The position numbers and the translations under genes were made by a program. From contig NZ_QUOV01000001.1 of the NCBI RefSeq assembly GCF_003390395.1, forward strand, positions 2,852,001 to 2,916,000: DNA of 64,000 nucleotides, read 5' to 3'. Shown here one piece after another: positions 1 through 64,000 of this stretch. A model generated the notes under the pieces. That model searched no databases. It worked only from the letters and a program-made list of their open reading frames with translations, and had not been told where the DNA came from. Position 1 is the stretch's first letter. The number at the start of each line of letters is the position of its first letter. This DNA is from Thalassotalea euphylliae (GTDB lineage: Bacteria > Pseudomonadota > Gammaproteobacteria > Enterobacterales > Alteromonadaceae).

Positions 1-788
1 CAACCGGCGCTAAGAAAATGCGGGCGAACATTGCGCATGCCGTCGTCGTTACGAATTTCGTGGCTCAGCTCAAGTTCGTGATACTCCGCCAAGCGGCCAT
101 TGATTTTCACTAAACCTAAGTCTTGATTAGTTTTAGTATTTTGCAGCTCAACACCGTTACCGTCTTCGATATTGTCGGTGTCGTTTTTACCAACAATCAA
201 TAAGCCACTCCAGTTGTCGTTAACACGACCGTAGAAGCTGCCGCTTAATTTAGTGCCGCTGGTGTTGCTGAAATAACCTGCTTTTAACAAGGCGCCAAAG
301 TTCTCGCCTTCGTCTAATAGATCATCGGCATCTTTAGTTTCAAATCGAATGGCACCGCCTAGTGCACCTGGGCCATCTAATGCTGAGCCAGCACCAGCTT
401 TTACTTCAACATGCTTTAACATTTCAGGCTCAATCGACAAGCGACCTTGATGGTGGAACAAGTAACCAGCTTGTGTAGCGCCATCAACGCTGACATTTAA
501 ATTAGTATCTTCAATACCGCGCACGTAAATTTTCTGAGCAATACCAAATGAACCACCAACAGTAATGGCTGGTTCGCCCCGGAAAATATCTTCTAAGTCA
601 TTCGCTTGTTTTTTACGAATATCACTTAGGTCAACCACGTCGACACCAAGAAGTCGCTGGCCTGTAACTTCAATTTTCTCAATATCACTGGTGTCCGCTA
701 TGTCTTCCGCAAACACTGCACTGCTGCTCGCTGCAACAGCTAAACCAACACAAAATGCAACTTTGCTGGCTTGAAACATCTTAGTCAT
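1..788 (-). CDS. TonB-dependent outer-membrane receptor (N-terminal part, cut by window edge)
   Basis: About 262 codons are present; the rest lies beyond base 1. The ATG at 788 follows a good ribosome site (ggag, 8 nt upstream). The protein opens with a signal peptide of about 27 residues ending in AVFAED, then a TonB-box-like stretch and a plug domain (IEKIEVTGQRL, DIFRGEPAITVGG, IYVRGIEDTNLNVSVDGA, VEVKAGAGSALDGPGALGG) and the first barrel strands. Such receptors pull iron chelates or haem across the outer membrane using TonB/ExbB/ExbD energy. The plug motifs and the Fur-like site just upstream favour an iron or haem ligand; the exact ligand cannot be told from this part. Confident in family, not in substrate. 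Confidence 0.9.
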   Translation of the reverse strand, partial: MTKMFQASKVAFCVGLAVAASSSAVFAEDIADTSDIEKIEVTGQRLLGVDVVDLSDIRKKQANDLEDIFRGEPAITVGGSFGIAQKIYVRGIEDTNLNVSVDGATQAGYLFHHQGRLSIEPEMLKHVEVKAGAGSALDGPGALGGAIRFETKDADDLLDEGENFGALLKAGYFSNTSGTKLSGSFYGRVNDNWSGLLIVGKNDTDNIEDGNGVELQNTKTNQDLGLVKINGRLAEYHELELSHEIRNDDGMRNVRPHFLSAG

Positions 789-814
789 ACAATTTACTCC
801 TTCAACAAATTGAC

Positions 815-833
815 GCGAATGATAATGGTTGCC
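815..833 (-). promoter_or_regulatory. Fur-like box upstream of the TonB receptor
   Basis: The 19 bases gcgaatgataatggttgcc match the classical Fur consensus (GATAATGATAATCATTATC) at 13 of 19 positions. They lie 27 bp before the receptor ATG. This fits iron-repressed expression. The call rests on consensus matching by eye only. Confidence 0.5.
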
Positions 834-910
834 ATTTGCACAACTAAATAACTTTACATTCTTTACAAAAGTGCCGTTTCCGATAGTTTTTTGCGTGATT
901 TTTAAGCTGA

Positions 911-954
911 TAGAAAGAAAAAAGCCCGTTATCTTGTTTTCAAGATAACGGGCT
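911..954 (-). terminator. Rho-independent terminator downstream of the ion channel gene
   Basis: A perfect 14-bp stem (agcccgttatcttg, 923-936, pairing with 941-954) has a 4-nt loop. Read on the minus strand it is followed by a T-rich tract (complement of 911-922). It ends minus-strand transcription 115 bp beyond the channel stop codon and insulates the TonB receptor promoter. Confidence 0.85.
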
Positions 955-1068
955 GAACATGTAAAGAAGCTGACTGTAAGACTCTCTATTTATTTAGTTA
1001 GAGAGCTAAATTTTAGAGAGCTAAATTCATGTGAATCAAGCGTAATGATATAAGTTAAGTCATCTAGA

Positions 1069-1923
1069 CTAGCTCGATTTACTTTGCTGGTTGGTTAATG
1101 CACCTTCTTTTATTAACGCTTTTAATTCGGCGATTTCTGCATGCAGCGCTTCAATTTGCGCACGGCTGGCAGGCTCGCCCCCTTCCTTTGATTCACCGTG
1201 CGATTCAGCGCGAAAGTTTTCATGCTCTTCGCTCATAACCTCTAAAATTGTACCTACCATCATGTTTAAGAAGATAAAGGCCGTTAAGAAAATAAAGGTT
1301 AAATAAAACACCCAGCTGATTGGATAAACTGCCATGGTTTCATACATCACATCCGTCCAATCCTCGAAGGTCGCCACGCGGAACAGGGTTAACATGGCAA
1401 TCGAAACATCGCCCCATAGCACTTCATTAATGTCTGCAAATACAATGCTGCCAATCGCAGCGTAGATGTAAAAAATCACAAACATTAATAGGCCAATGTA
1501 ACCCATACGTGGAATGGCTTTGATTAACGCGTTAATGAGTAAGCGTAGCTCTGGCACCATAGACACCAAACGCAATACACGAAATACCCTTAGTAAGCGC
1601 GCAATTAGCACACCTGAGCCGCCAGCTGGTATCAGCGAGCCAATCACGATAATCGTATCGAAGATATTCCAGCCGCTTTTGAAGAACTCACTTTTTCTCG
1701 GGTAAGCGAGAAATCGAATCACGAGCTCAATCACGAAAAATACTGTTACTGCGACATCAAGTATCGCTAAAACAACGATACCTTCAGGCGGTAAGTTATG
1801 GGTTTTTGCGCCGACCAATAGTGCGGAAAGAATAATGACCGCAATTACAATTCCTTGAAACCACTTACTTGAATCAATTTCTTTTAAGCGGCGTTGCAAT
1901 GAAAAAATAGTACCGGTTTTCAT
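1069..1923 (-). CDS. Voltage-gated-type cation channel (bacterial Ion_trans family), 284 aa
   Basis: Single-domain six-helix channel of the bacterial NaChBac/NavBac type, expected to work as a tetramer in the inner membrane. Visible parts: S1 ~21-42, S2 ~50-72, S3 ~85-100, an S4 sensor with arginines at every third position (R109, R112, R115, R118), S5 ~141-163, pore loop ~176-192, S6 ~203-231, and a C-terminal amphipathic segment ~254-272 (AQIEALHAEIAELKALI) that looks like the tetramerising coiled coil of this family. The filter reads TFEDW (185-189) where characterised sodium channels have TLESW, so ion selectivity is uncertain. It starts 3 nt after the stop of the upstream gloC gene, so the two are probably co-transcribed. 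Family call firm; ion unknown. Confidence 0.88.
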   Translation of the reverse strand: MKTGTIFSLQRRLKEIDSSKWFQGIVIAVIILSALLVGAKTHNLPPEGIVVLAILDVAVTVFFVIELVIRFLAYPRKSEFFKSGWNIFDTIIVIGSLIPAGGSGVLIARLLRVFRVLRLVSMVPELRLLINALIKAIPRMGYIGLLMFVIFYIYAAIGSIVFADINEVLWGDVSIAMLTLFRVATFEDWTDVMYETMAVYPISWVFYLTFIFLTAFIFLNMMVGTILEVMSEEHENFRAESHGESKEGGEPASRAQIEALHAEIAELKALIKEGALTNQQSKSS

Positions 1924-1926
1924 TGG

Positions 1927-2571
1927 TTAGCGAACTCCATCGCCAACAAATGGATTCGTACGACGCTCTTCGCCAAAGGTACTCATAGGGCCATGACCTG
2001 GAATAAAACGCACATCATCACCGAGCGGGAACAGATTATCGCGAATTGAGCTGATCAAGGTTGCATGATCACCTTTCGGGAAGTCGGTGCGACCAATTGA
2101 GCCTCTAAATAGTACGTCGCCAACTTGTGCCAGCTTTGACTCACGATGATAAAACACCACATGACCCGGCGTATGCCCTGGGCAGAAATACACTTCCAGC
2201 TCAATATTACCGAATGAAACGGTATCCCCTTGGTTTAACCAGCGATCGGTATCAAAGGCCTCGGCATGGGCAAAGCCAAAGCGCTCTTTTTGCATTGGGA
2301 TCAAATCAATCCAGAATTTATCTTCTTGGTGTGGGCCTTCCACATTTACGCCATAGTGGCTTGCAAGTGCTTTGGTTGCACCAGCGTGGTCGATATGTGC
2401 ATGAGTTAACAGCACTTTTGCCATTGTAAGCCCTTGGCCGTCGATAAATGCGATGACTTGTTCAACATCGCCACCTGGATCGACAACTGCCGCCAGCTTG
2501 GTTTCATCACACCAAAATACCGTACAATTTTGCTGAAACGGGGTCACAGGAATTATTTTATATTGAAGCAT
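1927..2571 (-). CDS. gloC: Type II glyoxalase-like metallo-beta-lactamase-fold hydrolase (GloC/YcbL), 214 aa
   Basis: Cytosolic zinc hydrolase closely resembling E. coli GloC/YcbL in length (215 aa) and sequence (IIPVTPFQQNC, RWLNQGDT, FPKGDHATLISSI, FIPGHGPMSTFG). GloC hydrolyses S-lactoylglutathione to D-lactate and glutathione in methylglyoxal detoxification. The metal-binding HxHxDH motif is HAHIDH at residues 57-62, with further metal-site histidines in CPGHTPGH and FIPGHGP. The ATG at 2571 gives the family N-terminus. It is the first gene of a two-gene unit with the ion channel. Assignment by recognition of family sequence. Confidence 0.88.
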   Translation of the reverse strand: MLQYKIIPVTPFQQNCTVFWCDETKLAAVVDPGGDVEQVIAFIDGQGLTMAKVLLTHAHIDHAGATKALASHYGVNVEGPHQEDKFWIDLIPMQKERFGFAHAEAFDTDRWLNQGDTVSFGNIELEVYFCPGHTPGHVVFYHRESKLAQVGDVLFRGSIGRTDFPKGDHATLISSIRDNLFPLGDDVRFIPGHGPMSTFGEERRTNPFVGDGVR

Positions 2572-2674
2572 ATCGCGCCCTAATCTTGGTTTTTATCATA
2601 ATGTTTCGATCATATGGGCTAATTGTCAGCAAGCCAATAGCTGGGCGATATTAAATATACAATCGATTAATAGG

Positions 2675-2819
2675 CTAGGGCGTGTTGATCTTTCGAGATT
2701 GAATTTTCTACTGTGTTGGCACTTATTTATGGAGAATGACTACACTGCACAAGTGCCGCCTTGTATAAAACCCAAACAGACTGCTGCAAAAACAACCCTG
2801 AAAGATAAACACGCCCTAG
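2675..2819. mobile_element. MITE-like inverted-repeat element (~145 bp) flanked by CTAG
   Basis: The ends (ctagggcgtgttgatctttc at 2675-2694 and its near-complement at 2800-2819) match at 19 of 20 positions. If the outer CTAG on each side is a target duplication, the element proper is 2679-2815. It contains no open reading frame of note. CTAG fits the YTAR targets of IS5-group transposases, so it may be a non-autonomous IS5-family derivative (inference). It fills most of the 324-bp gap before the NSS transporter and ends 77 bp before that start codon. Confidence 0.7.
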
Positions 2820-2895
2820 TATTTTTCACTTCACTAACTAACGCGAAATCGGTAAGCTCGCTACATTAAAAAATAACAATAACCTTGAGTAAACT

Positions 2896-4221
2896 TTGAC
2901 CAGAGATTCCTTCCATTCCCGTATCGGTTTTGTTTTAGCAGCGGCTGGCTCAGCCATAGGTTTAGGCAATATTTGGGGTTTCCCCACCAACGCAGCCAAT
3001 AATGGCGGCGGCGCCTTTTTGTTTGTTTACCTTGTGGTAACCTTATTGCTCGCACTGCCTGCACTGTATGCCGAAATTTATATTGGTAACCAAACACAGA
3101 AAAACCCAGTAAGTGCACTTGGTGAAGCGTGTGCCGAGCGGATGCCAAGATTTGGCCGTTTTGCCGGCAAGCTTGGCCTGTGCGGCGCCATTATGATGTT
3201 AAGTTTTTATACGATTGTTGCCGGTTGGATGCTCGCCCATGCGTTATCGGCAGTTGCAGCACTTGTGGGGACAACAGACTTATCCGTTTGGTTAGCAACC
3301 GATAGCACAGTTCGCAATGTCGTATTTACGCCAATATTTATTGTGCTTGGCGCGCTAATTGTGCACCAAGGGGTACATAGCGGTATCGAACGTTGGTCAG
3401 CGCGATTAATGCCTATGTTGTTAATAATGCTTGTTGGTTTAATTATTTATATTTTGCTACAAGAAGGCGCAATGGCGGGCTTAAAGCAGTATTTAATTCC
3501 TGATTTTAGCCAAGTAACGAACCCAAGTTTAGTAATTTCTGCTATGGGGCAAGCCTTTTTCTCGCTGTCAATTGGTGTTGGTGGCATGATGGTGTACGGC
3601 TCATATATGGCGAAAGACAAAGATATTGGCAAGCTCGTGCTGTCTATTGGCGCGCTTGACACCTTTATTGCGTTTTTAGCTGGCTTATTAATTATTCCAG
3701 CGCTATTTGTGGCTCAGCACGCTGGCCAGCAAGTATTTGCCAATGATCAATTGATCGGTGAAGGCCAGTTAATTTTCCAAATTCTGCCAACCCTGTTTAG
3801 TTCAATGGGCACGATTGGCTTAGTGGTTGCCGCTGCATTTTTCTCGCTACTTTCAATTGCGGCACTCACATCGACGATTTCATCTACCGAAGTGCCTGTT
3901 GCTTATTTAGTGGAAGAAAAGTCATTTACCCGCCGCAAAGCCACTTGGTTAATTTCAGCGATTGTGCTGATGGCAAGCATGGTCTTAGTAGCATTTTTTG
4001 ATGTGTTATTTGGCTTAATTATCCAAGTGCTAACCACTATTATGCAGCCACTTAGTTGCCTATTTTACTTTATTGTTGTTGGCTGGGTATGGAAACGCGG
4101 TAACAAGTTAAAAGACCAAGCAAGAATTGCTGAGCACAAATGGCTTGGTATATGGGGCAATTATTTAGCTTATGTTTGCCCTATTTTACTTACTGTTGTA
4201 TTTATTAATGTGGCGTTTTAA
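2896..4221 (+). CDS. Sodium-dependent transporter, NSS (SNF/LeuT) family, 441 aa
   Basis: Integral membrane Na+-coupled symporter for amino acids or related amines, LeuT fold. The signature GSAIGLGNIWGFP occupies roughly residues 18-30 and lines the sodium/substrate site in this family. About 11 hydrophobic helices follow, with the TM6-like segment SLSIGVGGMMVYGSYM. Length is typical for bacterial NSS proteins. The start is the TTG at 2896; no ATG precedes the conserved N-terminal SRIGFVLAAAGSAIG segment and the ribosome site is weak, so translation may be modest. The gene stands alone, 77 bp downstream of a MITE-like element that may have changed its promoter. Substrate cannot be read from the sequence. 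Confidence 0.88.
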   Translation: MTRDSFHSRIGFVLAAAGSAIGLGNIWGFPTNAANNGGGAFLFVYLVVTLLLALPALYAEIYIGNQTQKNPVSALGEACAERMPRFGRFAGKLGLCGAIMMLSFYTIVAGWMLAHALSAVAALVGTTDLSVWLATDSTVRNVVFTPIFIVLGALIVHQGVHSGIERWSARLMPMLLIMLVGLIIYILLQEGAMAGLKQYLIPDFSQVTNPSLVISAMGQAFFSLSIGVGGMMVYGSYMAKDKDIGKLVLSIGALDTFIAFLAGLLIIPALFVAQHAGQQVFANDQLIGEGQLIFQILPTLFSSMGTIGLVVAAAFFSLLSIAALTSTISSTEVPVAYLVEEKSFTRRKATWLISAIVLMASMVLVAFFDVLFGLIIQVLTTIMQPLSCLFYFIVVGWVWKRGNKLKDQARIAEHKWLGIWGNYLAYVCPILLTVVFINVAF

Positions 4222-4464
4222 TACGCCACTTTTTATACACGATAAAATAGCCAAAATGATTATAAGCGCATAGCAAACGTCAGGGCTGGATGATCAGCTA
4301 GCCTTAAATGCAGCATTTAATAAAAGGCTTAATAGTGAGAAATAAGTAATTAACAGAAGTCGACTATCATAAATAATGAAACACAAATAATTAACCACAA
4401 CCGAATGACTAAAAACAAATAGTCAAAAACGATTAATCAAAAACAATACATAATAATTATAACA

Positions 4465-5556
4465 ATGTTGTTTCAAAAACTACTTACTACAGGTATTGCC
4501 CATCAAAGCTTTTCAGTGACCAATAAGGTCAGGATGATGAATTTGATAGGCATTATCACCACCCTAGTTTCAGGCCTTTACACCTTTGCCTACGCCTTTG
4601 TGCTCGACAACATATCAGTCGCGTTAATCAACTGCGTATTCACGCTAGCCTATGTCGTCACGCTAGTGTTCAACTATTTTCAAGCATTTCGCGGCGGTAA
4701 AATCTGGTTTTTTGTCACCTTAATGTTGCACTTAGTGGCGTGTACAAATTTGTATGTTACCAACGCAACAGGCTTTCATTTATATTTTTTCCTCGTCCCT
4801 ACTGGCGTATTTTTACTGTTTGAATTAAGAGAAAAAACAGAGAAAGTTACCCTAAGTTTAATCGCGCTCGTTTTATACTTTTACTGTGAAAACACACTAA
4901 ACCCAGCCCCACTGATTGAGCTGTCTGACAGCTTCAACCACATTCTTTATCAATCAGTTGTTTTAGTGATCATGCTCGAAGTGATTTTAGTGCTAACAAT
5001 ATTTGCTAATGAAATTGAAGCCAATGAATTAAAGCTAACTAAACAAGCAACGACCGATGCCTTAACTGGCTTATCAAACCGACACGCTTTCTTTGAACAC
5101 GGCAGCAGTTTATTTGAATCAACGAAGCACCTTAATCGCCCGCTGACCATCATATTAGTGGATATCGACCACTTTAAACGTATCAATGATCAGCATGGCC
5201 ACTTTGTTGGCGATTTATGTTTAACCGAAGTCACACAGTTAATGGCTGCCCAAAAGCGCGAGCAAGATATGCTTGCCCGCATCGGCGGTGAAGAATTCGC
5301 AATAATACTGCCAGACACAACCTTGTCAGAAGCGAATAATATTGCTGAGCAAATGCGTATTACCATCAGCCAACATCACATTCCGTTGGTCGGTGATCAG
5401 CATTTGCATTGTACCGTTAGCTTTGGTATTGCCAGCAGAGATACAGACGCCAGCTCGCTTAAAGAAGTATTAGTGCACGCAGACAAAGCGCTTTACTTAG
5501 CCAAAGAACTTGGCCGAAATCGCGTACAAATTTTTCAATCGCCTAGCGATAACTAA
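4465..5556 (+). CDS. Membrane-anchored diguanylate cyclase (GGDEF), 363 aa
   Basis: Makes the second messenger c-di-GMP from two GTP. The N-terminal ~185 residues hold five or six hydrophobic helices with short loops, an integral-membrane sensor of unknown ligand. The GGDEF domain begins at TTDALTGLSNR (~196-206), has the metal/substrate segment LVDIDHFKRIND (~231-242) and an intact active site GGEEF (274-278). An inhibitory I-site RxxD (R265-D268) sits five residues before it, so product inhibition is expected. No EAL domain. It is monocistronic and convergent with rmuC. The 243 bp upstream are very A-rich with no recognisable operator. Confidence 0.93.
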   Translation: MLFQKLLTTGIAHQSFSVTNKVRMMNLIGIITTLVSGLYTFAYAFVLDNISVALINCVFTLAYVVTLVFNYFQAFRGGKIWFFVTLMLHLVACTNLYVTNATGFHLYFFLVPTGVFLLFELREKTEKVTLSLIALVLYFYCENTLNPAPLIELSDSFNHILYQSVVLVIMLEVILVLTIFANEIEANELKLTKQATTDALTGLSNRHAFFEHGSSLFESTKHLNRPLTIILVDIDHFKRINDQHGHFVGDLCLTEVTQLMAAQKREQDMLARIGGEEFAIILPDTTLSEANNIAEQMRITISQHHIPLVGDQHLHCTVSFGIASRDTDASSLKEVLVHADKALYLAKELGRNRVQIFQSPSDN

Positions 5557-5587
5557 TTTCAGAACCTCGTTAACTTTCAGAAACTCG

Positions 5588-6910
5588 TTAATTTTCAGAA
5601 AGTAGCGGATTAGCTTCCGTCTCTTGGCCAATGTCTACTTGCTCATGGCCAATGTCTACTTGCTCGATTTTTTCAAAACGACGGGTAATTTTATCTGCCG
5701 AGGTATGAATTTGTTTAACATCATTTGCCGCTTGGTCGATATGGCGTGCTAAGTTGTTAAAACGCCCTTGGAAGCGGCCAAAGTCTTGCGCCAGCATGCC
5801 CAAGTGCTCTTGAATTAAATGCACTTGCTGTTTAGTCGCTTCGTCTTTAATCACCGCTCGTGCCGTAGTTAAAATGGCCATGAGCGTAGTTGGCGATGCT
5901 AACCACACACGTTGTTTATTGGCATATTCTACCAAGTCAGCATGGTGGGCATGAATTTCGGCAAATACCGCTTCAGCAGGAATAAACATAACTGCCCCAT
6001 CAGCGGTTTCATTTTCAATTAAATACTTGCTGGCGATATCGTTAATATGCTTTTTAATATCTTGCTTAAACTGCTTTTCCGCATTTTTACGCACCAATAA
6101 CTCATGCTCAGGGTTGGTCATGGTTTGGTAGCTTTCCAGCGGGAATTTCGAATCAACTACCACATTGCCGGTCGGTTTTGGTAGAAACAAAATACAGTCG
6201 GCAATCTTACCGTTCGATAAGGTATGTTGCAGCGCAAATTGGCTCTCAGGTAATACATTTCGCACGAGCGAGTTTAACTGCACTTCGCCAAAAGCACCGC
6301 GTGAGCGTTTATCCGCTAACACTTCTTGCAAGCTCACAACATTGCTGGAAAGCTCAGTAATTTTCTTTTGCGCGTCGTCAATTAAGGCCAAGCGTTTAAG
6401 AATATCGTTAAAGGTTTGAGTGGTTTTTTCAAAACCTTCGCTTAGGCGTTTGTCCACCTGACCACTAATTTCTTGCAGCCTTTTATCCGTTGATTGGGTA
6501 AGCTTTTCAATACTTTGCGCTTGCTCATCACGGTTAACTTTCGCCATCAAGGTAAGCTGCTCTTGCAACTGCTGCTGTTGCTGACGAAACAGTTGATTTA
6601 ACGATTGAAACTTCTCAAACAGCTGCTGCTGGCTATTTTGATCACTTTGCTTATGTTGCTGCATTAACTGCAACTTGGTTTCCGCCATCAACTCTTTAAT
6701 TTGATGCTGATTATTGACATAGCCCTGCTGAAACTGTTGAATCAACTGGCCTAAATTCGCCTCAATACGGACAACTGACGCTTGCTGTTCGCTCTGGTTT
6801 TTCTGTCTAAAAACACTAATTAAATTGATAAGAAAATTAAGGATAACTAAGGCAAGTATTGAAAATAACAATAACTCGCTAGTGGATAATTGTTGAAAAA
6901 ATTCGTTCAC
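5588..6910 (-). CDS. rmuC: DNA recombination protein RmuC, 440 aa
   Basis: RmuC-family protein, thought to limit rearrangements at inverted repeats; its core belongs to the restriction-endonuclease-like superfamily. One N-terminal membrane helix (~12-32) is followed by a long Gln-rich coiled coil (~40-190) and the conserved RmuC domain (~195-395, including RGAFGEVQL, NGKIADCILFLPKPTG, VDSKFPLE, FIPAEAVFAEIHA). The C-terminus carries a tandem duplication: 21 bp repeated at 5625-5645 and 5646-5666 gives the peptide EQVDIGHEQVDIGQ. A second short repeat lies just beyond the stop. ATG at 6910. It forms the left border of the accessory island. Confidence 0.93.
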   Translation of the reverse strand: MNEFFQQLSTSELLLFSILALVILNFLINLISVFRQKNQSEQQASVVRIEANLGQLIQQFQQGYVNNQHQIKELMAETKLQLMQQHKQSDQNSQQQLFEKFQSLNQLFRQQQQQLQEQLTLMAKVNRDEQAQSIEKLTQSTDKRLQEISGQVDKRLSEGFEKTTQTFNDILKRLALIDDAQKKITELSSNVVSLQEVLADKRSRGAFGEVQLNSLVRNVLPESQFALQHTLSNGKIADCILFLPKPTGNVVVDSKFPLESYQTMTNPEHELLVRKNAEKQFKQDIKKHINDIASKYLIENETADGAVMFIPAEAVFAEIHAHHADLVEYANKQRVWLASPTTLMAILTTARAVIKDEATKQQVHLIQEHLGMLAQDFGRFQGRFNNLARHIDQAANDVKQIHTSADKITRRFEKIEQVDIGHEQVDIGQETEANPLLSEN

Positions 6911-7369
6911 TGACTCACCGTGAAAACGCTTATGTTTTGCCGAGCAAAGCGACTAAGCTAAAGCCTTGCAACACAAGCACTGTAAATATTAACAGTTATT
7001 AGTAACATAAATTAGCACAATAAGAAATGCTAGCAGTGGTAAAAGCTTGAAACTAGCCAGAATTTAGCGCTTTTTGCGTAATAAATACGAAAATAGCAAA
7101 GATGAACTGGGCATTGGTTAAAGAGAAGCTATCAACTTCTATCAGTGATTAATTTATAAAATTTCATATGTATATAAACACAGTTCAAGATAAATCCTTC
7201 TTTAAACGGTGAAAGCGCGCAAATTGCTCCCTTTTAACAAGCATATGTTTATTCGTATTTGTTAAGTTATTGGCTAGTAAAGAAAAGTGCTATTCGCTAA
7301 AGTAAATAATAATAAACTAAAAGTTAAGGGCTGAGTGTGGAAAGCGCGCAATTTGCCTTCTAATAAACT
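6911..7369. other. Gene-free AT-rich stretch at the left edge of the island
   Basis: No convincing gene. It contains two copies of a ~20-bp motif around aaagcgcgcaa(a/t)ttgc, at 7209-7227 and 7337-7356, 128 bp apart. A short inverted pair, ttaacaa and ttgttaa, lies at about 7234-7265. The second motif copy ends ~14 bp before the first cassette boundary, so this may be the ancestral insertion site or a decayed attC. No integrase gene is present. Confidence 0.5.
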
Positions 7370-7411
7370 GTTAGTAGTTTCTGGAGCACTGAGCAGTCTA
7401 TAAGGGTTTAG

Positions 7412-7615
7412 GTGTTAAAGTTAATAATTTCATATGTAACACTACTCGTGATTCTCTTCAGTATTGGCTATGACTTTTATACTGGTGAAATCAATATGAA
7501 AGGCAGTGCCTTTTATTTAGATTCAGACTTACCGGTATTTATTGGCTTTGGAATTTTTAAACTCAGTATTGCATTAGGCTTCGTAGCCTACTACAAAAAA
7601 CAGTTACGAGAATAA
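7412..7615 (+). CDS. Cassette-borne small membrane protein, 67 aa, unknown function
   Basis: I do not recognise this protein. It has two hydrophobic segments (about residues 2-21 and 42-60) joined by a polar loop with FYTGEINMKGSAFYLDSD, and a basic tail YYKKQLRE, so it looks like a two-helix inner-membrane protein. The GTG start at 7412 follows a good ribosome site (aaggg, 5 nt upstream). It fills a cassette from 42 nt after the boundary to immediately before the attC, the usual compact cassette layout, with transcription in the normal cassette direction. Small membrane proteins are common cassette cargo, but nothing more specific can be claimed. Confidence 0.6.
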   Translation: MLKLIISYVTLLVILFSIGYDFYTGEINMKGSAFYLDSDLPVFIGFGIFKLSIALGFVAYYKKQLRE

Positions 7616-7644
7616 ACTACTAACAAGCAAATTAACTGGGACTT
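7614..7644 (+). repeat. attC site of cassette 1, left arm (split by IS3 and IS1111 elements)
   Basis: R'' region aaactactaac, followed by aagcaaattaactggga, forms the left arm. The right arm, agcccgttatttgggc (8976-8991) plus the gttaggc core at 10397-10403, is a near-complement with extra bases, as attC stems show. The loop segment 8928-8975 contains gggcta/tagccc pairing and the run ttcgcttcgctcaa that I know from Vibrio/Shewanella-like attC sites. The reconstructed site is about 100 nt. Confidence 0.72.
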
Positions 7645-7696
7645 TGTAGTTCCCCCATTTTAGTGGACACCTCCTTATCTCAATGAGGAGGCCATT

Positions 7697-8071
7697 ATGC
7701 CCAGATATACCAACCCCAGAAAAACATGGTTTTACCCAGTTGATTTCAAAATCAAAGCCGTCGAACTAAGCTTAAAAGACGATGTCATGTCAAAGGATGT
7801 TGCTCATGCGCTCGATATTCATCCCTTTATGTTAAGCCGGTGGCGTAAAGAATATCGAGAGGGGAAATTTAACTTACCCGTGCGCTATAAAAGCAACAAG
7901 GAATTAATGAGTGAACTCCCCTCCAAACAAGAGCTGAATAAAATCAAACAACTCCAACGAGAAAATGAACGCTTAAAGCAGGAGAATGACCTGCTAAAAA
8001 AGTGGCAACGGTATCTGGCGGAAGTACATCAGCACGATTTGGATTCATCAAAAGGCACGGAAAAGCCTTAG
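7697..8071 (+). CDS. IS3-family transposase OrfA, 124 aa
   Basis: DNA-binding subunit with an N-terminal helix-turn-helix (~14-55: DFKIKAVELSLKDD, HALDIHPFMLSRWRKEYREG) and a C-terminal leucine-zipper region (~75-110: LNKIKQLQRENERLKQENDL). The ATG is preceded by tgaggagg, a strong ribosome site. Near its end the heptamer AAAAAAG (7996-8002) sits in the A AAA AAG register, which is a canonical -1 frameshift site. Ribosomes slipping there enter OrfB to make the OrfAB transposase, while OrfA alone usually acts as a repressor. Confidence 0.9.
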   Translation: MPRYTNPRKTWFYPVDFKIKAVELSLKDDVMSKDVAHALDIHPFMLSRWRKEYREGKFNLPVRYKSNKELMSELPSKQELNKIKQLQRENERLKQENDLLKKWQRYLAEVHQHDLDSSKGTEKP

Positions 8072-8889
8072 GTGTTAAGTACCTTTGTACTTGGTTAAAG
8101 GTGTCACGTAGTGGCTATTACGCATGGCTACACCGCTCCCCTTCGAATAGAGTGCTGGCCGATAAGACATTGCTAAACAACATAAAAAACGTATTTAATG
8201 CCAGCCTTCATACCTATGGTAGTCCCAGGGTGTTTGAGGCACTCAAAAGGCTCGGTATTCGAACAAGTAAAAAGCGAGTAGCACGGCTTATGCACGAGTA
8301 CGGTCTTGTCGCCCGTGCCGTCAAAACCTACCGTAAAACCGCGAAAGTGAAGTTTTTCTATAAGGAAATTGAGAACAAGCGCCAATCGCTTGAGAAGCCT
8401 GAGGGTATCAACCAACAATGGTCGGGCGACATTACTTACCTTAAAGTGGGTAAACGGTGGCACTACTTAGCTGTCGTGATTGATTTATTCTCTCGTCGAA
8501 TCGTGGGCTGGGCATTTGGGGCGAAGAAATCAACAGCATTAACCCTTAGCGCTTTGCGCCAAGCACTACATCAACGAAAGCCTCAAACACGTTTACTCTT
8601 TCACACCGACAGGGGCGCTGAATACCGCGCGCACGTCGTGCAGCAATTTCTACAACGCAATAACGTAGAGGCCAGTATGAATCGCCCTGGATGTTGCACA
8701 GACAATGCTGAAGTGGAGTCCTTTTTTCATTCGCTTAAAGCAGACCTCATTCGCGGCAATACATTCTCATCGGCAAATAAATTACACGCATTATTAAAGA
8801 GTTACCTAAATAACTTCTACAATAGACAGCGATTACATTCGAGTTTAGGATATCAAACACCTGCTGAATTTGAGTCAGCAGTAAATTAA
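8002..8889 (+). CDS. IS3-family transposase OrfB (DDE integrase domain), 295 aa
   Basis: Catalytic half of the transposase, in the -1 frame relative to OrfA and probably made mainly as the OrfAB fusion rather than from its GTG at 8002. It has a helix-turn-helix_21-like segment (~50-85: NASLHTYGSPRVFEALKRLG) and an rve core with the DDE residues in WSGDITYLKV, FHTDRGAEYR and DNAEVESFFHSLK. It ends with the typical NNFYNRQRLHSSLGYQTP. No stop or deletion is seen, so it looks functional. Confidence 0.92.
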   Translation: MATVSGGSTSARFGFIKRHGKALGVKYLCTWLKVSRSGYYAWLHRSPSNRVLADKTLLNNIKNVFNASLHTYGSPRVFEALKRLGIRTSKKRVARLMHEYGLVARAVKTYRKTAKVKFFYKEIENKRQSLEKPEGINQQWSGDITYLKVGKRWHYLAVVIDLFSRRIVGWAFGAKKSTALTLSALRQALHQRKPQTRLLFHTDRGAEYRAHVVQQFLQRNNVEASMNRPGCCTDNAEVESFFHSLKADLIRGNTFSSANKLHALLKSYLNNFYNRQRLHSSLGYQTPAEFESAVN

Positions 8890-9005
8890 ACATGGAGCGT
8901 GTCCACTTTATCGGGGCAAGATCACTTAAAATCGCGGGCTATTTTCGCTTCGCTCAAGTTTAGCCCACTATTTTAAGCCCGTTATTTGGGCTACATGGAC
9001 TCCCC

Positions 9006-9282
9006 TTTGTCAAGCACAAGCAGTCTCTGACAACAAGAAAGTCTGACAGCAGCTCTACATTCGGCGTTTGTTAGCATACTGCCGTAACAGCTTGTGCTAT
9101 CGCCCTGATGATTTGCGCTTGAGCATGGCCTCATTCGTTAAACAGCGTCTTCTCTTTCAAGAAATGCGCTTCCCGACTAAACAGGCTTTTATGCTCTCGG
9201 TCTGACCGTGTTATCGTCAATCGCTCATGCTAAGACGCGGTGGGGTTAACCGTTAGGGTTACCTCTACAACTTCAATCTTTT
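9006..9282 (-). ncRNA. Candidate seekRNA/bridge RNA region of the IS1111 element
   Basis: This 277-bp non-coding stretch lies downstream of the transposase inside the element. In the IS1111 group the guide RNA that directs target choice is encoded at this end (established for the family). It contains tcattcgtta at 9131-9140, identical to 10391-10400, which spans the IS right tip and the attC core. RNA ends and loops were not determined. Confidence 0.5.
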
Positions 9283-10323
9283 CTATTTTACATAATCTAT
9301 TTGGTATTCGTTTTTACTTCGAAGCAATGCCCATATCAACCGTGCATTCTTGGCTGCAAGCGCGACGGTTGCCCGTTTAAATCCTCGTCGCTCAATCAGC
9401 TCTTTTACCCATAAACTGGTTCTGTCTGTTTTATGTTTGCAGTTGGCTATTACGGCTCGAGCACCGTGAATGAGTGAGGTGCGAATGTGTTTTTCGCCAC
9501 GTTTACTGATTCGGCCAAGTTTCACTTGCCCACCTGTCGTGTATTGCCTAGGTACTAGACCAATCCAAGCGCTAAAGGCGCGGCTGGTATCAAAATCTTT
9601 TGCATCACTCACCGTCGCAACAACCGCCGTTGCCGTGATTTCGCCAACCCCAGGAATGGTCATTAAGCGCCTTGCCGCGTTCATTTGGTTCGCGAGTTGA
9701 TAGAGCTTTCGGTCATGTTTAAGAATTTGCTGGTTTAATGCTTTAATGTCTTGCCATAAGTCACTTAGTAGCTCTCTAGCGAGCATGGGTAAGTTGTTCT
9801 CACCATCTTCTAAGATGCCACTAATGGCATGTTGTGCCGGATAACGTCCTTTGGGCATGATAATACCAAATTCTGCGAGTAAGCCCCGAAGCCGATTAAT
9901 GAGTGCGGTTCTGTCCTTGATAGCCCCTTGGCGAATACGGTGTAGGCAAAGCACGGCTTGTTGCTCTTCACTTTTGATGGTGACAAAGCGCGTTTTGGGA
10001 CGGGTCACCGCTTCACAAATGGCTTCAGCGTCGTTGGCATCGTTCTTTTCGTTTTGGCGATACGGAATCACGAACTTTGAGGCCATGATGCGTACTTCAT
10101 GGCCAAGCTTAGTAAACTCTCTTGCCCAGTAGTGTGCGCCTGAGCACGCTTCCATACCAATGATACACGCTGGCAACTTAGCAACTTCAGCTAACAGTTT
10201 GTTTCGCTTAACGGTTTTTCGTAATTGACACTTGTCATGACTATCGACACCGTGGATACTGAAAACAGATTTGGCTAAATCGATGCCAATTGCTTTAATT
10301 AGTGACATATGGACTCTCCTCAA
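9283..10323 (-). CDS. IS110/IS1111-family transposase (DEDD recombinase), 346 aa
   Basis: The N-terminal RuvC-like DEDD domain shows GIDLAKSVFSIHGVD (~12-26), GMEACSGAHYWARE (~56-69) and NEKNDANDAEAICEA (~91-105) with acidic catalytic residues. The C-terminal Transposase_20 domain has the helix-hairpin-helix-like RRLMTIPGVGEITATAV (~217-233) and the SAWIGLVPRQYTTGGQVKLG segment (~250-269). Length is normal for the family and no frame damage is visible. The annotated GTG/ATG choice is uncertain: the conserved protein could begin at the ATG five codons in (10308). These enzymes use an RNA guide and move through a circular intermediate. Confidence 0.93.
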   Translation of the reverse strand: MRRVHMSLIKAIGIDLAKSVFSIHGVDSHDKCQLRKTVKRNKLLAEVAKLPACIIGMEACSGAHYWAREFTKLGHEVRIMASKFVIPYRQNEKNDANDAEAICEAVTRPKTRFVTIKSEEQQAVLCLHRIRQGAIKDRTALINRLRGLLAEFGIIMPKGRYPAQHAISGILEDGENNLPMLARELLSDLWQDIKALNQQILKHDRKLYQLANQMNAARRLMTIPGVGEITATAVVATVSDAKDFDTSRAFSAWIGLVPRQYTTGGQVKLGRISKRGEKHIRTSLIHGARAVIANCKHKTDRTSLWVKELIERRGFKRATVALAAKNARLIWALLRSKNEYQIDYVK

Positions 10324-10424
10324 TTGAAGCTACTTATCAACTTCACTATGGCACACTCGCTAGAGAAAGATGCCGAGCGGGGAGTCCATATCATTCGTTA
10401 GGCGACTACAAATAGGCCATTGAC

Positions 10425-10925
10425 ATGGACAAAGAAGAGTTTTATCGAATTGCTAAAGAAGAAGGTTTCATTGAAACTTTTAAAAAACTTTTGGATCAGA
10501 AAGTTGAAGGAGATCCTTGGAAGGAGCGCTATATACCGGTTTTGTCGATTATCGCTGTTATAATTACGGCCCTTGCAATGCCTATTTCAAACATAGTTAT
10601 AGAAAATTCGCGGAGCACCAATGCAAGTAAAATTGGCGTCAATGAATCAGAGAAATACCTGATTCGAGAGAAATTCGCCGTTTTTTGTGGCTCACTAGTT
10701 TCGTCAGATATTGGCGGCGAATCTTATGAATCTGATATTTTTAGAAAGTTTTACAGTATTCAAAGCTTAATACCAAGAGAAGATCTTAAAGATGTTCACC
10801 GCTCAATCGACTTGGTTTTAAAGGAGCCAGACTTTACGAAACGTAAGAAAATGGCTCGACAAACTTGTTATAAGCTAGGTCTAGACCTAGATGATCTTAT
10901 TAAAGGTCGTAGGAAAAATCGATAA
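10425..10925 (+). CDS. Cassette-borne hypothetical protein with one membrane helix, 166 aa
   Basis: I do not recognise a family. The ATG at 10425 lies 28 nt after the cassette boundary and the stop codon is 3 nt before the attC, the normal tight cassette layout. An acidic/basic N-terminus (residues 1-34) is followed by one hydrophobic helix (~38-56, PVLSIIAVIITALAMPISNI). The soluble part (~65-166) is charged and carries two cysteines and a basic tail KGRRKNR. The topology suggests a membrane-anchored protein with a small cytosolic or periplasmic domain. It is more AT-rich than the neighbouring core genes, as cassette cargo often is. No function is claimed. Confidence 0.65.
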   Translation: MDKEEFYRIAKEEGFIETFKKLLDQKVEGDPWKERYIPVLSIIAVIITALAMPISNIVIENSRSTNASKIGVNESEKYLIREKFAVFCGSLVSSDIGGESYESDIFRKFYSIQSLIPREDLKDVHRSIDLVLKEPDFTKRKKMARQTCYKLGLDLDDLIKGRRKNR

Positions 10926-10927
10926 AA

Positions 10928-10957
10928 GTCGCCTAACAAGCGCATTAATAAGGACAA
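10928..10957 (+). repeat. attC site of cassette 2, left arm only
   Basis: gtcgcctaacaagcgcatta followed by ataaggacaa. It has the same plan as the attC of cassette 1 (ctaacaagc...ggac). The IS3 copy begins 21 nt after the final c of taac in both sites. Confidence 0.65.
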
Positions 10958-11035
10958 TGTAGTTCCCCCATTTTAGTGGACACCTCCTTATCTCAATGAG
11001 GAGGCCATTATGCCCAGATACACCAAACACAAAAA
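10958..11035 (+). mobile_element. Truncated left end of a second IS3 copy
   Basis: The first 65 bases are identical to the left end of the intact IS3 element (7645 onward), including the ribosome site and the OrfA start codon (here at 11010). Similarity then fades within about 13 bases and the sequence runs into the terminator of the fumarase gene. Only this ~78-bp end remains, so a deletion removed the rest of the element and the right part of the array. Confidence 0.85.
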
Positions 11036-11055
11036 AGGCGCTAATAGCGCCTTTT
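11031..11055 (-). terminator. Terminator of the fumarase gene
   Basis: The stem ggcgcta/tagcgcc (11037-11051) is followed on the minus strand by a run of six T (complement of 11031-11036). It lies 53 bp past the fumarase stop codon and marks the right border of the island. Confidence 0.8.
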
Positions 11056-11107
11056 CAATACTTTTTTTAAACCATGTGCTTAAAGCCAAATACTATTTAG
11101 CCTTAGC

Positions 11108-12631
11108 TTACGCACCTAGCTTTTCGTCTAGCTCTTCAATTTTCGCCTGCCAAATAGCAGGACCAGTCACATGAGCAGATTCACCTGTGCTATCTACCGC
11201 AACGGTTACTGGCATATCTTCAACGTCAAACTCGTAAATCGCTTCCATACCTAAGTCTTCAAAGGCAACCACTTTTGCGTGTTTAATCGCTTTTGATACC
11301 AAGTATGCTGCGCCACCTACAGCCATTAAATACACAGATTTGTTGTTCTTAATAGATTCACACGTTGCTGGGCCACGCTCAGCTTTACCGATTGAACCAA
11401 TTAGGCCAGTTTGCGATAACATAAGGTCAGTGAACTTATCCATGCGAGTTGCGGTTGTTGGGCCTGCTGGGCCTACTGCTTCGTCGCCAATAGCATCTAC
11501 TGGGCCTACGTAGTAAATAAACTTATCAGTGAAATCTACTGGTAGCGCTTCACCGTTTGCCATCATCTCTTGAATGCGCTTATGTGCAGCGTCACGACCC
11601 GTTAAAATTTTACCGCTTAGCAATAAGGTTTCACCAGTTTTCCATTCGCTTACATCGGCTTTTTTCAAGTCGTTTACGTTAACACGGCGCACATTTTCAC
11701 CGACTTCCCAAGTGATTTCTGGCCAGTCTTCTAATTTAGGTGGAGTTAAATCCGCAGGGCCTGAGCCATCTAAATGGAAATGTACGTGGCGGGTTGCCGC
11801 ACAGTTAGGGATCATCACCACTGGCTTAGACGCCGCGTGTGTAGGTGCTGAGTTGATTTTCACATCAACCACAGTGGTTAAACCGCCAAGGCCTTGTGCA
11901 CCAATGCCTAGCTTGTTAACACGCTCATAAATTTCTAAACGCAATTCTTCTTCCGCGTTTTGTGGGCCACGATCAATCAATTCTTGAATGTCTACTGGGT
12001 CCATTAAGCTTTCTTTAGCTAATACACCTGCTTTTTCAGCGGTACCACCAACACCAATACCAATCATACCCGGTGGACACCAGCCTGCGCCCATTTTCGG
12101 TAAGGTTTCAACTACCCAGTCAGCGATTGAGTCAGACGGGTTTAGCATCGCCATTTTGGTTTTGTTTTCACTACCGCCACCTTTAGCAGCGATCATCACT
12201 TCCACTTCGTTGCCTTCCACTAAGTCGATATGGACAACTGATGGCGTGTTATCTTTAGTATTTTTACGTGTGCCCGCAGGGTCAGCAACAATCGACGCAC
12301 GTAACGGGTTATCTGGGTTCATGTACGCGCGGCGCGTACCTTCATCCACCATTTGCTGAACTGTCATGTCAGTGCTGTCCCACTGAACAGCCATACCCAC
12401 TTTCACGAAACAAGTCACGATACCTGTATCTTGACAAATTGGGCGCTTACCCGTTGCCGACATGCGTGAGTTAATCAGAATTTGTGCAATGGCGTCTTTT
12501 GCCGCTTGGCTTTCTTCTTTGTGATAAGCCTTTTCAAGCGCTTGAACGAAATCCAATGGATGGTAGTAAGAAATGTATTGCAGAGCATCTGCAATCGATT
12601 CAATAAAGTCTTGTTGTTTAATGATAGCCAT
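11108..12631 (-). CDS. fumA: Class I (iron-sulfur) fumarate hydratase, 507 aa
   Basis: Cytosolic TCA-cycle enzyme interconverting fumarate and malate with an oxygen-sensitive [4Fe-4S] cluster. The N-terminal alpha part (~1-290) carries the three cluster cysteines C66 (GKRPICQDTG), C185 (GAGWCPPG) and C277 (IPNCAATRH). The C-terminal beta part (~330-507) includes LLSGKILTGRDAAHKRI and GPAGPTTATRMD. Length is that of fused FumA/FumB-type enzymes. The start ATG at 12631 gives the usual N-terminus. The gene is monocistronic, with a terminator adjacent to the IS fragment. The symbol is by similarity; FumA and FumB cannot be separated here. Confidence 0.93.
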   Translation of the reverse strand: MAIIKQQDFIESIADALQYISYYHPLDFVQALEKAYHKEESQAAKDAIAQILINSRMSATGKRPICQDTGIVTCFVKVGMAVQWDSTDMTVQQMVDEGTRRAYMNPDNPLRASIVADPAGTRKNTKDNTPSVVHIDLVEGNEVEVMIAAKGGGSENKTKMAMLNPSDSIADWVVETLPKMGAGWCPPGMIGIGVGGTAEKAGVLAKESLMDPVDIQELIDRGPQNAEEELRLEIYERVNKLGIGAQGLGGLTTVVDVKINSAPTHAASKPVVMIPNCAATRHVHFHLDGSGPADLTPPKLEDWPEITWEVGENVRRVNVNDLKKADVSEWKTGETLLLSGKILTGRDAAHKRIQEMMANGEALPVDFTDKFIYYVGPVDAIGDEAVGPAGPTTATRMDKFTDLMLSQTGLIGSIGKAERGPATCESIKNNKSVYLMAVGGAAYLVSKAIKHAKVVAFEDLGMEAIYEFDVEDMPVTVAVDSTGESAHVTGPAIWQAKIEELDEKLGA

Positions 12632-12890
12632 TTACTTTTATGCCCTCTTAGCGCTCTTGCTGAGCTGATGTTTATGCTTTCAACGTTGCTAAAGCTTGCC
12701 CAAGCTTTGCCTAGAGTGTAATGCAGTGGTTTTATTTACCCGCGACTCAAGAGTTGAAAGTTAAATTTTTGCCGATATGATACCCTGCTTATATCAGTGC
12801 TGCTAGTCAATTATTGTGATTGCGACTATAGATATTTTCGATAAAAAGCACTGTGTTTTTCATTACAAACGCTAGCCACACAGGTGTCAT

Positions 12891-14360
12891 TTGCCAGCCC
12901 TAGATAAGAGTTTTGAGCTTGTTGCTCGCCCGATTAATGTTTCTGAGCCACAAGCGGTTGTCAGCCTATTTTCCCACTACGCGAATCAACCTTGGAGCTT
13001 TTGGTTAGACTCCAACGAAAGCGATCACCAAGATAGCCGCTTTGATATTATTGTCACCAACCCTGTGCTGACGATAGAAACGAGGGCGCAACGCAAAGAG
13101 CATAGTAACGATAACTTAACACATGCAGTTAGCACTAACGTCGTTGCTCATAGCATTGAATATCAAACACTAGCTGGCGAGTTTTCTGGTGACCCTTTAG
13201 CGCGGCTAAAGCAGCTTGAGCGCAGCGTTTTTGAAAAGGTTACCCTGCCTAAAACTCATTTACCCTTTAAAACAGGAGCAATCGGCTACTTTAGTTATGA
13301 CTTAGGTCGCTGTTTTGAACGCTTACCAGCAATCGCTGATGATGATATTAATTTACCTTTGATGGCGGTTGGTATTTATACTCAGGCACTGGTGTTTGAT
13401 CGCCAGCAAAGCCAACTGTATTTAATAGCGCCATCTGAAAAGTGGCAACAATATGCCGATGAAGTAATGACGCTTGTCGCTGCTACAATCGACAACAGCG
13501 ATAAAACTGACAAAAACGAGCAGCAAAGCTTTTCATTAACCTCTGATTGGCAAACGAATATGAGCAAGGCGCAATATCAGCAGAAATTTGCGCAAGTGCA
13601 AGCATATTTACACTCGGGCGATTGTTATCAAATTAACCTTGCGCAACGTTTTCAGGCTAATTACCAAGGGGATGAATTTAGCGCTTATCTAAAGCTTCGC
13701 GAAGCTAACCAAGCGCCCTTCTCGGCTTTTATGCGCCTGCCAAGCCACAGCATTGTCAGTATTTCACCTGAGCGCTTTGTACAATTATCCGGTAACAAGG
13801 TACAAACCAAACCAATCAAAGGCACGTTAACACGCGGGGAAACTGCCGAAGCTGACAAAGCCAATGCCGAGCAGCTCAGTAATTCAACTAAAGATCGCGC
13901 GGAAAACCTAATGATTGTTGATTTACTCAGAAATGATCTCAGCCGCGTTTGCCAAGCAGGCAGTGTTAAAGTGCCTAAGTTGTTTGATATTGAAAGCTTC
14001 CCCGCAGTGCATCATCTCGTGAGTACCGTTGAAGGCGAGTTAGCGAGCGAACACGATGGCAGCGACTTATTGCGCGCCGCTTTTCCGGGGGGCTCGATTA
14101 CAGGCGCACCCAAAATTCGCGCCATGGAAATTATTGAAGAGCTAGAGCCACATCGCCGCAATTTATACTGTGGCTCTATTGGCTATTTATCGGCATGCGG
14201 CAATATGGACACCAGCATCACCATTCGCACCCTAATTTGCCAAAACCAGCAAATTTATTGCTGGGCTGGCGGCGGCTTGGTAGCCGATTCAAAAGTTGAT
14301 AGCGAATACCAAGAAACTTTTGATAAGGTAAGGAAGATACTACCCGTGCTTGCCAACTAA
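12891..14360 (+). CDS. pabB: Aminodeoxychorismate synthase component I (PabB), 489 aa
   Basis: Converts chorismate and ammonia (supplied by PabA) to 4-amino-4-deoxychorismate for folate synthesis. The C-terminal chorismate-binding domain (~225-485) shows the PIKGT motif (QTKPIKGTLTRG), ENLMIVDLLRNDLSRVC and GGSITGAPKIRAMEII; the N-terminal anthranilate-synthase-like domain includes GAIGYFSYDLGR. The start is the TTG at 12891, giving the normal N-terminus; no in-frame ATG or GTG lies closer. It is followed after 59 nt by nudL and then sdaA, the same order as in E. coli, which supports PabB rather than TrpE. Confidence 0.92.
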   Translation: MPALDKSFELVARPINVSEPQAVVSLFSHYANQPWSFWLDSNESDHQDSRFDIIVTNPVLTIETRAQRKEHSNDNLTHAVSTNVVAHSIEYQTLAGEFSGDPLARLKQLERSVFEKVTLPKTHLPFKTGAIGYFSYDLGRCFERLPAIADDDINLPLMAVGIYTQALVFDRQQSQLYLIAPSEKWQQYADEVMTLVAATIDNSDKTDKNEQQSFSLTSDWQTNMSKAQYQQKFAQVQAYLHSGDCYQINLAQRFQANYQGDEFSAYLKLREANQAPFSAFMRLPSHSIVSISPERFVQLSGNKVQTKPIKGTLTRGETAEADKANAEQLSNSTKDRAENLMIVDLLRNDLSRVCQAGSVKVPKLFDIESFPAVHHLVSTVEGELASEHDGSDLLRAAFPGGSITGAPKIRAMEIIEELEPHRRNLYCGSIGYLSACGNMDTSITIRTLICQNQQIYCWAGGGLVADSKVDSEYQETFDKVRKILPVLAN

Positions 14361-14419
14361 TAGCAGGGTAAAGGTGCAATATAAGTGCAATAGAACAAAA
14401 GCAAGGTGGAAAACAAGTT

Positions 14420-15052
14420 ATGAATAAGCAGGATTTTATTCAAAAATTTCAGCTACAACCACTTGAGCCTTCAAGCCAAACATTTGTTTTCCCAAGCAAG
14501 CTTAAAGAAGCGGCGGTATTAATTGCGCTTTGCGAGATGACTAAAGGTGAAGTTAGCAATGCTGAGGTTGCGAGCGACAAAGCGCAAGACGAGCTTTCTT
14601 TATCTGTAGTGTTAACCAAACGCGCCAGTCATTTAAAACATCATGCTGGGCAAATTAGCTTTCCTGGCGGTAAAGTCGAAAGTTCAGACACCTCAAAAGC
14701 AGAAACCGCACTGCGCGAAGCGGAAGAAGAAATTGGCTTGAATCGCCAACAAGTAACTGTACTAGGTCAGCTGAGCGATTATCACACCATTACTGGCTTT
14801 AATGTTACCCCTGTGGTTGGCGTGATCAGCGGCGATTTCGATTTATCGATTGATGAAAATGAAGTAGCCGAAGTATTTACTGTGCCGCTTAAACATTTTA
14901 TCGATGGTGATAGCCACACTAAACTGCCCATGTATCATCGCGGTCACAAGCACTATGTGCACTTTATGCCCTACCAAGAACACCAAATTTGGGGAGCTAC
15001 TGCGGCCATCATCGCCGATTTAGTCGCTCACCTAATGCCGCAACCTGCTTAA
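14420..15052 (+). CDS. nudL: CoA pyrophosphatase, Nudix family (NudL), 210 aa
   Basis: Nudix hydrolase of the CoA-diphosphatase subgroup, cleaving CoA to 3',5'-ADP and 4'-phosphopantetheine. The CoA-specific motif LKHHAGQISFPGG (~72-84) runs into the Nudix box (GGKVESSDTSKAETALREAE, ~83-102, then EEIGL), with the metal-binding REAEEE intact. It lies between pabB and sdaA as in E. coli. The ATG at 14420 is preceded by a weak AG-rich site. It probably belongs to the pabB transcript. Confidence 0.92.
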   Translation: MNKQDFIQKFQLQPLEPSSQTFVFPSKLKEAAVLIALCEMTKGEVSNAEVASDKAQDELSLSVVLTKRASHLKHHAGQISFPGGKVESSDTSKAETALREAEEEIGLNRQQVTVLGQLSDYHTITGFNVTPVVGVISGDFDLSIDENEVAEVFTVPLKHFIDGDSHTKLPMYHRGHKHYVHFMPYQEHQIWGATAAIIADLVAHLMPQPA

Positions 15053-15216
15053 ACTTCAAGCGCCCACACATCGCTAGTCAACTATTCCTGACACTATCAT
15101 CTATAATTTAGCTAACAAGCCAAGACACAAGTTTTTAATTGAATAGCTTTTCGGTAGAATTGCCGAATTATATTTCTAAATAAAATAACTATACGATTAT
15201 TTATTCAGGTATTTGC

Positions 15217-16593
15217 ATGATAAGTGTATTTGATATGTTTTCCATCGGTATCGGCCCTTCCAGCTCTCACACCGTTGGACCAATGCGAGCAGCAAAATTA
15301 TTTGCGGAACATTTAGCAGAGCATGCGCTAGTGGCGAAAACCGATCGCATTCGCTGTGAACTCTTCGGTTCGCTCGGTCAAACCGGAATTGGCCATGGCA
15401 CGGGTAAAGCGGTAATTCTTGGGCTTACTGGTCAAGCACCAGAAAGCATTCCAGTCGAGTCGATAGAGCAAATTCTTGCAGATACCGTTGCCAGTGAACA
15501 AATTAACTTGTTGGGCGAGCACAAAATAGCTTTTCCAAAAGCAAACGCGATTGTCTATCACCGCCGTAAAACCTTGCCTGCTCATGCCAATGCGATGACC
15601 CTTTACGCATACCATGCTGACGAGGTGATTTTTGAAGAAACTTATTACAGCATTGGTGGCGGTTTTATTGTCCAAGATTGCGACTTTGAAAAAGAAAAAG
15701 ACAAAGCGCTATCACTGCATACCAATATTAAACGGCCGCATATTTTTTCAACCGCTGACGAGTTAATTAAAGAAGCGAACGAAAAAGGGCTAAGCATCAG
15801 TACCATCATGATGAACAACGAGAAGTGTTTATCAGACGAAGCTTCTATCCGCACTGGTTTAGTTACCATATGGCAAGCAATGAAAGACAGCGTTGAGCGC
15901 GGTATGCGCACAGAAGGCATTTTACCCGGCGGTTTAAAAGTTAATCGTCGCGCCCCTGCCCTGCATCGCTCGTTATCAGTCGAGAATAACAACGATCCAC
16001 TAAGTGCCATGGACTGGGTGAATTTATTCGCACTGGCTGTAAATGAAGAAAATGCGGCGGGTAGTCGCGTAGTTACCGCACCGACCAATGGCGCTGCGGG
16101 CATTATTCCAGCTGTGCTTTGCTACTACGACAAGTTTATCAAACCAGTTACCGATGAAGACTGTATCCGCTATTTATTAACCGCCGCTGCAATCGGTATT
16201 TTGTACAAAACTAACGCGACCATCTCTGGTGCTGAAGGCGGCTGCCAAGCCGAAGTTGGTGTGGCTTGTTCAATGGCGGCGGGTGCCCTGACCGAAATCA
16301 TGGGAGGCTCACCGACACAAGTCGAAAATGCCGCCGAAATCGGCATGGAGCACAACCTTGGTTTAACCTGCGATCCCGTTGGTGGTTTAGTGCAAGTACC
16401 ATGTATTGAGCGTAACGCCATGGGCGCCGTAAAAGCCATTAATGCCTCACGCTTGGCTCTGCGCGGCACAGGCACGCATAAAGTTTCACTGGATAAAGTG
16501 ATTAAAACCATGTGGGATACCGGTAACGATATGAAAACTAAATACAAAGAAACGTCACGTGGTGGCTTGGCGGTAAATATTATCGAGTGTTAA
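15217..16593 (+). CDS. sdaA: L-serine ammonia-lyase (L-serine dehydratase), 458 aa
   Basis: Deaminates L-serine to pyruvate and ammonia with an Fe-S cluster rather than PLP. A single chain contains the beta domain (~3-155, starting [21 protein letters not shown]) and the alpha domain (~180-458). Cluster cysteines lie in CQAEVGVAC and [14 protein letters not shown], and the conserved [13 protein letters not shown] is intact. Length matches SdaA/SdaB (~455 aa). A 164-bp gap from nudL suggests it may have its own promoter. A strong terminator follows. SdaA is preferred over SdaB because of the pabB-nudL context. Confidence 0.92.
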
Positions 16594-16640
16594 CTAGCCG
16601 CCCAATCAAGTATAAAAAGCTAAGTATAAAAACTAGACAT

Positions 16641-16670
16641 AAAAAAAACGAGCATTAATGCTCGTTTTTG
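16641..16670 (+). terminator. Bidirectional terminator between sdaA and cysB
   Basis: The palindrome acgagcattaatgctcgt (16648-16665) is flanked by A-run on the left and T-run on the right, so it can end both the sdaA transcript and the converging cysB transcript. Confidence 0.88.
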
Positions 16671-16694
16671 GTTTGTGGTATCAACTTAGACTCA

Positions 16695-17678
<984 letters not shown>

Positions 17679-17953
17679 TTACCACATTGATTTTGAGTAT
17701 TTTTATTCCAAAAATATATACTTAAATACTGCAATATTCCATATTATTTTTAAAATTTTACAGCTTATAACAAAAGTTTAGCAAGCTTCCGCCATATTGC
17801 TTGGAGTTTTTACTGTTTTACCCATCTTCATTTGCAAGTAGCCGTATAAATTAGAATGTTTTTCCTAATTTCAGATATTTAGCGCTATGCTAAACAATAC
17901 AATTTTTGTAGACTGCTATAAGCTGTATCAGATTATTTAATTGAGAAAAAAAC

Positions 17954-18724
17954 ATGATAGCAATAATTGTCGGATTGATTATCGCACTCATTATTATTGT
18001 CGTAGTTGTGAGCGCAATCCAGCAACACAAAGAAAAAATGGAAGCTGAAAAGCGTGCACAAGTTGCCAAGCACAAAGCTATCATTGATGAAACAGAAGAG
18101 CTGATCATGGCAATGGCGTTACTGCCAGAGAACCCAACTGTTGTTGAAGTGCTAAGCCGCCGTAGCTTAAATGCAGCAAAAGCAATTGAGCAAATTATGC
18201 CTGAAATGAAAGGTGTTAAAGGCCGTATTCAAGAATTTGAAAATCGCTTAAAAGCGTCTGCTGATATGGCGGCAAGCAACAGTGGCAAAGAACAACAGTT
18301 CACCCTACCTGACAATGAACAACAGCTTGTGCAAATTCTACAATGCATTAAAAAGCTGCGCGCAACCTTAAAATCTGAGCAAAATAAAGGCGCATTGGAT
18401 GCTCAGGTATTTATGCAGCAAGACTTACGTTTAGACTCAATGCAGATCAAGATAAATATTGAGAGCTTACTTAAACGCGGTAACGCAGCATACTCAAAAG
18501 AAATGTTAGGCTCAGCTCGTCAATACTATGAAAAAGCCTTATCTTCGATTGATAATACGGCAAACCAAAATGAGTACACGCAAAGTAAAAAAGCTGAAAT
18601 TCAAGAAAAGCTGCAAGACATTACCAACGAATTGAAGAACACCAACGCTCGCGACGCAGAAAAGAAAGCCAAGAGCGAAGAGGACGATTTGGACTTGCTA
18701 TTCCAACCAAAGAAAAAGTGGTAA
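17954..18724 (+). CDS. Conserved hypothetical membrane-anchored coiled-coil protein, 256 aa
   Basis: I do not recognise a named family with certainty. A single N-terminal membrane helix (~2-22, rich in I/V) is followed by a long, mostly helical soluble region. Highly charged coiled-coil-like segments occur at ~24-55 and ~185-245, and a TPR-like stretch ALLKRGNAAYSKEMLGSARQYYEKAL-type sequence is visible around 170-200. The tail is acidic then basic (KSEEDDLDLLFQPKKKW). The layout suggests a protein tethered to the inner membrane with a cytosolic helical domain. ATG at 17954, monocistronic, with its own terminator. Confidence 0.8.
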   Translation: MIAIIVGLIIALIIIVVVVSAIQQHKEKMEAEKRAQVAKHKAIIDETEELIMAMALLPENPTVVEVLSRRSLNAAKAIEQIMPEMKGVKGRIQEFENRLKASADMAASNSGKEQQFTLPDNEQQLVQILQCIKKLRATLKSEQNKGALDAQVFMQQDLRLDSMQIKINIESLLKRGNAAYSKEMLGSARQYYEKALSSIDNTANQNEYTQSKKAEIQEKLQDITNELKNTNARDAEKKAKSEEDDLDLLFQPKKKW

Positions 18725-18747
18725 TAGCGAATTACCTTTCGAATACT

Positions 18748-18775
18748 AACAACCGGCCTAGCGCCGGTTGTTTTG
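18748..18775 (+). terminator. Terminator after the membrane-anchored coiled-coil gene
   Basis: A 10-bp stem aacaaccggc/gccggttgtt (18748-18757 and 18763-18772) with a 5-nt loop and a short T tract. Confidence 0.82.
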
Positions 18776-18860
18776 CTTTATGCACAGGCTTTTAAGGGAA
18801 ACAAAGTTTTCATATACTAGGCGCTTTACCTAATTATCATTAGTTGCTTTACCGCTCGTT

Positions 18861-19232
18861 GTGACAAAACATTCATCATCTACAATCGTGCTACCGTCGT
18901 TTTTACGTAAAACGATGAAAGCCTATGCACTTAAGGCCGCTATTCGTGAGTTTGGCTGTGAGCTCAACCGTATTGGTCGATCGCGCAATTGGCGCCTTAT
19001 TGCCGACAAATACCAACTCCAAGATATTATCGATTTTATTGAAGCCAATGATGAGCAAAGCTGGTTGTGGCTGGCAAAGCATTTGAAAGCCCAGCAAGAA
19101 ACACTAACACATGATGATTTAGTCTTTATCGCGAAACAAAATACGGGTATCACAGTTAATCAACTGATTGCAAAAACTGACTGTACTGCAGCACAAGCCA
19201 GACGTGTAATCGACGAGTTAGAGTTTCTTTGA
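18861..19232 (+). CDS. Conserved small protein, RRF-family-like annotation, 123 aa
   Basis: Resembles short proteins of Vibrio and Pseudoalteromonas that databases usually label 'ribosome recycling factor family protein', although it is unlike true Frr (present at 41850). Features: N-terminal STIVLPSFLRKT, then ALKAAIREFGCELNRIGRSRNWRL, a Trp-rich SWLWLAKHL, and a C-terminal winged-helix-like DDLVFIAKQNTGITVNQLI...QARRVIDELEFL. The GTG at 18861 gives the IVLPSF N-terminus that I associate with the family; an internal ATG at 18915 would remove it. Real function unknown. Confidence 0.72.
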   Translation: MTKHSSSTIVLPSFLRKTMKAYALKAAIREFGCELNRIGRSRNWRLIADKYQLQDIIDFIEANDEQSWLWLAKHLKAQQETLTHDDLVFIAKQNTGITVNQLIAKTDCTAAQARRVIDELEFL

Positions 19233-19461
19233 TTTAGGTGAATTAGATTTAAGCAGACCTACCCTATTCACTCCTTGTCGCTTTCCCCCGCATCCCCCCT
19301 CAAGAACAATCTACAAAACATTTAGCCTTTATAATCATTCACTTAAAAAATTTTAGCCTCTTGTACATTTCTTATTAGTAATGCTCGTTGTGCAGTTTTG
19401 CTTTACAAAAAATCATACCAACACTATAGTGACATCAAATTGATATCACTTAGAGGTGTTT

Positions 19462-20319
19462 ATGAAAGAAAAAGTAGGATTTTCACTCAATGGTTATTTA
19501 GCGGCGCTGATATTACTGGCGCTACAAGTGCTATCGGTGATCAGTTTAATCAGCTATGCAGATCAGCCTAGCGCGCCAATTGGCAGTATTTTATTCATCC
19601 TGATTGTCGGTGTTTGTTGGCCAGGCTTATTTATTATTCAACCTAATCAAGCCAAGGTAATGACCTTCTTTGGCAGTTACGTTGGCACAGTTAAACACAG
19701 CGGTTTGCGTTGGACGATTCCGTTATTTGTGCGCCGCAATATTTCACTTCGTATTCGTAACTTTGAAAGCGGCCAGCTTAAGGTTAATGACAATCACGGT
19801 AACCCGATTGAAATTGCCGCAGTCGTTGTTTGGGCAGTAGATGACACCGCAGAAGCGGTATTTGAAGTGGATGATTACGAGAGTTACGTCAGCATTCAAA
19901 GTGAAGCGGCATTGCGTAATATGGCAACGACCTACCCGTATGACCTGCACGAAGGTGATGCTGTCGCGCTACGTAGCCATCCTAAAGAGGTTTCTGAGTC
20001 GTTAAAAACAGAAATTCAGCAACGCTTAGATAAAGCTGGCGTACATGTGTTGGAAGCGCGAATCAGTCATTTGGCCTATGCACCAGAAATTGCCAGTGCT
20101 ATGCTCCAACGCCAGCAAGCGTCAGCAATTGTCGCAGCACGCAGTAAAATAGTTGAAGGTGCTGTTGGTATGGTCGAAGCTGCGCTAGCAAAATTGTCAG
20201 AAAAAGAGATAGTTGACCTAGATGAAGAGCGTAAAGCAGCGATGGTGAGTAATTTATTGGTAGTGCTGTGTGGCGAGCATAATACTCAACCTGTGATTAA
20301 TGCTGGTAGTCTTTATTAG
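19462..20319 (+). CDS. SPFH/Band 7 domain membrane protein, 285 aa
   Basis: Stomatin/prohibitin-type protein. Two hydrophobic helices (~11-31 and ~39-59) are followed by [20 protein letters not shown], the usual start of an SPFH domain (~55-230), with [15 protein letters not shown] and [32 protein letters not shown] typical of the family; the latter is a helical assembly region. I chose the ATG at 19462 because agagg lies 5 nt upstream; a GTG two codons earlier overlaps that ribosome site. SPFH proteins form large rings or microdomains in the membrane. It is followed 38 bp later by a ribbon-helix-helix-like protein, a pairing I have seen repeatedly. Confidence 0.88.
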
Positions 20320-20357
20320 CCGTTGGCATCCGTTGGTACTAATCACTAGGAGATATT

Positions 20358-20585
20358 ATGGCAGCGAAGAAAAGCTTTCCACTGCGCATTAACCCAGACG
20401 TGCTAGCCGCAACACAGCGCTGGGCAGACGATGAATTGCGCAGTGTTAACGCCCAAATTGAATATCTGCTTAGGGATGCGCTGATTAAATCTGGGCGAAT
20501 TAAACTCGTTCAGCAAGTAGTGACCGAAATTGAAGTCTTGGATACAAGCACTACTGACAGTAAGAAAGAAAAGAGCACCAAATAA
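20358..20585 (+). CDS. Arc/MetJ-type ribbon-helix-helix-like protein, 75 aa
   Basis: Small protein with the pattern [20 protein letters not shown] (beta strand then helix) followed by [16 protein letters not shown] (second helix), which fits a ribbon-helix-helix fold like Arc. Such proteins bind DNA as dimers. A good ribosome site (aggag, 7 nt upstream) supports the ATG at 20358. It is in the same transcript as the SPFH gene and ends at a shared terminator. It may regulate that gene, or act with it in the membrane complex; neither is shown by the sequence. Confidence 0.8.
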
Positions 20586-20623
20586 AAGAGTAAAGAAATA
20601 GCTCAATAAAAAATAAAGTAATA

Positions 20624-20657
20624 AAAAAGGAGTGAGTTGGCCAACTCACTCCTTTTT
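20624..20657. terminator. Strong bidirectional terminator (SPFH unit / astB)
   Basis: A perfect 17-bp palindromic arm pair (aaaaaggagtgagttgg and its complement, 20624-20657). T-runs are present in both directions, ending the SPFH unit and the converging astB gene. Confidence 0.9.
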
Positions 20658-20695
20658 AGGTTTTGACCCGTCCTAAATAAGGCTGTTTTATAAGC

Positions 20696-22045
20696 CTACT
20701 GCTGGAAACGATATACACTACCTAGCGCTAAAATTTGCGTTAATTCATCAAGTGCCGTGCGCGATTCTGTGACTAACGCAGGGTCACGTAAATCATCGAA
20801 CGTTAACTGGTCGCGATAATGCTTATCAACCCAAGCATTTAATTCTGCAAACTTAGCATCCGTTAATAAACATTGCTGGTTAACGGCATTCACTTCTTGC
20901 TCGTTCATCGCTACTCGCAAACGCAAGCATGCTGGGCCACCACCATTTTTCATACTTTCGTTCACATCAAAGTAGTGAACTTGCTTGATTGGTGTATTAA
21001 GCGTCACTAATTCATCTAAGTAAGCTTTTACGCTTGGGTTATCATGACAGTGCATTGGCGCAATGATGGCCATTTCGCCAGATGGCAAGGTAATAATCTG
21101 CGTGTTAAATAAGTAAGTGCTAACACAATCAGCAACGGATACTTGCTCAGTTTTAACCTCAACCGCGTGTAACTCGCCACCAAACTTAGTGCGCAGTTCG
21201 TTTAGGAACAGCTCGGTATCAAGGAATGCTTCTTGGTGATAGAAAAGCACATTTTGGTTACCAACAGCGATCACATCGTTATGGAAGACACCTTGGTCAA
21301 TTACGTCTGGGTTTTGCTGTACATAAACAGTTTGGGCGTCAGACAAGCCATGTAAACGCGCCACGGCTTTACTTGCTTCGATAGTTTGGCGAGCGGGGAA
21401 TTTACTCGGCGTGGGCTTGTTGCGGTTAAAGGCGTAACGACCAAATGTGAAGATCTCCACACCTGCTTCATGATAATCACCACATAGGCGCGTATGGTTT
21501 GCCGCACCTTCATCACCAAAGTGATCATTGTCTGGTAAGTGTTGGTGATGTACGAAGTGGTTTTCGTCGTTAAATGTCGCTTTTAAAATATTGCCTGTCG
21601 TATCTGGCTCTAATGAACGGTGAAACTTATTGGTTAAGTTGGCAGGAGTAAAATGTACCTTACCATCAGCAGTGTCAGCCGCCGGCGATACTGTTGCAGC
21701 ATTGGCTGTCCACATGCTTGATGCTGAACAACAAGCTGACAAAAGTGCTGGTGCTTGCTTGTAGGCAGCTTCCAATACTTGCGCATCACTGCCGGTAAAG
21801 CCAAGGCGACGTAGTGCATACATATCAGGACGTTCTTGCGGCGCTAAAATACCTTGTGTCATCCCCATATCATGCAAGGCTTTCATCTTTTTCAAACCTT
21901 GCTTAGCCGCTTGTTTCGGGCTAGAGGTGTCATTAGCATTGCTTAACGACGCAACATTACCTTCCGACAATCCAGCGTAGTTATGGGTTGGGCCAACCAA
22001 GCCATCAAAGTTAACTTCTTTGCTGTTTACTAGCTTTGTATTCAT
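20696..22045 (-). CDS. astB: N-succinylarginine dihydrolase (AstB), 449 aa
   Basis: Second enzyme of the arginine succinyltransferase (AST) pathway: hydrolyses N2-succinylarginine to succinylornithine, CO2 and ammonia. Opens [25 protein letters not shown], the family hallmark, and has the catalytic segments MHCHDNPSV and [12 protein letters not shown] (the Cys nucleophile is in the latter). Length normal (~445 aa). No other ast gene is in the window, so the pathway genes are split. ATG at 22045 with a good site (aggag, 6-7 nt upstream). An ArgR-like box lies ~66 bp upstream. Confidence 0.95.
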
Positions 22046-22107
22046 TATTACTCCTAATTTTGACGGCTTTTATTCACTATGAGTTGCGCGTTAATTGCTA
22101 GCTTGTC

Positions 22108-22125
22108 ACCGAATGTTTATTCAAT
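22108..22125 (-). promoter_or_regulatory. ArgR-like box upstream of astB
   Basis: gaatgtttattca (22111-22123) matches the ARG-box core TGAATnnnnATTCA on the minus strand (tgaataaacattc) with one mismatch at the edge. It is placed ~66 bp before the astB start, where an ArgR activator or repressor could act. Judged by eye only. Confidence 0.4.
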
Positions 22126-22515
22126 TGCTTAGCGGAAAAATAATTTGCAAAAATTGCGCGCATTACACTAAACATCACTAACAATCATGACTAAATAATG
22201 TTCAAGATATAGCACAACGCCTAACTTTTGCGTTTCATTTACGCTTTTGACACTCAACCTAATACACAGAGAAGATTTGTCTAGCTGCACTTTTTAAACG
22301 GATAAGGTAACAATCCGCACTAAAATTTGAAGGTTATTATGCCTTTTTTTACTGGTTTACCAAAGTTAAATTGGCTAACAGAAAGCCCTAAACCCCTTAT
22401 TTTAAAAGGGCTCAAGCAAGCTCTATGCATAATTATTCATGTGCCGATGATATTAATTCTTTCCTTATTAGTGCAATTCAACAGCCATCACAAAGTGGCA
22501 AATCATAAAAACAGA
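22126..22515. other. Intergenic stretch with no supported gene
   Basis: AT-rich region between astB and the symporter gene. A possible ATG at 22339 with aagg upstream opens an 88-codon frame, but that frame reads through the terminator at 22516-22536 and into the antisense strand of the symporter gene, so I do not accept it as a gene. Otherwise only promoter-like AT-rich sequence is seen. Confidence 0.5.
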
Positions 22516-22540
22516 AAAGCCGCAATAAGCGGCTTTTTAT
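22514..22540 (-). terminator. Terminator of the dicarboxylate/amino-acid symporter gene
   Basis: Stem aaagccgc/gcggcttt (22516-22523 and 22529-22536), 5-nt loop, T-runs on both strands. It lies 30 bp beyond the symporter stop. Confidence 0.82.
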
Positions 22541-22566
22541 ATTCGTTTTGGCTTGCTGTTTTCAGC

Positions 22567-23754
22567 TTATGCTTGGGCTTTTGTTTCGCCTTGTGCATCA
22601 GCTAGGCCCTGCTCGCCAGCGAATTTATCAACCCATAAAGCAATAGCACCATCACCAGTAACATTACACGCCGTACCGAAGCTATCTTGCGCTAAGTAAA
22701 GAGCAATCATCAGTGCTAATGCTGCATCGGTGAAACCTAGCATAGTGCCGAGTAAACCAAGTGCTGACATCACCGCACCACCTGGTGCGCCTGGCGCAGC
22801 AATCATGGTTACCCCTAGCATTAAAATAAACGGCACCATGCCGCCAATACCCGGTAAGGCAATTTCAGGCGTTAATAACATGACCGCAGTCGCACAAGTT
22901 ACGATGGTAATGGTTGAGCCACTTAAGTGAATTGATGCACAAAGTGGCACGGTAAAGTTAGCAATACCATCGCGTACTTTGTTTTCTTTGGTCGCACGAA
23001 GTGACACTGGAATTGTTGCTGCGCTCGACATTGTACCTAGCGCGGTAAAATAAGCCGGAAGCATGTTTTTTAAGAGGCTAAGCGGTGATTTACCCATGGC
23101 TGCGGCACTACCGATATATAGCACTGAAATCCATAACCAATGCATCACAATCGCCAGCACTAACACTACACCAAAAGTTTTCAATGTTGAGAATACCGTG
23201 CCATCCACCGTCATTTCCGCAAATACACCGGCAATGTAAAGCGGTAAAGCTGGAATAATTACCTTACTTAAGAGTACTTCTACAATATCACGCGCCTCAT
23301 TAATGCCCTTACGCAGGCTAGTCGCATTGATTGCACTAATACCGATACCTAAAATAAAGGCTAACGCTAACGCCGTCATCACTTCAAAAAGCGGCGGGAT
23401 ACTAATATCGATAAAGCCTTTGAGCTTTTCGCCTTCCGCGGCAGCTTCCAAGGCATTACCCGACACTAAGCTCGGTAAAATTGAGCTAGCAATTAGAAAC
23501 GCTAACGTACCGGCTACTATGGTTGAGCCGTAGGCTAAACCGACGGTTTTACCCAGCAGCGAGCCTGAGCCTTGCGGCAAAGATGCGATACCGCTGGCAA
23601 TATAGAACAGAATAATCAGTGGGATGGTAAATTTGATCAGCTGGCCAATCAGGGTTTGCGCCGTAAACAGTAGTTGAACAATAAAATCTGGCGCGTAAAG
23701 GCCAATTAGCATACCGCCAATGATACCGGCGATTAGTTTAATGACTAGGTTCAT
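22567..23754 (-). CDS. Dicarboxylate/amino acid:cation symporter (DAACS, SDF family), 395 aa
   Basis: Inner-membrane Na+ or H+ symporter of the GltP/DctA/SstT superfamily. Visible: N-terminal helices, a serine-rich re-entrant loop (LGTMSSAATIPVSLRAT, ~240-256), the TM7 motif NFTVPLCASIHLSGS (~267-281) and the TM8 region APGAPGGAVMSALGLLG. These line the substrate site in the family. The protein is slightly short (GltP ~437 aa). ATG at 23754. A MITE sits immediately upstream (23801-23960), only 46 bp from the start codon, so the promoter region has been altered or supplied by it. Substrate not determined. Confidence 0.9.
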   Translation of the reverse strand: MNLVIKLIAGIIGGMLIGLYAPDFIVQLLFTAQTLIGQLIKFTIPLIILFYIASGIASLPQGSGSLLGKTVGLAYGSTIVAGTLAFLIASSILPSLVSGNALEAAAEGEKLKGFIDISIPPLFEVMTALALAFILGIGISAINATSLRKGINEARDIVEVLLSKVIIPALPLYIAGVFAEMTVDGTVFSTLKTFGVVLVLAIVMHWLWISVLYIGSAAAMGKSPLSLLKNMLPAYFTALGTMSSAATIPVSLRATKENKVRDGIANFTVPLCASIHLSGSTITIVTCATAVMLLTPEIALPGIGGMVPFILMLGVTMIAAPGAPGGAVMSALGLLGTMLGFTDAALALMIALYLAQDSFGTACNVTGDGAIALWVDKFAGEQGLADAQGETKAQA

Positions 23755-23800
23755 GGATGATCTTCTCTCTGGAACAATATTTTTGTTGTTATGGAACTTA

Positions 23801-23960
23801 TACCAATTTCAATAAATACTTGATCATTCTGGCTGGTTAAAATGCTCATTAACTGCGTTGTTATTTTTGAAATTAGAACAACTAGTTACCAAAAAACAAC
23901 GCCTTGTTTATGAACCTTTTTCCTACGCCATAATTGATCAACTAATTAATTCAATTGGTA
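23801..23960 (+). mobile_element. 160-bp MITE, copy A
   Basis: The element starts taccaattt and ends aattggta, with longer imperfect inverted ends (ttgatca at 23820-23826, tgatcaa nearer the right end). TTA is found directly outside both ends (23798-23800 and 23961-23963), consistent with a 3-bp target duplication. It has no coding capacity. A copy in the opposite orientation at 48052-48211 has the same length and differs at about 5 positions. Confidence 0.88.
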
Positions 23961-24004
23961 TTATAAAAATCTTATGCAAGGCATTCTAACGTGTTTTTTA
24001 ACTG

Positions 24005-25438
24005 CTATGCACGTGCTTGCCACTCAAGTGCAAGGTAAACCGCTTTTTTACCTTCAGCTTTTGGCAAGAAAGGCTGACAAATAAAGTAGCCTGGAATCGT
24101 TACTAGCTCAAGCTCCCCTGCTTCTGAATTCGCAAAAACAAACGGCATTCGCTTGCGCTGCCATGGCGTAATGTTAAGCTCTTGTAATACCTTTTTCATC
24201 GAACGTGAATGGGCACGATAATCCGGCAGAATTTTAGGGTTATGATGATTAAACTGAATAACAAGCTTATTAACGGAATCCGGTATCGCAATCACTAAGC
24301 TAGTTGGCTTCCCATTTTCTTTTGTTGCATTATTTACAGTATCGGGCACTTGTAGTTTGGTAACCACTAACTTACCTAAGCCATCCGGTAGTTCAACCGT
24401 TTGTGCATTGCTAGCTAGATCCACCACCCTAATTTCGTCAGTAAATTCACTCACATCTGCAAAGCTTGATGTAAAAAACAACTGGCCTTTATAGCGCCGT
24501 GCCCAAACATTACCTAGCTTAACTTCTGGCACTTTATCTTCTGCCACATTAAGTTGCTGATAAAGCTGTTGCAGCTGCGCTTGCGATGGCATTTGAATAG
24601 CTTCGCCCCTAGGCATTGTTAATTTAGCTGAAAGAAAGTAGCGAATAAGGTTATTGAAGCGTGCTTCGCTAAGCTTAGCGAGTTTTTCTATGGCTAAACC
24701 GGCTTCGTAACCAAAACTTGCTAAGTCTTGCGCGGCAAGTTCATCTACTAATTGCTGGTTTTGCTGGCAAAGCTCAGCACTGCGCGCCGCGGCTTGGCTA
24801 AATGCAGGCCAACGTGCAGTTAAGCTAGGAATAACTTCATTGCGCAAGAAGTTGCGATCGTAACGATTATCGGCATTTGACTCATCGGTTACCCAAGCTA
24901 GGTTATGATTGCTTGCATAGCTTTCAATATCAATGCGTGAAACCGATAGCAATGGCCGACACAGCTTGTGCTGCGCTAAATCGCTCTCACTTGCCATTGC
25001 CCCTAAGCCTTTAACGCCTGAGCCACGTTTAAGTGCCAACAACATAGTTTCTAGCTGATCATCAATATGGTGCCCCGTGAGTATTAGAGCAGGTTTTTCA
25101 CTGGCAGCTGTTAACGCTTGATATCTCGCCTCGCGCGCCAAGGCTTCAATACTTTCGCCACTATCCAGTGCTAAGCTGACTTTGACCACATTAAGGGCAA
25201 CACCACGGCGCTGACATTCCTGCTCAGCAAATTGCTGCCAGTTATCGGCATTAACACTTAAGCCGTGGTGAATATGGCAAACTAGCAAATCGCGTACGCT
25301 CGCTTGTTGCTCCTCTACTATTTGGCAAACCAAATCCAGCAATACTTGTGAGTCAGCGCCGCCACTGTAGCCAACGATCACAGGGTATTCTGGATATTTG
25401 CTAAAGAGTTGTCGAAGTTTATCAAGCGCAGTATTCAT
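24005..25438 (-). CDS. tilS: tRNA(Ile)-lysidine synthase (TilS), 477 aa
   Basis: Essential enzyme that attaches lysine to C34 of the tRNA-Ile with CAU anticodon, changing it to read AUA. The N-terminal PP-loop ATPase domain has SGGADS at residues 25-30, followed by HIHHGL and LTGHHIDDQLETMLLALKRGSG. Central and C-terminal TilS domains include the acceptor-stem-binding C-terminal region with YRAHSRSMKKVLQELNITPWQRKRMP-type sequence (~410-436). Length is slightly above E. coli (432 aa). Downstream of accA, as in E. coli, but separated by a terminator, so it needs its own promoter. Confidence 0.93.
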   Translation of the reverse strand: MNTALDKLRQLFSKYPEYPVIVGYSGGADSQVLLDLVCQIVEEQQASVRDLLVCHIHHGLSVNADNWQQFAEQECQRRGVALNVVKVSLALDSGESIEALAREARYQALTAASEKPALILTGHHIDDQLETMLLALKRGSGVKGLGAMASESDLAQHKLCRPLLSVSRIDIESYASNHNLAWVTDESNADNRYDRNFLRNEVIPSLTARWPAFSQAAARSAELCQQNQQLVDELAAQDLASFGYEAGLAIEKLAKLSEARFNNLIRYFLSAKLTMPRGEAIQMPSQAQLQQLYQQLNVAEDKVPEVKLGNVWARRYKGQLFFTSSFADVSEFTDEIRVVDLASNAQTVELPDGLGKLVVTKLQVPDTVNNATKENGKPTSLVIAIPDSVNKLVIQFNHHNPKILPDYRAHSRSMKKVLQELNITPWQRKRMPFVFANSEAGELELVTIPGYFICQPFLPKAEGKKAVYLALEWQARA

Positions 25439-25481
25439 AAAGGAAAGATCGGAAAAATAGCAATAAGTGACAGATTAACAA

Positions 25482-25508
25482 TAAAAAAAGCGGCTTAATA
25501 GCCGCTTT
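25482..25508 (-). terminator. Terminator of the accA end of the long operon
   Basis: Stem aagcggct/agccgctt (25489-25508) with T7 on the minus strand (complement of 25482-25488). It lies ~94 bp past the accA stop codon. Confidence 0.85.
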
Positions 25509-25560
25509 TCGTGATTAGATTCGCTTTGCCTAAAGTTAACCGGCTTGCTAAGGTCTATCT

Positions 25561-25606
25561 GGCCTAGCTCGATTTATTTGGCCTAGCTCTATCTATTTGG
25601 CCTAGC
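25561..25606. repeat. Three 19-bp-spaced repeats at the 3' end of accA
   Basis: ggcctagc occurs at 25561, 25580 and 25599 with similar spacers (ctc-atttattt type). The last copy overlaps the accA stop codon; the two others lie in the 3' untranslated region. It looks like a local tandem duplication. Confidence 0.65.
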
Positions 25607-26558
25607 AGTAGCCAAACGACATTAAGCGCTCGTAACGCTTTTCGATAAGCTCGTCTTTCGACAGACCTTCAAGTGACGTCAAGTCAGCTTTAATCGCTTG
25701 CTTTAACATCGCTGACATTTGATCCATATCGCGATGCGCGCCACCTAATGGCTCTTCAACGATATTGTCAATCAGCTCAAGCTCTTTAATACGTTTCGCA
25801 GTAATACCCATCGCTTCGGCGGCTGTTGATGCTTTTTCTGCGGTTTTCCACAAGATTGATGCACAGCCTTCCGGTGAAATTACCGAGTAAGTAGAATATT
25901 GCAGCATGTTCACACGATCACCCACACCAATCGCAAGTGCACCACCAGAGCCACCTTCACCAATAACCGTGCAAACAATTGGTACAGTTAAGCGTGCCAT
26001 CACTTTTAAGTTACGTGCAATCGCTTCACTTTGACCGCGCTCTTCCGCACCAACACCTGGATAAGCACCTGGAGTGTCAATAAAAGTGATAATTGGCATA
26101 TTAAAACGCTCAGCCATTTCCATTAAGCGCAAAGCTTTGCGATAACCTTCAGGGCGTGGCATACCAAAATTACGTTTTACTTTTTCAGCCGTTGAGCGAC
26201 CTTTTTGGTGGCCAATAACCATCACAGGCTTGCCGTCTAAACGCGCAGTACCACCCACAATGGCTTTATCATCAGCATAGGCACGGTCGCCAGCTAACTC
26301 GTCGAATTCATCAAAAATACGGCTCAGGTAGTCTTGTGTGTATGGACGCTGTGGGTGACGAGCAACACGAGCCGTTTGCCAAGGGTCTAAATTAGCGTAG
26401 ATTTTTTTCGTTAGTTCGTTGTTCTTATCACGCAGTTGGCTGATTTGCTCTTCTAAATCAAGATTCAGCTCTTGGCCGTTGTTAACCAATTGCAGCTCTT
26501 CGATTTTTTCTTCTAGTTCGGCAATCGGTTGTTCAAAGTCTAAAAAATTTAATGACAT
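25602..26558 (-). CDS. accA: Acetyl-CoA carboxylase carboxyltransferase subunit alpha, 318 aa
   Basis: Alpha half of the carboxyltransferase that, with AccD, moves CO2 from biotin to acetyl-CoA to form malonyl-CoA for fatty acid synthesis. Starts [22 protein letters not shown] and contains the crotonase-type core with [20 protein letters not shown] (~153-172) and [15 protein letters not shown] (~200-214). Length equals E. coli AccA (319 aa). Follows dnaE after 68 bp, the classical dnaE-accA order. Last gene of the long minus-strand block. Confidence 0.96.
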
Positions 26559-26626
26559 ATGCGTTGGTCTACCTAACCTGTCGTTAACTGATATTTGCTT
26601 ATTTAAGCTTAGCTACCAGTATTTTG

Positions 26627-29600
26627 TTATTTGAATTGCAAAGCAAGGTTTTCCTCACCTAGCAGTTGTTTCATTTCGTGCAGTAACATGTCCGCAGGGG
26701 TTACCCGCCACTGCACGCCCAGTTCAAGCATCCCTTGTGCCTCTTGGCGTTTATAGAAGACTCGCACTGGGCAAGTACCGTCTTTGTAAGGTGACAATAC
26801 CTGCGTAAATTGTTCGATAAAATCCGCACCGATTTGACTGCTATCAACGTTAAGATCAAGAGATTTAACGTGATTTTCTCTGGCGTCTGCGATCGTGATT
26901 ATATCTCGGCCGGACATTGTATATCCACCAGAATAATCATCAAAGCTGACCTGTCCGCTACACACCAAAATTGCATCGTTAACTAGAAGGTCTTGAAACC
27001 TATCATAATCATCTGGAAAGAGTCGCACATCAAGGCGTGCACTTCGATCATCAAGCGTGACTAACGCCCAGCGACGGCCGCGCTTGTTGACGAGCACCCG
27101 TACGCCAATAACCAAGCCCACCAAGGTGGCAGATTTATCGCGCCCTGTCGGTTGAACGCCAACTAACCTGCTGGAAGCATAATGCTTAATCTCAGCAAGG
27201 TAGCGATTAATGGGGTGGCCTGTTAGGTATAAGCCAAGCGTTTCTTTTTCCCCTTCCAGCCATTCTTGCTCTGGCCAATGAGGCACTTCTTTAAAGGTTT
27301 GGCGAGTATCTTCTGGCTGCTCGTTAATTAAGCCAAATAAATCATCTTGCCCTAATGCTTGTGCTTTCGCGTGTTGCTCTGCCGCTTTAATCGCTTCTGG
27401 TAGAGTCTCGAACATGGCTGCGCGATGCGGTCCTAGCTTATCCATTGCGCCGGACTTAATTAAGCGCTCTAAAACCCGTTTATTGGTTTTCTTGATATCA
27501 ACACGAGCACAAAAATCGAATAAATCGGCGAATGGCCCACCGGCTTCACGGGCTTCAATAATGGCCTCAATAGGCCCTTCACCAACCCCTTTAACTGCGC
27601 CAATACCGTAAACGATTTCGTTGTCGTCGTTGACGGTAAATTTGTATTGGCCGGAATTCACATCTGGTGGCAACAAGGTTAAGTCCATATTGTTGCATTC
27701 ATCCACCAAGGTCACGATTTTATCCGTGTTATCCATATCTGCCGACATTACCGCAGCCATAAATGGCTCAGGGTAATGGGCTTTCATCCACAGCGTTTGG
27801 TAGGAAACTAGCGCGTACGCTGCCGAGTGCGATTTGTTAAAACCATAACCGGCGAACTTTTCTACCAAGTCGAAGATTTTCATCGCCAATTCGCCATCGA
27901 CGCCTTGGCCTTTCGCCCCCTCTTCGAATACGGCACGTTGTTTTGCCATTTCTTCTGGCTTTTTCTTACCCATGGCACGGCGCAGCATATCCGCGCCACC
28001 CAGCGTATAACCGGCAAGTACCTGCGCAATTTGCATTACCTGCTCTTGGTAGAGAATAATGCCGTAGGTTGGCTCAAGCACAGGTTTTAGCCACTCGTGC
28101 TGCCATGTTGCATCTGGGTAAGAAACTTCTTCACGCCCGTGCTTACGTTCGATAAAGTTATCTACCATGCCCGAATCTAGTGGCCCCGGTCTAAACAGGG
28201 CTACCAGTGCGATAATATCCTCAAAACAGTCAGGTTTTAGCTTTTCAATCAGCGCTTTCATACCCGACGATTCCAGCTGGAATACGGCGGTGGTTTGCGC
28301 TGCTAGTAGAACTTTAAAGGCGTCTTTATCGTCGAGTGGGATGGCGGCGATATCAATGGGTTCGCCATCAGTTTTGGCGATTTTCTCATTCGCCATATTG
28401 ATCGCCCACTGCAAGATAGTCAGCGTTCGAAGACCAAGGAAGTCAAACTTAACCAAACCTGCATCTTCAACATCGTTTTTATCGAACTGAGTTACAGGGT
28501 TTTTACCTTCATCGTCACAGTAAAGTGGTGCAAAATCAGTGATCGTAGTGGGCGAGATAACAACACCACCAGCGTGTTTACCGGCGTTACGTGTCGTTCC
28601 CTCTAGGATTCGACACATATCAATTAAGTCTTTAACTTCCGAGTCTTGCTCGTAAATTTCTGGCAGCTTTGGCTCAACGTCAAAGGCTTTTGCCAGTGTC
28701 ATCCCAGGGTCGCCAGGAATGAGCTTAGAAATACGGTCAACAAAACCGTAGGGGTGACCCAAGACACGACCAACATCGCGAATTACCGCTTTTGCCGCCA
28801 TGGTACCAAAGGTGATAATTTGCGATACCGCATCACGGCCATAAAGCTCGGCGGTATGATCAATTACCTCATCGCGGCGATCCATACAGAAATCGACGTC
28901 GAAATCCGGCATCGAGATCCGCTCTGGGTTAAGGAATCGCTCGAATAGCAGGTCAAATTCTAGTGGGTCTAGGTCGGTAATTTTTAATGCGTAAGCCACC
29001 AGTGAGCCTGCACCAGAGCCACGGCCCGGTCCCACTGGAATATCGTTATCCTTACTCCACTGGATAAACTCCATTACGATCAAGAAGTAACCGGGGAAAC
29101 CCATATTGTTGATAACGTCTAACTCAATTTTTAGGCGTTCATCGTAAGGTTGTCGCTTTTCCGCAAAGTCCGGCGCATCTTTATCAAATAAGAACTCTAA
29201 ACGCTCTTGCAAGCCTTCTTCCGATACTTTGACGAGGAAGTCGTCAATCTTCATCCCCTCGGTTGGGAAATCAGGCAGGAAGTATTCGCCAAGACGCACT
29301 GTAGCATTACAGCGTTTGGCAATTTCTACCGAGTTAGCAAGTGCTTCAGGAATGTCTGAAAACAGCTCACACATTTCTTCTTCAGAGCGCAGGTATTGCT
29401 GCGGCGAATAGCGTTTGGGACGACGCTTATCATCAAGAGTAAAACCGTCGTGAATTGCCACGCGGATTTCGTGGGCATCGAAATCTTCTGGATTAAGAAA
29501 TACCACTTCGTTAGTAGCGACCACAGGTAAGCCTTGCGCACTTGCCAGCTCAACGGCTAAATGCAGGTAAGTTTCTTCGTCTTGTCGGCCAGTGCGAATC

Positions 29601-30127
29601 AGCTCAAGATAGTATCTGTCAGCAAAATGGGTTTGATAAAAGCTGACCATTTCAGCAACCAGCGCTTGGTTACCTTTTAAAAGTGCCTTACCAACATCCC
29701 CTTCACGACCGCCAGAGAGTAAAATAATGCCTTCGGCATGCTCAACTAACCATTCTTTATCCAGTACCGCTTTACCTTGCACATGACCACGTAAATAGGC
29801 TTTTGAAATAAGCTCTGTCAGGTTTTTATAGCCAGTATTGTCAGATGCAATCACCACCAAGCGAAACAGTTCATCTTCCAATTCTTCGCTTTTTACCCAA
29901 AAGTCCGTACCTATAATTGGCTTAATACCGGCACCGTGACAGCCGTGATAAAACTTTACCAAACCACACAAGTTAGTCTGATCGCTAATGCCAATCGCGG
30001 GCATATTTAGCGATTCGGCCTTGCCAATAATCGGCTTCATTTTCGCTAAGCCGTCACTCATCGAAAAGTCACTGTGGACTCGCAAGTGAATAAATTTTGG
30101 ATCGCTTTGGGTTACTGGCTCTGACAT
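26627..30127 (-). CDS. dnaE: DNA polymerase III subunit alpha, 1166 aa
   Basis: Catalytic subunit of the replicative polymerase. The N-terminal PHP domain (~10-280: [18 protein letters not shown]) is followed by the C-family polymerase palm with catalytic aspartates in [12 protein letters not shown], the fingers with [13 protein letters not shown], the tandem helix-hairpin-helix region, and an OB-fold (~995-1080: [23 protein letters not shown]). Length matches E. coli DnaE (1160 aa). ATG at 30127. Lies 112 bp downstream of rnhB as in E. coli. Confidence 0.97.
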
Positions 30128-30239
30128 CTAGTTGGCTTATCTTCTATGGTTCTTACACGAATGCTGAAATTACGAATGCTGAAATCAGCTACATTCTTTT
30201 TATTATTAATGTTTTATTTCAATGACTTACTAAAGAAAG

Positions 30240-30863
30240 CTACTTGCTGCCGTTAACAATTGCAGCAACTGGCTTAAAACTTTTACGATAACAGTCTAAC
30301 ACGCCAAGTTCAGCTATTTTTTCAAAGTGCGCTTTGGTTGGATAACCTTTGTGTTTGGCAAAGCCAAACTCAGGATGAAGCTTATCCAATTCAATCATAT
30401 CGTTGTCACGCTCAACTTTAGCGAGAATTGACGCGGCACTAATTTCAGCAACACGGGCATCACCTTTCACCACGGCCTGCGATGGAATTCCTAACTCTGG
30501 ACAGCGATTACCATCAATTAGCACATAATCTGGCGTCACAGTTAAATCAGCAACCGCGCGCTGCATCGCCAGCATAGTGGCATGCAAAATATTGATAGTG
30601 TCGATTTCTTCTGGTGTTGCACGGCCAATTGCCCAAGCAACGGCTTTTTCTTTGATCTCTTCAGCAAGCAGTGCACGCTTTTTCTCTGACAGTTTTTTCG
30701 AGTCCATTAACCCTTCAATCGGGTTATCCATATCTAAAATTACCGCGGCAGTAACCACATCACCGACTAATGGGCCTCGCCCGACTTCATCAACACCAGC
30801 GATACAGTAAGCAACGGGATATTCAAATGGTGGTAATTCGGCTTTTTTACGGGTTGTCATCAT
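30240..30863 (-). CDS. rnhB: Ribonuclease HII, 207 aa
   Basis: Cleaves RNA in RNA-DNA hybrids and starts removal of single ribonucleotides from DNA. The motif [20 protein letters not shown] (~21-40) carries the catalytic Asp-Glu pair; further acidic residues are in LIDGNRCP and [16 protein letters not shown]. Length typical (198-213 aa). ATG at 30863. It sits between lpxB and dnaE as in enterobacteria, 87 bp from lpxB with a hairpin between them. Confidence 0.95.
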
Positions 30864-30896
30864 TAGGTTTCTATTCAGGTTTATGTATTAACAAAT

Positions 30897-30916
30897 AAGG
30901 GCGCTGCTGCGCCCTT
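30897..30916 (-). other. GC-rich hairpin between lpxB and rnhB
   Basis: Stem aagggcgc/gcgccctt with a 4-nt loop tgct. On the minus strand no proper T-run follows (atttgttaat), so it may be a weak terminator or an mRNA-processing/stability element rather than a strong stop. Confidence 0.45.
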
Positions 30917-30950
30917 GGTAATTTATTCAATGCTCTCAAACCTTAAAGGT

Positions 30951-32177
30951 CTAAGCCTGCATCAATTCAAACACAGCCTTTGCCGCTTGCTGACTGGCAT
31001 CTTGCTTGAGCGTTAAGTGAATATCGGTAAAGGCTTGGTTAAGCGACGATTGGTCTTGATACAATCGCTCTTTTAGCAGTGGCACGATATTCTCAGGCGT
31101 TACATCATCTTGCAAAAGCTCAGGCACTAGGGCTTTGTCGGCGAGTAAATTAGGCAGTGAGAAGTGTTTTAACTTCACCATGATCTTACCCATTTGATAA
31201 GTCAGCCAATTAAAGCGATATGTGATCACCATAGGGCGTTTAATTAGCGCAGCTTCTAGTGTGACAGTCCCTGATGCAGTCAACAAACAATCACTGGCCG
31301 CCATTACCGCTTGCGTCTTGCCAATAAACAATTTAATTGGCAGCTCTGGCACTATTTCTTGGTGAAGCGCATTAAATTGTTCAGCACGCTTTTCTGAAAT
31401 CATCGGCACCACAAAGGTTAATGCGGGATCTTCTGCCAATAATTGTTTCGCCGATAGTAAGAAGGGTTCAACTAAACGCGATAACTCGCCGCCACGGCTG
31501 CCTGGCATTAAGGCTAACACTTTGCCTGTTTGTTCAAGCTCAAGTTCTTCACGTGCTGCTGCTTTATCTGATACCAGTGGAATATCATCTGCTAGCGAGT
31601 GGCCAACAAACTGACAAGGCACTTGATATTTATCGTAGAAGGCTTTTTCAAACGGTAATAAGGCAAGCACTAAATTCGTTGCCGCTTGCACTTTAAATAC
31701 ACGCTTTTCACGCCATGCCCATACTGACGGGCTCACGTAATGGACGGTTTTAATGCCTGCAGCTTTCAAACGCTGCTCAAGCGTTAGGTTAAAATCTGGC
31801 GCATCTATACCAATAAATACATCTGGCTTATTTTGGGTAAAATATTCGGTTAGTGACTTGCGAATATGCAACAGTCGACGAATGCGACCGAGCACTTCTA
31901 CAATGCCCATCACCGCCAACTCATCCATGGCATAAAGGCTTTCAAAACCCAGCGCATTCATTTTCGGGCCACCAATACCGATAAATTTGGCATTCGGCTG
32001 CTTTTCAAGAATGGCCTTCATCAAACCTTCACCCAAGGTGTCACCTGAGTGCTCGCCAACGACGATGGCAATAACAGGAGGATTAGGCAGAGATTGGCTT
32101 TGGGGCTTATTTTGAGGCTTTTGTTTAGAATCAGGACCAGCAGAATCACTGGTCACTTTAGAAGATAAGGTCGACAT
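30951..32177 (-). CDS. lpxB: Lipid-A-disaccharide synthase, 408 aa
   Basis: Peripheral-membrane glycosyltransferase (GT19) joining UDP-diacylglucosamine and lipid X in lipid A synthesis. Core motifs: IAIVVGEHSGDTLGEGLMKAI, FIGIGGPKM, FIGIDAPDFNLTLEQRLK, YVSPSVWAWREKRV, LMPGSRGGELSRL. Odd: about 35 extra residues precede the core (rich in S, K, P and Q), so the native start may be internal; but no good ATG lies between, and the ATG at 32177 is 14 nt after lpxA. Family members are about 380-390 aa. Confidence 0.95.
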   Translation of the reverse strand: MSTLSSKVTSDSAGPDSKQKPQNKPQSQSLPNPPVIAIVVGEHSGDTLGEGLMKAILEKQPNAKFIGIGGPKMNALGFESLYAMDELAVMGIVEVLGRIRRLLHIRKSLTEYFTQNKPDVFIGIDAPDFNLTLEQRLKAAGIKTVHYVSPSVWAWREKRVFKVQAATNLVLALLPFEKAFYDKYQVPCQFVGHSLADDIPLVSDKAAAREELELEQTGKVLALMPGSRGGELSRLVEPFLLSAKQLLAEDPALTFVVPMISEKRAEQFNALHQEIVPELPIKLFIGKTQAVMAASDCLLTASGTVTLEAALIKRPMVITYRFNWLTYQMGKIMVKLKHFSLPNLLADKALVPELLQDDVTPENIVPLLKERLYQDQSSLNQAFTDIHLTLKQDASQQAAKAVFELMQA

Positions 32178-32191
32178 TTGTGAGTGAAGAA

Positions 32192-32962
32192 TTAACGAAT
32201 AATGCCGCGTTGCGAGCTTTTAATAAACTCGGCAAAATCATTCACGGCTTCATGGTCTTTGGCTAATTCGTTAACACCCACTAGCGCGTCATCCACATTT
32301 AAGCCTTTGCGGTACACTTCTTTGTAGGCGCGACGAATTGCTAAAATCGTTTCTTTTGCAAAACCACGGCGCTTTAAGCCTTCCGTGTTTAAGCCAAACG
32401 GCGAAGCGCCATGACCAGATGCCATCACATACGGTGGCACATCTTTTAGTACTAAGGAGTTCGCAGCAATAAAGCTGTGCGCACCTATATGGCAGAACTG
32501 ATGAACGCCGACCATGCCCCCTAAAATAGCCCAATCGCCAACATGTACATGGCCAGCAATAGAGGCGTTGTTCGCCATAATACAGTTGCTGCCGACCATG
32601 CAGTCATGAGCCACATGGGTGTAGGCCATAAACAGGTTGTTACTGCCGATTTGTGTCAAGCTATTGTCCTGAATTGTGCCGCGATGGATGGTACAACATT
32701 CACGGAAAGTGTTGTTGTCGCCAATAATCAGTTGCGTTGGCTCACCTGCGTATTTTAAATCTTGGCAATCTTCACCGATGGTCGCGAACTGATAAATTGT
32801 GTTGCCTTTGCCAATGGTTGTTGGCCCTTTGATGACAACATTCGAGCGAATATCACAGTTATCGCCAATGACGACATCCTTGCCAACATACGTCCAAGGT
32901 CCAATGGATACGTTTTCACCTATTTGAGCACCCGGCTCGATAATCGCTTGTTCGTGGATCAC
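32192..32962 (-). CDS. lpxA: UDP-N-acetylglucosamine acyltransferase, 256 aa
   Basis: First enzyme of lipid A synthesis: moves 3-hydroxyacyl from ACP to UDP-GlcNAc. Left-handed beta-helix of hexapeptide repeats (GAQIGENVSIGPWTYVG onwards) with the catalytic histidine in YTHVAHDC (~122-129), and a helical C-terminus (RAYKEVYRKGLN). Length close to E. coli (262 aa). Starts 3 bp after the fabZ stop; translational coupling likely. Confidence 0.96.
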   Translation of the reverse strand: MIHEQAIIEPGAQIGENVSIGPWTYVGKDVVIGDNCDIRSNVVIKGPTTIGKGNTIYQFATIGEDCQDLKYAGEPTQLIIGDNNTFRECCTIHRGTIQDNSLTQIGSNNLFMAYTHVAHDCMVGSNCIMANNASIAGHVHVGDWAILGGMVGVHQFCHIGAHSFIAANSLVLKDVPPYVMASGHGASPFGLNTEGLKRRGFAKETILAIRRAYKEVYRKGLNVDDALVGVNELAKDHEAVNDFAEFIKSSQRGIIR

Positions 32963-32965
32963 AGA

Positions 32966-33418
32966 TTATAACTCTCGTCTTGCACACATAAGGTCAGCAC
33001 TACAAACGACTTTGCCGTCAACGCGTGCTTCACCGTAGAACTTCCACATGCCGCGGCGTTCTTTTAGAAATTCAACGTGCAGGTGCATGGTATCGCCCGG
33101 CACAACTGGCTTTTTAAATTTAGCGTTGTCAATCGATGCAAATAAGTACATCTCGCCGTCATTGCGGCCTTCAGTTGACTTAAAGCCTAGCACACCTGTT
33201 GCTTGTGCTAAGCTCTCTAAAATCATCACACCAGGGAAAATCGAATAACCTGGGAAGTGACCAGTAAAAACTGGCTCGTTGACAGTAACGTTTTTAATAC
33301 CATGCAGCCATTTGCCTGGCTCGAAATCAACAACGCGGTCAATTAATAACATTGGGTAGCGATGTGGGATGAGTTTTTGGATCTCTTCCACATCAATTGT
33401 GTTTGGTTCTCTTTCCAA
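32966..33418 (-). CDS. fabZ: 3-hydroxyacyl-ACP dehydratase FabZ, 150 aa
   Basis: Hot-dog-fold dehydratase of fatty acid elongation, converting 3-hydroxyacyl-ACP to trans-2-enoyl-ACP; it competes with LpxA for 3-hydroxymyristoyl-ACP, which explains their linkage. Catalytic His and Glu lie in [20 protein letters not shown] (~53-72). [14 protein letters not shown] is the usual N-terminal segment. Length typical. One base separates it from lpxD. Confidence 0.96.
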
Positions 33419-33419
33419 C

Positions 33420-34451
33420 TTAACTTTCCTTTTGCTGCTCGTTAAGCGTTTTTTCTAATGAGGTAATTTTCTTGGCCATCACATCTAGCTTACGCAATCG
33501 AGCATTCATTTTGTTCCAGTCTTTATTTGGCTGGGCAGGTATACCTGACGAATAGACACCGGGCTCTTTAACCCCTTTGGTGACCATTGACATACCGGTA
33601 AATACAACATTGTCAGCTATTTCGATATGACCATTGATTGCCGCCATACCACCAATAGTACAGTTGTTGCCAATTTTAACACTTCCAGCCACCACTGTGC
33701 AGCCAGCAATTGCAGTATTTTTACCAATCACTACGTTATGGGCAATTTGCACTTGGTTATCAATGATACAACCGTCACCAATTATAGTGTCTTCTAGTGC
33801 GCCGCGATCGACTGTGGTGCTCGCACCAATTTCTACGCGATCGCCAATAATAACACGGCCCAGTTGCGGTATTTTATGCCATTGGCCTTGGTGTGGTGCG
33901 TAGCCAAAACCATCGGCACCAATGACTGTATTGGCTTGAATTAAACAATCGCTACCAATCTCAACTTCATGGTAAACACTAATATTCGACCACAGCTTAG
34001 TATTCGCGCCAATTTGGGCATGTTTACCAATGAAACATCCCGCGCCAATCATTGCGCCATCAGCGATTGAGGCGCCTGCTTCAATGACGGTATTAGCACC
34101 AATCGCCACACCTTCACCAATAACAGCGTTGTCATCAATAACCGCTGTTGGATGAATATTGGTCGCTGATGCTGGAGTGCGGTCTAGCAGCTTAGCTGTT
34201 AATGCATAGCCCATGTAAGGGTTATCCATCACCAAGGCATTGGTTCGACATTGCTCAGCCATATCAGGCGTTACAATTACCGCGCAGGCTTGAGTGTCTT
34301 TTAGTTGGTTTTGGTATTTACTGTTTGCCAGGAAGGCAATTTGATCATTTTTTGCAGTCGCTAATGTAGCAAGACTGCTAACGGAAATGTTGCCATCTCC
34401 CTTAACAGTCGCGCCAATATGCTTTGCAATATCAGTTAGGGTATAACTCAT
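33420..34451 (-). CDS. lpxD: UDP-3-O-(3-hydroxyacyl)glucosamine N-acyltransferase, 343 aa
   Basis: Third enzyme of lipid A synthesis. An N-terminal uridine-binding domain (~1-100) is followed by hexapeptide repeats forming a left-handed helix; the catalytic His lies in [11 protein letters not shown] (~234-244). [23 protein letters not shown] is characteristic. The C-terminus ends in a coiled helix ([20 protein letters not shown]). Length typical (341 aa in E. coli). Between skp and fabZ. Confidence 0.96.
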
Positions 34452-34475
34452 TGCAATGTTCTTTTTCCGGTGGTG

Positions 34476-34988
34476 TTAGTTTAGCTTGCTTACTTGCTCA
34501 ACTACTTGTTCAGTAATGCTAGTTTCAGGCTTTGAGAAAACTACCGCTTTTTGCTCAATAACCATGTCGTACTTTTCTTTCGCTGCAATGTTGTCGATTG
34601 CTTGACGAACTAAAGCGATAATTTTTGAAGTTTCTTCGTTTTGACGAACTTGCGTTTTTTGCTGAAAGTCTTTGCCTTTCGTTTGGTATTCTTGGAATTT
34701 AGTCGCAATTTCTTTATCAAGATCCGTCTTTTCTTTGTCAGTCATTAACGAAGAATCACGCTTTTTCTTTTCTTGAAAGTACTTGATGTCTTTTTCTAAT
34801 TGCGCAAGTACGGCTTTTTCGTCTTTAAATTCAGTTTCTAACTTTTGCATTACAGCAGCAGTTTGAGGAATCTTTGTCATTACTTCTTGGAAGTTAACAA
34901 CGGCAATTTTTTGTGCCATAGCAGAGCCAGCTAACAACATGCTTGATGCTGCTGTGGTTAGTGCCAATGTTTTCATTAACTTTTTCAA
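34476..34988 (-). CDS. skp: Periplasmic chaperone Skp/OmpH, 170 aa
   Basis: Jellyfish-shaped trimeric chaperone that carries unfolded outer-membrane proteins through the periplasm to BamA. Signal peptide (~1-25, ends AMAQKIAVVNF), then long basic helices forming coiled-coil tentacles (~40-125, KKKRDSSLMTDKEKTDLDKE). Length close to E. coli (161 aa). Directly downstream of bamA, its functional partner. Confidence 0.93.
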   Translation of the reverse strand: MKKLMKTLALTTAASSMLLAGSAMAQKIAVVNFQEVMTKIPQTAAVMQKLETEFKDEKAVLAQLEKDIKYFQEKKKRDSSLMTDKEKTDLDKEIATKFQEYQTKGKDFQQKTQVRQNEETSKIIALVRQAIDNIAAKEKYDMVIEQKAVVFSKPETSITEQVVEQVSKLN

Positions 34989-35042
34989 CGTTTTCTCCTA
35001 AATATGAATACTTATTATAATCTCAGCAAACTCAGCTGCTGG

Positions 35043-37517
35043 TTAGAATGTTTGACCAATGTTAAAGCTGAAGAAACTTGTATCATCCCCATCTTCTTTT
35101 TTCAATGCTTTGGCGAAGCTAAAGATCATTGGTCCCATTGGCGATAACCATTGTACAGATAAACCAGCCGAACTACGGTAGCGGCCAATATCTGAATAAT
35201 CATCAATCTTGATAAATTCGTTCGGGTCGAGGTCGCGGTAGTCATCAACGTCAAACTCGGTATCCCACACGTTACCAACATCAACGAATAAGCTGCTACG
35301 TACACTGTTCGAGAAGCCTTCGTCAACAAACGGTAATGGGAATACTAGCTCCACACCACCAATGGCAAGAGCGTTACCACCTACTGAATTTCGTGAAATA
35401 TCAATAATGTCATGGTCTGGCCCTAAACAACAGGCGCCACCATTACCAACAGGGTCTGGCGTACCGCCAATTGCGGTTGGGCGTCTAAAGATCGCACGTG
35501 GGCCAACAACGTTGTTTTCAAAGCCACGTAGCGTGTCTGAACCACCTGCTCTGAAGTTTTCCCAGAATGGTAAAATTTGGTCATTACCATTGATGGTATC
35601 GTAACCGTTCGCGTAACCCGCTTCAAAGCGCGTTAAGACCGTCCATTTTTGATCACGAGTTAGCGGGAAGTACCACTTGGTTTTCAAATTTAACTTAAAG
35701 AAGTTAACGTCTGAATTCGGCGTTGTAATTTTCGCTGAAAAGCTTTGTTGTGAACCCGCCGTTGGGAAAGTACCACGGTTAAGGGTTGAACGTGAAATAC
35801 CGGCTGATAAATCAAAGGTTTCAAACGTTAATCTCGCGTCTGGATCATCCGGATCTGAATATAATTCGTAGAAGCGTTGAATTTGCTCATAGGTTTGTAA
35901 ACGCGTAATACCGTTACTCTTGTAACCTAAGCCAAAGTTAACGCGTACATATTCGTTGATTGGGAAACCAAGGTTTACGCCAACACCATAGGTTTTGTTT
36001 TCGTATTCAACTAAGTTTGCACTACCGGCATCGAACTCGTTGTAGTACAAAGAGCCGCCAAGTGAAATGCCATCAACGGTAAAATATGGATCTGTGTATG
36101 ATACGCTCACCGCACGTGAGTAACTTACCGTATTAATATTGAATGCTAATCGGTTACCCGTTCCTAAGAAGTTATTTTGCTGAACACCGGCATTTAAACT
36201 TAAGTTCGTTTGCGAGCCATAACCAATACCTGCGGTAAATGAGCCTGAAGGTTGCTCTTTTACATCAAAGTCAACGTTTACCAGATCTTCTTCACCCGGT
36301 AGCTGGGTGGTTTCAAATTCAACAGTTTCCATGTAAGGCAAGCGTGATAAACGCGCTTTTGAGCCTTCGACCAAGCTGTTTGATAACCATGCACCTTCCA
36401 TTTGACGAAGCTCACGACGCAAAACGCGATCGGCGGTCACATGGTTACCTTTAAAGTTGATGCGGTTTACGTAAATTCGTTTACCTGGGTCAACTGAAAT
36501 CGACAGCTTAACGGTTTTGTCGTCATCATTGATTTCTGGAATGGTAGTTACCTTCGGGTAAGCGTAACCGAATCGGCCTAAGAAACGGCTAATGGTTTCT
36601 TCAGTGTATGTAACTTCTGCGCCGTTATATAACTTGCCAGCTTTTAACGGGTTAATCGCGCGAATCGTTTGCTCAAACCCCGCCATGTCACCGACAAAGT
36701 CAACTTCGCTAACCGTGTACTGCTCACCTTCAGTGACGTTAAGGGCAATATAAACTTGCTCTTTATTTGGCGTCATCGACACTTGTGTTGAATCTACTTT
36801 AAAGCGCAGGTAACCGCGATCTAAATAGAAACTTTCAATGGTTTCCATATCCCCTTGCAGGGTTTGCTTTTGGTAGCGGTCTTGCGCCAAGAAGTCCCAC
36901 CATGGCGAGTCATAAGTTAGCTCAATGTTCTTAAGCACTTCCTCGTCAGTAAAGACTTCATTACCCACTAAGTTAATCTGTTCAATCGCAGCGGCGTCGC
37001 CTTCTTCAAAAACAAACTTTAAGTTAACTCGATTGCGCGGTAGGTGAGTAACTTCAGCCTTAACATTAGCGTTGTACTTACCAACACTGTGGTAGAAATC
37101 TTCCAAGCCCATTTCTATGCCTGAAATAACTGTACGGTCGAGCGTTTCACCGACGCGAATATTACTGTCGTCTAGACTTTGCGTTAGTTGCTCGTCTTTA
37201 AGGTCACTATTGCCTTCAAAGGTGATCTCACTAATCGTTTCACGCTCTTGAACGCTATAAATAACGCGATTGCCGTCTTTAAACACCTGAATGTTGTTAA
37301 AGTGGCCGGATTTATACAAAGCTTTTATCGATTGTGATACGCGGAATTCGTTTAGGGTGTCGCCAACATTAAATGGAATATGCGTTAATGCTGCGCCTAA
37401 CGCGACACGCTGTAGCCCTCTGATTTGGATATCTTCAACTTGGAAGTCATCTGAAGCTTGAACAGACGTGCCTAAGGTGCCTAATAGAACCGCTAAGGCA
37501 ATTTTTTTAATCATCAT
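35043..37517 (-). CDS. bamA: Outer membrane protein assembly factor BamA, 824 aa
   Basis: Central pore of the BAM machine that folds beta-barrel proteins into the outer membrane. Signal peptide (~1-22, SVQASDD), five POTRA domains (~24-425) and a 16-strand barrel (~428-824) ending in a terminal Phe, the usual barrel signature (FFSFNIGQTF). Conserved barrel segments include GIGYGSQTNLSLNAGVQQNNFLG and FRAGGSDTLRGFE. One extracellular loop has a Cys-Cys pair (GGACCLGPDHD). Length similar to E. coli (810 aa). Sits between rseP and skp as usual. Confidence 0.96.
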   Translation of the reverse strand: MMIKKIALAVLLGTLGTSVQASDDFQVEDIQIRGLQRVALGAALTHIPFNVGDTLNEFRVSQSIKALYKSGHFNNIQVFKDGNRVIYSVQERETISEITFEGNSDLKDEQLTQSLDDSNIRVGETLDRTVISGIEMGLEDFYHSVGKYNANVKAEVTHLPRNRVNLKFVFEEGDAAAIEQINLVGNEVFTDEEVLKNIELTYDSPWWDFLAQDRYQKQTLQGDMETIESFYLDRGYLRFKVDSTQVSMTPNKEQVYIALNVTEGEQYTVSEVDFVGDMAGFEQTIRAINPLKAGKLYNGAEVTYTEETISRFLGRFGYAYPKVTTIPEINDDDKTVKLSISVDPGKRIYVNRINFKGNHVTADRVLRRELRQMEGAWLSNSLVEGSKARLSRLPYMETVEFETTQLPGEEDLVNVDFDVKEQPSGSFTAGIGYGSQTNLSLNAGVQQNNFLGTGNRLAFNINTVSYSRAVSVSYTDPYFTVDGISLGGSLYYNEFDAGSANLVEYENKTYGVGVNLGFPINEYVRVNFGLGYKSNGITRLQTYEQIQRFYELYSDPDDPDARLTFETFDLSAGISRSTLNRGTFPTAGSQQSFSAKITTPNSDVNFFKLNLKTKWYFPLTRDQKWTVLTRFEAGYANGYDTINGNDQILPFWENFRAGGSDTLRGFENNVVGPRAIFRRPTAIGGTPDPVGNGGACCLGPDHDIIDISRNSVGGNALAIGGVELVFPLPFVDEGFSNSVRSSLFVDVGNVWDTEFDVDDYRDLDPNEFIKIDDYSDIGRYRSSAGLSVQWLSPMGPMIFSFAKALKKEDGDDTSFFSFNIGQTF

Positions 37518-37544
37518 AAGTGTAACTTTGTTTACTTCTTTTTA

Positions 37545-38900
37545 TTAAAGCCGCGATATATCGTTAAAGATGGCGATGCTCATTAAGGTGAGTAACGCAA
37601 GTGCCCCGAATCGAAATCCCAACTCTTGAATTTTTTCTGGTACAGGCTTTCCTGTTAAAAGCTCTATAAGGTAATAAAGTAAATGGCCGCCATCAAGTAC
37701 TGGTAACGGTAAAAGGTTAATTATTCCTAAATTAATGCTAATTAACGCTAAAAAGCCCAAAAAATAAACGAATCCATAGCCAGCACTATTTCCTGCGCCT
37801 TGTGCGATGGAAATTGGCCCACTTAAGTTCTTCACTGACACATCACCAGTGATTAACTTGCCAATCATTTCGAAACTTAAGACCACTAAATTCCACGTAC
37901 GTTCCATACTTTCAGGAAAACTTCCCAAAACGCCATGAGCAATAGTGATTCTATGTCCCTCAGGCCAAGGATCTAACTTAGGTGAAATTCCAAGATATCC
38001 GACTAATTTACCATTGACTTCACGAGCATCTGGCAAAACCGTTAGTGCTACTTGCTGACCGTTACGTAACACAGTCAAGGCAACCTCTTGTTTGGCTAAG
38101 GCTTTTATCTCAGTCGCAAAAAATCGCCAGTCATTATTGATGGTCTCGCCATTAATTGACAGCAGTGTATCACCTATTTGTAAACCAGCTTTTGCGGCAG
38201 CACTGCCCTCTCCAACCGCAGCTACTTCGGTATGGACTTTAGGAGAAAATGGCACAATGCCTAAGCTTGCTAATGACGAGGTTTTCTCTGGTGCAAATTG
38301 CCAGTCAGCGGTGTCTAGCGTGAACTCTTTGGCGTAAACGCTGTCTGGTTGTCTCGCTTTAATGGCAATGGACGATTGGCCAATCTCGCCCACCAACGCC
38401 ATGTTAATATCTTGCCAATCTTTGACTGACTTGCCTGCGACCTCAGTGATTTCACCGTTAACAGGCAGCTGCGCTTTTGCCGCAATAGAATTAGGCGTTA
38501 ACTCACCAATGTAAGGTTTTACACTAGGTACGCCAATTAAAAACATGAAATAGAAAGCAACAATGGCAAAAGCGAAGTTGGCTAGCGGGCCGGCAGCAAT
38601 GATCGCAATACGCTGGTATACAGATTTATTATTAAAGGCGAGATGAGCTTTTTCTGATGGTACATCGTCAACTCGCTCGTCGAGCATTTTAACGTAACCA
38701 CCGAGCGGAATAAGCGCTACGACAAACTCAGTACCGTGTTTGTCAGTTCGTCGCCAAATTGGTTTGCCAAAACCAACCGAAAAGCGGTCTACTTGCACCC
38801 CACACTTACGTGCTACCCAAAAGTGACCGTACTCATGCACTGTTACGAGTATACCTAAGGCAACAACAAAAGAGGCTAGATTCCAAATCACATCAAACAT
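37545..38900 (-). CDS. rseP: Site-2 intramembrane metalloprotease RseP, 451 aa
   Basis: Cleaves the anti-sigma factor RseA inside the membrane to release sigma-E, and clears signal-peptide remnants. Zinc motif HEYGH near residues 23-27 in TM1, two PDZ domains (~125-300), and the LDG motif in NLLPLPVLDGGHLLYY (~390-405). Four TM helices in total. Length equals E. coli RseP (450 aa). Lies upstream of bamA, a sigma-E target in many species. Confidence 0.95.
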   Translation of the reverse strand: MFDVIWNLASFVVALGILVTVHEYGHFWVARKCGVQVDRFSVGFGKPIWRRTDKHGTEFVVALIPLGGYVKMLDERVDDVPSEKAHLAFNNKSVYQRIAIIAAGPLANFAFAIVAFYFMFLIGVPSVKPYIGELTPNSIAAKAQLPVNGEITEVAGKSVKDWQDINMALVGEIGQSSIAIKARQPDSVYAKEFTLDTADWQFAPEKTSSLASLGIVPFSPKVHTEVAAVGEGSAAAKAGLQIGDTLLSINGETINNDWRFFATEIKALAKQEVALTVLRNGQQVALTVLPDAREVNGKLVGYLGISPKLDPWPEGHRITIAHGVLGSFPESMERTWNLVVLSFEMIGKLITGDVSVKNLSGPISIAQGAGNSAGYGFVYFLGFLALISINLGIINLLPLPVLDGGHLLYYLIELLTGKPVPEKIQELGFRFGALALLTLMSIAIFNDISRL

Positions 38901-38910
38901 TTGCTCAACC

Positions 38911-40131
38911 TCACTCGCTTTCCATTAATTTTGCTAGTTGATCTTTAGCGTATACGCGCACATTCGCGTCTAACGAAATAACGTCATCAATCGTAGTCAC
39001 TTGTTGTGAGACAAATTGCTGCACCGATAATTCATTGATACGGAAAATGTCGGTAAATTTGATTTGGTGATTTAAGAAGGCTTCAACTGCAATTTCATTA
39101 GCGGCATTAAGCGCGGTACAAGCCGCTTGGCCTTGAGAGCAGGCATCTATCGCTAGCTTTAAATTTGGGTAGCGCTCAAAATCAACCGCTTCAAACTCAA
39201 ATGGTTTGGTATTGAAAAAATCAAGCGGTTCAACGCCTGCATCAATACGCTCTGGGTATGCCATGGCATGCGCAATTGGTGTACGCATATCTGGGTTACC
39301 CATTTGCGCGATCACTGAGCCATCTTTGTATTGCACCATTGAATGAATGGTACTTTGCGGGTGCAGTACCACCTGAATTTGCGAAGGCTCAACATTGAAA
39401 AGCCATTTTGCTTCGATAAACTCTAGGCCTTTGTTCATCATAGTCGCAGAGTCTACCGAGATTTTCTTGCCCATGTCCCAGTTTGGATGAGCAACCGCTT
39501 GCTCTGGTGCTACATCCGCTAACTCACTAACGGGCTTAGTGCGAAACGGTCCACCAGAGCCCGTGAGTAAAATTTTGCTAATACCATTGTCGGCCAGTTG
39601 GCATTCGCCCGGCCTGTGCTGTTCAAACTCTGGTAAACACTGGAAAATCGCATTGTGCTCGCTATCAATAGGCAATAATTTTGCGCCTGATGCTTTCACC
39701 GCGTCGATAAAGATTTGGCCTGAAGTGACTAACGATTCTTTATTTGCCAGCAATACTCGCTTACCCGTTTTAACGGCAGATAGCGTTGGCATTAAGCCAG
39801 ATGAACCAACAATAGCTGCCATGACCGTATCAACCTGGTCACTGCTCGCAATATCACACAAGGCTTGTTCGCCATAGCTGACTTCAATATTGGCTATACC
39901 ATTTTCAACTAATAACGTTGACAGTTTTGTCGCCGTTTCTTGGCAGCCCATCACCACATATTGTGGTTTAAACTCAAGACACTGCGCTAACATTTTCTCA
40001 ACGCGAGAGTTTGCTGACATTGAAATGACAGTAAAACGCTCAGGGTGGCGCCTAACAATATCTAAGGTGCTTTCACCAATAGAACCCGTCGAACCTAAAA
40101 TACAAAGTTGATGTTGCTGCATACTAATCAC
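38911..40131 (-). CDS. dxr: 1-deoxy-D-xylulose 5-phosphate reductoisomerase, 406 aa
   Basis: NADPH enzyme making 2-C-methyl-D-erythritol 4-phosphate in the MEP isoprenoid pathway. Nucleotide-binding [15 protein letters not shown] (~11-25); [23 protein letters not shown] and the metal/substrate loop [11 protein letters not shown] are intact; [21 protein letters not shown] is diagnostic. Length ~398-406 aa is normal. The start used is the ATG at 40131; an ATG two codons in gives [14 protein letters not shown] and is equally likely. 10 bp from rseP. Confidence 0.95.
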
Positions 40132-40149
40132 AAATAAACACTGGGCTGC

Positions 40150-41016
40150 TTACCAGCCAATTAGCACATAGCACAGTGCGTAAATTGGCGCTGTCGCGGT
40201 TAAACTATCAATGCGATCAAGTACACCGCCATGACCCGGTAAAATCGAACCACTGTCTTTCACTCCTGCTTGGCGCTTAAACATGCTTTCGTTTAAATCA
40301 CCTAATACAGAAATAGTGGTAATGACAACCGTTACAGGAAGTACAATGGCGAACTGCTCTGCGTTCCAACCAATGATTTTGCCAGCGGTAACCACCAGCA
40401 AACAGGCAGAAGCGATACCACCGAAGAAACCCTCTAACGTTTTACCTGGGCTTACATTTGGCATTAGTTTGTGTTTACCAATTGATTTACCCACAAAGTA
40501 CGCACCAATATCAGCGCTCCACACCATCAAGAACAAGAACATAATGAGCTGTGCACCATGATATGGGTCGGTTTGGTATTCGCTTGAACGGATCACCATA
40601 AACGCAAGCCAAGCAGGTACTAAAGTTAGCCAGCCAAAGACACCGCGAATCGAGCGATGGCTTGACCAAAATGAACTAAATCTCGGGTACAAGAATGTTA
40701 ATAATGCCGACAATGCCCACCAAGCAACGGCAAGCCACAATATGTAGATAGCATTTTGTTGCAGCACGCCTTTGTCAAGCCACAAAGACTCTGGTGGCAT
40801 AAATGACCAAATCGCCCCTAAAATAACGACACTGGCAAATACGAAAAATAAACGACGGGTTTTACGAGCAAAGCCCATTAATGGGCCCCACTCCCATGCA
40901 CCAATGGCCATAATAGCAACCATTAATGCGCCGAACAGAGGCAACGGCAAATAGAAGATTGCCGCAATAGCTAACGGCGCTAAGACAACGGCCGTAAGAA
41001 TTCTTTGCTTTAACAA
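40150..41016 (-). CDS. cdsA: Phosphatidate cytidylyltransferase, 288 aa
   Basis: Makes CDP-diacylglycerol from phosphatidic acid and CTP, the branch point for all phospholipids. Integral membrane protein with about eight helices. The CdsA signature SVLGDLNESMFKRQAGVKDSG and LPGHGGVLDRIDS lies near the C-terminus (~235-272). Length normal. Located between uppS and dxr as in other gammaproteobacteria. Confidence 0.95.
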   Translation of the reverse strand: MLKQRILTAVVLAPLAIAAIFYLPLPLFGALMVAIMAIGAWEWGPLMGFARKTRRLFFVFASVVILGAIWSFMPPESLWLDKGVLQQNAIYILWLAVAWWALSALLTFLYPRFSSFWSSHRSIRGVFGWLTLVPAWLAFMVIRSSEYQTDPYHGAQLIMFLFLMVWSADIGAYFVGKSIGKHKLMPNVSPGKTLEGFFGGIASACLLVVTAGKIIGWNAEQFAIVLPVTVVITTISVLGDLNESMFKRQAGVKDSGSILPGHGGVLDRIDSLTATAPIYALCYVLIGW

Positions 41017-41028
41017 GCGATATTCCTT

Positions 41029-41781
41029 TTATTGTTGTTTTACTTGCTCACCAGTTTGACCAAAACGTCGTTCGCGTTGGCAAAAAGTGTCCACCGCTTT
41101 ATTAAACTCGTTTTCGTTAAAGTCAGGCCATAGGGTATCAGTGAAGTAAAACTCCGCATAAGCCGCCTGCCACAGTAAAAAGTTACTAATACGGTGGTCA
41201 CCACCTGTGCGAATAAGTAAGTCTAATTCTGGCATATCTGCCAAGCTAGTATGCTGGTGTAACAACTCCTCGTTGATGTCAGCAGTTGAAATTTCATTAG
41301 CTTGAACTTGTGCGGCTAACTTTCTGGCGGCATGGGCAATATCCCAACGACCACCATAGTTTGCTGCAACAGATAACACCATGCCTTGGTTGTGCTCGGT
41401 GAGTTGCTCTGCGGCTCTGATTTTTTCTTGTAGTTTGTCAGAGAAACGCGACACATCACCAATCACTCGAAATTTTATATCGTTTTTATGCAAGCGCTTT
41501 ACTTCGCGATTTAGCACTAACATAAACAGTTCCATTAATACCGAAACTTCTTCTTCAGGTCGCAACCAGTTCTCGCTACTAAAAGCGAATAGGGTTAACG
41601 CTTTTACGCCCATTTTGCGAGCCGCACTAACCGATGCACGAACAGACTCAACACCAGATTTGTGGCCAAAAACGCGTTTTTTGCCCTGCTGCTGAGCCCA
41701 ACGCCCATTGCCGTCCATAATGATGGCAACATGCTGCGGTGCGCTGATAGCTGAAGTTTCTAATTCAGAGATGTTTGACAC
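41029..41781 (-). CDS. uppS: Undecaprenyl diphosphate synthase, 250 aa
   Basis: cis-Prenyltransferase making the C55 lipid carrier for peptidoglycan and O-antigen from IPP. The catalytic Asp is in [17 protein letters not shown] (~21-37); [13 protein letters not shown] and [24 protein letters not shown] (~195-218) are the family motifs. Length normal (253 aa in E. coli). A hairpin with T-tract lies between frr and this gene. Confidence 0.95.
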
Positions 41782-41795
41782 TTAAATCTCACTAT

Positions 41796-41829
41796 ATAAA
41801 AACGCCGTAGTAAAACTTCACTACGGCGT
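41796..41829 (-). terminator. Hairpin with T tract between frr and uppS
   Basis: Stem acgccgtag/ctacggcgt (41802-41810 and 41821-41829), 10-nt loop, then ttttata on the minus strand. It looks like an intrinsic terminator that may partly end the pyrH-frr transcript and uncouple it from the envelope genes downstream. Confidence 0.7.
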
Positions 41830-41849
41830 GTATTCCTTTCGCTGGAAAA

Positions 41850-42407
41850 TTAAATTTCCATTAATTCCGCTTCTTTTTCAACCAGTAGTTGGTCTACTTG
41901 CTTCACATATTTGTCGGTGATTTTTTGGATTTCATCTTCCGCTTGGTGCATCTCGTCATCACTGATTTCTTTTTCTTTGTTCAGTGTTTTCACATCAGAG
42001 TTTGCATCACGGCGAATGTTGCGAATGGCAATTTTACCGTTCTCACCTTCACCTTTAACCACTTTTACTAGGTCTTTACGACGTTCTTCAGTCAGCGGCG
42101 GCAATGGAATGCGAATCAGCGTGCCCTGTGAAGACGGGTTTAAACCTAAATCAGACGATAAAATCGCTTTTTCAACAGCGCCGATCATTGATTTATCAAA
42201 CACTGTGATCGCTAATGTACGTGCATCTGGAACTGAAACGTTACCCACTTGGTTAAGTGGTGTATCAGCACCGTAGTAATCTACTGAAATGTTGTCCAAT
42301 AGTGAAGGATGCGCACGACCCGTACGGATTTTATTTAAATTTGTTTTTAATGATTCGATGCTCTTACTCATGCGAGTTTCTGCATCTTTTTTAATATCTT
42401 CAATCAC
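41850..42407 (-). CDS. frr: Ribosome recycling factor, 185 aa
   Basis: Splits post-termination ribosomes together with EF-G. Starts [20 protein letters not shown], contains [17 protein letters not shown] (~25-41) and [21 protein letters not shown] (~130-150), diagnostic of Frr. Length equals E. coli (185 aa). 25 bp downstream of pyrH, the usual pair. Confidence 0.96.
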
Positions 42408-42432
42408 TTGGATATTCCTTAATACTGAACAA

Positions 42433-43173
42433 TTAATCTAAGTTTTCGGCGTGATCTATGGTTGTGCCTTCAGCTTGGCCCATTACCACACTTTTTAATG
42501 CGCCCGGCTTGTTCATGTTGAATACACGAATTGGCATGCTGTGATCACGCGCTAGGGTAAAGGCCGCTAAGTCCATTACCTTTAATTCTTTTTCTAGCAC
42601 TTCTTGGTAAGTTAAGTGGCTGTATAAAGTTGCTTCTGGATTTTTTACCGGATCTTCCGAGTAAATGCCATCAACTTTTGTCGCTTTTAATACAGCGTCA
42701 GCTTCAATTTCGATACCGCGTAAACACGCAGCTGAATCTGTGGTAAAGAATGGGTTACCTGTACCGGCACTGAAAATAACCACGCGACCTGACTTTAACA
42801 TGCCAATCGCATCAGCCCAGTTGTATGTGTCACAAACACCAGCTAAGTCGATTGCCGACATTAAACGTGCATTTACAAACGCGCGGTGAAGTGCGTCACG
42901 CATCGCAAGACCATTCATTACCGTTGCTAGCATCCCCATTTGGTCGCCAACAACACGGTTCATGCCCGCTTCAGCAAGACCAGCACCACGGAATAAGTTA
43001 CCACCACCGATCACTAAGCCTACTTGAATACCTAACTCAACGAGTTCTTTTATTTCTTGCGCCATGCGGTCAAGAATTTTCGGATCAATACCGAAACCTT
43101 CATCACCCATAAGGGCTTCACCACTGAGTTTTAGAAGAATACGACGATACGTAGGTTTAGGGTTGGTGCTCAT
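42433..43173 (-). CDS. pyrH: Uridylate kinase, 246 aa
   Basis: Hexameric UMP kinase of the amino-acid-kinase fold, making UDP from [23 protein letters not shown] (~11-30), [12 protein letters not shown] (~53-64) and [15 protein letters not shown] (~135-149) are family motifs. Length normal (241 aa in E. coli). Normally follows tsf directly; here it is separated from tsf by two inserted genes (43330-44773). Confidence 0.96.
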
Positions 43174-43329
43174 AAGCTCAAGATTCCTGTAGATAAAACT
43201 GTCGCAGCCGAAATTGACCGCGGCTATTTTAATGGTTTTTACAAAACATCTAAAGCTTTAAATAAAGAAAGGGAATTTAGCGGCGCTTTAATAGAAAAAA
43301 GCGGTTATTTAATATGCGAATTAGATATT

Positions 43330-43710
43330 TTACTCCACTTTTAAGCGCAGCTTTAACCACAATGCCATTGCGCCAAATGCCAATTCTGCTGCCAGATATA
43401 TGCACATGATGAGATTTGGGTCACCATCAATCACTATACCTGTAAGCCGACCCAATGCCATTGAGAGCAAAAAGAGTGCGACCATTGTTAACGCTAAGTC
43501 AATATCATTTCGAACTTTTACAATCAGCAATAGCAGCAAACCAATAGCCAATTGTGCGCCGCCATATGTAGCTCGAAAATCAATGATAGCAGAAGAACTC
43601 GTTGGACTTGCATCGGTTATCAACATCGCCATTTCAATTGGGAAAAAAATAAAGCCCAAACCATAGAGCAAAAAGAAAACTGCTGTTGCGTAACATAATA
43701 GTTTTGCCAT
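43330..43710 (-). CDS. DUF4345-type small membrane protein, 126 aa
   Basis: Four hydrophobic helices (~4-24, ~45-65, ~73-93, ~100-120). The loop IIDFRATYGGAQLAIGL after the first helix is the pattern I associate with DUF4345 proteins; no biochemical function is known to me. ATG at 43710 with a good site (ggaggg, 5-6 nt upstream). It lies between pyrH and tsf, on their strand, 156 bp from pyrH, and is not part of the usual gene order. Confidence 0.78.
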   Translation of the reverse strand: MAKLLCYATAVFFLLYGLGFIFFPIEMAMLITDASPTSSSAIIDFRATYGGAQLAIGLLLLLIVKVRNDIDLALTMVALFLLSMALGRLTGIVIDGDPNLIMCIYLAAELAFGAMALWLKLRLKVE

Positions 43711-43957
43711 TTATCCCTCCAAGAAATTAATAGGTGATCACGAGCCAATAGATTTAATCTACCTTTAACATCGCAAAGCTAAATAGCCATAAATTCATCT
43801 GCGAAAACGAGGTAAAAGTTGATTATTTAACGCCCCTTGATTGAAATCAACAGCTTACAGAGCACTTTTCTAGTATTCTGCTCACTCTAAGACTAAAGCA
43901 ACATATTCGCTGTTATTCATAAAAGCGCCAGAGGCAATCGATAAGGACATCAGGGAA

Positions 43958-44773
43958 ATGAGAATTAAAGTTTTTGCCACCGTATTAGGTTCGCTGCTAA
44001 TCGCCCATGCACAAGCAGATTCTGTTGGTTTATATTTCGGCGGCCAATTTTGGCAGAGCAATGCAAGTGGCGCGCTTGGCGGGAAAAACACGCAAGTGGA
44101 TTTCAATTTGGAAAACGAGCAGCAAACTAGTTTCTTTGTTGCAGTTGAGCATCCTCTGCCTTTTCTGCCTAACCTGCGTATTGCCCAAACATCATTAGAC
44201 ACCACAGGTAAGGCAACGTTAGTACAAGCGCTTAATTTCGGCGGCGACACTTTCCCTATTAGCAACCAAGTGAGTGCTGATGTTGATATGAGTTATACCG
44301 ACTACACCTTGTATTACGAAATAATCGACAATCGTGCTATTTCGGTTGATTTAGGGCTAACCGCGCGGGACTTTAGCGGCGACATTGCCCTGACAGGTTC
44401 AACTGTACTTATCGAAGAATGTGAAATTATAGTGCCGGACACCTGTGTTGCCCCAACCGTAACAGGCTCCCGTATTCCCCAAGGTAAAATTAATATCGAC
44501 GATATCGAACCTATGTTATACGCAGCGACAATGATTAGTTTGCCGCTAAGAGGTCTGCACTTCTTTGCTCAAGGTGATGTCTCTGTTACAGGTGATCATT
44601 CACTTGCAGATTATCAAGTTGGCCTACGTTACGACCTAATACAAAATATGGTCGTAGACTTAAATCTAACGCTAGGCTATCGGGCAGTGAATCTCGAATT
44701 CGAAGATTTAGATGGTTTATATAGTGACCTTAAATTTAAAGGTGCTTTTGCAGGAATGGTTGTTCATTTTTAG
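43958..44773 (+). CDS. TIGR04219-type outer-membrane beta-barrel protein, 271 aa
   Basis: Signal peptide (~1-21, AHAQADS), then alternating amphipathic strands with SVGLYFGGQFWQSNASG at the start and FKGAFAGMVVHF at the end, whose terminal Phe is typical of outer-membrane barrels. The overall pattern matches the TIGR04219 family found in Alteromonadales and Vibrio. A two-Cys extracellular loop (EECEIIVPDTCVAP, ~151-164) may form a disulfide. It runs opposite to tsf and pyrH, which flank it. Function unknown. Confidence 0.8.
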   Translation: MRIKVFATVLGSLLIAHAQADSVGLYFGGQFWQSNASGALGGKNTQVDFNLENEQQTSFFVAVEHPLPFLPNLRIAQTSLDTTGKATLVQALNFGGDTFPISNQVSADVDMSYTDYTLYYEIIDNRAISVDLGLTARDFSGDIALTGSTVLIEECEIIVPDTCVAPTVTGSRIPQGKINIDDIEPMLYAATMISLPLRGLHFFAQGDVSVTGDHSLADYQVGLRYDLIQNMVVDLNLTLGYRAVNLEFEDLDGLYSDLKFKGAFAGMVVHF

Positions 44774-44821
44774 CCTTTTTAAAGGTTATAAACCAAATTA
44801 ACCTATTGAAGGCACCAATAA

Positions 44822-44842
44822 TGAGGAGCAATCCTCACTTTT
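44822..44842 (+). terminator. Weak terminator after the barrel gene
   Basis: Short stem tgagga/tcctca (44822-44837) with loop gcaa, then ctttt. Only 6 bp, so it may be weak; the stronger bidirectional terminator at 44935 backs it up. Confidence 0.45.
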
Positions 44843-44930
44843 CTTTGCCCATTGCCCCCTTTAGTTTGTAGCTCCACATTGATAAAAAATAATGCTTAAT
44901 AATTACACCTTTAGCTATTTCATTAGCCAT

Positions 44931-44958
44931 AAAAAAACCGCTCAGTTGAGCGGTTTTT
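44931..44958. terminator. Bidirectional terminator between the barrel gene and tsf
   Basis: Stem aaaccgctca/tgagcggttt (44935-44956), A-run and T-run on either side. Ends the rpsB-tsf transcript on the minus strand 41 bp past tsf. Confidence 0.87.
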
Positions 44959-44996
44959 AGTAAGCTTTATTTAAACTAGCTAATAGCTAATTTAAA

Positions 44997-45836
44997 TTAT
45001 TCGCCTTTAGCTGCAGCGATTTGCGCTTCAACTTCTGCTGCGAAATCTTCTTCTTTCTTCTCGATACCTTCACCTACTTCTAGGCGAACGAATGCAGAAA
45101 CTGAAGTTGCTTTTTCTTTAAGAACCTGACCAACAGTGCTCTTTGGTTCCATGATGAAAGCTTGACCCGTTAAAGAAATTTCACCAGTGAATTTCTTCAT
45201 GCGGCCAGTAACCATTTTCTCAGCGATTTCAGCAGGCTTGCCTTCGTTCATCGCGATGTCGATTTGGATAGCTTTTTCTTTTTCTACTACGTCAGCTGGT
45301 ACATCTTCAGGGTTGATGAACTCAGGCTTAGACGCAGCAACGTGCATTGCCATGTGCTTAAGTGTTTCAGCGTCACCTTCACCAGCAACAACAACACCAA
45401 TTTTTGCACCGTGCTTGTAAGAAGCTAGGTTAGCACCTTCAACGTATGCTACGCGACGTACGTTGATGTTTTCACCGATTTTAGCAACTAGTGCAACACG
45501 CTCTTCTTCGAACTTAGCTTGTAAGTCTTCGATAGATAATTTTTCAGCGGCAGCAGCGTCAGCAACTTTGTTAGCAAAGTTTAAGAAGTTTTCGTCTTTT
45601 GCAACGAAGTCAGTTTGACAGTTAACTTCTACTAATGCGCCGTCTTTAATGATGATTTGGCCTTCAGCAGCGATGTTACCCGCTTTTTTAGCAGCTTTTG
45701 CTTGACCAGACTTACGCATGTTTTCGATCGCAAGTTCCATATCACCGTCAGTTTCCTGAAGGGCTTTTTTACAATCCATCATGCCTGCGCCAGTACGGTC
45801 GCGTAATTCTTTAACTAATGCAGCAGTAATTGCCAT
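44997..45836 (-). CDS. tsf: Elongation factor Ts, 279 aa
   Basis: Nucleotide exchange factor for EF-Tu. Starts [26 protein letters not shown], contains the TDFV core ([15 protein letters not shown], ~75-89) and the usual [22 protein letters not shown]. Length matches E. coli (283 aa). 95 bp downstream of rpsB, its normal operon partner. Confidence 0.97.
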
Positions 45837-45931
45837 GAGTTAATTCCTCAATATATAAAAATCTAGAGTCTGCAATGCCAAGTATGGAGGCCTGACATTG
45901 CAGATAAATTAAAGAGTGTTAGTAAAAGCGA

Positions 45932-46660
45932 TTATTCCGCTTCAACGAAACCGTCTTTTTCAGCAGCAACAGCGATGTTTTGCTCACGACCTTCAACAAC
46001 AGCGTTAGCTACTGCATCTGTGTATAGAGAGATCGCACGGATCGCATCGTCGTTACCAGGCACGATGTAATCAACACCGTCTGGGTTTGAGTTAGTATCA
46101 ACTACAGCTACTACTGGAATACCTAGGTTGTTTGCTTCTTTAACAGCAATGTGCTCGTGATCAGCGTCGATGATGAATAAAGCATCAGGTAAACCACCCA
46201 TGTTTTTAATACCACCAAGGCTCTTCTCAAGCTTTTCCATTTCACGAGTACGCATTAACGCTTCTTTCTTAGTTAAAGCGTCGAATGTACCGTCAGTGCT
46301 TTGAGCTTCTAGGTCTTTTAAACGTTTGATTGATTGACGAACTGTTTTCCAGTTAGTCAACATACCACCTAACCAACGGTGATCAACGTAGAATTGGTCA
46401 GCTTTGATTGCTGCTTCACGAACGGCTTCGCTAGCTGCACGCTTAGTACCAACGAATAAGATTTTACCTTTCTTAGCAGAGATGCCAGATAAGAAAGCTA
46501 AAGCGTCGTTGAACATTGGAACAGTTTGTTCTAGGTTGATGATATGAACTTTGTCGCGCGCACCGAAAATGAATGGCTTCATTTTAGGGTTCCAGTAACG
46601 AGTTTTGTGACCGAAGTGAACACCTGCTTTAAGCATGTCGCGCATAGAAACGTTTGGCAT
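45932..46660 (-). CDS. rpsB: 30S ribosomal protein S2, 242 aa
   Basis: S2 of the small subunit, required for S1 binding. I start at the ATG at 46660 ([20 protein letters not shown]) because it has aagagg ~7 nt upstream and gives the family N-terminus. An open frame extends 48 codons further but overlaps the leader RNA. Conserved [33 protein letters not shown] and [11 protein letters not shown] are present. Length equals E. coli (241 aa). It heads the rpsB-tsf unit and is divergent from the DsbA-like gene. Confidence 0.97.
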
Positions 46661-46664
46661 AATT

Positions 46665-46775
46665 TTTCCTCTTGGGGTTAAGCGTCCATACATCCGATAT
46701 ACACGACTCATAGCAGCGTTCAATGACGCTTGGAGCACCCCGGGTATACCTCTGCAAGATGTATGTGAGTTTATA
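46665..46775 (-). ncRNA. S2 leader RNA (autoregulatory 5' UTR of rpsB)
   Basis: Before rpsB the transcript can form a long-range helix pairing 46687-46694 with 46758-46765 (catacatc/gatgtatg). It encloses a hairpin gcgt-cattga-acgc and the purine-rich ggggtgctcc. This matches the leader described for gammaproteobacterial rpsB, where S2 represses its own translation (established for E. coli). Confidence 0.7.
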
Positions 46776-47219
46776 AAAATGTGTTGCTCATCAAGAGATA
46801 ACACGACTTAAGTTAATAATGCTATGACTTACCGCTACTACTGACCGGCAACTGTTATTGAATAAGTTACCCACCAAACGATAAATTTAGCGGCGCGTAT
46901 TATTCCACAACACTTGATTAAACACCAGCAAAACCCACTAACAAATTGTAGAATTTATCGCCACCCTATCGGCTTGCCGTTTTTGATAAAAAAGAACTGT
47001 TGATCACAGGCAAGAGAGCGCCAATACAGATTGAAAATAGTGGTAAAAGCGCGCGTTAGCATCGCCCTCTTTTTTCACCAAATAACTAAGGGGTAAGGTA
47101 ACTAAAACGCTGTTGCGCTTGATAAACCCTGTTTGAAACTGATTAACGATAGTAATCGCCACCGACAACAGCTAAAATTAGGCCATTAATTACCTCAATA
47201 GAAATAGAGATTTACGCCA
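46776..47219. other. Promoter region between rpsB and the DsbA-like gene
   Basis: 444 bp between divergent genes. A TATAAA-like -10 element for rpsB is plausible at about 46772-46780 on the minus strand, but I could not pair it with a well-spaced -35. The rest is AT-rich with no gene, no tRNA and no repeat that I could recognise. Confidence 0.4.
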
Positions 47220-47822
47220 ATGGCCACTGAGCTATTTTTTATTTACGACAGCCACTGCCCGTGGAGCTATGCCACCACCAATTTAGTAAGCGCTGTTGCC
47301 GAGAAGTTGCCGAAAATTAAAATTCACTTCTTGCACAGTGGTTTATATGACGGTGAAGATAAGATCACTCGTAAAATCACCAATCAGGTGACTGAGCTAA
47401 GTAACATTAAATTTGGCGAACAATACTTAGCCAAGTTGAGCGAAACAAAAGACAGCACCTTAGGCGCAAACCTGATGGCTTGGTCGCAAGCAAAATGTCC
47501 GGAAAAGTCACTAGCGATTTTAAAAGCAATGCAACAAGTACATTTCCAAGAAGGTAACCCATTAACCAACGCTGATGATGTTGCTGATATTGTCGAACGA
47601 CTAAAACTATCGCCATCAAGCAAATGCTTGCAGTCAGACAAGTTTGTAAAAGATGCAGAGTTTATGCTGGCTGATATCGAAGAAATTCAAGATATTATTG
47701 GCACTCGTGCAATCCCTGCACTTTTGCTGGCGCATAATGATGAATTAGTATTGCTTAATCACAACCTTTATCTGTTAGAGCCATCAGCCATTGTTGATGC
47801 GATTAATCAAGAAATACGTTAG
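47220..47822 (+). CDS. DsbA-family thioredoxin-fold protein, CxxS active site, 200 aa
   Basis: Thioredoxin fold with helical insertion (DsbA/FrnE/GST-kappa type). The active-site position reads CPWS (residues 13-16 in FFIYDSHCPWSYATTN), so only one cysteine remains, which argues for a glutathione-dependent or isomerase-like role rather than a disulfide oxidase. No signal peptide, so cytosolic. A cis-Pro region is visible (GTRAIPALLLA, ~160-170). ATG at 47220. Single gene with its own terminator; physiological role unknown. Confidence 0.82.
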   Translation: MATELFFIYDSHCPWSYATTNLVSAVAEKLPKIKIHFLHSGLYDGEDKITRKITNQVTELSNIKFGEQYLAKLSETKDSTLGANLMAWSQAKCPEKSLAILKAMQQVHFQEGNPLTNADDVADIVERLKLSPSSKCLQSDKFVKDAEFMLADIEEIQDIIGTRAIPALLLAHNDELVLLNHNLYLLEPSAIVDAINQEIR

Positions 47823-47872
47823 CTTTTAGTTGGGCTAGCACAGCTAGCGCCAGATTATCAATAAGCTATCAA

Positions 47873-47909
47873 GCGCCAAGTGTTTTACCCCGCACTTGGC
47901 GTTTTTTTT
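47873..47909 (+). terminator. Terminator after the DsbA-like gene
   Basis: Stem cgccaagtg/cacttggcg (47874-47882 and 47893-47901), 10-nt loop, then eight T. Confidence 0.9.
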
Positions 47910-48051
47910 GGCTGTTATCCAGCGCTCCTTTCTCAACTTCTCGTCCTTTATCACCTCCTTATTAACAACCGAATCTAAAGAATTTATCCGCGCGTTGAAT
48001 TGGCATTATTGTCTAGTCGCAAAAACGAATGGTAAAACCCATAGCAACTTA

Positions 48052-48211
48052 TACCAATTGAATAAATTAGTTGATCAATTATGGCGTAGGAAAAAGGTAC
48101 ATAAACAAGGCGTTATTTTTTGTTAACTAGTAGTTCTAATTTCAAAAATAACAACGCAGTTAATGAGCATTTTAACCAGCCAGAATGATCAAGTATTTAT
48201 TGAAATTGGTA
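48052..48211 (-). mobile_element. 160-bp MITE, copy B (inverted relative to copy A)
   Basis: Same length as copy A at 23801-23960 and, read in reverse complement, differs at about 5 of 160 positions. TTA is found directly outside both ends (48049-48051 and 48212-48214). It lies ~100 bp before map, in the region that would carry the map-glnD-dapD promoter. Non-coding; the neighbouring frame at 47896-48126 overlaps it by chance. Confidence 0.88.
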
Positions 48212-48313
48212 TTAATACGTTTAGTGATTTGATAACCAAAACCAATCATTGGGAAAGCCCTTAAAAACATGTAGAATGTGGGCAATTTTATTTGAGAAAA
48301 TATAGAGATTTAG

Positions 48314-49102
48314 ATGACGATCCCGATTAAAAGTCAGGAAGAAATTGAAAAAATGCGCGTGGCAGGCAAGCTTGCCGCGGACGTATTGGAAATGATTGAG
48401 CCACATGTCAAAGCTAGCATCACCACAGACGAGCTCAATACCATTTGCGCGGAATACACAGAGAAAGTGCAAGAAGCTATTTCTGCACCGCTTAACTACC
48501 ACGGTTTTCCAAAGTCAATTTGTACATCAGTCAACCACGTTGTATGTCACGGTATTCCTGACGGCACAGCATTAAAAGACGGTGATATTATCAATATTGA
48601 TATCACGGTGATCAAAGACGGTTATCACGGCGATACCAGCAAGATGTTTTTAATTGGTGACGTTTCGCCAGAAGATCGCCGTTTATGTCGCATCACGCAA
48701 GAAGCGCTATACACAGGTTTGAAAAAAGTGAAGCCAGGTGTTGCGTTTGGTGAGATTGGTGCAGCAATACAGAAATTTATCAAAAAGTCTGGCCGATTCG
48801 GTATTGTCAAAGAGTATTGTGGTCATGGCATTGGCGCGCAGTTCCACGAAGAACCACAAATTGTGCACTACAAGAACAACGATAAAACTAAAATCCAAGA
48901 GGGTATGTGTTTTACCGTTGAGCCAATGATCAACATGGGCAAGGCGGGCACTATCTTAGATAAAGAAGATAACTGGACGGTGTACACGGTTGACGGTAAA
49001 AAATCAGCTCAGTGGGAACACACAATCCTAGTGACCAAAAACGGTTGTGAAATTTTAACTTTGCGCAGTGACGATACCATTCCGCGCCAGTTAAACAACT
49101 AA
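48314..49102 (+). CDS. map: Methionine aminopeptidase, type I, 262 aa
   Basis: Removes the initiator methionine from new proteins. Pita-bread fold with the five metal ligands in NIDITVIKDGYHGDTSKMF (two Asp), GHGIGAQFHEEP (His), FTVEPMIN (Glu) and SAQWEHTILV (Glu). Substrate-binding His in NYHGFPKSICTSVNHVVCHG. Length equals E. coli (264 aa). ATG at 48314. First gene of map-glnD-dapD, divergent from rpsB-tsf, as in E. coli. Confidence 0.96.
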   Translation: MTIPIKSQEEIEKMRVAGKLAADVLEMIEPHVKASITTDELNTICAEYTEKVQEAISAPLNYHGFPKSICTSVNHVVCHGIPDGTALKDGDIINIDITVIKDGYHGDTSKMFLIGDVSPEDRRLCRITQEALYTGLKKVKPGVAFGEIGAAIQKFIKKSGRFGIVKEYCGHGIGAQFHEEPQIVHYKNNDKTKIQEGMCFTVEPMINMGKAGTILDKEDNWTVYTVDGKKSAQWEHTILVTKNGCEILTLRSDDTIPRQLNN

Positions 49103-49154
49103 TTCAGCAGACGATTAACTAGACGTTCAACAAGACAAACTAAAAAGCATTACT

Positions 49155-51779
49155 GTGGAAAATAACAACTTCATACCCAGTCATTTTCAAGAGCCGCTGT
49201 GTGTTACCGCACCGACAATGACCAGTGCCGAAGTCTGCGCATTAAGCAAAGACTTCAATCAGTGGCTGCTCTCCATTTTTATCGAAGAAGACATGGAAAA
49301 CTTGGTACGTGCTCGTGCCCTGTTTGTTGATTTGGTGCTCACGAAATTGTGGGTGCAACATCAGCTTGACGAATATCAACTGAGCCTTATCGCTGTAGGC
49401 GGTTATGGCCGTGGTGAGCTGCACCCGCATTCCGACGTTGATATTTTGCTACTCACCCAGCAAAGCATTGAAAAGGATCTCGAAGAAAAAATTGGTGCCT
49501 TTATTACCCAACTCTGGGACGTAAAGTTTGATATTGGCCACAGTGTACGTGACGTACAAGAATGTTTAAAACAAGCGGTTAATGACGTTACCATTGCCAC
49601 CAACTTGATGGAAATGCGGTTGATTTGTGGTAATCAGGCACTGGCTGAGCAATTGCAACCACTGCTACAAGAAGATGTATTCTGGACGTCAGAAAAATTC
49701 TTTATCGCCAAGCGTGAAGAGCAATTTAAACGTCACAATCAATACCACGGCGCTTCCTATACACTTGAACCTAACTTAAAGGCCAACCCAGGCGGTTTGC
49801 GTGATATCCAAACCATTGCATGGGTCGCTAAACGCCATTTTATGGCGAACTCGCTGGTTGAACTGGTTGAACACAAATACTTAACCTTGAACGAGTATAC
49901 CGAGCTTGTTGAGTGTCAAGATTACTTGTGGCGTATGCGCTTCGCCCTACATCATGTTGCTGGGCGCAGTGAAAACCGTTTGTTATTTGATTACCAAGCC
50001 GATGTCGCGAAAATGATGGGCTTTGGCAGTGCAGGTAAGAAGTCGGTTGAACGTATGATGAAGCGATTTTTCCGCATTATTGGCCGCGTTGCTGAACTCA
50101 ATAAAATGCTACTTCAGCATTTTGAAGAAGAAATTTTAGTGAACAAAACTGAGCCAGCAGTAGTTGAACTCAACAAAGACTTTATTGTTGTTGGTGGCCT
50201 AATTAAAGTCACCAATAATCGCTTGTTTATGCGCCCAGTTAAAATTATGGAAATGTTTTTAACTATCGCGCAGAACCCCGTGATTAAAGGCTTGCATTCA
50301 GAAACGTTGCGAACTTTACGCAATGCTCGCCGCCGCCTAGTTTCGCGTTTAAATGATTACGAAGAAAACCGCCGAATTTTCATTGAAATTATCAAGCACC
50401 CTCGTGGCTTGGGCTTGGCCTTTAGCCTAATGCACAGACACAGTATTTTGGGCGCTTACCTGCCAGAGTGGCGCTCGATTGTTGGCCAAATGCAGTTTGA
50501 CTTATTCCATGCTTACTCGGTAGACGAGCATAGCTATCGCTTAATTAAAAACCTGTATCGCTTTAGCCAACCAGAGCATAACCATGAATTTCCGCGTTGT
50601 AGCAAAATTGTGCAACGTATTCGCAAGCCGGAAGTTTTATATTTAGCGGGTATTTTCCACGACATCGCTAAAGGCCGTGGTGGCGACCATGCAGAGCTTG
50701 GCGCAGTAGATGCGCTTAATTTTGCCAAAGAGCACAAACTTAACGATCACGATGGCCGTATGATCGCGTGGCTAGTTCAGCAGCATTTATTAATGTCGGT
50801 AACCGCCCAGCGCCGTGATATTTCAGACCCTGATGTGATTAAGCAATTTGGTGAAATTGTTCGCGATGAAGCGCACTTAGATTACTTGTATTGTTTAACC
50901 GTTGCCGATATGCGCGCGACTAACGAAAGTTTATGGAATAGCTGGAAAGCTAACTTATTAGAAGAGCTTTATCTCGCCACTAAACGCGCTTTCAGACGAG
51001 GCCTTGAGAAACCTGTTGATTTGGCTGACCAAATTCGAGAAAACGAACAACAAGCACAGGAATTATTGGTTGCAGAAGGTATCGCTGAAGATGCGATTAG
51101 CGAACTATGGCAGGAGTTTAACTCTGATTACTTCCTTCGCTATTCACCTACGCAAATAGCTTGGCACACGCAACATATTCTGGGCCATAATCGCAATGAG
51201 CCACTAGTGATAGTAAGCCCAAAACCTTATCGCGGTGGTACGGAAGTCTTTGTCTTCACCAAAGAGCGCTCAAATATTTTCGCCAATACCGTCGCCCTGC
51301 TCGGTAGCAAAAAACTGTCGATTCATGACGCGAAAATTATTACCAGCAATACAGGTTACACGGTTAATACGTTCGTGGTATTGGATCATCAATCAAAGGC
51401 CATTACTGACGAACCTCGTCAGCTTGAAATAGCACGTTTGCTTGCCTCGCGCTTAAGCCAAGAAACACTAGCAACGATCGAAGTTCAGCCGGTATCTAAA
51501 CGTTTGCAAACGTTTAACTTAAAAACACAAGTAGGCTTCATCCAAACAGAAGATGACAGCACCACCTTGTTGGAAATTATCACCACTGACCGACCTGGCT
51601 TACTAGCCAGCTTCGCACAGGTGTTTGCCGACTTAAAGCTAAACATTCATAGCGCCAAAATCACCACATTTGGCGAGCGTGCTGAAGACGTATTTACCGT
51701 CTCAAATGCAGACTACCAAGCATTAACGACAACAGAACAACAACTTTTAAACGAACGTCTTTGTGACAATATCGTTTAA
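49155..51779 (+). CDS. glnD: Bifunctional uridylyltransferase/uridylyl-removing enzyme, 874 aa
   Basis: Nitrogen sensor that uridylylates PII proteins when glutamine is low and removes UMP when it is high. The nucleotidyltransferase motif [19 protein letters not shown] (~79-97) has the catalytic Asp pair. A PII-uridylyl helical region follows, then an HD domain ([16 protein letters not shown]) and two C-terminal ACT domains (~690-770 and ~800-870) that bind glutamine. Length close to E. coli (890 aa). GTG start at 49155. 52 bp from map and 17 bp before dapD. Confidence 0.96.
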
Positions 51780-51796
51780 CAAACGAAGGATTTAAC

Positions 51797-52642
51797 ATGC
51801 AAAATCAAGAGATTACAGACTTGCAAGCAACGATTGAACAAGCGTTTGAAAATCGTATGTCTATTACGCCTGCAACGGTAACCGATGAGGTAAAAACAGC
51901 GGTATTAGACGCACTTGCTGCGCTAAACAATGGCTCAGCCCGAGTGGCTGAAAAAGTCGCTGGCGAATGGGTTGTTCATCAATGGCTAAAAAAAGCTGTA
52001 CTGCTTAGCTTCCGCATTTGGGACAATGAAATTATTGACGGCGCAGAGAGCAAATTCTTCGATAAAGTGCCATTAAAATACAGTGACTACACACAAGCAA
52101 TGTTTGAAGCTGATGGCGTACGCGTTGTACCACCAGCAACCGTGCGTACTGGTAGCTACGTGGGTAAAAACGTGGTGATGATGCCAAGCTACGTTAACAT
52201 TGGTGCCTTTGTTGATGAAGGCACTATGGTTGATACCTGGGCCACTGTAGGCTCATGTGCACAAATTGGTAAGAATGTTCACCTTTCTGGCGGTGTTGGC
52301 ATTGGTGGCGTATTAGAGCCACTGCAAGCAGGTCCAACGATTATTGAAGATAACTGCTTTATTGGCGCACGCTCTGAAATTGTTGAAGGCGTTGTTGTAG
52401 AAGAAGGGGCAGTGATTTCGATGGGTGTTTACATCGGCCAAAGTACGCGCATTTATGATCGCGAAACAGGTGAAACACACTATGGCCGAGTGCCTGCCGG
52501 CTCTGTGGTAGTGCCAGGCAACTTGCCATCGAAATGCGGTACTTACAGTCTTTACGCTGCGATTATCGTGAAAAAAGTGGATGCAAAAACACGTGCTAAA
52601 GTAGGTATTAACGCCCTGCTTCGTTCAGTCTCTGATGAGTAA
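51797..52642 (+). CDS. dapD: Tetrahydrodipicolinate N-succinyltransferase, 281 aa
   Basis: Lysine/meso-diaminopimelate synthesis, succinylase branch: succinyl-CoA plus tetrahydrodipicolinate. N-terminal helical part (~1-100), then left-handed beta-helix hexapeptides ([21 protein letters not shown] through [19 protein letters not shown]). [10 protein letters not shown] and [11 protein letters not shown] are typical. Slightly longer than E. coli (274 aa) at the N-terminus. ATG at 51797 with a clear site (gaagga, 7 nt upstream). End of the unit, followed by a terminator. Confidence 0.96.
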
Positions 52643-52740
52643 TAGTGACGAATAAAAGTGATGATTAATAGAAACGAATAAGAGTTTTAATAGTCGACTA
52701 GGTTAAGCTCTAGAAATGAGTTTAACCTGACTAAAATACC

Positions 52741-52782
52741 AAGCGCTAGATTTTTGACAGTAAAAATCTAGCGCTTTTTTTA
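52741..52782 (+). terminator. Terminator after dapD
   Basis: A perfect 15-bp stem (aagcgctagattttt, 52741-52755, with 52762-52776), 6-nt loop, then T6. It ends the map-glnD-dapD transcript about 100 bp past dapD. The rest of the 303-bp gap up to 52945 shows only AT-rich, promoter-like sequence. Confidence 0.9.
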
Positions 52783-52945
52783 TCACTAAAAACGCTCGTT
52801 CTACGAAAATCCCGTACTAAAAAAATAAATTTTAAATGCATTAATTTTAATCACTTAGCCTGAATAACTAAGTGTCAAAAATGCATTGGTATAACGCTTG
52901 CTGAGACTGGTATTAGAAACACAACAGTCATTATCAGTAGTTGCC

Positions 52946-53323
52946 ATGAAAGTTATTAGCCAGTTAGTTACCTTAGCCTTTGTTTTAGTATTGAGCGCCT
53001 GCTCAAATACCGAGAATGTTGCATACCAAGAATACAAAAAGCCATTAACTAATGATACTGAACTGCTCATTAGTTTATTAAAGCGTCCTACCACGGCGGA
53101 TCAAATTATGATGGCACAGTTTGAGCAAAAGCGTAACGAGACGCTTGGCCTACAAAATGTCGGTTATGTGATGATTACGGGTGAGCGTGATAACAAAGCG
53201 CCAGCAACTGCCCGACCTAAACATCGCCTTGATTGGTTATACGACCACTACAGTCGCCAATACAACACTCAGTTTGTGAGCTTAACCGGTGACGCTAATA
53301 CTGCCAAAAGCACTAAACTATAA
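52946..53323 (+). CDS. Hypothetical lipoprotein, 125 aa
   Basis: Signal peptide with a lipobox VLVLSACSN (lipidated Cys at residue 20), so it should be anchored in the inner or outer membrane; position +2 is Ser, which favours the outer membrane. The mature part (~105 aa) is unrecognised: an acidic/aliphatic stretch (TNDTELLISLLKRPTTADQIM), an RNETLGLQNVGYVMITGERDN segment and a basic HRLDWLYDHYSRQYN. I start at the ATG at 52946; a TTG 16 codons earlier would spoil the signal peptide. Monocistronic, convergent with truC. Confidence 0.72.
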   Translation: MKVISQLVTLAFVLVLSACSNTENVAYQEYKKPLTNDTELLISLLKRPTTADQIMMAQFEQKRNETLGLQNVGYVMITGERDNKAPATARPKHRLDWLYDHYSRQYNTQFVSLTGDANTAKSTKL

Positions 53324-53382
53324 CGCTCTTGATACGTATGGCTAACATGGCTGTGCATCTACTAATGTCAGGCAACCAAAGC

Positions 53383-54183
53383 TTACACCTTGATATCTTG
53401 CCAGCCTAGCTTTTCAAATACTGATAACCACTGCTGATCAAACGTCGCTTCTATCACCAGCGGCTTTTTTGTCACAGGGTGTTCAAACGCTAGCTTTTGA
53501 GCAAACAACATCAAACGGCGGTAACCAAACTCCTCAGCGAAAAACGGATTTTGTTTGTTGTCACCATAGTTAACATCACCAATGATAGGGAAACGTAGAT
53601 GCGCTAAATGCCGGCGAATTTGATGACGACGGCCCGTTTCAGGGCTGGCTTTCACCAACGAATAACGCACGGTATCATAGCGCCCTAATGGCTTATTGAT
53701 AGCACCTTGGGCTATGGTCGTAAATTGCGTTATAGCAGCTTGCGCTGGCTTATCTTCACTCGCGTATTTGTCGCCAATTTTATCCAGCTTTTCTTTCAGA
53801 GGATAATCAACGCGTACCTCTTCCGCCAGAAAACCGCGCACTAAGGCATAATAGGTCTTCTCAATATCACGCGTAATAAATTTATCGTTTAGCGCCCTTG
53901 CCACTTCTTGGTCAAGCGCAAACAAAAGCACGCCGCTGGTTGGCTTGTCGAGTCGATGAATGGGGTAAACGTATTGGCCTATTTGGTCACGCAGTAACTG
54001 CAAAGCAAAATAGCGCTCATGCCTGTCTAAAAAGCTGCGATGGACAAATAAACCTGCCGGTTTGTCTATCGCGACCAAGTATTCATCTTGATAAAGAATC
54101 GTTAGTATTGGCTTTTGCTCATCAGACGCCTCTGCCTCTGCAAATTCCGGCTGATTGACGCTATCGATTACTGACTTACTCAT
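53383..54183 (-). CDS. truC: tRNA pseudouridine(65) synthase TruC, 266 aa
   Basis: RluA-family pseudouridine synthase modifying U65 of tRNAs. ILYQDEYLVAIDKPAGLFVHRS (~29-50), the catalytic Asp in YPIHRLDKPTSGVLLFAL (~82-99) and ETGRRHQIRRHLAHLRFPIIGD (~178-199) are present. TruC is assigned rather than RluA/RluC from the absence of an S4 domain, the specific sequence and the yqcC neighbour, as in E. coli. I use the ATG at 54183, which overlaps the end of yqcC by 8 nt; a GTG 11 codons upstream is less likely. Confidence 0.92.
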   Translation of the reverse strand: MSKSVIDSVNQPEFAEAEASDEQKPILTILYQDEYLVAIDKPAGLFVHRSFLDRHERYFALQLLRDQIGQYVYPIHRLDKPTSGVLLFALDQEVARALNDKFITRDIEKTYYALVRGFLAEEVRVDYPLKEKLDKIGDKYASEDKPAQAAITQFTTIAQGAINKPLGRYDTVRYSLVKASPETGRRHQIRRHLAHLRFPIIGDVNYGDNKQNPFFAEEFGYRRLMLFAQKLAFEHPVTKKPLVIEATFDQQWLSVFEKLGWQDIKV

Positions 54184-54532
54184 TGCGTAAAAACTTTTGT
54201 TGTTGACGCTGACCACTTAGCAATTCATCAATATCGCCAATAATATTAATTAAATCCGCCGCCTTATCTGATAAGCCAATAAACGCCTCTTCCGCCATCG
54301 GGCATAAGGCTATCTGTGTCGGCAGTGGCTGTTGGTTTTTAATGAGCTGGTACATTTGTGGTAGGAAGATATATTGCAACCACTGCTCAAATCGCAAGGT
54401 ATCGACACAAAACGGTGCTGTGCTCATTAACTTTTCAGGGTTAGGTTTAACTAAACTCCAAAGGGTTAAGCGACGCAACTCTTGCTCTAGTTGATAAAGT
54501 AACTCGTCGATACTGTGTTTTTGCGGATTCAT
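54176..54532 (-). CDS. yqcC: YqcC family protein, 118 aa
   Basis: Small helical protein of the YqcC family (about 109 aa in E. coli), always found beside truC; function unknown. The motif STAPFCVDTLRFEQWLQYIFLPQMYQL (positions ~41-67) is its hallmark. The ATG at 54532 gives the family N-terminus (MNPQKHSIDELLYQLEQEL); an upstream TTG at 54607 would add 25 unrelated residues, so I do not use it. Overlaps the truC start by 8 nt, implying translational coupling. Confidence 0.88.
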   Translation of the reverse strand: MNPQKHSIDELLYQLEQELRRLTLWSLVKPNPEKLMSTAPFCVDTLRFEQWLQYIFLPQMYQLIKNQQPLPTQIALCPMAEEAFIGLSDKAADLINIIGDIDELLSGQRQQQKFLRNE

Positions 54533-54836
54533 TGGTAGGCAATCTGATTTTGACCATAGTTTTATCGGCGCATTATCGCCAGATACCCAAACCACTTCAA
54601 GCTGCAAGTATCAGTGCGTTAGTTATAGTACTCAGTAGAGTTAAGATTTGGCTTATTCCAATGAATAGTGATTAAAGTTGGTTTAAAAACAATTTATGCT
54701 ACGTTGTTGATTTTGATAAGGGATAGCCATTATTAAAAACCAACGCCTTGCCTAAATCGCTTTTAATTCCAACTGAAACTCGCATATTAAAGCGGCTTGG
54801 GTATAATTCGCCTCAAATTCGACTACTTTTTCAATT

Positions 54837-55847
54837 ATGGATCGCATCGATACTATCTCAGAGCTGTTGCAATTTTCTGGCTCACAATTCCGCATTTACG
54901 ATATCGGCCGTAAAATTACTAAAATCAGTAAAGATGACTTTAACCGCGTCGAACAAAATATGATGCCCTACCCTTATCCAAGCCAAGGGCATGCCTATAT
55001 CGCGATAGCATTTTGGCAAGCAAAGTCGAAAGCACCTTATTTATGGTTTATCAAATTACCGCTAGATGAACGCGGTCTGTTAAACCAAGGCTCACGTAAT
55101 CACTTTATTGCCATCATTATCGAAGCACTAGGTCAAGACTTAACCGTTGATCCAACAGAAACACAAGAAGAGTTGCTTAATAGCAATCCATACCATATCA
55201 CCCCAGCCGAATATAAATTGGCCGCGATAAATACGTTAGTTAGAAAAGAGTTAAAACAGCCTGCAAGCATTCACTTCGAGCACTTTCAAGAATACGTTAG
55301 TGGTCAGCTTACTTGGGATGAATGGCAATCTATTGGTATCCAAGGGATCAGCGATTTGGCGGCGGAAATTAATCAGCCAAGTATTAACGAAGCGGTGGCA
55401 AAAAACCTTGCTAACTTTGACGCTAACGTATTAATTCCGTTTTGTCATGCGCTGGAAAATCAACAACTGCCACTGAATGTGCTTGAAGCCTTGATTGCAT
55501 TGATTAAAGTAACAGACGACAGTGAAATCAAAGCACAATTAATCAGAGCACTAGCAAGCACTGCTGAGCATCCACATGTTATCGCTTTAATTGGTGAGTT
55601 GTTGGCTGAGCCGCAAGCGGATGATATTTATATCACACTAGCAGGTCGTTGTTGGTTAGGCCTAAACGCAACAACGCTTGAGCAGCTATTATCACAATTA
55701 GCAGCCAAGTCAGATCTCGCGTTATTTACTGCGATTTTTAAAGACCTAGTTGCAATTCCTGCGTTGCGACCTCATGTCTTTGCTGTAATGCGCAGCGAAA
55801 CTCGCAGTGACCCACTGGCAAAAGCCATTGGTCAACTATTTGGCTAA
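54837..55847 (+). CDS. DUF3549 family protein, 336 aa
   Basis: Starts MDRIDTISELLQFSGSQFRIYDIGRKITKIS and contains HAYIAIAFWQAKSKAPYLWFIKLPLDERGLLNQGSRNHF, the pattern of DUF3549 proteins of marine gammaproteobacteria; function not known. The second half (~190-330) is rich in helices of a HEAT-like type (ALIKVTDDSEIKAQLIRALAS). No signal peptide or membrane helix. ATG at 54837. The DUF3301 gene follows 42 bp later, a recurrent pair near yqcC/truC. Confidence 0.85.
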   Translation: MDRIDTISELLQFSGSQFRIYDIGRKITKISKDDFNRVEQNMMPYPYPSQGHAYIAIAFWQAKSKAPYLWFIKLPLDERGLLNQGSRNHFIAIIIEALGQDLTVDPTETQEELLNSNPYHITPAEYKLAAINTLVRKELKQPASIHFEHFQEYVSGQLTWDEWQSIGIQGISDLAAEINQPSINEAVAKNLANFDANVLIPFCHALENQQLPLNVLEALIALIKVTDDSEIKAQLIRALASTAEHPHVIALIGELLAEPQADDIYITLAGRCWLGLNATTLEQLLSQLAAKSDLALFTAIFKDLVAIPALRPHVFAVMRSETRSDPLAKAIGQLFG

Positions 55848-55889
55848 CGCGAGCAACAACATCAACACCAAGAAGTAACTGAGAAACAT

Positions 55890-56189
55890 ATGGGCGATAT
55901 TTATTTACTGTTGGGGATTTTCTTAATCGGTTGGTATTTTTGGTATTTACGAAAAGTTGCCGAAATCGCAAAGGTTCACGCCAAACGCCACTGCGAACAG
56001 CAGGGTTTACAGCTAATTTCTGTGTTCCGCAAAAGCGCAATGCCACGCTTTAACAAGCGACAAGGCTTTTATATTCGCAGTCTGTTTGATTTTGAGTTTA
56101 GTGGTGATGGTGAATCCAGTGCCACTGGCACAATGGAGCTATACGGCTTAAAACTGAATGACGTTAATATGCCCGCATACCGGATATAA
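55890..56189 (+). CDS. DUF3301 family protein, 99 aa
   Basis: One N-terminal membrane helix (~3-20, IYLLLGIFLIGWYFWYL) followed by a small domain with HCEQQGLQLISVFRKSAMP and FDFEFSGDGESSATGTMELYG, which fits DUF3301. Unknown function; its co-occurrence with DUF3549 and YqcC suggests a shared cell-envelope or membrane-linked role (inference). ATG at 55890. Terminator at 56234. Confidence 0.85.
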   Translation: MGDIYLLLGIFLIGWYFWYLRKVAEIAKVHAKRHCEQQGLQLISVFRKSAMPRFNKRQGFYIRSLFDFEFSGDGESSATGTMELYGLKLNDVNMPAYRI

Positions 56190-56233
56190 TCAACCAATTA
56201 GCGCTTAGAACTCTCTTCTTTAGCAGCATTAAT

Positions 56234-56270
56234 AAAGCGAAAATCAGCATAGGCCGATTTTCGCTTTTTT
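56234..56270. terminator. Terminator between the DUF3301 gene and mmsA
   Basis: Stem aaagcgaaaatc/gattttcgcttt (56234-56245 and 56255-56266) with 9-nt loop and T6 on the plus strand. It may also serve the converging mmsA transcript. Confidence 0.87.
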
Positions 56271-56307
56271 GTTTCTACGTTTTACTTTTTGCTTTAGACA
56301 ATAAACC

Positions 56308-57810
56308 CTATTTTAAGCTGATGGTGGTATGTACCTCAGAGCCATCTTGATGGTCTGGTTCAAACCAACGTGCGGTGACTGATTTGGTTTGCGTCCAAAA
56401 ACTAATCACTTGCTTGCCGTTCGGACCTAAATCACCCAACTTTGAACCACGTGAACCAGTAAAGCTAAAATAAGCAACTGGTACTGGAATGGGTACGTTA
56501 ATTCCCACTTGGCCTACATCTATCTCATTTTCAAACTTGCGAGCATACCAACCGCTTGAGGTAAAAATAGAGGTGCCATTACCGTTCGGGTTAGCATTGA
56601 TAATAGCGATAGCATCATCAAGGGTTTCCGCTTCCAACACACAAAGTGCTGGGCCGAAAATTTCCTGAGTATAGATATCCATATCCGTGGTCACTTTCGA
56701 AAACATGGTCGGGCCCACAAAGTTACCTTGTTCATAGCCTTCAACCACACAATTGCGGCCATCAACAAGCAATTCAGCCCCTTGCTCAACACCTGAGTCG
56801 AGCAACCGTAAAATACGTGCTTTCGCTTGTGGCGATACCACTGGGCCTAAATCAGCATCGCGCTGTGAGCCTGGCCCTACTTTTAAGGCTTTGGCTCGCT
56901 GTGCTATTTCAGGTAACCAACTTCTGGCCTCTCCTACTAAAATCGTGACAGGGTTTGCCATACAGCGCTGCCCTGCTGCGCCAAAAGCTGAGCCTAATAA
57001 ATCGTTAATCGCTCGGTCTTTATTGGCATCAGGCATGATCACCATATGATTTTTGGCGCCCATCATCGCCTGAGCGCGTTTACCATGCTGGCTTGCATGG
57101 TTATAAACATGAGTACCAACATGGGTTGAACCAATAAAAGATACCGCTTTAACGTCTTGATGTTCACACAATGCATCCACTACCTCTGGGCCTCCATGTA
57201 CAACATTAATCACGCCAGCAGGAATACCGGCTTCTAGTGCCAATTCAACAAAGCGGATCGTTGATGATGGGTCTTGCTCAGATGGTTTAAGCACAAAGGT
57301 ATTGCCACACGCAACGGCTGGCGGGAACATAAACGCAGGTAGCATTACTGGGAAGTTAAACGCAGTAATACCAACACCAACACCTAGTGGCTTATTCAGT
57401 GTGTACGTATCCACGCCAGTGGCCGAATTGTTGGCCATTTCGCCAAGCTGTAATCGGGTGATAGCACAAGCATTTTCAACTGCTTCCAGCGCCCTGCCGA
57501 CTTCACCTTCGGCATCTGGTAAGGTTTTACCATGCTCTAAGGTGATCAGCTCGGCAATTTCGCTGGTGTGGTCGCGCACTAGTTCTTGAAAGCGCACCAT
57601 AATGCGCATGCGATTAGTTAATGACACTTGCGACCATGTCTTAAATGCTTGTTTAGCACTAGCAACCGCTGCGGCAACCTCTTGTGGTGTCGCCATTGGC
57701 ACTTGTGCTACCACCTCTTGAGTGGCTGGATTTAGCACATCTAACCAAGTATCCGTTGCAGATTGCACTTTTTCGCCGCCAATAATTAGCGGAATTTTTC
57801 GGATCGTCAT
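56308..57810 (-). CDS. mmsA: CoA-acylating methylmalonate-semialdehyde dehydrogenase, 500 aa
   Basis: NAD-dependent enzyme of valine and myo-inositol/beta-alanine catabolism making propionyl-CoA (or acetyl-CoA) from methylmalonate (malonate) semialdehyde. ALDH fold with catalytic Cys in [16 protein letters not shown] (~278-293) and the MmsA-type [24 protein letters not shown] start; [19 protein letters not shown] fits this subfamily. Length typical (~500 aa). ATG at 57810. Divergent from a LysR gene, which probably controls it. Assignment firm, exact substrate range inferred. Confidence 0.92.
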
Positions 57811-57889
57811 AACTTGTCTCTAGGCTTAACTTAATATGAGGTCATAGCGCTACGGTAACGCTTAGTGCTGCTGCCAACAACAAGTATAA

Positions 57890-57907
57890 ACGCAAGATAC
57901 CTTGCGT
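57890..57907. promoter_or_regulatory. Inverted repeat in the mmsA/LysR promoter region (candidate operator)
   Basis: acgcaag (57890-57896) and cttgcgt (57901-57907), a perfect 7-bp inverted repeat with 4-bp spacing. A third half-site-like ttgcaag follows at 57910. LysR regulators bind such dyads in divergent promoters. It is placed 80 bp before mmsA and 64 bp before the LysR start. Confidence 0.5.
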
Positions 57908-57970
57908 ATTTGCAAGCATGCTATTTTCGCTTTTATAATGCCTTAATTATTGTGCCCAAGAGCGCTATCA

Positions 57971-58876
57971 ATGGCAGAGCAGATGAACTGGGAAGATTTA
58001 CGGATATTTTTAGAAGTTTCACGCGCTGAAAAGCTATCAGTCGCGGCGCGCCGGTTGGGGATCGACGCATCAACCGTTTCTCGGCGTTTGCACCAACTAG
58101 AAACCAGCTTGTCAGCACAGCTATTTGAGCGAACAAGCAATGGCCATGTATTAACGCCTGACGGCAAATTATTGGTGGCTAGAGCGAGCAAAATGGAGCA
58201 AGATGCAACATTAGCCTTTGAACAAATTGCCCTTCACAATACCAGTGAACACGGCACGGTGCGCATCGGCGCAACAGAAGCATTTGGCAATCATTTTATC
58301 GCCCCAAATTTAACTGGCTTACAAACCAATCATCCAAAAATAGAAGTAGAGCTGTTGCAGTTCGCCCGCGATGTCAAAATCAGTCGCAATGAGGCAGACA
58401 TCGCTATTATGGTTGAACGCCCGAAAAGTACCTCGATGATCATCACTAAACTTACCGATTATCAGCTACAAATTTATGGTAGTCGTAAAAATCAACATCA
58501 TTACCAACACTTAGCCTTATCACAATTACCTAGCCAGCCATGGGTGAGTTATGTTGATAACTTATTATTTACCGAGCAGCTTAGCTACTTAGATGAAGTC
58601 GCTGAAAATATAAAACCAGTATTTCGCAGCACCAGTATTATCAGCCAATACAGCGTAATAAAATCAGGTTTAGGGATAGGTATTCTACCATGCTTTTTAG
58701 CGGAGCAAGATGCTGAGCTTGTAAAGCTTGTCGCCGATGAAGTTACCATTACCCGTAGCTTATGGTTAGTTACTCACCCTGAGCTTAAACGCCTAGAACG
58801 CGTTGCCATTGTCTGGGAATACTTAAAAACACTTACCAAAGAAAAACAGCATTTGCTGCGTCCTCAGGCTAAATAA
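57971..58876 (+). CDS. LysR-type transcriptional regulator, 301 aa
   Basis: N-terminal winged helix-turn-helix (WEDLRIFLEVSRAEKLSVAA, then STVSRRLHQLETSLSAQLFER) and a substrate-binding effector domain (~95-290, VRIGATEAFGNHFIAPNL). The ATG at 57971 gives MAEQMNWEDLRIFLEV; a GTG seven codons earlier is possible but has no better ribosome site. Divergently arranged with mmsA and sharing a dyad in the gap, so it is probably a regulator of mmsA and valine catabolism. Ligand unknown. Confidence 0.87.
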   Translation: MAEQMNWEDLRIFLEVSRAEKLSVAARRLGIDASTVSRRLHQLETSLSAQLFERTSNGHVLTPDGKLLVARASKMEQDATLAFEQIALHNTSEHGTVRIGATEAFGNHFIAPNLTGLQTNHPKIEVELLQFARDVKISRNEADIAIMVERPKSTSMIITKLTDYQLQIYGSRKNQHHYQHLALSQLPSQPWVSYVDNLLFTEQLSYLDEVAENIKPVFRSTSIISQYSVIKSGLGIGILPCFLAEQDAELVKLVADEVTITRSLWLVTHPELKRLERVAIVWEYLKTLTKEKQHLLRPQAK

Positions 58877-58918
58877 ACCTTGGAAAGCTTAATAAGTGAA
58901 GGCATCAAAGAAGGTACA

Positions 58919-59443
58919 TTAACCTAACTGAAATACGCTTACCGGCTCATCAAAAGCATCAGCAACCAAATCGGCATCTGCTTTATTAAAACCCAATTTG
59001 CGTAAAAGTTGCTGTGAGGCGTCATTATCGACACTAGTTACCGCCAGTACAGGGCGAATATCAGAAAAGTGCGCAAGCACTCCTTCGGCCGCTTCAAACG
59101 TATAACCTTTTCGGTAATACTGCGGTAGCAAAGCATAACCGATATCTGGGTATGGCATGTTATCTCGTTGCAATAAGCCACAAAGGCCAATGACCTTTGG
59201 TTGCGCGTCAGTTTGTGATAAAGAGTTAAGGTCTGGTGACAACTCCATTGCCAACATACTAAAGCCATGAGTTTCTTGGCAAAGCATTGGCCCCTGCTCT
59301 AGATAGGCAATAGCATCTGCTTGAGTGCGAATACCTTTATCGGCGACATTGCGGATAAAATCTGGCTGGCTAAAAATATCAATCACAAATTGCCAGTCAT
59401 CTAATATCAGTGGTCTGAGTGTTAACCTTTGGGTTGTGATCAT
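58919..59443 (-). CDS. GNAT family N-acetyltransferase (RimJ/RimL type), 174 aa
   Basis: Acetyl-CoA-dependent N-acetyltransferase fold: TTQRLTLRPLILDDWQFVIDIFSQPDFI at the N-terminus, VIGLCGLLQRDN strand and the pyrophosphate-binding loop YYRKGYTFEAAEGVLAHF (~109-126), the variant of QxxGxA typical of this group. Resembles ribosomal-protein or small-molecule acetyltransferases; target not predictable. ATG at 59443. Convergent with the LysR gene. Confidence 0.85.
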   Translation of the reverse strand: MITTQRLTLRPLILDDWQFVIDIFSQPDFIRNVADKGIRTQADAIAYLEQGPMLCQETHGFSMLAMELSPDLNSLSQTDAQPKVIGLCGLLQRDNMPYPDIGYALLPQYYRKGYTFEAAEGVLAHFSDIRPVLAVTSVDNDASQQLLRKLGFNKADADLVADAFDEPVSVFQLG

Positions 59444-59537
59444 CTCTAGATAATTCCCTATACCTTAATTGTTTCTTCTTAGTTGCTTCTTCTTAATTAA
59501 TTATGTCTTTCTATTTATTATCTTTATATTCAGTGCC

Positions 59538-60344
59538 TTAATTAGGCTGAGGTTTACTATTGTTAATAAACACTTGATAACGTTCTAGCGCATCAGCTCG
59601 CCCTAGATTTGGCTGGCAAACACTTTTCTGATATTGGAAGTTAAACAAATCAAACCACAATGACAAATGCTCACTTGCTTGATCATCACCATTTAATGCA
59701 AGTAGCTGAGCAGCCACTTGCGCTGTCGAAAACTGATTCTCTACCTCAGCTTCACGAATATAATTAGCCGATAGATTTTCTGCTTGATTACTTTCATTTT
59801 TCAGCAAGTCAGCGCCCGCACTAACACTGACAACGGGGAAGTTATCTAAATAGGGGCTTTTACGAAACATTTTTTTCGCTTCACGCCAGCTACCATCCAA
59901 TAACACAAATAGTGGTGTTTTCTGCTTTCCTACTTTTTGTTCGTTAATGCCTTCGCCAGCGACTTTAGGAACTTGATTCAGATAAACCTGTCTAGGCACA
60001 ACCGCATATTGCTCAGGAAAAATAACATAAGGTTGATAACGAGGATCTGTGAGTAAAGCTAGCAACTGGGTATTGGGCTCAGTACGTGACCAAATAAACG
60101 CCGATGTATTGGGTACCACATCAGCAATTAAACGCGCAGTATTACTCGGTTTAAGCACTTCAGCATCATGCATGATAATTGCGAAATGTGCACTAGCGAG
60201 AGAGGGCTGGCGCAAATGGCAAATACAATTATCGCTAGCTAGCTGACAATACTCGCAGCGCACCACTTTTTTGCCACGCGCATTAAATGGTTTAGTGCTA
60301 ATACCTTTGCGGTAGCGATATAATTGTTGCACTGAGTGGTTCAT
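59538..60344 (-). CDS. tapT: tRNA-uridine aminocarboxypropyltransferase (DTW domain), 268 aa
   Basis: Transfers the 3-amino-3-carboxypropyl group of S-adenosylmethionine to uridine in tRNA (acp3U47 in E. coli TapT/YfiP). N-terminal zinc-binding-like cysteines in RCEYCQLASDNCICH (~30-44), then LKPSNTARLIADVVPNTSAFIWSRTEP (~64-90), which is nearly the E. coli sequence. The DTW motif region is LLDGSWREAKKMFRKSPYLDN. Longer than E. coli (232 aa) by an insertion at ~190-205. ATG at 60344. Confidence 0.9.
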   Translation of the reverse strand: MNHSVQQLYRYRKGISTKPFNARGKKVVRCEYCQLASDNCICHLRQPSLASAHFAIIMHDAEVLKPSNTARLIADVVPNTSAFIWSRTEPNTQLLALLTDPRYQPYVIFPEQYAVVPRQVYLNQVPKVAGEGINEQKVGKQKTPLFVLLDGSWREAKKMFRKSPYLDNFPVVSVSAGADLLKNESNQAENLSANYIREAEVENQFSTAQVAAQLLALNGDDQASEHLSLWFDLFNFQYQKSVCQPNLGRADALERYQVFINNSKPQPN

Positions 60345-60484
60345 AGTTGATATTTACTGTATGGCTTGCGAGGGTACATTGGTTTGAGTCTTACTTTGCA
60401 TTAGTGAGAAAGCGCATTAAAATTGCCAAATGTTACCGCCAAGCTAAGTAATTCAGCACTATTCTACTGCGAACAAGGTAAAAC

Positions 60485-60772
60485 GTGAAGTTTACGCACT
60501 ACGACTTAGGAATTCTAATAAAAAATCAGGTTGTTGAAGTATCGTTGTCTGGCAACGCCGCCAACGTTTACTTGATGGAATCAAGGCACTTCCAAGAATA
60601 TAAAAAAGCGCGTAAACGCTTTGGGATTGGCGGTCTGATGATGCACACACCCGTTCGACTTATTGTGCCACACTCAGGCCATTGGCTAGTGACATTGGAT
60701 TTCGGTGGTTTTATTGGCAAGGTAGACAGTAACGTTAAAGTTTACCCCGCCAATACCAGTATTGAACTTTAA
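60485..60772 (+). CDS. DUF1883 domain protein, 95 aa
   Basis: Short protein matching DUF1883: MKFTHYDLGILIKNQVVEVSLSGNAANVYLM and VRLIVPHSGHWLVTLDFGGFIGK are the typical segments. No signal peptide or membrane helix. It probably folds as a small beta-rich domain; a function is not established. A GTG at 60485 with aaggt upstream is used as start. Single gene. Confidence 0.82.
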   Translation: MKFTHYDLGILIKNQVVEVSLSGNAANVYLMESRHFQEYKKARKRFGIGGLMMHTPVRLIVPHSGHWLVTLDFGGFIGKVDSNVKVYPANTSIEL

Positions 60773-60911
60773 TTTTAATTGGCTTTCTATCTAACCTGCC
60801 CTTGCACAACAGCTGGGCTTAAATTCTTTGGCAAAGAACAAGATAGATAGAGAGCAAGGTAGACAATGAGTAAGATAGACAAAAGTTCGAGAAGGCAGGC
60901 TAACGGCCCAA

Positions 60912-61721
60912 CTAAATTTTGTTGTTATGATGAGCCGATACTTCTAACAAATCAAAATCAGCAAGTTCACTAATCTCATCACGCATCCGCTCTTCTAACT
61001 CATCAATAACAACAATTGATTGACACAAAGCATCTGCTTTGGCTTCCAGCAACTCAGCACGGGCTTCCATTTGTTGTTCGATATCGGTGCCAAAATTTTC
61101 CATTCGAGTCTCTAAAGCTTCCATATCACCGCCAGCAAACAACATTTCCTGTCCTACGGCGATAAGCAAAGAACCAATCGAGTCTTGAATAGCGCTTTCG
61201 ATGGTGTCTTCAACACGCTCTTCAAAATCTTCCCCTAAGAAGTCTTCGCCAATAGCACCATTTTCATCAAAGCGAATGCCAGACTCCAATGAAAGGCGAG
61301 TATCCAATTCACTGCCCAGCTTGTTTAATTCTTGTGTAAGGTTATTGGCGAGGTTATTGCCCTCGCCTAGCAATCCATTAAACGCTAAATTAACGCCTTC
61401 TGTAGCCAATGCAATTCCCTCAATTGCGATACCTTTAACCTCTGGTACCACTGCGCGAATGCTGTCAGCGTAATCTGCGACCAAAGCTTCTTGATGAGCT
61501 GCTAAAGAAACTTCTTCACCGTTCACTAAAAGAGTATTTTCTCCAACAATTTTATATAACACTTTGTCATTTTTTGTGAACTCTATGACCTCATGGTTGA
61601 TATACATGCCGGTTTCTAGGTTGACATCACATGCATCGCTATTAATGTCGTGAGCCGATGATGTTGCAGAAATTAGGGTTGCTGAAATTAGGGTAACACT
61701 GGCCGCCGTTAATTTTTTCAT
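60912..61721 (-). CDS. YggN-like periplasmic protein (DUF2884), 269 aa
   Basis: Signal peptide (~1-23, ending in SATSSAHD), then DACDVNLETGMYINHEVIEFTK, the opening typical of YggN/DUF2884. The next half (~110-250) is strongly acidic and helical with coiled-coil character (EEDFEERVEDTIESAIQDSIG, EQQMEARAELLEAKADALC). Two cysteines at residues ~32 and ~231 may pair. Periplasmic; function unknown. ATG at 61721. The gap of 190 bp before the DUF1883 gene holds no feature. Confidence 0.85.
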   Translation of the reverse strand: MKKLTAASVTLISATLISATSSAHDINSDACDVNLETGMYINHEVIEFTKNDKVLYKIVGENTLLVNGEEVSLAAHQEALVADYADSIRAVVPEVKGIAIEGIALATEGVNLAFNGLLGEGNNLANNLTQELNKLGSELDTRLSLESGIRFDENGAIGEDFLGEDFEERVEDTIESAIQDSIGSLLIAVGQEMLFAGGDMEALETRMENFGTDIEQQMEARAELLEAKADALCQSIVVIDELEERMRDEISELADFDLLEVSAHHNNKI

Positions 61722-62067
61722 TATTCTATCCTTAACCTTAAGTTCGTTGCATTGCTATTGACCTATAAGCAAATGCTGTTCAATAAGTCGTTATCAGCAA
61801 CTTTCGTTTCAATTCCAATGCCATATATTTTTACCTTTTAAAACAAAATCTTAACTTAAGCCCATCAGAGTCAAAAAATTATATTTCCAATATATTGGCT
61901 ATATTTCCTAAGTTTTAGTTATTTTAAAAAGTAAAAGTAGAAATGAGGTCAATAATAGTCATTAGCAAGCACGTGCGTATGTGATAACGTGAATCTTTGA
62001 CTTATAGCAGTAGGTATATGCTATGCACTTGGCTTACTGAGAGGCTAAAGAAAGTGTTAGCGACTAA
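61722..62067. other. Intergenic stretch, 346 bp, with no supported feature
   Basis: Divergent promoter region between the YggN-like gene and dgkA. Very AT-rich between 61830 and 61935 with poly-A/T runs. I see no gene, no RNA gene and no clear inverted repeat in it. Confidence 0.5.
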
Positions 62068-62472
62068 ATGAAAACAATGACGCAACCAATAGATTATTCA
62101 AAAAAACCTAATGGCACAGGTATAACACGTATTTTCAAAGCAACTTACTGCTCTTACAAAGGTTTCAAGGCAGCACTATTGCATGAAGCGGCTTTTCGCC
62201 AAGAGTTAGTAATATGTCTAATCCTCACCCCAGTCGCATTTTTCTTAGCGGCTTCAAGCTCACAATTATTAATACTATTGATAACCTTAGCATTTGTACT
62301 GTTTGCTGAACTTATTAACTCGGCACTAGAAGCTTTAGCCGATAAAATCAGCACAGATCATGACGAGCTTATTGGTAGAGCAAAAGACTTAGGCTCGGCT
62401 GGTGTCACGGTTGCCTTTGGTATGTTGATTTTATGCTGGGGTTATATTGCTTATGAGCGATTTTTCGCATAA
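62068..62472 (+). CDS. dgkA: Diacylglycerol kinase, 134 aa
   Basis: Small trimeric membrane enzyme recycling diacylglycerol to phosphatidic acid. Three helices (~47-65, ~67-87, ~113-130) and the conserved FAELINSALEALADKIS (~79-95), where E. coli DgkA has the catalytic VEILNSAIEAVVDRI. RAKDLGSAGV (~104-113) is also typical. The N-terminus is about 15 residues longer than in E. coli (121 aa); an in-frame ATG four codons in is possible. Single gene. Confidence 0.92.
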   Translation: MKTMTQPIDYSKKPNGTGITRIFKATYCSYKGFKAALLHEAAFRQELVICLILTPVAFFLAASSSQLLILLITLAFVLFAELINSALEALADKISTDHDELIGRAKDLGSAGVTVAFGMLILCWGYIAYERFFA

Positions 62473-62573
62473 GAGAATACAGGTTAAGTGACGTGCACTC
62501 TTCAAGCTAACAGCTAACACCACAATGCTGATATAAGACTTGAGAGCTGTGAAGGTGAAGCCGCTCTCATCAG

Positions 62574-63929
62574 TTAATGAGCGTCTACAGAAAGGTTGCG
62601 CATCCACTTCTTTGACCATGTGCGCCAACCAAACAAAATAAGCTTTGCAACTTCTTCGCTGTAGGCGACTAAGGCTACCCAAATAAGTGGCAGGTTCCAA
62701 ACCGTCGCCGCAATATAGGTCAGCGGAATACTTACCGCCCACATGCCAAATATATCAGTTATCATGCAAAACTTATTATCTCCGCCAGCACGAATAACGC
62801 CGAGTGCCAACGTCATGTTACATACTTTTAGCCATGCTCCCAGTGCAATTAGCGTAAATACTTGGTGAGCTGTTGCTAGTGTTTGTGCTGACATATTCTC
62901 ATACGGGCTGAAGATAATTCCTTCGAGCAATAACGCCAAACCACCTAAACCAATTGCGACAACTGGACAAAGTACAAAGAAGGATTTAGCGACCTGCCAG
63001 GCTTGCTCAAAGGCATCAGCCCCAAGCTTTTGACCCACCATAATCGAGCAAGCAGAAGCTAAACCAAAAAATATGGATAAAAATATTCCTTCAATTGGTG
63101 AAAGCAAACTCATCACCGCAAGGGCTTCTGTACCTAATTGCCCGTAGATAAGTTGATACATGAATGTACCGATAGACCAGATGCCAAAACTCATCATCAT
63201 TGGCCAAACTAACTGAAATAGATGCCACCAAGCACGCCGATTCGCCAACAGGCTAAGGTCGCCACTTTTTGGCGCTAATAAATGGCGATGTTTGATTAAA
63301 AATTGCCAAATAATCGCTAAGTGCAGTGCTCTCGATATTAATGTTGCCCAGGCAGCCCCTTCTACTCCAAGTGCAGGTATTCCAAAGCCGCCATTGATAA
63401 GCCAATAATTAAGGATGATATTGATCACTATAGCGACACAACTAAATGCTAAGGGCAGTTTGACCTGACCAATGCTGCGCAGTGCGTTTTCTACAATCAA
63501 TATTAGGCCAACAAAGATCAAACTCGGCATGGTAATCCAAAGGTAAACCTCACCAAGCGCAATAACCTCTGAGTCAGATGAAGCCCAGCCGATGACGAGA
63601 TCAGCAGTATAAAAGTTAACAATGGCTATCGGGGTAAATGCTAACAGTGCAAAAACAGACGCTATCTGAATGCTACGGCGAATTCTGTCACTTTTACCAG
63701 CCCCGAAGTATTGCGCCGCTAAAACACCCACGCCCCATGAAAGGCCTGTCGCAATAACCAAAACTACAAACTGAATACGATTACCTAAACCCACAGAAGC
63801 CACTGCTGCATTGCCAAGGTGACCAACCATCACAACATCAATCATACCGAGTAGTGTGACTAACATATTTTGCAGAGAAATCGGCCAAGCAAGTTTGATC
63901 GTTTGCCGTAATTGCGAAGAAGAGGTCAT
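62574..63929 (-). CDS. MATE family efflux transporter, 451 aa
   Basis: Inner-membrane antiporter with 12 predicted helices in two homologous halves. MATE signatures: LAWPISLQNMLVTLLGMIDVVMVGHLGNAA (~15-44), WGVGVLAAQYFGAGK (~60-74) and the second-half VWPMMMSFGIWSIGTFMYQLIYGQLGTEA. It probably exports cationic drugs or metabolites against H+ or Na+; substrate unknown. ATG at 63929. Convergent with dgkA; nothing recognisable lies in the last 71 bases of the window. Confidence 0.9.
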   Translation of the reverse strand: MTSSSQLRQTIKLAWPISLQNMLVTLLGMIDVVMVGHLGNAAVASVGLGNRIQFVVLVIATGLSWGVGVLAAQYFGAGKSDRIRRSIQIASVFALLAFTPIAIVNFYTADLVIGWASSDSEVIALGEVYLWITMPSLIFVGLILIVENALRSIGQVKLPLAFSCVAIVINIILNYWLINGGFGIPALGVEGAAWATLISRALHLAIIWQFLIKHRHLLAPKSGDLSLLANRRAWWHLFQLVWPMMMSFGIWSIGTFMYQLIYGQLGTEALAVMSLLSPIEGIFLSIFFGLASACSIMVGQKLGADAFEQAWQVAKSFFVLCPVVAIGLGGLALLLEGIIFSPYENMSAQTLATAHQVFTLIALGAWLKVCNMTLALGVIRAGGDNKFCMITDIFGMWAVSIPLTYIAATVWNLPLIWVALVAYSEEVAKLILFGWRTWSKKWMRNLSVDAH

Positions 63930-64000
63930 TTATAGAAAGGAAAATATATATAGAAAGCAACAAGCTGATATTCTAGTGATATTTAACGTATATTGCTCGT

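Follow-up and report, generated by a model that had tools for sequence, protein, structure and literature searches.

An integron cassette array in Thalassotalea euphylliae with attC sites broken by IS1111-type and IS3-family elements, and an IS3 clade with a fixed insertion point

Clusters of attC sites lacking an integron-integrase (CALINs) are described, in the accessible part of PMC12444791, at chromosomal positions that recur and are separate from the main integron. According to partial texts, targeting of attC itself has already been described for IS1111 elements and group IIC introns (PMC11187229, PMC12444791, PMC7923331). Those of the IS1111 type form the IS1111-attC group (Tetu and Holmes 2008; Post and Hall 2009, via extracts of PMC11187229 and PMC12444791); the latter likewise enter attC on the R'' side, by an RNA-based route that depends on the bottom strand in its folded form and on the consensus TTGT/T (PMC7923331, in excerpt). 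IS3 copies have been recorded within cassettes of V. cholerae (PMC11023631). Moreover, IS1397, ISKpn1 and ISPsy8 are IS3 elements that target REP sequences, and in the available portion of PMC1525189 the transposase is held to set this specificity, with the helix-turn-helix of OrfA suggested.

The locus described here lies in a 64-kb window of Thalassotalea euphylliae (NZ_QUOV01000001.1, positions 2,852,001 to 2,916,000, forward strand), and 'the window' below means this whole stretch. It resembles a CALIN in having cassette genes with attC and no intI nearby, but IS elements interrupt both of its attC sites and an attC model gives one weak hit in the window. With a probability of roughly 0.85, we read it as a displaced two-cassette array whose attC sites were disabled by two unrelated attC-aiming IS elements, one of them from an IS3 clade whose insertion site is set by TAACAA.

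Array layout and interrupted attC sites

The array had been placed in the earlier note between rmuC and the fumarase gene, and both neighbours are matched in Pfam. The features, in window coordinates, are:

5588..6910, minus strand: rmuC, left chromosomal neighbour (Pfam RmuC, 217.6 bits)
7360..7376, plus strand: left junction with attI-like core ctaataaactG^TTAG, which begins cassette 1 (R' box from 7370)
7412..7615, plus strand: cassette 1 ORF, 67 aa, function not assignable (from the ORF list)
7614..7644, plus strand: left arm of attC1, made up of R'' and L'', with the 3-bp target duplication ctt as its last bases (7642-7644)
7645..8924, plus strand: IS3-family element, 1280 bp, inside attC1; ctt repeated at 8925-8927
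8928..8991, plus strand: variable terminal part and L' arm of attC1, by comparison with the intact copy C1:2315233-2315333
8992..10396, minus strand: IS1111-type (IS110 family) element on the R' side of attC1; ends by comparison, within a few nt
10397..10406, plus strand: R' box that closes attC1 and opens cassette 2
10425..10925, plus strand: cassette 2 ORF, 166 aa, function not assignable
10928..10957, plus strand: attC2 left arm; right half absent
10958..11032, plus strand: second IS3 copy, left end only, truncated; right limit approximate, similarity reaching 11036 at most
11037-11051: terminator-like hairpin of the fumarase gene, ggcgctaatagcgcc, read from the sequence and abutting the IS3 fragment
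11108..12631, minus strand: fumarase, right chromosomal neighbour (Pfam Fumerase and Fumerase_C)

The inverted boxes reported earlier are exact: 7370-7380 (gttagtagttt) is the reverse complement of 7614-7624 at 11/11 positions and 10397-10406 (gttaggcgac) that of 10928-10937 at 10/10, a ctaacaagc... sequence begins at each second box, and both cassette starts thus mirror the R'' box of their own attC over those 11/11 and 10/10 positions. The window holds 63 inverted 10-mer pairs 200-600 nt apart (overlapping ones counted singly); such box pairs alone are not rare and their significance comes from context. A search of the protein collection gave five more homologues of the cassette 1 ORF, which among 147 family genomes occurs in its own genome only; DUF5803 was dropped for it, the Pfam score being under the cut-off. 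For the cassette 2 ORF, Pfam and NCBIfam searches gave no match, and one other homologue (90%) was found. An Rfam search of the window returned nothing at gathering thresholds, and a search for tRNA and tmRNA genes gave none.

Two elements, one of the IS3 family and one of IS1111 type, split attC1, and a second IS3 copy cuts attC2, position 10957 (the end of the feature) being the last base before this fragment starts at 10958. Removal of the IS elements in silico, as the earlier note proposed, yields a 101-nt attC1 that is identical at 91/101 positions to the intact attC at C1:2315233-2315333, and the rejoined site folds into an attC hairpin; of attC2 only the left arm remains in the window. 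In a covariance search with the IS elements in place, the window gives a single weak hit (8897-8998, 21.5 bits, E 0.0025), as two interrupted attC sites would lead one to expect; the genome search finds two arrays elsewhere with up to 103.7 bits. The model was built from 11 attC sites, Colwelliaceae-type with a few others, and Vibrio-type sites may score low. Five of the 11 training rows were taken from IS-bearing loci, so that hits in those loci are by construction. One row (L051) has its final three letters wrong (98/101 exact) and the other ten are exact, and the effect should be small.

The IS3 element carries orfA (7697-8071) and orfB (8002-8889), overlapping at 8002-8071, with HTH_Tnp_1 in OrfA and a DDE domain (rve) in OrfB, which scores 299.8 bits against NCBIfam NF033516 (IS3; cut-off 160). 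It has TG...CA inverted repeats and a 3-bp target duplication (ctt/ctt in the window copy; act/act, caa/caa and ggc/ggc in other copies of this genome, and caa/ctt in one). The transposase of the IS1111-type element (9283-10323) scores 347.4 bits with NF033542, and its ends, atggactcccc/ggggagtccat and gggc...gtta, recur in 5/5 full copies found in the genome. With an IS110-family DEDD transposase, subterminal inverted repeats and a position at the R' end of attC, 8992-10396 has the characters of the IS1111-attC group; the IS3 element has a DDE transposase and lies in the other attC half. The two elements, which had been treated as sequence to be removed, are not incidental: one is of the known attC-seeking IS1111 type, and the other is an IS3-family element with a fixed attC target of its own. 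We propose that they disabled the array's attC sites after it had formed, the IS1111-type element at the R' end and the IS3-family element in the R''/L'' half. The IS3 insertion would place 1.28 kb between R''/L'' and L'/R', and cassette excision should then stop or strongly drop.

Integrase and origin of the array

No intI is present in the window, as had been noted, but genome-wide a strong IntI match, 444 bits over the full model and the only one above the family cut-off in the genome, lies about 954 kb away (C1:1905157-1906104). The array is therefore displaced and not orphan. Of the earlier alternatives, a CALIN or cassettes at a secondary site, the integrase-less cassette array stands and the array probably sits at a secondary chromosomal site; what had been missed is the resident intI. 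A second array in this genome keeps an attI-like start, and intI was not detected there.

The left junction has only the core TAATAAAYTG^TTA in common with attI, a core found in the attI of both the main integron and array 2, and is by itself compatible with attG insertion, the cassette being joined at G^TT to a site that is neither attI nor attC. Cassettes of the resident integron would have entered the interval between rmuC and fumarase through a secondary site resembling attI, with the IntI encoded 954 kb away as the most likely agent. The right junction cannot be shown to be an IntI site because the last attC is cut by an IS.

Alternatively, the rmuC-fumarase interval could be where the integron originally lay, attI and intI having since been lost, with no secondary insertion. 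A close relative (G759) has an identical left junction with a different cassette, so that two species combine the same junction with different cassettes, in favour of an ancestral location, and array 2 demonstrates that intI can go missing while attI stays. We nevertheless consider such a loss unlikely, because the left flank in the window lacks the upstream attI repeats common to the main integron and array 2, and because the site is free of cassettes in four relatives. The latter point comes from nine relatives' rmuC loci (L077-L085) compared for the fumarase neighbour and cassettes: in L079, L080, L082 and L084 (4/9) fumarase and rmuC adjoin with a short gap only, one (L077) retains cassette remains, and L078, L081, L083 and L085 have no fumarase beside rmuC and are hence uninformative. 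No empty site matching the left flank was found in these nine rmuC loci.

A fixed insertion point in the IS3 clade

In the window, TAACAA starts 24 nt before the left end of each IS3 copy. In this genome 6/6 IS3 left ends found have TAACAA 23-24 nt before the IS in one orientation. Five of the six are in attC with differing arms, and the attC copies with both ends intact have different duplications (ctt, act, caa); therefore several separate insertions are needed. When relatives were included, TAAC was found at 23 nt (n = 13) or 24 nt (n = 22) in 35/37 left ends, against 0.31 expected by chance from other offsets, and the full TAACAA in 33/37; none of 19 outgroup IS3 copies had TAAC at the same spot. 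The two misses are L099 (attC right half only, flanks unmatched) and L077 (with TGAC in its place). The motif TAACAA, mostly with C or A in front of it, thus stands 20-21 bp ahead of the 3-bp target duplication, and the orfA end faces the motif. Of 35 copies that have both ends, 18 retain exact duplications, and the other 17 were presumably altered after insertion. In the tree of transposases, all 19 motif-bearing rows fall in one clade (support 100/98), which includes ISVisp1-like elements; the clade occurs in several families of the class, on an IncC plasmid and in at least one genome outside the class (L103, with the variant TAACCA).

The 37 rows were counted after exclusion of L054 (inverted repeats not found), of L058 and L059, which lack their left part, and of L072 (the same copy as the window); short C-terminal matches (L033-L044) were left out of a 15-locus set, and L031 (frameshifted), L048 and L049 (each with an internal stop) and other near-copies are absent from the tree. 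In the outgroup, L060 and L096 have uncertain IS ends, and the plasmid copies (n = 12) were hand-picked among the 100 matches listed, of 1247 records with matches. Genome scans gave 20/394 in the order (E 1e-60), 3/369 in the class (1e-75), 5/148 in the genus of G297 (1e-60) and 9/398 in the phylum (1e-62), but these are overlapping samples, with this genome within the order, class and phylum figures, and the frequencies are not prevalence. Phage records held only relatives below 60% identity to the OrfB of L100. A left-arm/right-flank pairing test by gapped alignment was dropped, as it did not separate attC from other flanks.

If IS copies inserted at random and merely survived in dispensable arrays, their shared position would be accidental or spread by cassette movement. 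The copies do sit in non-essential arrays, and some have moved by recombination: the IS3 plus IS1111 sequence of attC1 in the window is 99.8% identical to C1:2316222-2319002, and because at least one copy in this genome (C1:2316247) is a recombinant, the 37 left ends are not all independent. The fixed 23/24-nt spacing argues strongly against random insertion, however: position and orientation are constant to 1 nt across transposases with 43-73% identity to that of the window and across several families, upstream arms and duplications are not alike, and the motif is still there in two insertions within open reading frames. We regard the absence of targeting as highly improbable.

The sites of the clade have TAACAA in common and are mostly attC. 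The attC model (E 0.01 or better) hits 21/33 clade loci, five of them sources of training rows, and 0/19 outgroup loci; in L053, L068 and L102 a clear right half of attC is missing, but their settings are ambiguous. Which bases are read can be judged only from non-attC copies, and the clean ones are two: an insertion in flhB (exact duplication ggc, both flhB pieces matching Pfam Bac_export_2) and L074, in an open reading frame (exact duplication cac). As both keep the motif, the cue is likely to be the short sequence and not the attC hairpin, and attC would be hit most often because TAACAA is part of the R'' box in these sites.

A transposase that recognised the folded hairpin and no linear motif, in the manner of IntI and group IIC-attC introns, would account for the majority of copies being in attC, and IS3 members with palindromic REP units as target are known (PMC1525189, in the part available). 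The flhB and L074 copies, in open frames with TAACAAG at the same spacing and without an attC model hit, make this reading unlikely. We give about as little weight to the possibility that IntI bound at the R'' box, and not the element's own protein, guides insertion. The motif coincides with an IntI box, and intI was found in 17/24 genomes searched (23 carriers of the clade transposase plus G759, which carries a fragment), including G700, host of the non-attC copy L074. Nevertheless seven of the 24, including the single-contig G060 and G036, gave no match to intI within the threshold of E 1e-60, although it may have been present in the past. In the preferred reading, a transposase complex, perhaps through the OrfA helix-turn-helix, would bind TAACAA in double-stranded DNA and direct strand transfer about two helical turns away. 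That the clade evolved this linear reading, with the R'' box as target two helical turns from the cut and IntI unneeded, seems to us somewhat favoured.

Relation to known systems

The second IS of the window belongs to the IS1111-attC group by transposase family and R' position. The IS3 clade likewise aims at attC in a single orientation, but its OrfB is DDE (rve) and not DEDD, and it enters the other attC half and leaves a 3-bp duplication. A named relative is the IS3-like ISVisp1 (NCBI name of P0086), to which the OrfB of L100 is identical at 288/292 positions; L100 lies 24 nt after TAACAA and is flanked by an exact duplication of ttc, and ISVisp1 differs in having 55% identity to the OrfB of the window. 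No mention of ISVisp1 was found in the searchable literature. The REP-targeting elements share the IS3 family and a narrow repeated target, although that target is a REP palindrome and not attC, and the likeness is one of description, as given in the accessible text. Group IIC-attC introns are unrelated to the clade and, by the part of the source available, enter the same side of attC.

Targeting of attC by anything beyond IS1111 elements and group II introns was not found in the searchable literature, and an attC-targeting IS3 clade appears to be undescribed there. If correct, our reading gives a simple rule that predicts where an IS group lands and links IS target choice to integron evolution. 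Such insertions would be a common way for cassettes to become fixed and arrays silent, a testable route to locked cassettes and to the origin or persistence of integrase-less arrays, and would suggest why some arrays escape attC searches. A DDE transposase of a textbook family would have a narrow target, with determinants that can be mapped against related elements lacking the specificity. Moreover, with the clade added to IS1111-attC elements and group IIC introns, at least three unrelated types of element would have converged on attC as a target.

Displaced cassettes between rmuC and the fumarase gene

The earlier note took the two genes between rmuC and the fumarase gene for cassettes of an array without integrase (CALIN) or at a secondary chromosomal site, each bracketed by reverse-complement boxes, and both box pairs are exact matches (7370-7380 with 7614-7624, and 10397-10406 with 10928-10937). 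Because inverted 10-mers spaced 200-600 nt are common in the window (63 in all), the boxes alone are little proof. When two elements were cut out in silico, IS3 together with one copy of its duplication and the IS1111-type one between gggc and gtta, the cassette 1 site attC1 was rejoined as a 101-nt site that is attC-like by match and fold: 91/101 positions are identical to the intact attC at C1:2315233-2315333 of the same contig, R'' pairs with R', and L'' pairs with L'. The left flank of the array has only the core TAATAAAYTGTTA in common with attI. Directly before the left junction (7211-7360), gaaagcgcgcaa(a)ttgc is present twice, ~130 bp apart; the inspected stretch of the close relative G759 has one copy, so there may have been a short duplication or insertion here.

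The genome (G000) is a single contig of 4,357,276 bp, with the window at C1:2852001-2916000, and a search of it for intI found one gene above the family cut-off (C1:1905157-1906104, 444.3 bits) and three weak matches, all under it. Two further arrays start as follows:

~C1:1904909, start of the main array beside intI, attI junction
~C1:2309728, start of array 2 (C1:2309728-2322742; loci L026 and L027), attI sequence closely resembling the main integron's

The genome search by family model found no intI beside array 2, which seems to be a duplicated integron platform whose integrase was later lost. Given these two arrays, the window array is the third, displaced one. An attC model was built from an 11-sequence alignment, in which 16/28 predicted pairs changed on both sides in at least one sequence, and 150 of 2330 first-look candidates were scored with it. 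Among these, at least 25 places reached E 1 or better, at least 9 in C1:1898359-1903328, at least 12 in C1:2310168-2322742, 1 in the window and at least 3 weak ones elsewhere. In the main array, C1:1901938-1903010 contains four attC sites in which two types alternate, as if a two-cassette unit had been duplicated in tandem. Two weak matches (27.1 and 24.8 bits), on one strand and separated by 1.9 kb at C1:1640071-1642035, are possibly a fourth small array.

The 67-aa protein of cassette 1 has five other relatives in the protein collection (75-87%) and the 166-aa protein of cassette 2 has one (90%), and a search of 147 genomes of the family at E 1e-5 detected neither in any of the 146 besides G000. 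Narrow distribution of this kind is usual for cassette genes. In G759, where rmuC is 97% identical, the left junction is that of the window (ctaataaactG^TT), followed by a different cassette, whose start resembles a cassette start in the G000 main array; next is an attC arm interrupted by the truncated IS3 left end that the window also has, and the border to the fumarase terminator is likewise shared. Since the junction is common and the cassettes differ, this comparison indicates that cassettes were exchanged after the two species split, by IntI or by recombination via IS copies; on the right side recombination is favoured, because the arm next to the shared IS fragment differs between species. 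Among nine relatives' rmuC loci (L077-L085), fumarase adjoins rmuC without cassettes in L079, L080, L082 and L084, and no fumarase lies next to rmuC in L078, L081, L083 and L085.

The probable IS3 target motif and its phylogenetic limits

Comparative support is strong for an IS3 clade, present inside the window array, that would be aimed at attC. In G000 the element is present as four full copies, a fragment and a copy with an internal deletion; 6/6 left flanks carry TAACAA at 23 or 24 nt from the IS, five of the six copies are in attC, and the target duplications are ctt/ctt (window), act/act, caa/caa and ggc/ggc. The copy at C1:2316247 (region C1:2316222-2319002) has unequal triplets, caa/ctt, and on its right side shares 99.8% identity with the window locus; it is hence a recombinant, a product of exchange between arrays via IS copies. 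The sixth, internally deleted copy lies inside flhB (C1:1237433-1237686, L028; duplication ggc), whose target CCGCCTAACAAGG has TAACAA by chance 24 nt before the element. Both flhB pieces match the FlhB family and, once the flanks are joined, the frame stays open; because this gene is interrupted the strain may be without flagella.

The window IS3 transposase has a 97% relative named as Thalassotalea montiporae (Colwelliaceae), which makes this genus or a near one the probable host. Relatives came from a contig scan (L030, L031 and L032 out of 15 loci), from overlapping samples of the genomes with matches in the order (20/394), class (3/369), phylum (9/398) and genus of G297 (5/148; two-chromosome genomes, presumed Vibrio), three of which include G000, and from plasmids. 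Left ends were placed for 37 copies or fragments, including the six of G000. TAAC occurs 23 nt before the left end in 13 and 24 nt before it in 22, that is 35 observed against 0.31 expected from the background at offsets 30-199 (0.0041 per position). The full TAACAA is present at 33/37 left ends, with variants TAACCA in L103 and TAACAT in L104; L099 and the G759 fragment are without TAAC at 23/24. With TAAC as anchor, the two positions that follow it each hold A in 34/35, and T at +11 (33/35) and A at +14 (30/35), both also features of the attC alignment, are absent from L074.

Outside the clade the motif was found at 23/24 in 0/19 IS3-family copies (12 plasmid copies, including two E. coli IS3 copies, IS1133, ISMra4 and ISDds1, and L032, L060, L062, L063 and L105-L107). 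The attC model matched at E 0.01 or better in 21/33 clade loci (five being training loci) versus 0/19 outgroup loci, and up to E 1 nothing matched in the flhB region (15 kb), L074, L053 or L102. In a maximum-likelihood transposase tree (37 rows, midpoint root), the 19 rows that have the motif all group with L099 in a single clade (support 100/98), and the next branch to join is L093, a plasmid element that lacks the motif (100/99 under this root). L099 is nearly identical to the motif-bearing L047, L098 and L100 and its right half is attC-like, so its left flank has probably been replaced. Of the named elements seen, ISVisp1 is the closest.

A clade member (L075) on the IncC conjugative plasmid pKAZ2 has TAACAA 23 nt before it and follows a PhnO-like gene. 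Since the attC model gives two matches in its neighbourhood, this copy indicates that the clade is present in plasmid-borne arrays too.

Double hits, proposed target recognition and known systems

Each of the five full IS1111-type copies found in G000 is inserted in attC between gggc and gtta, the position expected of the IS1111-attC group. With this element at the gggc/gtta side and IS3 in the other half, window attC1 was struck by two unrelated families, one in each half. As read from sequence, the IS3 copy L047 (G297 C2) has a right flank that continues into an IS1111-like end, and thus its attC seems to have been struck likewise.

Because spacing and orientation are fixed, one clade is involved, and two ORF insertions have the motif with exact duplications, we argue for recognition of the TAACAA sequence by the transposase; a protein bound on one DNA face would fit the 20-21 bp, or two helical turns. 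IntI may or may not help the targeting: intI is present in 17 of the 24 genomes searched, but the other seven gave no match.

Targeting of attC by IS3 elements was not described in the literature searched, and a study of Shewanella found no IS interrupting attC (PMC9229058). For IS aiming at attC, PMC12444791 cites two IS1111 papers, IS3 copies of V. cholerae are located in cassette genes (PMC11023631), group II introns at attC are covered in PMC7923331, and the concept of attG sites comes from PMC12444791 and PMC12901181. The displaced cassette array is itself ordinary; inside it lies a member of the IS3 clade apparently aimed at attC, for which REP-aiming IS3 elements are a precedent (PMC1525189).
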